Virus record (IMG/VR): IMGVR_UViG_3300025695_000130
Location: 1-20,105 of that record
Origin: a virus
Reading direction: 5' to 3' (one strand)
DNA: 20,105 bases
Numbering within the stretch: the stretch's first letter is position 1; each line of letters begins with the position of its first letter. The position numbers and the translations under genes were made by a program. The notes beneath the pieces are model-generated. The model was given only the letters and a program-made list of their open reading frames with translations. It was not told where the DNA came from and did no database searches. This document shows, piece after piece, positions 1 through 20,105 of the stretch.

Positions 1-3
1 GAC

Positions 4-813
4 ATGGCCGAAGGCATCCGTAAGCAAGTCGCTGCGGATGTCGAGGCAGCACTAGAGAAACAGTTCAGCAGCGGTCCACGTGATGAGTTTAGACTACGGA
101 TGTCCAACATTGGGCGTCCAACTTGTCAGTTGTGGTTTGATAAGAACAAACCTGAAGGCAAAGCACCCTTTCCTCCACACTTCCTGATGAACATGATCAT
201 TGGTGATATTGTGGAGGCTGTCTTCAAGGGACTTCTTCGTGCTGCTGAAGTAGAGTTTCAAGACAACGACAAGGTAACACTTGAGTTGAACAACGGTGTC
301 AAGATCAATGGCGAGTATGACATGATCATGGATGGCAAGGTGGACGACGTTAAGTCTGCATCCCCTTGGTCATACAAGAACAAGTTTGCCTCCTTCGAGG
401 CACTAGCGCAGGGCGATAGCTTCGGCTATGTACCCCAGCTTGTAGGCTATGCTACAGCTGCAGGTATGGATGTCGGTGGCTGGTGGGTAGTGAACAAAGC
501 TAACGGTGAGTTTAAGTACGTTGACGCAGGCGGTGTAGACGCCCCTGCAGTGCTTGATGCCATCGAAGCTACAGTGACCTACATCAATGAGGACAAGCCC
601 TTTGAGCGGTGCTTTGAGGCAGTCCCAGAGACACACTACCGTAAGGCTACAGGCAACCTCAAGCTTGGTGTCGAGTGTGGCTTCTGTCAGTTCAAGCATA
701 AGTGCTGGCCTAACCTGCAAACTCTGCCTGCTGTAAAGTCTAACGCACAGAACCCACCAGAAGTGGACTACGTGTTTGTTGATCCGCAGTATCTTGAGGG
801 TGCAGATGGTTAA
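4..813 (+). CDS. Cas4/RecB-like PD-(D/E)XK exonuclease with Fe-S cysteines
   Basis: The 269-residue product carries the layout of the Cas4/AddB-type nuclease family. A first cysteine, C41, sits in an RPTCQLW context. A helix with GDIVE (E71) follows, then GEYD (D106), then DDVK (D115, K117) as the (D/E)xK catalytic pair, then QLVGY (Q145, Y149) as the QxxxY motif. A C-terminal cluster CGFCQFKHKC (C225, C228, C234) would, with C41, ligate a 4Fe-4S cluster. Members degrade or process DNA ends; in a T7-like phage such a protein can fill the recombination/host-DNA degradation role of T7 gp6. The reading frame is open to the left edge, so the ATG at 4 may not be the true start. Its last 8 bases overlap the endonuclease gene. 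Motif assignment is strong; the exact substrate is unknown. Confidence 0.8.
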   Translation: MAEGIRKQVAADVEAALEKQFSSGPRDEFRLRMSNIGRPTCQLWFDKNKPEGKAPFPPHFLMNMIIGDIVEAVFKGLLRAAEVEFQDNDKVTLELNNGVKINGEYDMIMDGKVDDVKSASPWSYKNKFASFEALAQGDSFGYVPQLVGYATAAGMDVGGWWVVNKANGEFKYVDAGGVDAPAVLDAIEATVTYINEDKPFERCFEAVPETHYRKATGNLKLGVECGFCQFKHKCWPNLQTLPAVKSNAQNPPEVDYVFVDPQYLEGADG

Positions 814-1249
814 GCGTAGGCACACTAACAACTATCGTAGCGGTCTAGAGAAAGAGATCGCTGCGTGGCTCAAGCAGAAGAAGCATCAGTTCCGTTATGA
901 AGAAGTGAAGGTGGAGTGGGAGGATCTAAAGTATCGAACCTACACGCCTGACTTCATACTCAACAACGGTATCATCATTGAGAGCAAGGGCATCTTCGAT
1001 AATGCGGACAGGCGTAAGCATCGTGAGATCAAGAAGCAGCACCCAGAGTTAGACATACGCTTTGTATTCAGCAATGCTAACGCTAAGTTATATAAGGGTG
1101 CTAAGTCTAGGTACTGCGATTGGTGTGACAAGTATGGGTTCCAGTGGTCCCACCGTGTGATACCCGAAGCATGGCTAGAAGAAGAGGGTGAAGCGATCAC
1201 ACTTAACAGGGTGCCGCTCAAGACTAAAAGGAAAGATACAGATGGCTAA
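806..1249 (+). CDS. Endonuclease I, T7 gp3-like Holliday-junction resolvase
   Basis: The 147-residue protein matches phage T7 endonuclease I (149 residues) in length and motif order. It has SGLEKEI (E15), YTPDFIL (D49), then E59 and K61 in IIIESKG; these correspond to the T7 metal-binding residues E20, D55, E65 and K67. This enzyme cleaves branched DNA such as four-way junctions and helps break down host DNA. I chose the ATG at 806 over an in-frame TTG at 776. The ATG has a GAGG ribosome-binding site just upstream, overlaps the upstream gene by only 8 bases, and starts at the usual family position. A CDWC pair near residues 110-113 is seen, but I assign no role to it. It pairs functionally with the exonuclease just upstream. 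Confidence 0.88.
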   Translation: MVKRRHTNNYRSGLEKEIAAWLKQKKHQFRYEEVKVEWEDLKYRTYTPDFILNNGIIIESKGIFDNADRRKHREIKKQHPELDIRFVFSNANAKLYKGAKSRYCDWCDKYGFQWSHRVIPEAWLEEEGEAITLNRVPLKTKRKDTDG

Positions 1250-1526
1250 ATGGAACTCAGAAAACCTGGCCCATGCAGATAGGCCCATTAGAATTGACGG
1301 GTATGACCCTGTAGATCGCCCAGCGCATTACAATATGGGTGGCATAGAATGTATTGACTACATCAAGCAGGTGTTAGGCCTAGATGGATTCATCGCTTAC
1401 TGCCACGGCAATATGATCAAGTACCAGCACAGATATCGCTACAAGAATAACCCTGTTGAAGATATGAAGAAGGCTCAGTGGTACTTAACCAAACTCAATG
1501 AAGCATTAGCGGAGAAGCACAAATGA
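1242..1526 (+). CDS. DUF3310 family protein (related to part of T7 gp1.7)
   Basis: The product has 94 residues. The core VDRPAHYNMGGIECIDYI (residues 24-41) followed by GNMIKYQHRYRYKN (57-70) and KKAQWYL (76-82) is the hallmark of DUF3310, a small phage domain. In T7 the related region belongs to gp1.7, a nucleotide kinase. Whether this short stand-alone form has kinase activity cannot be told from sequence; no P-loop is visible. The start at ATG 1242 is preceded by an AAGGAAA ribosome-binding site and overlaps the endonuclease gene by 8 bases, in the same way as the previous junction. The position between DNA-processing and dNTP-metabolism genes fits a nucleotide-pool role, which is an inference. 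Confidence 0.8.
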   Translation: MAKWNSENLAHADRPIRIDGYDPVDRPAHYNMGGIECIDYIKQVLGLDGFIAYCHGNMIKYQHRYRYKNNPVEDMKKAQWYLTKLNEALAEKHK

Positions 1527-2008
1527 TTACCCAAGATGACATTGACGCTATGAAGCCGCAGATGCCACACGAGAAAGTTGCTGACTTTATTGTCGCCTTT
1601 AAAGGGTCGCTTGATCCCCGCTTGTGGGTTAAGCTTATTGATGAAGAGCTAGAAGAGTATATGGCTGAGAGCTTCGGCACACCTAATCACCTGAAAGAGT
1701 TGTGTGATCTGCTGTATGTATCGACAGGGCTAGCGCTTACTTCTCCTGAACACATTGGTATGCTACTGCGAGGCTCAGAGCGTGATGTTATCCTCAAGCA
1801 ACAGGCAACCGTAAGCCGCACCCTAAGCAGTGGCCTAGAGTACTACGGGGAAGAGGTATTCATCGAAGCTTTCGCACGTGTACACGATAGCAACATGTCT
1901 AAGCTAGACAGCGTGGGTAATCCTGTGCTACGTGATGACGGTAAGGTAATGAAAGGCCCTAACTATAAGAAGCCTGACCTTACTGACCTTACAGGGAAGG
2001 CGGCATGA
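1523..2008 (+). CDS. MazG/PRA-PH-like nucleotide pyrophosphohydrolase
   Basis: This 161-residue protein shows the all-alpha NTP pyrophosphohydrolase pattern. A helix with LIDEELEEY (acidic residues 41-45) is followed by KELCDLLYVSTGLAL (E59, D62), forming an ExxE...ExxD metal site. The C-terminal half has VHDSNMSKLDSVGNPVLRDDGKVMKGPNYKKPDL, in which NMSK (124-127) and GPNYKKPDL (145-153) are typical of the phosphoribosyl-ATP pyrophosphohydrolase-like branch. Such enzymes hydrolyse NTPs or dNTPs to monophosphates and can adjust the nucleotide pool during infection. The gene starts in an ATGA overlap with the DUF3310 gene and ends in an ATGA overlap with the next small gene. The exact substrate is unresolved. 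Confidence 0.8.
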   Translation: MITQDDIDAMKPQMPHEKVADFIVAFKGSLDPRLWVKLIDEELEEYMAESFGTPNHLKELCDLLYVSTGLALTSPEHIGMLLRGSERDVILKQQATVSRTLSSGLEYYGEEVFIEAFARVHDSNMSKLDSVGNPVLRDDGKVMKGPNYKKPDLTDLTGKAA

Positions 2009-2166
2009 AGTTCCACATCCACATGACATTAGAGATAGACGAGGAGGATAACATTCTTCCCGTAGCAGAGGACATGTATGAAGAAGTTGTAACAGAGCTA
2101 ATTCAAGACATGATCTACGATATAGATGGCGCAGATATACAACATATAGAGGTTAAACAAAGATGA
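2005..2166 (+). CDS. Small acidic protein, 53 residues, unknown function
   Basis: An ATG at 2005 inside the preceding TGA (ATGA) opens a frame that ends in TGA at 2164-2166, overlapping the reductase ATG at 2163 in the same ATGA form. The product is rich in Asp and Glu (for example LEIDEEDNILPV near residues 9-20), has a predicted amphipathic helix EEVVTELIQDMIYDI (26-40) and ends VKQR. It exactly fills the gap between two real genes with four-base overlaps on both sides, which argues strongly that it is translated. I do not recognise a family. Because it is short, automatic gene callers could miss it. A role linked to the reductase is possible but only by position. Confidence 0.75.
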   Translation: MKFHIHMTLEIDEEDNILPVAEDMYEEVVTELIQDMIYDIDGADIQHIEVKQR

Positions 2167-4061
2167 ACAACTACCTACCAACGGACTACCAAGCATTCAT
2201 TCACACGTCACGCTACGCACGATGGCTGGACGATGAGGGACGCCGTGAGAACTGGGGAGAGACAGTCAATCGTTACATGGACAATCTAGTAGGCGGCAAT
2301 GTCGATGTAGAGACAGCGGATGCTCTTGAGACAGCTATCCTTGATCTCAATGTCATGCCTTCCATGAGAGCCTTGATGACAGCTGGCCCAGCGCTTAACC
2401 GTGACAACACAGCTGGCTACAACTGTAGCTACCTACCCGTAGATGACCCTAAGTCCTTCGATGAGGCTATGTTTATCTTGCTCTGTGGTACTGGTGTCGG
2501 CTTCAGTGTTGAGCGTCAGTTCATCTCCAAACTCCCAGAGGTTCCTGAGTTGTTCGAGAGCGACACTACTGTCGTTGTCAGTGACAGCAAAGAGGGTTGG
2601 GCAAAGGCGTTCCGTCAAGTTCTAGCACTCCTTTGGGCGGGTGAGATCCCTAAGTGGGATGTGTCTAAGGTACGCCCTGCTGGTGCAAAACTCAAGACCT
2701 TTGGTGGTCGTGCATCAGGCCCAGCGCCCTTGGTTGATCTGTTCAACTTCACTATCCGTACCTTCAAAGAGGCACAAGGTAAGAAGCTTAGCTCACTGCA
2801 GTGCCACGACATTATGTGTAAGATTGGTGAAGTCGTTGTTGTTGGTGGTGTTCGTCGCTCAGCTATGATCTCTCTGTCTAACCTTAGCGATGACCGTATG
2901 CGCCATGCTAAGAGTGGTGCTTGGTGGGAGACAGGGCCTCAACGTGCATTGGCTAACAACTCTGTAAGCTACACTGAGAAGCCTGATGCCGTGTCGTTTA
3001 TGCGTGAGTGGCTGTCACTTGTGGAGTCAGGTTCAGGTGAACGAGGTATCTTCAACCGTGAGGCATCCAAAAAGCAAGCGGCTAAGAATGGTCGCCGTGA
3101 TGAGAACTATGACTTCGGGACCAACCCGTGCAGTGAGATCATCCTTCGGCCCTATCAGTTCTGTAACCTTACCGAGGTAGTCGTGCGTGCGACTGACACC
3201 ATTGAAACACTGGGGGCTAAGGTAAAGCTTGCCACTATCCTCGGTACTATTCAGTCAAGCTATACGAAGTTCCCTTACCTCCGTAAGATTTGGCAGAAGA
3301 ACACAGAAGAAGAACGGTTGCTAGGTGTGTCACTTACAGGCATCATGGATAACCCCCTTATGACAACAAAGAACAATGGATTGGAGAAGACCCTTGAACA
3401 CCTCAAAGCTATCGCTGTTGCTACTAACGCTGAGTGGGCTGAACGTATTGGCATCAATGTTTCTACTGCTATCACTTGCGTTAAGCCCTCTGGAACCGTC
3501 AGTCAACTTGTGGACTCTGCTTCTGGTATCCACGCTCGTCATTCCGAGTACTATATTCGTACTGTCCGTGGTGATAACAAAGACCCACTCACGCAGTTCA
3601 TGAAGGATCAGGGCATTCCTAACGAGCCTGACGTAATGAAGCCTGACAGCACAACAGTTTTCAGCTTCCCTATGAAGTCTCCTGCAGGGGCTGTAGTAAC
3701 CTCTGACCTGTCAGCTATTGAGCAGCTTGAGATGTGGCTGGCTTATCAACGTTCTTGGTGTGAGCATAAACCCTCTGTAACTATCAACGTCAAAGCAGAC
3801 GAGTGGTTCGAAGTAGGTGCATTTGTGTATAATCATTTCGATGAGATGTCAGGTGTATCCTTCCTGCCCTTCTCTGAGCATACCTACCAGCAGGCTCCCT
3901 ATCAGGACGTAGGTAAGTCAGACTACGAGACTCTCTTGTCAGTCATGCCTAAGTCTATTGACTGGTCTAAGCTTTCAGAGTATGAGGCCGAAGATAATAC
4001 AGCAGGAAGTCAGACGCTCGCTTGTTCTGGTGATAGCTGTGAGATTGTGGACTTAACATGA
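2163..4061 (+). CDS. nrdJ: Adenosylcobalamin-dependent (class II, monomeric) ribonucleotide reductase
   Basis: The 632-residue protein reduces ribonucleotides to deoxyribonucleotides using vitamin B12 as radical source. Its active-site layout matches the monomeric ribonucleoside-triphosphate reductase of Lactobacillus leichmannii. C88 in AGYNCSYLP fits Cys119. NPCSEI gives the radical cysteine C323 and E325 (Cys408 and Glu410). C334 lies 11 residues after C323, the same spacing as Cys419. The C-terminal CSGDSC (C621, C626) fits the Cys731/Cys736 re-reduction pair. PSGTVS at 442-447 is the conserved substrate phosphate loop. It is shorter than the 739-residue Lactobacillus enzyme. A GAGG ribosome-binding site lies at 2149-2152. 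It overlaps both neighbours by four bases. A glutaredoxin two genes downstream could be its reductant. Use of B12 implies a host that makes or imports cobalamin. Confidence 0.95.
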   Translation: MNNYLPTDYQAFIHTSRYARWLDDEGRRENWGETVNRYMDNLVGGNVDVETADALETAILDLNVMPSMRALMTAGPALNRDNTAGYNCSYLPVDDPKSFDEAMFILLCGTGVGFSVERQFISKLPEVPELFESDTTVVVSDSKEGWAKAFRQVLALLWAGEIPKWDVSKVRPAGAKLKTFGGRASGPAPLVDLFNFTIRTFKEAQGKKLSSLQCHDIMCKIGEVVVVGGVRRSAMISLSNLSDDRMRHAKSGAWWETGPQRALANNSVSYTEKPDAVSFMREWLSLVESGSGERGIFNREASKKQAAKNGRRDENYDFGTNPCSEIILRPYQFCNLTEVVVRATDTIETLGAKVKLATILGTIQSSYTKFPYLRKIWQKNTEEERLLGVSLTGIMDNPLMTTKNNGLEKTLEHLKAIAVATNAEWAERIGINVSTAITCVKPSGTVSQLVDSASGIHARHSEYYIRTVRGDNKDPLTQFMKDQGIPNEPDVMKPDSTTVFSFPMKSPAGAVVTSDLSAIEQLEMWLAYQRSWCEHKPSVTINVKADEWFEVGAFVYNHFDEMSGVSFLPFSEHTYQQAPYQDVGKSDYETLLSVMPKSIDWSKLSEYEAEDNTAGSQTLACSGDSCEIVDLT

Positions 4062-4255
4062 AATACATCACACCACTAAACGTCTTCCTGTACTTCGTTG
4101 TACTAGGTATCTTGGGCGTAGCTTTTATTGAGTACGTCTTCTGGGCCAAGCATAACTTCTACGATATTGCTGCCTTGGTAATCTTTGCGGTGTTCCCCCT
4201 AGCGGGGGGCATTGCCGCTGGTCTAACTGCTTACATTCTACGGAAGGTAAAGTAA
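4058..4255 (+). CDS. Small membrane protein with two transmembrane helices
   Basis: The 65-residue product has two hydrophobic stretches, about residues 7-29 (VFLYFVVLGILGVAFIEYVF region) and 36-61 (DIAALVIFAVFPLAGGIAAG onward), joined by a short loop KHNF and ending in basic LRKVK. This predicts an inner-membrane hairpin. It starts in an ATGA overlap with the reductase stop and its TAA overlaps the glutaredoxin ATG by one base, so it belongs to the same translation chain. Small two-helix phage proteins may be class II holins, but this one lies among nucleotide-metabolism genes and away from the lysis-type hydrolase. I therefore leave the function open. Confidence 0.65.
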   Translation: MKYITPLNVFLYFVVLGILGVAFIEYVFWAKHNFYDIAALVIFAVFPLAGGIAAGLTAYILRKVK

Positions 4256-4491
4256 TGTTTACTATCATCACACGTGACCAGTGTAGCTTCTGTGACTCAG
4301 CGAAGGCCCTCCTCAAGGGGGCCGACCTGCATTACACTGAGTACAACGTCCAGTCATCTAGCAGCAAGTGGGTCTTGACACTGATCAAGCAGGCAGGGCA
4401 TACTACAGTACCACAGATTTTTGCACCTGATGGTTCTCACATTGGTGGTTATACTGAACTTAAGGCTTACCTTATACCTATTGAATACTAA
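4255..4491 (+). CDS. Glutaredoxin
   Basis: This is a 78-residue glutaredoxin of normal phage size. It has the N-terminal beta strand FTIIT, the redox motif C10-S-F-C13, the cis-proline motif T51-V52-P53 with QIF after it, and the GG pair at 64-65 followed by YTEL near the C-terminus. Glutaredoxins use these cysteines to reduce disulfides, with glutathione or a thioredoxin reductase as electron source. Placed just after the ribonucleotide reductase gene, it most likely re-reduces the C621/C626 pair of that enzyme; this is inference from proximity and from known pairing in phages. The CSFC centre differs from the classical CPYC. The ATG shares one base with the upstream TAA. Confidence 0.88.
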   Translation: MFTIITRDQCSFCDSAKALLKGADLHYTEYNVQSSSSKWVLTLIKQAGHTTVPQIFAPDGSHIGGYTELKAYLIPIEY

Positions 4492-4499
4492 CACGAACA

Positions 4500-4576
<77 letters not shown>

Positions 4577-4592
4577 ACACAAGGAATACATC

Positions 4593-5081
4593 ATGTCTCA
4601 GACTCAATTTCGTTTCGGCAGTTCTTTTCAGGAGGGTACTGCTGCTGAACAGGAGTTCATCAAACTTAGAGGAGACAACTTCATACGTAAGGCCTCTCGT
4701 ATGGAAGACATTCACGAACATTGGGACGTGTTAGACAAAGAGTACGGAAAGGTAGACGTGAAAGGTGCTAAGCGTAAGTATCGCAATGGCCCTATTGATT
4801 ATTCTATCCACTGGTGGGAGTTTAAGAATGTAGCAGGACGTGCAGGATGGGGTGAACCTAACGATACTGAACGCCTTATCGCATTCCGCACAGAGAATGC
4901 CTATGTGTTAGTAAACCCTTCCAAGGTTAACGCACTGCTAGCAGCTAAATGTGTGGATCACTTCCGAGGACCGTGGGGCTTAAACACACGTAAGGGTCGC
5001 CAAGACTTAGCAGCTATGATTCCCACAGATTTCTTTGTAGATAATAGTGAGTATATCTTGGAGATTGACTTTGCCGAATGA
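4593..5081 (+). CDS. Unknown phage protein, candidate PD-(D/E)XK nuclease fold
   Basis: The product has 162 residues and no family that I recognise with certainty. It shows a spacing compatible with a PD-(D/E)XK nuclease: acidic E19/E21 in a helix, D45 in EHWDVLD, then D55-V-K57 in GKVDVKGAKR, followed by a strand-like HWWEFKN (74-79). The short DVK beta-hairpin after an isolated Asp is the usual core of that fold, so a DNA-cleaving or DNA-binding role is plausible. The ATG at 4593 is chosen because AAGGA at 4581-4585 precedes it by seven bases; longer in-frame versions would run into the tRNA. It overlaps the PhoH gene by 11 bases if PhoH starts at TTG 5071. Confidence 0.7.
   Translation: MSQTQFRFGSSFQEGTAAEQEFIKLRGDNFIRKASRMEDIHEHWDVLDKEYGKVDVKGAKRKYRNGPIDYSIHWWEFKNVAGRAGWGEPNDTERLIAFRTENAYVLVNPSKVNALLAAKCVDHFRGPWGLNTRKGRQDLAAMIPTDFFVDNSEYILEIDFAE
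5060..5063 (+). promoter_or_regulatory. Ribosome-binding site deciding the PhoH TTG start
   Basis: GGAG at 5060-5063 lies seven bases before TTG 5071-5073, an ideal spacing. The in-frame GTG at 5047 has no purine-rich site upstream, and TTG 5065 is too close. This supports TTG 5071 as the start. Confidence 0.6.
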
Positions 5082-5784
5082 TCTTGAACCACCCAAGAAG
5101 CAGACACGTACCCGACGTAAGACTAACTACAAGGGTGCAGCTGCTAAGCCTACATCAGGTATCACACCACGTACTGACAAACAGAAAGAGCTAATCGACG
5201 CTATCAAGTCTAGCTCTCAGGTGTTAATCCTTGGCCCTGCTGGTACTGGTAAGACATACGTTACCGCTACCTGTGCAGCTGATCTATATACTCTCAAAGA
5301 GATCGACAAGATCATCATCACTCGCCCGCACGTAGCTGTAGGTAAGGACATTGGGTTCCTGCCTGGTACGCTAGAAGAGAAGGCACAACCATGGGCCTTG
5401 CCTGTGTTAGACGTGCTGATCAAACACTTGGGTAGGGGTGCTGTTGATACAGGTCTAAAGAACGGTAACATTGAGATTGCACCTCTAGCACTCATGCGTG
5501 GGCGTAGCTTTGACAATGCTTTCATTATTGCTGATGAAGCACAGAACATTGAGATACCTGAAATCAAGATGTTATTGACTCGTGTAGGTGAAGGTAGTAC
5601 TATTGTACTTAATGGTGACATTCAGCAGTCTGACTTGAAGGGTGCCTCTGGCTTGTCCAAGGTAATCCATCTCTCAAAGAAACACATGTTGGATGTACCC
5701 GTTGTCGAGTTTGGTGTGGATGACATTGTGCGTAGTGGCATCTGTGCCGAATGGGTAAAGGTCTTCATGAAAGAAGGTATGTAA
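5071..5784 (+). CDS. phoH: PhoH-like P-loop ATPase
   Basis: The 237-residue product is a PhoH-family ATPase, common in marine phages. It has a basic N-terminal tail (KKQTRTRRK), Walker A GPAGTGKT (about residues 55-62), Walker B IIADEAQN (about 153-159) and the family motif LNGDIQQSDL (about 180-189), all in normal order. PhoH proteins resemble the N-terminal part of superfamily I helicases and bind ATP; the role in phages is debated, with RNA metabolism or phosphate response proposed. No ATG exists near the expected start. TTG 5071 is preferred over GTG 5047 because of the GGAG site at 5060-5063, giving an 11-base overlap with the upstream gene. If GTG were used, the product would have 245 residues. 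Family assignment is firm; the start is less so. Confidence 0.92.
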   Translation: MPNDLEPPKKQTRTRRKTNYKGAAAKPTSGITPRTDKQKELIDAIKSSSQVLILGPAGTGKTYVTATCAADLYTLKEIDKIIITRPHVAVGKDIGFLPGTLEEKAQPWALPVLDVLIKHLGRGAVDTGLKNGNIEIAPLALMRGRSFDNAFIIADEAQNIEIPEIKMLLTRVGEGSTIVLNGDIQQSDLKGASGLSKVIHLSKKHMLDVPVVEFGVDDIVRSGICAEWVKVFMKEGM

Positions 5785-5788
5785 CACA

Positions 5789-5992
5789 ATGAAATTAGAA
5801 CAAGAAGCCGAAGCCTTCAGTGAAGGTAAAAGGACGCAGTTCAATCAAGCTTTACAGGAATACATGCAACCTCTCCATCAGTACCTGAATGACAACCTGC
5901 ATAATACTAAAGAGCTAGACGATATCAAGTATCACATGCTAGCCGTTAAGCTTTTGTCTAGGCACTGCGCTGAAACACATGGTATCAAATAA
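5789..5992 (+). CDS. Small helical protein, 67 residues, unknown
   Basis: This is the last gene of the + strand block. The product is polar and appears almost fully helical, with a long Glu/Gln-rich helix EQEAEAFSEGKRTQFNQALQ (residues 4-23), then QPLHQYLNDNLH and a C-terminal ELDDIKYHMLAVKLLSRHCA. I recognise no domain. It begins four bases after the PhoH stop, with an AAGG element about 12 bases upstream of ATG 5789, so it is probably co-translated with PhoH. The terminator hairpin follows at once after its TAA. Confidence 0.65.
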   Translation: MKLEQEAEAFSEGKRTQFNQALQEYMQPLHQYLNDNLHNTKELDDIKYHMLAVKLLSRHCAETHGIK

Positions 5993-6030
5993 AAAAAGGG
6001 GCCGCTTAATGTGGCCCCTCTTCTTTTACT
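5990..6030 (+). terminator. Bidirectional intrinsic terminator between converging blocks
   Basis: AGGGGCC (5997-6003) pairs with GGCCCCT (6013-6019) around a nine-base loop, possibly with one more G-T pair. A run of A precedes the stem (5991-5997) and a T-rich run TCTTCTTTT follows it (6019-6027). It therefore reads as a GC-rich hairpin plus U tract on both strands. It lies exactly where the + strand block ends (5992) and the - strand block ends (6026), and so should stop transcription from both sides. Confidence 0.85.
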
Positions 6031-9000
6031 CTGTTACTTCCTTCAAGAAACTGCGATAGTTCTTGCTTAGGTCTAGGTAGAAATCTCTCATGTTCGCTTT
6101 GTAGACCTCCTTGTTTTCTTCGTCGCTCTTATCTACGGCTTCAAGAGACTCCTCAAAGGACATACCACCGTATCCATACTTATCAGATACAACGCTCCAT
6201 GCCATCTCAGCACGTTCCTTGTCCTGTCTACCCATAGCTGCAACCTCACCACGCATAAACGCTTGATAGTCACCTACACCTTCAGGTGAGTCAGCTAGAC
6301 GTAGCAGTGTGTCCTTAGCGTCTTTACGTGCTAGTGTTACCTGCGCTTTAAGGTACGTAGACAAACGCATCTTCTTATCAGCGTCATCTTTAGCAGAGGT
6401 ATACTTACGGGACTGCATAAACTGTTCCGCTCTTGCAGCTAGGTTACCCTGCATCTTCTGCTGTGTGAGTACTTCCAGTGCTACGTTCTGTTCACGGTAG
6501 GGATTGTATAGCTTGAAAGGGTCTATCTGCAAGCGGGTCATCTCACGTTGCAGGGCGTTCTTAGGGGGTCTACCCACAAACCCTGTGATCTGTTTGACTA
6601 GAGGATCTTGCATCTTGATAGGGCCATCACCAAAGATGTCAAACCTGATAGCGTCCTGACGCATGTTATTACCATCAGCATCCTTAGTGTACTGCGTCTG
6701 GTAGTACGTGCGTGTAGATGAGTTAGCGAACTCCAAGAACTTAGAAAGCTTATCAGCAGATATCTTAATACCTGTAGCTTCTTCTAGCTGTTTAGAAATC
6801 TTAGCACTATCAAAGTCTGGCAAGTGACGTGTCACACGCTGGTACGATGACATAGGTACATCAAAGGGAAGTACCGCATCAAGAATGTTATACAGACCTG
6901 CACCCTCTGGTACAGCGCCCTCTACAGTAGCACCACGTGTCTCAGGTAAGTAAGAAGCACGAGGGTCAATCTGACCGTAGAAGTCTTTTACTACTGCAAG
7001 AGGGTACGTGAATGAACCGAAGTAGTCACCTACTTGGTTAAGCAATGGTTCTGTGTCTCCTGCTTCCAAGGCTCTGACTAGGTTGTCTGTAATGCCAGTG
7101 CCAGGGCGGAACTCTGTAGCACCCATGATCTTGTTCAACTCTTTGAGAGCCTCAGCATTGGACTTAACAGGTGCGCCTTGCATTAGACGAGCAATGTAGT
7201 TAGCAGAGTATACGTGTGCAGACATAGGGCCAAACGCAGCCTGTCCGTCATACACTTTACCATCTTCACCCTCTACTTCAAACCACTCCATACCATTAGC
7301 GATGTTCTCTTTCTGTGTTGTGTACAGACCACCAAACATCAATGCACCCGTCATAGCCTTAGCAGACTCTTCTGTAGTAGCACCTGTAATGCCACGGCGC
7401 ATGATAGTGAGGCCCGTGTAGTCAGAGATAAACTTAGCTTGTGAGGCTAGGTAGCGAGGGAAGGGAATGATTGTAGTGAGACCGTAATTGTGGATGTACT
7501 TGATAGTATCAGCAGCGAACTGGTTCATACCACTAGCATCCTTACCACCAAACCTACGTTGAAAGGTAAACGCTAGTGATTCATCAAGGGCGTTCTCTAG
7601 CATCTCATCAGGTAGCTGACTGGTTGTACCCTTCTTAAGCATATCCATAACGCTACTGCCCAGCGCTTCATTGCCTGCTTCTTTAAGTTGACGGTCAATG
7701 CTACCTGCAATAATAGCACGTTTGACCATGAAGTCTGACATAGTGTTGAGCGTGTTAGATGCAGCACCTAGCTTAGACAGCTTACTGTCCTTCACTACGT
7801 TAGCCTCTACAAGAGCAGCATCAAAGAACACCTTCTTAAACTTATCGGGTGACTCAGACTGCAGTATGCTAACCAAGCCATCTGCTACGTAGTTATCCCG
7901 TGTAAGATACTTAAGGTTGTCTAAGCTACCCCTAAGTGTAGCTCCACCCTGCTTACGGCCTTTAGTTACGGTATCAAGTACAGACTGGTTAAGCTTATCA
8001 ACAAAGTCGATACCAGTCATAGCTACAGAGAAGATGTTGTTACGCATTGTAGTAGCAGGCTGCGATGTCATAAACATACGCCGTGCATTCTCTACGTCTT
8101 TGAAGTTACGCCAGATAACACCCTGTGTATCACGTGTAGCTCTTGTAATAGCTTCTAGGTCTTCCGCTTTAGCAGGAGCCATACCAGCTTCAAATAGTTC
8201 ATCTACCTTCTTGGATAGCTTATCAAGGCTCTTGCGCTTAGCCTTCTTAGAGATAGCACTCTGACCCGCCAGAATCTTAGCAGCCGTTGATACTTCCGCA
8301 GCATAAGCAGAAGATAGCTGACGAGGGCTAAGCCCAAACTCTTTTGCCACATCCATAAATGCTTCTCTGTTCTTGCCAATGTTATCAGCAAGTACTTCCG
8401 TAATACGAATGTTAGGGTCAGAGATGTCCGCACCAATACGTTCAGCTAACTCATAAGACGCAGCAGACAAACGTCTGATAGTCTCTTGGCTAAGCCCACC
8501 CAATACACCTTCAGGTAGATCATTGCTAAGTAGGTAGCGCTTAACGTTGTCACCTTTTTTAACTAAGGCAGGATCAATAGCTTGCAGAACCTTTTGGGTT
8601 GCAGCTTCCATCTTAGCTTTCTTCTTAGGGTCTTTGGCTGCGTCTTTAGCTTTTTTTGAAGCGATAGCATCCGCCGCTTTAACACGTTCAGCATTAGCTA
8701 CACGTCCCTCATCAATAGTATCAGCAAGCTTTTTAGCACCTCTGTGTTGCAAGGCGGCACCAGCACCGTATGTACCTGCACCTACAGCAAAGCCCAGCGC
8801 ACCACTAAGTGCCACAGCGCCCTTGTCTACCTCATAGTCTAGGTCTAAGTCTTCAGCCGCTGACTCACGGATCTTCTGGTTACCATACTCAAAGGAGGCA
8901 CCGACTGCACCATCAGCCATACCAGCAATAAGGCTACGCTTGATAGCCTTCTTACCTGCTGTACGTAGGGCTGCAAGAGATGCAAGCTTAGTAGCTTGGA

Positions 9001-9439
9001 TAGCAGCCGCACCTGTACCTGCAGTACCGATACCTGCAACAGCAGAAGCATACGTAGATGGAGCAGAAGCTGTACCCATAAAGTAGTCACCGATCTTCTC
9101 ACCACCACGGTCAAACAAGCCCTCACCCTTAGCGTTATCAAAGGCAAACATAAGTCTACCAAAGGCTTCACGCTGTGCAGGGTTTACTGACTTGTCGTTC
9201 ATAAAGTAGATGTCTTTAGCTACAGTCATTTCGTTTGTAGTCTGGTAGCGGAAGTGTTCTAGCACCTCAGACACAACATCATCAGCTGTCATGTCTTTGA
9301 AGTCTTCTTCTGTATAACCTTTACGTCCGCTACGGAGGAAGGTAACAGCGTCAGTCAAGAAAGACTCATCAGACTTAAGGTCTGACATCTTCTTGTTTTG
9401 CATATTCTCAGGGGTGTAGTACGAGTATTTATCGGACAT
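6026..9439 (-). CDS. Giant internal virion / DNA-ejection protein, T7 gp16-like by position
   Basis: The 1137-residue product is the last and longest gene of the - strand block. In T7-like phages this place and size belong to gp16, an internal core protein ejected into the cell to form part of the DNA channel across the envelope. I see no lysozyme-type transglycosylase motif at the N-terminus, where T7 gp16 carries one; a separate hydrolase gene upstream may take that job. Ala/Gly-rich hydrophobic segments at about residues 129-160 and 205-230 could insert in a membrane. They are followed by a very Lys/Ala-rich charged stretch at about 233-285. The rest is mixed helical. ATG 9437-9439 has AAGG about seven bases upstream and begins eight bases after the previous stop. 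The function is inferred mainly from context. Confidence 0.72.
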   Translation of the reverse strand: MSDKYSYYTPENMQNKKMSDLKSDESFLTDAVTFLRSGRKGYTEEDFKDMTADDVVSEVLEHFRYQTTNEMTVAKDIYFMNDKSVNPAQREAFGRLMFAFDNAKGEGLFDRGGEKIGDYFMGTASAPSTYASAVAGIGTAGTGAAAIQATKLASLAALRTAGKKAIKRSLIAGMADGAVGASFEYGNQKIRESAAEDLDLDYEVDKGAVALSGALGFAVGAGTYGAGAALQHRGAKKLADTIDEGRVANAERVKAADAIASKKAKDAAKDPKKKAKMEAATQKVLQAIDPALVKKGDNVKRYLLSNDLPEGVLGGLSQETIRRLSAASYELAERIGADISDPNIRITEVLADNIGKNREAFMDVAKEFGLSPRQLSSAYAAEVSTAAKILAGQSAISKKAKRKSLDKLSKKVDELFEAGMAPAKAEDLEAITRATRDTQGVIWRNFKDVENARRMFMTSQPATTMRNNIFSVAMTGIDFVDKLNQSVLDTVTKGRKQGGATLRGSLDNLKYLTRDNYVADGLVSILQSESPDKFKKVFFDAALVEANVVKDSKLSKLGAASNTLNTMSDFMVKRAIIAGSIDRQLKEAGNEALGSSVMDMLKKGTTSQLPDEMLENALDESLAFTFQRRFGGKDASGMNQFAADTIKYIHNYGLTTIIPFPRYLASQAKFISDYTGLTIMRRGITGATTEESAKAMTGALMFGGLYTTQKENIANGMEWFEVEGEDGKVYDGQAAFGPMSAHVYSANYIARLMQGAPVKSNAEALKELNKIMGATEFRPGTGITDNLVRALEAGDTEPLLNQVGDYFGSFTYPLAVVKDFYGQIDPRASYLPETRGATVEGAVPEGAGLYNILDAVLPFDVPMSSYQRVTRHLPDFDSAKISKQLEEATGIKISADKLSKFLEFANSSTRTYYQTQYTKDADGNNMRQDAIRFDIFGDGPIKMQDPLVKQITGFVGRPPKNALQREMTRLQIDPFKLYNPYREQNVALEVLTQQKMQGNLAARAEQFMQSRKYTSAKDDADKKMRLSTYLKAQVTLARKDAKDTLLRLADSPEGVGDYQAFMRGEVAAMGRQDKERAEMAWSVVSDKYGYGGMSFEESLEAVDKSDEENKEVYKANMRDFYLDLSKNYRSFLKEVTE

Positions 9440-9447
9440 TGTATGCC

Positions 9448-10941
9448 TTACTTTTCTTCTAAGCCATCAAGAGTTAGCTTAACTACATCTACGATTCTTT
9501 CCAGATCCATTGTAGTTGCGTTAACAACATAGCGACCTATAGCGTTGTCTTGGTTCTCACGATAAAAGTCTGTGAGAGCTTGCTTAACTTCTTCTCTACT
9601 AGACTCTTCTGTGATACCCTTCTCTTCTAGGGCAGCTAAGATAGTCTGATCGTTTTCCATAAAGAAGTCAACGGTAGGCGTAGACGCTGCAAGGTCTTCT
9701 TTCTTTTTTTCTGCTTCTTCTACTGTTTTACGCTTAAGATCTTCTACAATGCGCGGGACATCGTTTGTTTTTGCAGGCGTGGTAGGTTCATCACCGCCAA
9801 AGGGGCGAGGCTGGGAAGAAGATAGTGGATCAGAAGAATTATCAGGAGGAGTATCAGCAGGAGTATCAGCAGGAGTAGTGATTTTATCTTCCACAGTACC
9901 CCCCATAATGATAGCATCAATGTCTTTATCAGTAAGCTGACCACCCTTACGCTGAATGATTTCAATAGCTGTACCGCTAGCAATACTCTGTTGCAAAGAC
10001 TCTAGCTCTTCAGCAGAATCTACTCTCTCGTAGATGGCATCCAACACACCCTTACGGAAAGCGTTCAGAGACAAGTCCTGACCAGGGTTAGCCAGTACCA
10101 TGTCTTTCTCTAGTCTAGCTAGAGCTTGACCTGCACCAATTACGGAGGCTTTAAGTTGTAGTTTGTCTTTGTCTTTGTTTCTACCTGATGTGGGGTTGTA
10201 GTTAGAAAAATCATAAGGGTTTGTAAGGTCAGTATTAAACACCTTAGTAGACAGCATTCTAGAGTATTCATCACGTGTATTCTTAGCTGTAGTAGCTGTG
10301 TAGTCATAGGCAAAGCCACCTGCACGGGTGACATCCCCATATGGCTGCACTGGTGCAAAGCCTGCTTCCTGCATCTCAAGTAGCTGTGAATAAGACAAAC
10401 CACCAGGGCCTTTGATTTTGTCCATCTGTTCAGCGGCCTGTAGCTGCGGGTCAAACGCAAACGCTGCACGAATAAAGCTACGGGTATTAGCACCCTCGCT
10501 CTTGGGGTTATCTTCCTTAGCCATCTCTTGAGCATGTAAGCCCATGAGTTTATCTACACCCTGCTGCAGTGTCATACCTTCAGGTAGGGTAAGGTTATCT
10601 GCAGCGTTCACGTAGGACATAACCATATCAGGGCTAATATCAGCGGATGACGTACTTTTTAGATCAGCGGCTCGCTTGTCTAGTGTAAGCTGTAGATTAG
10701 GTAAGTCTGTACCATACCCCTCCACCAAAGCCAGTGTCTGTGCATCGCTTAGCCCATACTTACCACGGATAGCCTGTGCGGACTTCAGTACTATGTCTGC
10801 TGTACCCTTACGCTTAGCGTAGTTAGACTTAGCGATACGTGCGTTGTCTAGGTTCTCCTGAATCAAACGATCAAGCGTTTGCTTACGCCGATTAATGTCC
10901 GTGCTCAGCTGTTCACCAAACCCTGCCCAAAACCCTGCCAT
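9448..10941 (-). CDS. Internal virion-type protein, 497 residues
   Basis: I do not recognise a defined family. The N-terminal half is helical and charged (MAGFWAGFGEQLSTDINRRK start, then long Lys/Glu/Ala helices). The middle carries aromatic and Gly/Asn-rich stretches (for example NPYDFSNYNPTSGRN). A proline/threonine-rich linker with TPADTPADTPPDN (about residues 353-365) separates a charged C-terminal domain starting near VPRIVEDLKRK. The position just before the 1137-residue protein corresponds to that of T7 gp15, the middle internal core protein, which suggests an ejected virion component; this is inference from order only. ATG 10939-10941 has GAGG nine bases upstream, reaching into the end of the previous gene. 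The linker is encoded by a short tandem DNA repeat near 9845-9876. Confidence 0.65.
   Translation of the reverse strand: MAGFWAGFGEQLSTDINRRKQTLDRLIQENLDNARIAKSNYAKRKGTADIVLKSAQAIRGKYGLSDAQTLALVEGYGTDLPNLQLTLDKRAADLKSTSSADISPDMVMSYVNAADNLTLPEGMTLQQGVDKLMGLHAQEMAKEDNPKSEGANTRSFIRAAFAFDPQLQAAEQMDKIKGPGGLSYSQLLEMQEAGFAPVQPYGDVTRAGGFAYDYTATTAKNTRDEYSRMLSTKVFNTDLTNPYDFSNYNPTSGRNKDKDKLQLKASVIGAGQALARLEKDMVLANPGQDLSLNAFRKGVLDAIYERVDSAEELESLQQSIASGTAIEIIQRKGGQLTDKDIDAIIMGGTVEDKITTPADTPADTPPDNSSDPLSSSQPRPFGGDEPTTPAKTNDVPRIVEDLKRKTVEEAEKKKEDLAASTPTVDFFMENDQTILAALEEKGITEESSREEVKQALTDFYRENQDNAIGRYVVNATTMDLERIVDVVKLTLDGLEEK
9845..9876 (-). repeat. Short tandem repeat encoding TPAD units
   Basis: Units of GGAGTATCAGCA recur in tandem on the + strand and encode the TPADTPADTPPD linker of the 497-residue protein on the - strand. 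The 12-base period keeps the frame, so copy-number change would only lengthen the linker by four residues. Confidence 0.6.
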
Positions 10942-10945
10942 CTAC

Positions 10946-11533
10946 TTAACCTCTTGCCATCAGGCCACGCTGTTGCGGCTCTTCTTGTTCCATCATTGAG
11001 GCATCCATCTCTGGCTGCTCTTCTTGCTCTGCTTCTTGTGCAGTATCGTACTCAGACTCAGGCTTATCCAAGATGCCTAGTGATTCCATGGCTAGCTCAT
11101 AGCCTGCATCACGCTCTCCTTCGGGCGTGTCCTTGAGCATCTTAGAAGCTTTAGCTAAGATAAACTTACGCTCTTTCTCTTGCTTAGCTTCTTGGTCTTC
11201 CTCAAAACCCTCCACATAGTTTACACCAGCCTCGTTAGCAATAGAGATAATGTGTTCGTGTATGAAGGGGGCAATGATAAGGCTCACATCAATGCTGTGC
11301 CAACCTGCAGCTACACTGGTAGTAAGGATACTCTCAGCCATAGCACGTACAGGGAAGCCAATCTCTAGCAAATCTAGCATGTTATCAAGAACTTCAGGGT
11401 CATTGAACTTACTCATATGCATAGCAATAGCTTCTTCAGGATCGTTGATCTCTGGGGGATTCTCCCACGGGTAGTTCTTAGGTTCATCTGTTAAAGACTG
11501 GCCTGGGATGGGTGCTTGTAGGAGTTCTGACAT
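10946..11533 (-). CDS. Phage structural-type protein, 195 residues, unknown
   Basis: The N-terminus GQSLTDEPKNYPWENPPEIN (11-30) and the segment GFPVRAMAESILTTSVAAGWHSIDVSLIIAPFIHEHI look like a protein that recurs beside internal virion genes in marine podoviruses and cyanophages; I know no assigned function for it. The C-terminal third is highly acidic (EAEQEEQPEMDASMMEQEEPQ) and ends in a basic-hydrophobic tag RGLMARG (189-195). ATG 11531-11533 has AAGG nine bases upstream. It lies between the cell-wall hydrolase and the 497-residue internal-type protein, seven bases or less from the latter, so a virion or assembly role is likely. A scaffold or small core protein (T7 gp14-like place) is one option. 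Confidence 0.65.
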   Translation of the reverse strand: MSELLQAPIPGQSLTDEPKNYPWENPPEINDPEEAIAMHMSKFNDPEVLDNMLDLLEIGFPVRAMAESILTTSVAAGWHSIDVSLIIAPFIHEHIISIANEAGVNYVEGFEEDQEAKQEKERKFILAKASKMLKDTPEGERDAGYELAMESLGILDKPESEYDTAQEAEQEEQPEMDASMMEQEEPQQRGLMARG

Positions 11534-11570
11534 TATATTGTACCTTACTTAGGTGAGCCTAGTATTGTTA

Positions 11571-12401
11571 TTAGTTTGATCTACGGGACAACCAGCTTTT
11601 ACCATCGTAGGTCTTTTCGCTGTCAGCATTACCAAATAGGTGGTTACCCAATCTAAGAGTGCCTCTCTTTCGGTTCTTCATTTCTTTCAACCAATCAGGC
11701 CTACTTACAGCATCGTTAAGATAGTGTGTAGCACCCTTAGTGGGGTCGCTGTATTCAGCCTTAAGGATAGCAGAAGCAGCTGCATAAGAATCCTGACTAG
11801 GTATAAGCGCAAACATGTCCTGACCTTGTTCGCCCTTAGCGTAGCCTGTGTAGCTATTCCATGGAGAGAACGCGCCCTTCTTAAGAATAACCCCTTTTAT
11901 TCCGTTGCCGTACTTACCTGATGCTGCTCTATTAGCAATAACTGCCCCTACAGCAATCTTACCTTCATAGCTCTCACCTCTAGCCTCCGCCTCAATAGTC
12001 TTAGCTAGTATCTCAAGCTCAGACAGATCCTCAACGCTAGCCGCAGGTTTACCTACAGGACGAATAAGTCCCTCCGTGTAGGTAGGTGGGGTATTAAGAA
12101 ACTCCCCAGACATGCTGACATCCTCCATGCTAAAACTTTCCGTGCTATCTTTGGGAGTACGAGCTGCTCTAGTCTTAGCTGAAAGCTCTGCTACAGACTC
12201 TAGAGCTTTTTCTGGTGTAGACTCTACAGACTCTAAAGTCTCTAGAGATTGTTCTGCTGTAGATTCTAGGGCTTCCACCATACGCTCACTTGTGCGAGAC
12301 ATAACACCCTGACGTCGGGATCTATCTGCGGAAACACTGTCAGTGGTAGGAGGTGCAAACCGATTACGGATAGTGTCGATTATATTTTTACTTAACATCA
12401 T
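11571..12401 (-). CDS. SleB-type cell-wall hydrolase, probably virion-associated
   Basis: The C-terminal domain of this 276-residue protein matches the SleB/CwlJ hydrolase family (Hydrolase_2). ILAKTIEAEARGESYEGKIA (131-150) holds the likely catalytic glutamate E139 in EARGE, followed by VGAVIANRA, FSPWN (178-182), and a late segment ATHYLND (224-230) with GNHLFGN (252-258). Such enzymes cleave the peptidoglycan glycan chain as lytic transglycosylases. The N-terminal ~110 residues are a low-complexity Ser/Glu/Thr region with repeated ALES/LETLES units and no signal peptide. Placed inside the internal-virion block, it probably opens the wall locally during DNA entry; use as a lysis enzyme is the alternative. 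Two adjacent ATGs (12399 and 12396) could start it. Confidence 0.85.
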   Translation of the reverse strand: MMLSKNIIDTIRNRFAPPTTDSVSADRSRRQGVMSRTSERMVEALESTAEQSLETLESVESTPEKALESVAELSAKTRAARTPKDSTESFSMEDVSMSGEFLNTPPTYTEGLIRPVGKPAASVEDLSELEILAKTIEAEARGESYEGKIAVGAVIANRAASGKYGNGIKGVILKKGAFSPWNSYTGYAKGEQGQDMFALIPSQDSYAAASAILKAEYSDPTKGATHYLNDAVSRPDWLKEMKNRKRGTLRLGNHLFGNADSEKTYDGKSWLSRRSN

Positions 12402-12404
12402 AAT

Positions 12405-14369
12405 TTATCCAAACCACTTACCTAATACTGCCTGAAAAGCCATAGCAGCAAGCTTACCCTTACCGATATTGTCCTGTAGCTTTGCTTGCTCATCCGCTGT
12501 AAGCTTAGCAATAGCAATCTGAGTAGACCTATCAGCATTACCCTCAGCAGAAGCAAAGGCATAACTCATAAGGTCTCGCTCTCTCTGCCATATCTGATCC
12601 ATGTTGGCTGCAGTCAAAGCATTTATTGTTTTAGCATAGTCCATGTTGCTCTGGTTCTGCACAGCGGTATTTATAGTAGAAATGTTCTGACGCCACTGCG
12701 CATTAGCCTGTGCAATTATAAGGCCATTCTCTGCATTGAACCGATCTCGCTGTTGTTGCAACTCTGCGTTAAACTGATTCAATGTATTAATTGAGTCTGC
12801 ATCAAACTGACCCATAGCGTTGGTCTGAGCAGCGTTAAACTGACTGGTCAGCATACTCAGGTTAGCGAAGAACTGTTCCGTCTGGTTCTCACTTGTCGCG
12901 TTAAACTGTGATGCAGCATTGGTAGCAGCTTGGTCAGAGAACAAAGCCTGTACCTGCTGTTGAGCTTTAAAGATAGTAGTTTGTTGCTCATTACTCAGGT
13001 TAGACATGTCCATCTGCAGGAAGCTCTGCGCATTCTGTACAGCTGCCTGTTGGCGGTTACTTAGGTTGGACAAGTCCATGTTAGCAAGAGCAGAAGCCTC
13101 CGCAATAACAATAGCCTGACGGTTAGACAGATTGTTCAACTCCATTGTGTTAGCGGCACGGCTGTTCTCCAGAGCAATGTTCTGCTCCGCAGTGAAGTTC
13201 ATATTAGCAATGTCGCCAATACGTGCAGAGTTAGCTACGCGGGCTTGAAAAGCTTGGTCAAACTCCATACCTAGAAATTCTGCACGTTGTTGCGCACCCA
13301 GCATAGCACGTTGCTGTCGGTTAGACAGGTTCTGTGATTCAAACTGTGCCTGTGTCTGTGCATCCATCTGAGCGATAGGCAACGCAGCTTCCATCGTTGC
13401 TTGAATGACAGCTTGGCCTGCCATGCTCGACGCACCTAAGCCTCGTGCCGCTAGCGCAGATGTAGCAGCCCTCATAGCGCCCGCAGCCCATGGAGGGGTA
13501 GCGCCACCCTCGAAGTCTTCCATGAGACTCTCTAGCTGACCTGCTACAGTGGCCTTCTCAGTAGGAGTGGCCTGTGCAGCCTGGACTTGCTCAGTAAAGG
13601 CAGCAGCCTTCTCAGCATTGGCAACGCCAGAGATAAGCTCCCCTTCTTGAATTTCACGCTGGACGGGGTTGTCCATCATGATAGCTTGACCCTGTGCTGC
13701 CTGCAGTTTAGACACAGAAGATGCTGCCATCTGCGCGGCTTCTACCTGTGCCTCTGCAGAAACTTCGCCCTCAGCAGCCTGTGTTGCATCAAGAGTAGCC
13801 GCCACTTCAGGTTGCACCATTGTAGCAGACATCTGCGCTGCTTCTTTAGCAGGTTGTTGTTCGGCTGTAGCGGCACTACCGACCTGAACAGCCTCTGCTA
13901 GAGGTGCATCTGTAGAGATTTGCCCTACAGTAGAATCGACGATCTGATCATCCGTTTCTTTTAGCTCTTTTACTTCACTTTCAACAGGGGACATTGTTTT
14001 CATAACAAGGTCTTGCTGTGCCTGCGCTAGATCAGTTGGACTAAAGTTTGATGTGTTAAGCTCAGCTTGCGTTGAATCAGCTTCCGTTGAATCAGCAACA
14101 TCTTCGTCAGTCTCTTCTTCAGGACCAACGTAGCCTTCTGCTCCAGGACCGACAACGGGTTTAAACTCTGATGCATCTCCTCCTTCGTTGTAACCGCTAC
14201 GCATCAAGCCACCACGAGCCATAAGAGCGCTATTGTATCCCTGCATCTTAGCAGCTACAGCAGGACTAGACTGCCTAAACTGGTCGATAGCTTCTTTATT
14301 CTTAGGGCCTGTATAGCCCAAGAACTTGGAAGCCATACGATACATCCCATCTAGCTGTGCGTCTTGCAT
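12405..14369 (-). CDS. Large virion protein with long 11-residue-repeat helical domain
   Basis: This 654-residue protein is not assigned to a named family by me. It has three parts. Residues 1-60 form a folded N-terminus with the tag ALMARGGLMRSG (48-59). Residues about 61-300 are Ala/Glu/Gln/Thr-rich and low in complexity. Residues 347 to about 630 contain no proline or cysteine and show an exact 11-residue period. NLSN occurs at 347, 413, 435 and 457, all separated by multiples of 11. Phe recurs at 489, 500, 511, 522, 533 and 544. This predicts a very long right-handed helical coil or bundle. The place between fibre genes and ejection proteins suggests a virion internal or channel component. 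The start ATG 14367-14369 has only a weak GGAT site upstream. Confidence 0.72.
   Translation of the reverse strand: MQDAQLDGMYRMASKFLGYTGPKNKEAIDQFRQSSPAVAAKMQGYNSALMARGGLMRSGYNEGGDASEFKPVVGPGAEGYVGPEEETDEDVADSTEADSTQAELNTSNFSPTDLAQAQQDLVMKTMSPVESEVKELKETDDQIVDSTVGQISTDAPLAEAVQVGSAATAEQQPAKEAAQMSATMVQPEVAATLDATQAAEGEVSAEAQVEAAQMAASSVSKLQAAQGQAIMMDNPVQREIQEGELISGVANAEKAAAFTEQVQAAQATPTEKATVAGQLESLMEDFEGGATPPWAAGAMRAATSALAARGLGASSMAGQAVIQATMEAALPIAQMDAQTQAQFESQNLSNRQQRAMLGAQQRAEFLGMEFDQAFQARVANSARIGDIANMNFTAEQNIALENSRAANTMELNNLSNRQAIVIAEASALANMDLSNLSNRQQAAVQNAQSFLQMDMSNLSNEQQTTIFKAQQQVQALFSDQAATNAASQFNATSENQTEQFFANLSMLTSQFNAAQTNAMGQFDADSINTLNQFNAELQQQRDRFNAENGLIIAQANAQWRQNISTINTAVQNQSNMDYAKTINALTAANMDQIWQRERDLMSYAFASAEGNADRSTQIAIAKLTADEQAKLQDNIGKGKLAAMAFQAVLGKWFG
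12474..13331 (-). repeat. Hendecad (33-base, 11-residue) coding repeat region
   Basis: The region codes about 26 degenerate 11-residue units in the 654-residue protein. Units include NLSNRQQAAVQ, NLSNEQQTTIF, NATSENQTEQF, NAAQTNAMGQF and NAELQQQRDRF. The period is kept at protein level with no insertion; DNA identity between units is low except in the NLSN and QFNA parts. Confidence 0.75.
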
Positions 14370-14396
14370 GATGTTATCCGTGTATTAGTTTTCATT

Positions 14397-14747
14397 TTAG
14401 GTGCGTATGAACCTGGCCACGTCTTCTACGGGAAGTACGTATGAGAGGCTACTTGTTATGCCTTGGTTAATGCGCTTGAGTAATCTGTGCCTGCCATCCA
14501 ACATACGGTATAGCTTACCGTGAGGGTTCTGCATTCCTAGGCATAGGATAGAAGGCTGCGCAATGTCTGCTAGTATGTATCGTCTAGATGTTAGACTAAT
14601 GTCCTCTAAGGGTTTGTGAGAAATGGTATCTACAGGAATAGTGTACGGGGTTAGTTTACGAGACTTAGCTAACTTGTACAGAGGTAAGCAGTCTATGTAG
14701 GAGGCTTCTTCTAGAACAGCCCACTCACCCGTCATTATGTGATGCAT
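14397..14747 (-). CDS. Small DGRHR protein, ParB/sulfiredoxin-like fold suspected
   Basis: The 116-residue product carries LDGRHRLLKRINQGITSSLSYVLP (residues about 83-106). This resembles the GERRYRA or GGCHRY loop of the ParB N-terminal/sulfiredoxin superfamily, which binds nucleotide or phosphate and is followed by a helix and a final strand. Upstream, SRRYILADIAQPSILCLG fits the first strands of that fold. The catalytic or ligand role is unknown; a ParB-type nuclease/CTPase function is not shown. ATG 14745-14747 overlaps the oxygenase gene by 23 bases; an alternative ATG at 14733-14735 would give 112 residues and an 11-base overlap. It is followed by a 27-base gap before the hendecad-repeat gene. 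Confidence 0.6.
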   Translation of the reverse strand: MHHIMTGEWAVLEEASYIDCLPLYKLAKSRKLTPYTIPVDTISHKPLEDISLTSRRYILADIAQPSILCLGMQNPHGKLYRMLDGRHRLLKRINQGITSSLSYVLPVEDVARFIRT

Positions 14748-15300
14748 TAAGTCTATACCCTATACTAATACGATCTGTCTCGCTACCCACACAGTGCCAA
14801 AGATAAGGAGGTTTATCCTGGATGTCAAACACTCTAAAGGTGAGGCCTGCATTATCGTAGTCTGTGACTACCTTACCGTTCTGTACGTACCTAAAGAATG
14901 ATTTATTACCCTGTGCAGTCCAAGTGATGTACATGCGTTTACAAGGTACGTCGCTGTTTGTATGCCAGCCCATGTAACCTGTAGGAGGGTAATGAAAGAA
15001 GCCGCTAGGTGAAACCTTATACTGAGGAAAAGCCTCACTGATAACGCTAGTAATCTTTCTGTGTATGCCGAGTCGCTCAAAGCTTATAAGGTTATCAGCC
15101 TGTGATACAGCTGTGTTAGAACTTCTAAGTAGGGCGTCTTCTGTAAGATAGCTCTCCCAGTCAGGGACTGTGCGAACACCAACACTCCTACTGTGTGCAA
15201 GTATACTACGCAGGTTCTTAGTGATTACCTTTTCAATAGCGGCTACGTGCTGATCTTCTAGGTTAATCTTAAGCGAGGGCTGCGCTGTACTTTGCGTCAT
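14725..15300 (-). CDS. Putative 2OG-Fe(II) oxygenase-like protein with HxN motif
   Basis: The 191-residue product has a double-stranded beta-helix oxygenase look. It shows FFHYPPTGYMGWHTNSD (H113, N115, D117), a core KSFFRYVQNG, and LWHCVGSETDRISIGYRL with distal H169 and R177. In 2-oxoglutarate/Fe(II) dioxygenases HxD...H binds iron, and an Arg or Lys about 8-12 residues after the distal His binds 2-oxoglutarate; H169 to R177 fits. The odd point is HTN where HxD is expected, so D117 or N115 would have to substitute, or the protein is not a standard oxygenase. I start it at ATG 15298-15300, which overlaps the previous gene by 32 bases; the upstream ATG at 15361-15363 has no ribosome-binding site. 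The place next to the fibre genes suggests modification of a virion or surface component (inference). Confidence 0.6.
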   Translation of the reverse strand: MTQSTAQPSLKINLEDQHVAAIEKVITKNLRSILAHSRSVGVRTVPDWESYLTEDALLRSSNTAVSQADNLISFERLGIHRKITSVISEAFPQYKVSPSGFFHYPPTGYMGWHTNSDVPCKRMYITWTAQGNKSFFRYVQNGKVVTDYDNAGLTFRVFDIQDKPPYLWHCVGSETDRISIGYRLNASHNDG

Positions 15301-15757
15301 AATCTTCGAACAACTCCGAGGGGTTATGCTCACAGGTAGAGGTGAACGTAGTATACGTAGCATAGTCTACACTGTCAGGCAGATCACGTAAAGCTTTCTT
15401 GTCAGCCTCAATCTGATTAACTACATCAGTAGCGTTCTTAACTAGAGCACGTTGTTGGAGCACATCTAGCTTAGGCAGGAGAACAGCGCGACACTCGCGA
15501 TATACATCTTTCCACCATAGATCTACAAGTTCCATGTCAAACAAAACAGCGGTAGGGTTATCCAAGTCGTCAAACACCAGCTTATCTACATGGGACAGCA
15601 TGGCCCTCCCCTCGTCTGTGCTAGGCTCAGGCTGAACTAGGGTAGCTGCATTGGCAGGGACTACGTCTGCCTCTACAAGTTCTGCTACGGTTTTGTCTGT
15701 GTTAACAAACTGTACTTTAGGGGTGCCTACAGGGGCGTTGAAGAAGATAATGCTCAT
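15269..15757 (-). CDS. Putative tail-fibre assembly chaperone
   Basis: This 162-residue acidic protein directly follows the tail-fibre gene with a nine-base gap; an AGAGG ribosome-binding site overlaps the fibre stop codon. The N-terminus MSIIFFNAPVGTPKVQFVNT (1-20) is strand-like. A central helix RECRAVLLPKLDVLQQRALV leads to QIEADKKALRDLPDSVDYAT. This K/R-xALRDLP element recalls small tail-assembly chaperones (Phage_tail_APC or DUF4376-like), which have a C-terminal YRqaLRdlp region. The similarity is short, so the call rests mostly on position after the fibre. Its 3' end overlaps the oxygenase-like gene by 32 bases. It could also be a minor structural protein. Confidence 0.5.
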   Translation of the reverse strand: MSIIFFNAPVGTPKVQFVNTDKTVAELVEADVVPANAATLVQPEPSTDEGRAMLSHVDKLVFDDLDNPTAVLFDMELVDLWWKDVYRECRAVLLPKLDVLQQRALVKNATDVVNQIEADKKALRDLPDSVDYATYTTFTSTCEHNPSELFEDYDAKYSAALA

Positions 15758-15766
15758 TTGAACCTC

Positions 15767-17563
15767 TTAGTAGATCACTACTGCAATATATGTGGGGTCA
15801 ACAGCACTGATACCCCAAGAGTATGCAGAGTTGTTGTCGTTACCGCCTTGATGGAGAAATGTAGTGGCATAGTTTCTAGCGCGTATTGAGATAGCCGAGG
15901 TGCTGACAGAAGATACGTAAGCGTTGTAAATCTCAACATTACCCGCTGTACCTATTGCAGTGGTCTGACTGCTAACTCCCTGATCTACTGTGCCCACTAC
16001 AGCAACCCAGTTACTACCATCAGTTCTCACAGAAGAAGCCATGGTAAGCACATAGTTACCTGTGCTGGACTTAGTAAGGGTGACGTTACGAGAACGAATA
16101 ACCGCACCTGTAGCACCGTTAAAAGCGATATACCCTCTAGCAATACCCGCTACACCATCTAGGTTTGTAAGGCTTGCACCACTAATAGCAGGCAAGGCAC
16201 CTGTAAGGTTGCTAGAGTTTAGTGTACCAGAGAGGCTAGATGCGGTTAATGCACCTGTTGTCACTGTACCTAGTGTTACGTTGTCGTTAGGTTGAACAGC
16301 GCTATCTGCTAGAGCCCCTTGTGCTGTAGTAGCTTTACCGTTTAGTGCTGCCTGAAGTCCGTCTACGTTAGCGATAGTGTGGTTATGGCTATCATCTACA
16401 ATAGCAACTGAGATAGAAGCGTTAGCCGTGCCGTTGAAGCTGGCTGAACCTGTTACATCACCTGTAAGCTGGATTGTACGAGAGGTAGCAAGAGCAGTGG
16501 CCGTGGAGGCATTACCTTCAAATGTCGAGGCAACGATAGTCTCACTACCTACGGACCACTTGTCTTCGCTTTCATCCCAGAAGAAAGTCTTGTTATCTTC
16601 AGTACCTCGTTCTATTTCGATGCCTGCGTCTACGGTAGGCGCACCCTCCTCATCTGAGTTTAGTACGAAGAAGGTATCAGTAAGCTCACTAGTTGCTGTG
16701 TTAACAGAAGTAGTAGTACCCTGAACAGTCAGGTTACCTGAGATAACCATGTTAGCAAAGGTTACATCATCTGTCGAGTCTGTTGAGATTTGACCAGAGC
16801 TAATAGCAATACCGTTACCTGCAGAGAAGTGTGCTCTAGTCTCCTCAGCGCTGGGCCCTGTGTACGTGACTACACCGTCAGAGTATGTAAGGCTACCGTC
16901 ACCGCCTGAATCGGCAACTGATATAGCACTCTTAGCAGAGGCTTGTGCTCGTTCATCAGTAAAGTATAGGTGAGTACTACCCTCTGCTATCGTATCGCTG
17001 TCGCCTTGCGTAAAGGACACCACACCTGTAGTTGAGTCGTATGATAGAGATCCCGTAGCAGAGATAGCGGTACGAGACCTGTTTGTAGTGAAGTACTGAT
17101 TGGTTACACCTTCGGACAACTCGTCCGTAGTATGGTTAGAGATGTCAGATACTTGGCCTGTAACATTGCCTGTTACATTACCTGTGAGGTTACCTGTTAC
17201 ATCTGATACCGTACCACCTGCGACTGTAAGGTTGCCGTCTACTGTACCATTACCAGAGACTGTCAAAGCATCTGTGTCTACAGTACCGTCAAAGAATGCA
17301 TCCTTGAACTGTACAGAAGAGGAGCCTAAGTCTAGGGTATTAGTCGTCTTAGGTTCTACTTTAGTGGCTGATACAACTAAGTCCTGGCTAGGGCCTACCT
17401 TTTCAATAGGCGCACCCTCTCCCGACGTACCGTCATGTGCGTGACCTGTAGAGGCGTTGAAGGCACTCTCTAGTTGGTTGTACTCTGCATCAAAGTCATC
17501 AGCGTCAATAACGTTACCATTAGCAATATTGTTTGCTGTATCCTGACGTGTATATCCTGCCAT
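15767..17563 (-). CDS. Tail fibre protein
   Basis: The 598-residue product has a virion-anchor N-terminus (MAGYTRQDTANN, then FDAEYNQLESAFNASTGHAHDG, with HAHDG at 41-45) typical of marine phage fibres. Next come shaft repeats: four TGNV-like units at about 123-137, then two related modules, LSEGVTNQYFTTNR (149-162) and IAEGSTHLYFTDERA (192-206), each followed by GSLSY or GSLTY and VVSFT or VVTYT strands. A segment SHNHTIANVDGLQAALNGKA (392-411) is a known fibre-type motif. The C-terminal ~125 residues, from about GIARGYIAFNG (473), look globular and probably form the receptor-binding tip. Trimeric assembly is expected from the family. It starts one base after the nozzle gene stop, with only a weak ribosome-binding site, and is followed by a probable chaperone gene. 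Confidence 0.85.
   Translation of the reverse strand: MAGYTRQDTANNIANGNVIDADDFDAEYNQLESAFNASTGHAHDGTSGEGAPIEKVGPSQDLVVSATKVEPKTTNTLDLGSSSVQFKDAFFDGTVDTDALTVSGNGTVDGNLTVAGGTVSDVTGNLTGNVTGNVTGQVSDISNHTTDELSEGVTNQYFTTNRSRTAISATGSLSYDSTTGVVSFTQGDSDTIAEGSTHLYFTDERAQASAKSAISVADSGGDGSLTYSDGVVTYTGPSAEETRAHFSAGNGIAISSGQISTDSTDDVTFANMVISGNLTVQGTTTSVNTATSELTDTFFVLNSDEEGAPTVDAGIEIERGTEDNKTFFWDESEDKWSVGSETIVASTFEGNASTATALATSRTIQLTGDVTGSASFNGTANASISVAIVDDSHNHTIANVDGLQAALNGKATTAQGALADSAVQPNDNVTLGTVTTGALTASSLSGTLNSSNLTGALPAISGASLTNLDGVAGIARGYIAFNGATGAVIRSRNVTLTKSSTGNYVLTMASSVRTDGSNWVAVVGTVDQGVSSQTTAIGTAGNVEIYNAYVSSVSTSAISIRARNYATTFLHQGGNDNNSAYSWGISAVDPTYIAVVIY
17157..17204 (-). repeat. Four 12-base tandem units in the fibre gene
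   Basis: CCTG recurs every 12 bases at 17157, 17169, 17181 and 17193, each followed by an eight-base segment such as TTACATTA. On the - strand this encodes repeated TGNV/TGNL tetrapeptides in the fibre shaft. The period keeps the reading frame. Confidence 0.75.
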
Positions 17564-17564
17564 A

Positions 17565-19112
17565 TTACTGCCTATCGTTTTGTCTAAACTCTAGCAGCGC
17601 TGTGTCTAGAGTAAATGTGGGATTTGTTGAGTTGTCTTCAATACGAAGGGCTACTGTCTTACCAGAACCAATGACATTCTTATTGTACACTTTATCTAGT
17701 TCGCCCCCGAATGTCGCCGTACCTAGCACAGAGCTAGAGTCTCCGAAAACGAAAGTAGAAGAACCTGTACTCTCAATAGTAATAGTAGCGGGTTGCACTA
17801 ATCCTGCGTTCGTTGCGGCGGCAAAGTCAAACTTCATGTTAACGTCCAGAGCCATGCTGCCTGTAGGCTCTGCGTACAAAGTCATCTTGTAGAAAGACTT
17901 TCTCGTCTGCGGATCAGATAGAGGCATGAAAGGAGATTCATAAATAGCCTCAATGTTGTCCCCATCAAAAGAACTACCCCTATCTAGGATGTACACGTAA
18001 CCATCTTCATTAGCAAAAGAAATAGTCTCTTGATCCCCTGAGTAGGTGCTATCCGCAATGAACGCCTTAACTCCATACGTAGAAGACCAAGAAATACCTG
18101 CCGCGCCTTGAGAAACAAACTTAGTCGCTATAAGGCCTTTAGCAACAGACCTCTGTTCTGATCCTACGTAACCAAAGATACGGTACTGAGCCTTCTCTCT
18201 AAGCAATACAGAGGCGAAGCTGTTGTAATTGCCCAGGAACGCATTAGCATCTTTAGCAATTGTATCTGAGGCAATGTCTAAGCCAAAGTCACCGATACGA
18301 TCAGTAGCACTAAGCAGCCTAATACCGTCAGGGGCAAGATACATAATGTCACCGCCGACTTCCTGAATAGTATCCCCGTTAATACAACCAATGCGATCTG
18401 TAATAGGAGATACTCGAAAGTCTGCAGAAGTGTTGCCTACTAGACTCTTAATTGTGTTTGTCGTGAAGATGATAAGTTGATCACGGAAAACGGTAAGGCC
18501 TGTTACCTTTTGCCCTACGTTAATATTACCTGCACCGTTAGCAGCACTAAAATCATCTACACTAAAAGGTGCAGTAAAGAAGACACTATTATCTTTAGCG
18601 TAGAAGGCGGTATTCTTGAAAAAGGCTACGTGCTCTGCACCACTAACATCTATGCTATCAGCAGAGGTCATAAATGTAGCAGTGTTACCTGAAGCATTAT
18701 ACACTACAGGATAGTTCGTCCCGTCTACAAAAACAGTTTTGTCGTCGCCATCTAAGTTGAAGTCTGCATAACGAGCCTTAGACCCATTAGTAGCAGCACT
18801 GGTAGCTATACTAGTCCAAGTAGTACCTGTGCCGTAGAAGTACTCAGTAAAGTTGGATGCATTCTTTCGGGCAGCTACTATACGCCCTGCAGACACAACC
18901 TTCAGAGCTAGGATAGGGCCACTACCAGGAACAGTAGTATCACTAAACTTCTCGTAGCCTTGGATTTTAGTATAACCACCCTCTTTATTAACCTCAAAGT
19001 TCTGCAGTAAAGTGGCAGAACCCACGGCATTAGTACCCTGCTGAAGAGTAGACAGATTGGATATTAACCCGCCTCTAAACTCTATAGGGAATGTCTGCCA
19101 CTGTGTAGCCAT
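17565..19112 (-). CDS. Tail nozzle / tail tubular protein B-like (T7 gp12 place)
   Basis: The 515-residue product starts with FPIEFRGGLISNLSTLQQGT and LLQNFEVNKEGGYTKIQGYEKF (8-27 and 35-56). This N-terminal signature is seen in podovirus nozzle proteins of the T7 gp12 / P22 gp10 type. The middle is beta-rich with repeated strand pairs (FFKNTAFYAKDNSVFFTAPF, FRDQLIIFTTNTIKSLVGNT, GGDIMYLAPDGIRLL), as expected for a beta-propeller. The C-terminal part is a beta domain. In the virion such proteins form the distal tube through which DNA leaves. Gene order (adaptor, nozzle, fibre) agrees. T7 gp12 is longer (794 residues), so this is a compact form. Its ATG shares one base with the adaptor gene TAA. 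Confidence 0.75.
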   Translation of the reverse strand: MATQWQTFPIEFRGGLISNLSTLQQGTNAVGSATLLQNFEVNKEGGYTKIQGYEKFSDTTVPGSGPILALKVVSAGRIVAARKNASNFTEYFYGTGTTWTSIATSAATNGSKARYADFNLDGDDKTVFVDGTNYPVVYNASGNTATFMTSADSIDVSGAEHVAFFKNTAFYAKDNSVFFTAPFSVDDFSAANGAGNINVGQKVTGLTVFRDQLIIFTTNTIKSLVGNTSADFRVSPITDRIGCINGDTIQEVGGDIMYLAPDGIRLLSATDRIGDFGLDIASDTIAKDANAFLGNYNSFASVLLREKAQYRIFGYVGSEQRSVAKGLIATKFVSQGAAGISWSSTYGVKAFIADSTYSGDQETISFANEDGYVYILDRGSSFDGDNIEAIYESPFMPLSDPQTRKSFYKMTLYAEPTGSMALDVNMKFDFAAATNAGLVQPATITIESTGSSTFVFGDSSSVLGTATFGGELDKVYNKNVIGSGKTVALRIEDNSTNPTFTLDTALLEFRQNDRQ

Positions 19113-19801
19113 TAGAAGTGTACTCTCGTGTCTCTAAGGTATTCTGTGCGGTTGATGTGCAGGCTGCGAAGCTGCTTAATGCCCTGCTCAAACTTCTGTA
19201 AAGAAAGTTGTGCGGCTTGAATATCCCCACGAAACTGATAGACGTAGTACATAGCTCCATCAACGATTGCATATCTATACTGCTCAGGGAGGGTTGGTAC
19301 GTCTAGGGGGTGATCTAAGTCGTAGCCAGTACGGAAGTATTCGTAAATAACTTCATAGGCTTCTTTAGGAGTAGGATAAAAGATAAGCTCCCGACTAGGG
19401 GTACGGGCAACATGGGTAGGTACAGAGAGGTTGTCTGTGCTAGAGTTATACTCAGAATCAGCATACTTGTCAAGGTATTCTTCGTAAGCCAACACTTTTA
19501 GTTTAGTTGTAGGGACATTTAGAGTAGCATCTCGCTTGATGCGAAAGGTGTTCATATTGATAGTCTTAGCATCATATGGGTAGCTGTAACGAGCAGTCCC
19601 TGGAGCAAGGATCTCGCTCTCTTCTACGTGGTTCCACGGCCATTCAAACTCTTCCTGATTGATGTGGCGGATGGAACTGTTTACTGCATCCTTAGCAAAG
19701 CTGTAGAAACCCGTGGTAGCAGCGAAGTTACTTTCAGTAAGCTCCACTTCGTTCAGTCTGCGGTTAACATCGTTAACTAGGCTAATATAATCATATGCCA
19801 T
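19112..19801 (-). CDS. Tail adaptor protein, T7 gp11 (tail tubular protein A)-like
   Basis: The 229-residue product has the pattern of podovirus portal-tail adaptors. It has an N-terminal helix SLVNDVNRRLNEVELTESNF, then FAKDAVNSSIRHINQEEFEW with PWNHVEESEILAPGTARYSY (34-73), a beta region ELIFYPTPKEAYEVIYEYF (136-154) and the C-terminal helical part PEQYRYAIVDGAMYYVYQFR (171-190) ending in a long helix. These adaptors form a dodecameric ring below the portal and carry the nozzle. T7 gp11 has 196 residues, so the size is normal. A strong AAGGAG site lies nine bases before its ATG, within the end of the previous gene. Confidence 0.82.
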   Translation of the reverse strand: MAYDYISLVNDVNRRLNEVELTESNFAATTGFYSFAKDAVNSSIRHINQEEFEWPWNHVEESEILAPGTARYSYPYDAKTINMNTFRIKRDATLNVPTTKLKVLAYEEYLDKYADSEYNSSTDNLSVPTHVARTPSRELIFYPTPKEAYEVIYEYFRTGYDLDHPLDVPTLPEQYRYAIVDGAMYYVYQFRGDIQAAQLSLQKFEQGIKQLRSLHINRTEYLRDTRVHF

Positions 19802-19804
19802 GTC

Positions 19805-20105
19805 TTACTTCTCCTTAACACGCAGAAAGATAGAGCGCTCATACTGCAGGCCACTACCTGTGGTAATCTGGCATACAACAGTGTAACGCACGTTGTTTGT
19901 ACCAAGGCTAAATCTCACAGTAGCTACCTGTCCTGAAAGGGTCGCTTGAACGAACTGCAACCCATTAACGATGTCGGCTTCATCTACCTGTGTCTTAACG
20001 CCATCCGCATCCTTGACAAACCAAACGGCTGCAGAAAGGGTGTCCGTACCTAAGAAGCGTGACCAGTCAACACTGTAGTCTACAATCTCGTCTTTGTCTT
20101 TGTCA
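19805..20105 (-). CDS. 3' part of small Ig-like virion protein (fibre-tail adaptor-like)
   Basis: This frame is open from the right edge to TAA at 19805-19807, giving the last 100 residues of a protein whose start lies outside the window. It reads DEIVDYSVDWSRFLGTDTLS near its start, then AAVWFVKDADGV, GLQFVQATLSGQVATVRFSL and QYERSIFLRV at the end. The order of a VDYSVDWSxxLGTDT motif, alternating beta strands and a final RSIFLRV strand resembles small Ig-like phage proteins annotated as fibre-tail adaptors. Its place just before the adaptor and nozzle genes agrees. The identity is tentative, but the coding potential is clear. Its C-terminal codons contain the ribosome-binding site of the next gene. 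Confidence 0.65.
   Translation of the reverse strand, partial: DKDKDEIVDYSVDWSRFLGTDTLSAAVWFVKDADGVKTQVDEADIVNGLQFVQATLSGQVATVRFSLGTNNVRYTVVCQITTGSGLQYERSIFLRVKEK
19811..19816 (-). promoter_or_regulatory. Strong ribosome-binding site of the tail adaptor gene
   Basis: AAGGAG on the - strand (CTCCTT at 19811-19816) stands nine bases upstream of the adaptor ATG and lies inside the end of the preceding coding region. It is the strongest Shine-Dalgarno match that I noticed in the structural block. Confidence 0.7.

Follow-up and report, generated by a model that had tools for sequence, protein, structure and literature searches.

An 11-residue-repeat protein of HMO-2011-type phages, whose repeat varies in length among relatives in steps of 11, is a candidate component of the DNA ejection machinery

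The window analysed here, a 20,105-base virus fragment from IMG/VR, codes on its minus strand (positions 12405-14369) for a 654-residue protein, P0001. Its C-terminal half is built of 11-residue (hendecad) units predicted to be helical, and the length of this region varies among its relatives in multiples of 11 residues. Because this 11-step helix is encoded in a block expected to specify the delivery machinery, P0001 is probably a rod- or tube-forming part of that machinery. We put at about one half the probability that it belongs to the virion as part of the ejection cassette in short-tailed phages of the HMO-2011 type.

The gene content and order of the window identify it as part of an HMO-2011-type short-tailed phage. 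Relatives of P0001 were gathered from IMG/VR by queries of growing distance, and annotated phages were added. In tblastn searches the closest one is gp49 of Roseobacter phage CRP-2 (62.5% identity), and phage1322_25 of Puniceispirillum phage HMO-2011 is 52.7% identical to P0001. Both are annotated as hypothetical, like the other relatives found in HMO-2011-type and related short-tailed phages. Homology with this phage1322_25/CRP-2 gp49 family extends over the linker and the rod described below, and synteny is kept. Three relatives (L337, L338 and L339) come from contigs placed in Campylobacteraceae and Maricaulis genome bins, probably phage contigs that ended up in bins of metagenomes. A homologue in a public phage record (L089:6366-8957) is labelled 'huntingtin', probably a false transfer from low-complexity sequence.

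Pfam and PHROG scans assigned no family to P0001 or to its long or distant relatives; a Pfam MtrB match (E=0.046) fails the MtrB cut-off and was disregarded. The PDB yielded no match to P0001 by profile search or by fold search with the model. A fold search of BFVD returned, among the strongest matches, proteins that we presume from their size and accession to be members of the P0001 family; weak matches there with names of the 'DNA transfer' or 'tape measure' kind were not taken as evidence. As no such family turned up in Pfam, PHROG or PDB, it is unnamed in the resources searched, in agreement with the initial annotation, whose author knew of no named family.

The repeat lies where it was first noticed, at 13331..12474 on the minus strand (residues 347-632). 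The 11-residue period is real over residues ~347-611. Compared with shuffles of the same segment (residues 337-632), identity at lags 11, 22, 33 and 44 gives z values of 4.1, 8.6, 5.1 and 4.5, respectively, and lag 7 gives no signal, so that a heptad reading was dropped, in line with the hendecad proposed from the outset. Asn occupies 16 of the 26 positions of one 11-register between residues 347 and 622, against a mean of 6.1 and a maximum of 11 among 20,000 shuffles (P<=5e-5), and up to seven Phe share one 11-register (P about 0.001). The NLSN motifs at residues 347, 413, 435 and 457 fall in a single register, as do the Phe residues at 489, 500, 511, 522, 533 and 544, exactly as initially listed. 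Pro and Cys are both missing from residues 347-632, another early observation that holds, and the longest Pro-free run of the protein covers residues 332-654. In the first half of the rod (about 402-478) the true unit is of 22 residues (2x11), of the NLSNRQQAAVQNAQSFLQMDMS type, and the second half consists of an 11-residue 'FNA' repeat of the FNAxxxNAxxQ type; both types fade at the edges. The register is held through the whole rod and kept across a large group of viruses. Thus, the repeat is 'unbroken', as first described, in its register; in sequence identity it is not, with weak stretches at residues 358-379 and beyond ~567, nor in the helix model, which has two breaks.

We modelled the P0001 monomer with AlphaFold2 from a 101-sequence alignment (mean pLDDT 70, pTM 0.32; with this pTM the relative placement of the helices is not established). 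The extended helix that the initial annotation had asked a structure model to show is mostly there. It is near-continuous over residues 315-652 at moderate confidence, with segments at 315-365, 372-456 and 461-652 separated by breaks at 366-371 and 457-460. At 0.15 nm per residue, the 286 residues of the rod would measure about 43 nm if straight, close to the 40 nm first suggested, whereas the breaks of the model cut it into pieces of about 8, 13 and 29 nm.

To describe the faces of the helix, the 11 positions were pooled over 149 non-redundant sequences. Position p1 is Asn in 67% of cases, and p5 and p9 are charged in about 40%. There are two apolar stripes, p2/p10, chiefly in the first half of the rod, and p11/p8, in which p11 (Phe) is found chiefly in the second half. 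Between them sits an uncharged face, p3/p7, of Gln, Ser, Asn and Ala. Two such stripes would suit a helix flanked by others on each side, as in a sheet or barrel. The dominant stripe switches between the two halves, and this shift of the apolar face puts the hydrophobicity maximum at 96.8 degrees per residue instead of 98.2. The right-handed coil put forward initially is therefore not supported as stated.

Rod length was measured as the spacing between two anchors, PIA, immediately ahead of the repeat, and WR, close to its end. In 323 of 324 loci this spacing differs from that of the window by multiples of 11 only, and the 324 loci form ten length classes (-77, -66, -55, -44, -11, 0, +11, +44, +77 and +88 residues). 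The single outlier (L289, -58) was anchored at FYR instead of WR; in neighbouring sequences FYR stands 14 residues before WR, and a correction by 14, inferred from them, would bring this locus to -44. Apparent spacings of -52, 114 and 322 were traced to wrong anchors. Among annotated phages, the spacing is +88 relative to the window in HTVC103P and HTVC115P, -44 in MQM1 and Slicky01, -55 in CHOED, -66 in HTVC033P, CRP-3, CRP-212 and CRP-738, and -77 in RHph_N3_19 and phiM6.

A tree of the relatives built without the variable middle needs at least ten changes of length class. As a control, a nearby spacing in the linker takes values of 12, 15, 19 and 20, varying by 3-5 residues. The probability that ten changes are all divisible by 11 is about 11^-10 given equal odds for any indel size, a figure that recombination between repeats could weaken, as the multiples of 11 could partly reflect recombination and not selection. 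The spacings observed, 151-316 residues, correspond to about 23-47 nm if straight. Pelagibacter phages have both 24-nm (162-residue) and 47-nm (316-residue) versions, HTVC033P on the one hand and HTVC103P and HTVC115P on the other, so the host envelope does not simply dictate how long the rod is, and the idea of a host-set length was abandoned as unsupported.

The other parts of P0001 are less constant, except for the linker. An N-terminal mini-domain of three helices (residues 2-52, 14214..14366, minus strand; AF2 pLDDT mostly 84-96) is variably placed or missing in relatives. It is followed by a variable Ala/Gln/Glu-rich region (residues 53-261, 13587..14213, minus strand) with pLDDT mostly below 60 save at ~111-170. 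From the start of the ORF to PIA, family members have between 183 and 1041 residues; L009:4926-9893, L003:3937-7662 and L021:3837-7745 carry N-terminal extensions of several hundred to ~1000 residues. Such extensions are Pro/Gly/Thr-rich in many relatives, with GG(L/M)M..GY motifs, and match nothing in Pfam or PHROG. The linker (residues 262-346, 13332..13586, minus strand) is conserved, with near-invariant columns in A1/A5/A8 and the motifs GQL..L, P.WA.GAMR, RGLGASS.AGQA and ALPIAQ.DAQ. After the rod comes an amphipathic, Gly-containing tail (residues 633-654, 12408..12473, minus strand). Its hydrophobicity is under the transmembrane threshold, so that a transmembrane C-terminus is unsupported, and P0001 as a whole has no canonical transmembrane segment.

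In some relatives the tail is swapped for another end. The homologues of CRP-3, CRP-212 and CRP-738 terminate in a Peptidase_S74 chaperone (E 7e-6 to 2e-10), for which the C-terminus of P0001 itself gave no Pfam match. S74-like ends occur in 12 of the 149 non-redundant members, every one of them in the -66 class. A second alternative, CWVAREVYG...W..FR.WL...AP.W... (L082:13800-14064, L080:9400-9749), is present in HMO-2011 and in a small number of other loci. The S74 domain is chiefly familiar from trimeric spikes and fibres, but a tblastn search with the CRP-3 protein also found its end in proteins annotated for 'DNA ejection/injection' in Salmonella phage 7-11, its relatives and Cronobacter phage A24, and in gp11 of AH02, whose gene immediately precedes that of a 'P22-like injection translocase'. 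The S74 ends of P0001 relatives and of ejection proteins align at hhalign probabilities of 97.8-98.1%. Since S74 also ends annotated ejection proteins, it does not decide between a fibre and an ejection protein.

The P0001 gene is the first of a conserved late block. This agrees with the virion-block setting assigned initially, and the block resembles a podovirus ejection cassette. Directly downstream is a gene for a 276-residue SleB-like cell-wall hydrolase (11571..12401, minus strand; Hydrolase_2, PF07486, E=3.2e-22), which is optional, being seen in only 11 loci. Next comes a 195-residue protein (10946..11533, minus strand) with a conserved APIPGQSLT.EP...PWE.PPE start and a GLMAR end. Its family follows the hendecad gene in 242 of the 244 loci that extend 3 kb or more downstream; the window member has no PHROG match and nothing meaningful in a PDB profile search. 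It is followed by a fast-evolving 497-residue protein (9448..10941, minus strand), gp15/gp20-like by order and size, with no Pfam or PHROG family match. Within its gene a short 12-bp tandem repeat (window 9829-9877) encodes a Pro/Ala/Asp/Thr linker. The last is a large protein of 1137 residues, P0005 (6026..9439, minus strand), gp16-like by position and mostly helical in its AF2 model, for which PDB searches gave no sequence or fold match, the fold model being of low confidence. A genome figure legend of the RCA-phage paper carries the label IVP-D (PMC6918029). On the other side of P0001, a 212-residue 2OG-Fe-oxygenase-like ORF (14725-15363) overlaps the preceding gene (15269-15757, minus strand) by 95 bases at its called start and likely starts later.

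In 14 annotated phages (HMO-2011, CRP, HTVC, CHOED, MQM1, Slicky01, Rhizobium and Sinorhizobium phages) the same order is kept: the hendecad gene, short gene(s) or a hydrolase gene, then genes for proteins of ~165-205, ~365-935 and ~815 residues upward. Podovirus ejection operons typically encode proteins of ~200, 430-980 and 600-1340 residues (PMC8954989), and the window block, with one protein of ~200 residues, one of middle size and one very large, matches this pattern. As the 195- and 1137-residue families have no homology to solved ejection proteins, the gp15/gp16-like identity of these neighbours is positional only. In several phages fibre-like genes lie directly upstream, so that the hendecad gene sits between them and the presumed ejection genes.

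The ejection proteins of podoviruses are helical and fast-evolving (PMC8954989), and T7 gp14-16 and P22 gp7, gp20 and gp16 are likewise encoded by late genes that lie in a cluster and match in order and size class. P0001 aligns with T7 gp14 and P22 gp7, gp20 and gp16 at hhalign probabilities of 0.2% or less, and T7 gp15 and gp16 were compared with it through PDB searches only. In contrast with P0001, T7 gp14 and the three P22 proteins have no 11-residue period; P0001 lacks the canonical transmembrane segment of T7 gp14, and the window block has an extra gene, that of the ~190-residue protein. The block of phiEco32-like phage 7-11 (412-299-181-545-~650 residues) parallels that of the window (654-276-195-497-1137). 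The gp020 of phage 7-11, like AH02 gp11, shares the S74 end with P0001 relatives and not with P0001 itself, and the rod regions of these two proteins are not homologous to P0001 and have no 11-residue period. For SU10, another phiEco32-like phage, a DNA injection protein was detected in phage preparations by MS (PMC4281155); we found no virion proteomics for a member of the P0001 family in the literature available. A 519-residue hypothetical protein of Pseudoalteromonas phage vB_Pun_Y3 shares the linker (RGL.SSS.G...ALPIAQQDA; hhalign probability 93%), followed by a Gln-rich stretch, and has an 11-residue period over the whole protein (z = 3.6). It differs in its repeat sequence, its Gly-rich end, its neighbouring genes and the equal strength of other lags.

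The closest functional parallel is phiX174 H, which forms a tube that pilots DNA; part of it is hendecad, and amide side chains line the lumen (PMC7354561). It too is a long, amide-rich helical rod that starts with hendecads and serves to bring a genome across the envelope (PMC7354561). Nevertheless, it has three hendecads and then heptads, where P0001 has about 25 hendecads. Polar residues are placed differently on the helix wheel, and a profile search of PDB sequences gave no match between the two at E<=10. Whereas phiX174 H is a decameric alpha-helical tube of a tailless ssDNA phage, the P0001 family of short-tailed dsDNA phages is known here from sequence and a monomer model. That P0001 stands for a class of dsDNA-phage conduit not described before, an alpha-helical tube made of hendecads only and quantised in length, which carries DNA across the envelope and is convergent with the H tube in its mechanism, is a rather doubtful idea.

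Three other explanations have to be weighed. The main one, a serious though unlikely contender, is an external appendage, in which three copies of P0001 would wind into a right-handed hendecad coiled coil, forming the stalk of a whisker or of a fibre on the tail or head. The S74 chaperone of some relatives would lock the trimer and be cut off after folding, and the variable N-terminal part would attach the stalk or carry other functions. The S74 ends of the 12 members, the fibre-like genes upstream and the adhesin-like N-terminal variability all speak for such a stalk, and trimeric undecad coiled coils exist, according to the title of PMC6191539. However, the window protein and most relatives have no S74, and the repeat is unusually rich in Asn, Gln and Ala, with two apolar stripes instead of one strong core. 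In addition, the rod and linker are conserved rather than a variable tip, and the conserved partner is the downstream ~190-residue gene.

This partner gene, together with the quantised length and the contrast between a helical C-terminal half and an N-terminal half that is disordered or variable, would also suit an internal protein of the head or core, a scaffold or ruler shaped as a rod, which varies in 11-residue steps and forms no channel itself. While the phage is assembled, such a protein would organise the packaged DNA or the ejection stack. We consider this improbable: no similarity to scaffolds was found, and the length classes do not track the host, as the Pelagibacter phages show. 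Least likely of the three, with a low probability, is that the multiples of 11 are a mere mutational footprint of a recombining array whose exact register is irrelevant. Tandem arrays in general grow or shrink by whole units, but the array of the window retains no DNA-level tandem repeat, none of the 324 loci, which reach down to about 26-40% identity, shows an out-of-step indel, and changes of 3-5 residues are tolerated in the flanking linker.

For P0001 as an ejection protein, we infer packaging, ejection, oligomerisation, a tube-like geometry and contact with DNA. The protein would be stored in the phage head before infection. The conserved linker would lead into a long alpha-helix of 11-residue units, each making three turns, and several copies may pack side by side through the two apolar stripes. 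One face would then present uncharged Gln, Ser, Asn and Ala and the other the charged residues and an Asn ladder, the packed helices giving a straight rod or tube. The variable C-terminus, be it the Gly-rich tail, the S74 chaperone or the other end, might anchor the protein or set its oligomeric state. With the downstream ~190-, ~500- and ~1100-residue proteins, and with a contribution of the wall hydrolase in some phages, P0001 may help build a conduit through the cell envelope, working like the phiX174 H pilot tube without being homologous to it. The initial suggestion that the rod spans the envelope or lines an ejection channel is thus plausible but unproven.

HMO-2011-type phages are reported to rank with the most abundant and widespread viral groups of the sea (PMC9038755), and we found no study of their DNA delivery in the literature. 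What is new here is the family, unnamed in Pfam, PHROG and PDB; the kind of working proposed for it is known. Should P0001 be instead the stalk of a fibre, it would still be an unusually long hendecad coiled coil without a named family. If its role in ejection is true, the natural 11-step length series and the conserved partner gene would make a simple, testable system, with the prediction that the protein should tolerate changes of length in step and not those out of step. Short-tailed dsDNA phages would also be linked in this way to a tailless ssDNA phage and its hendecad pilot tube.
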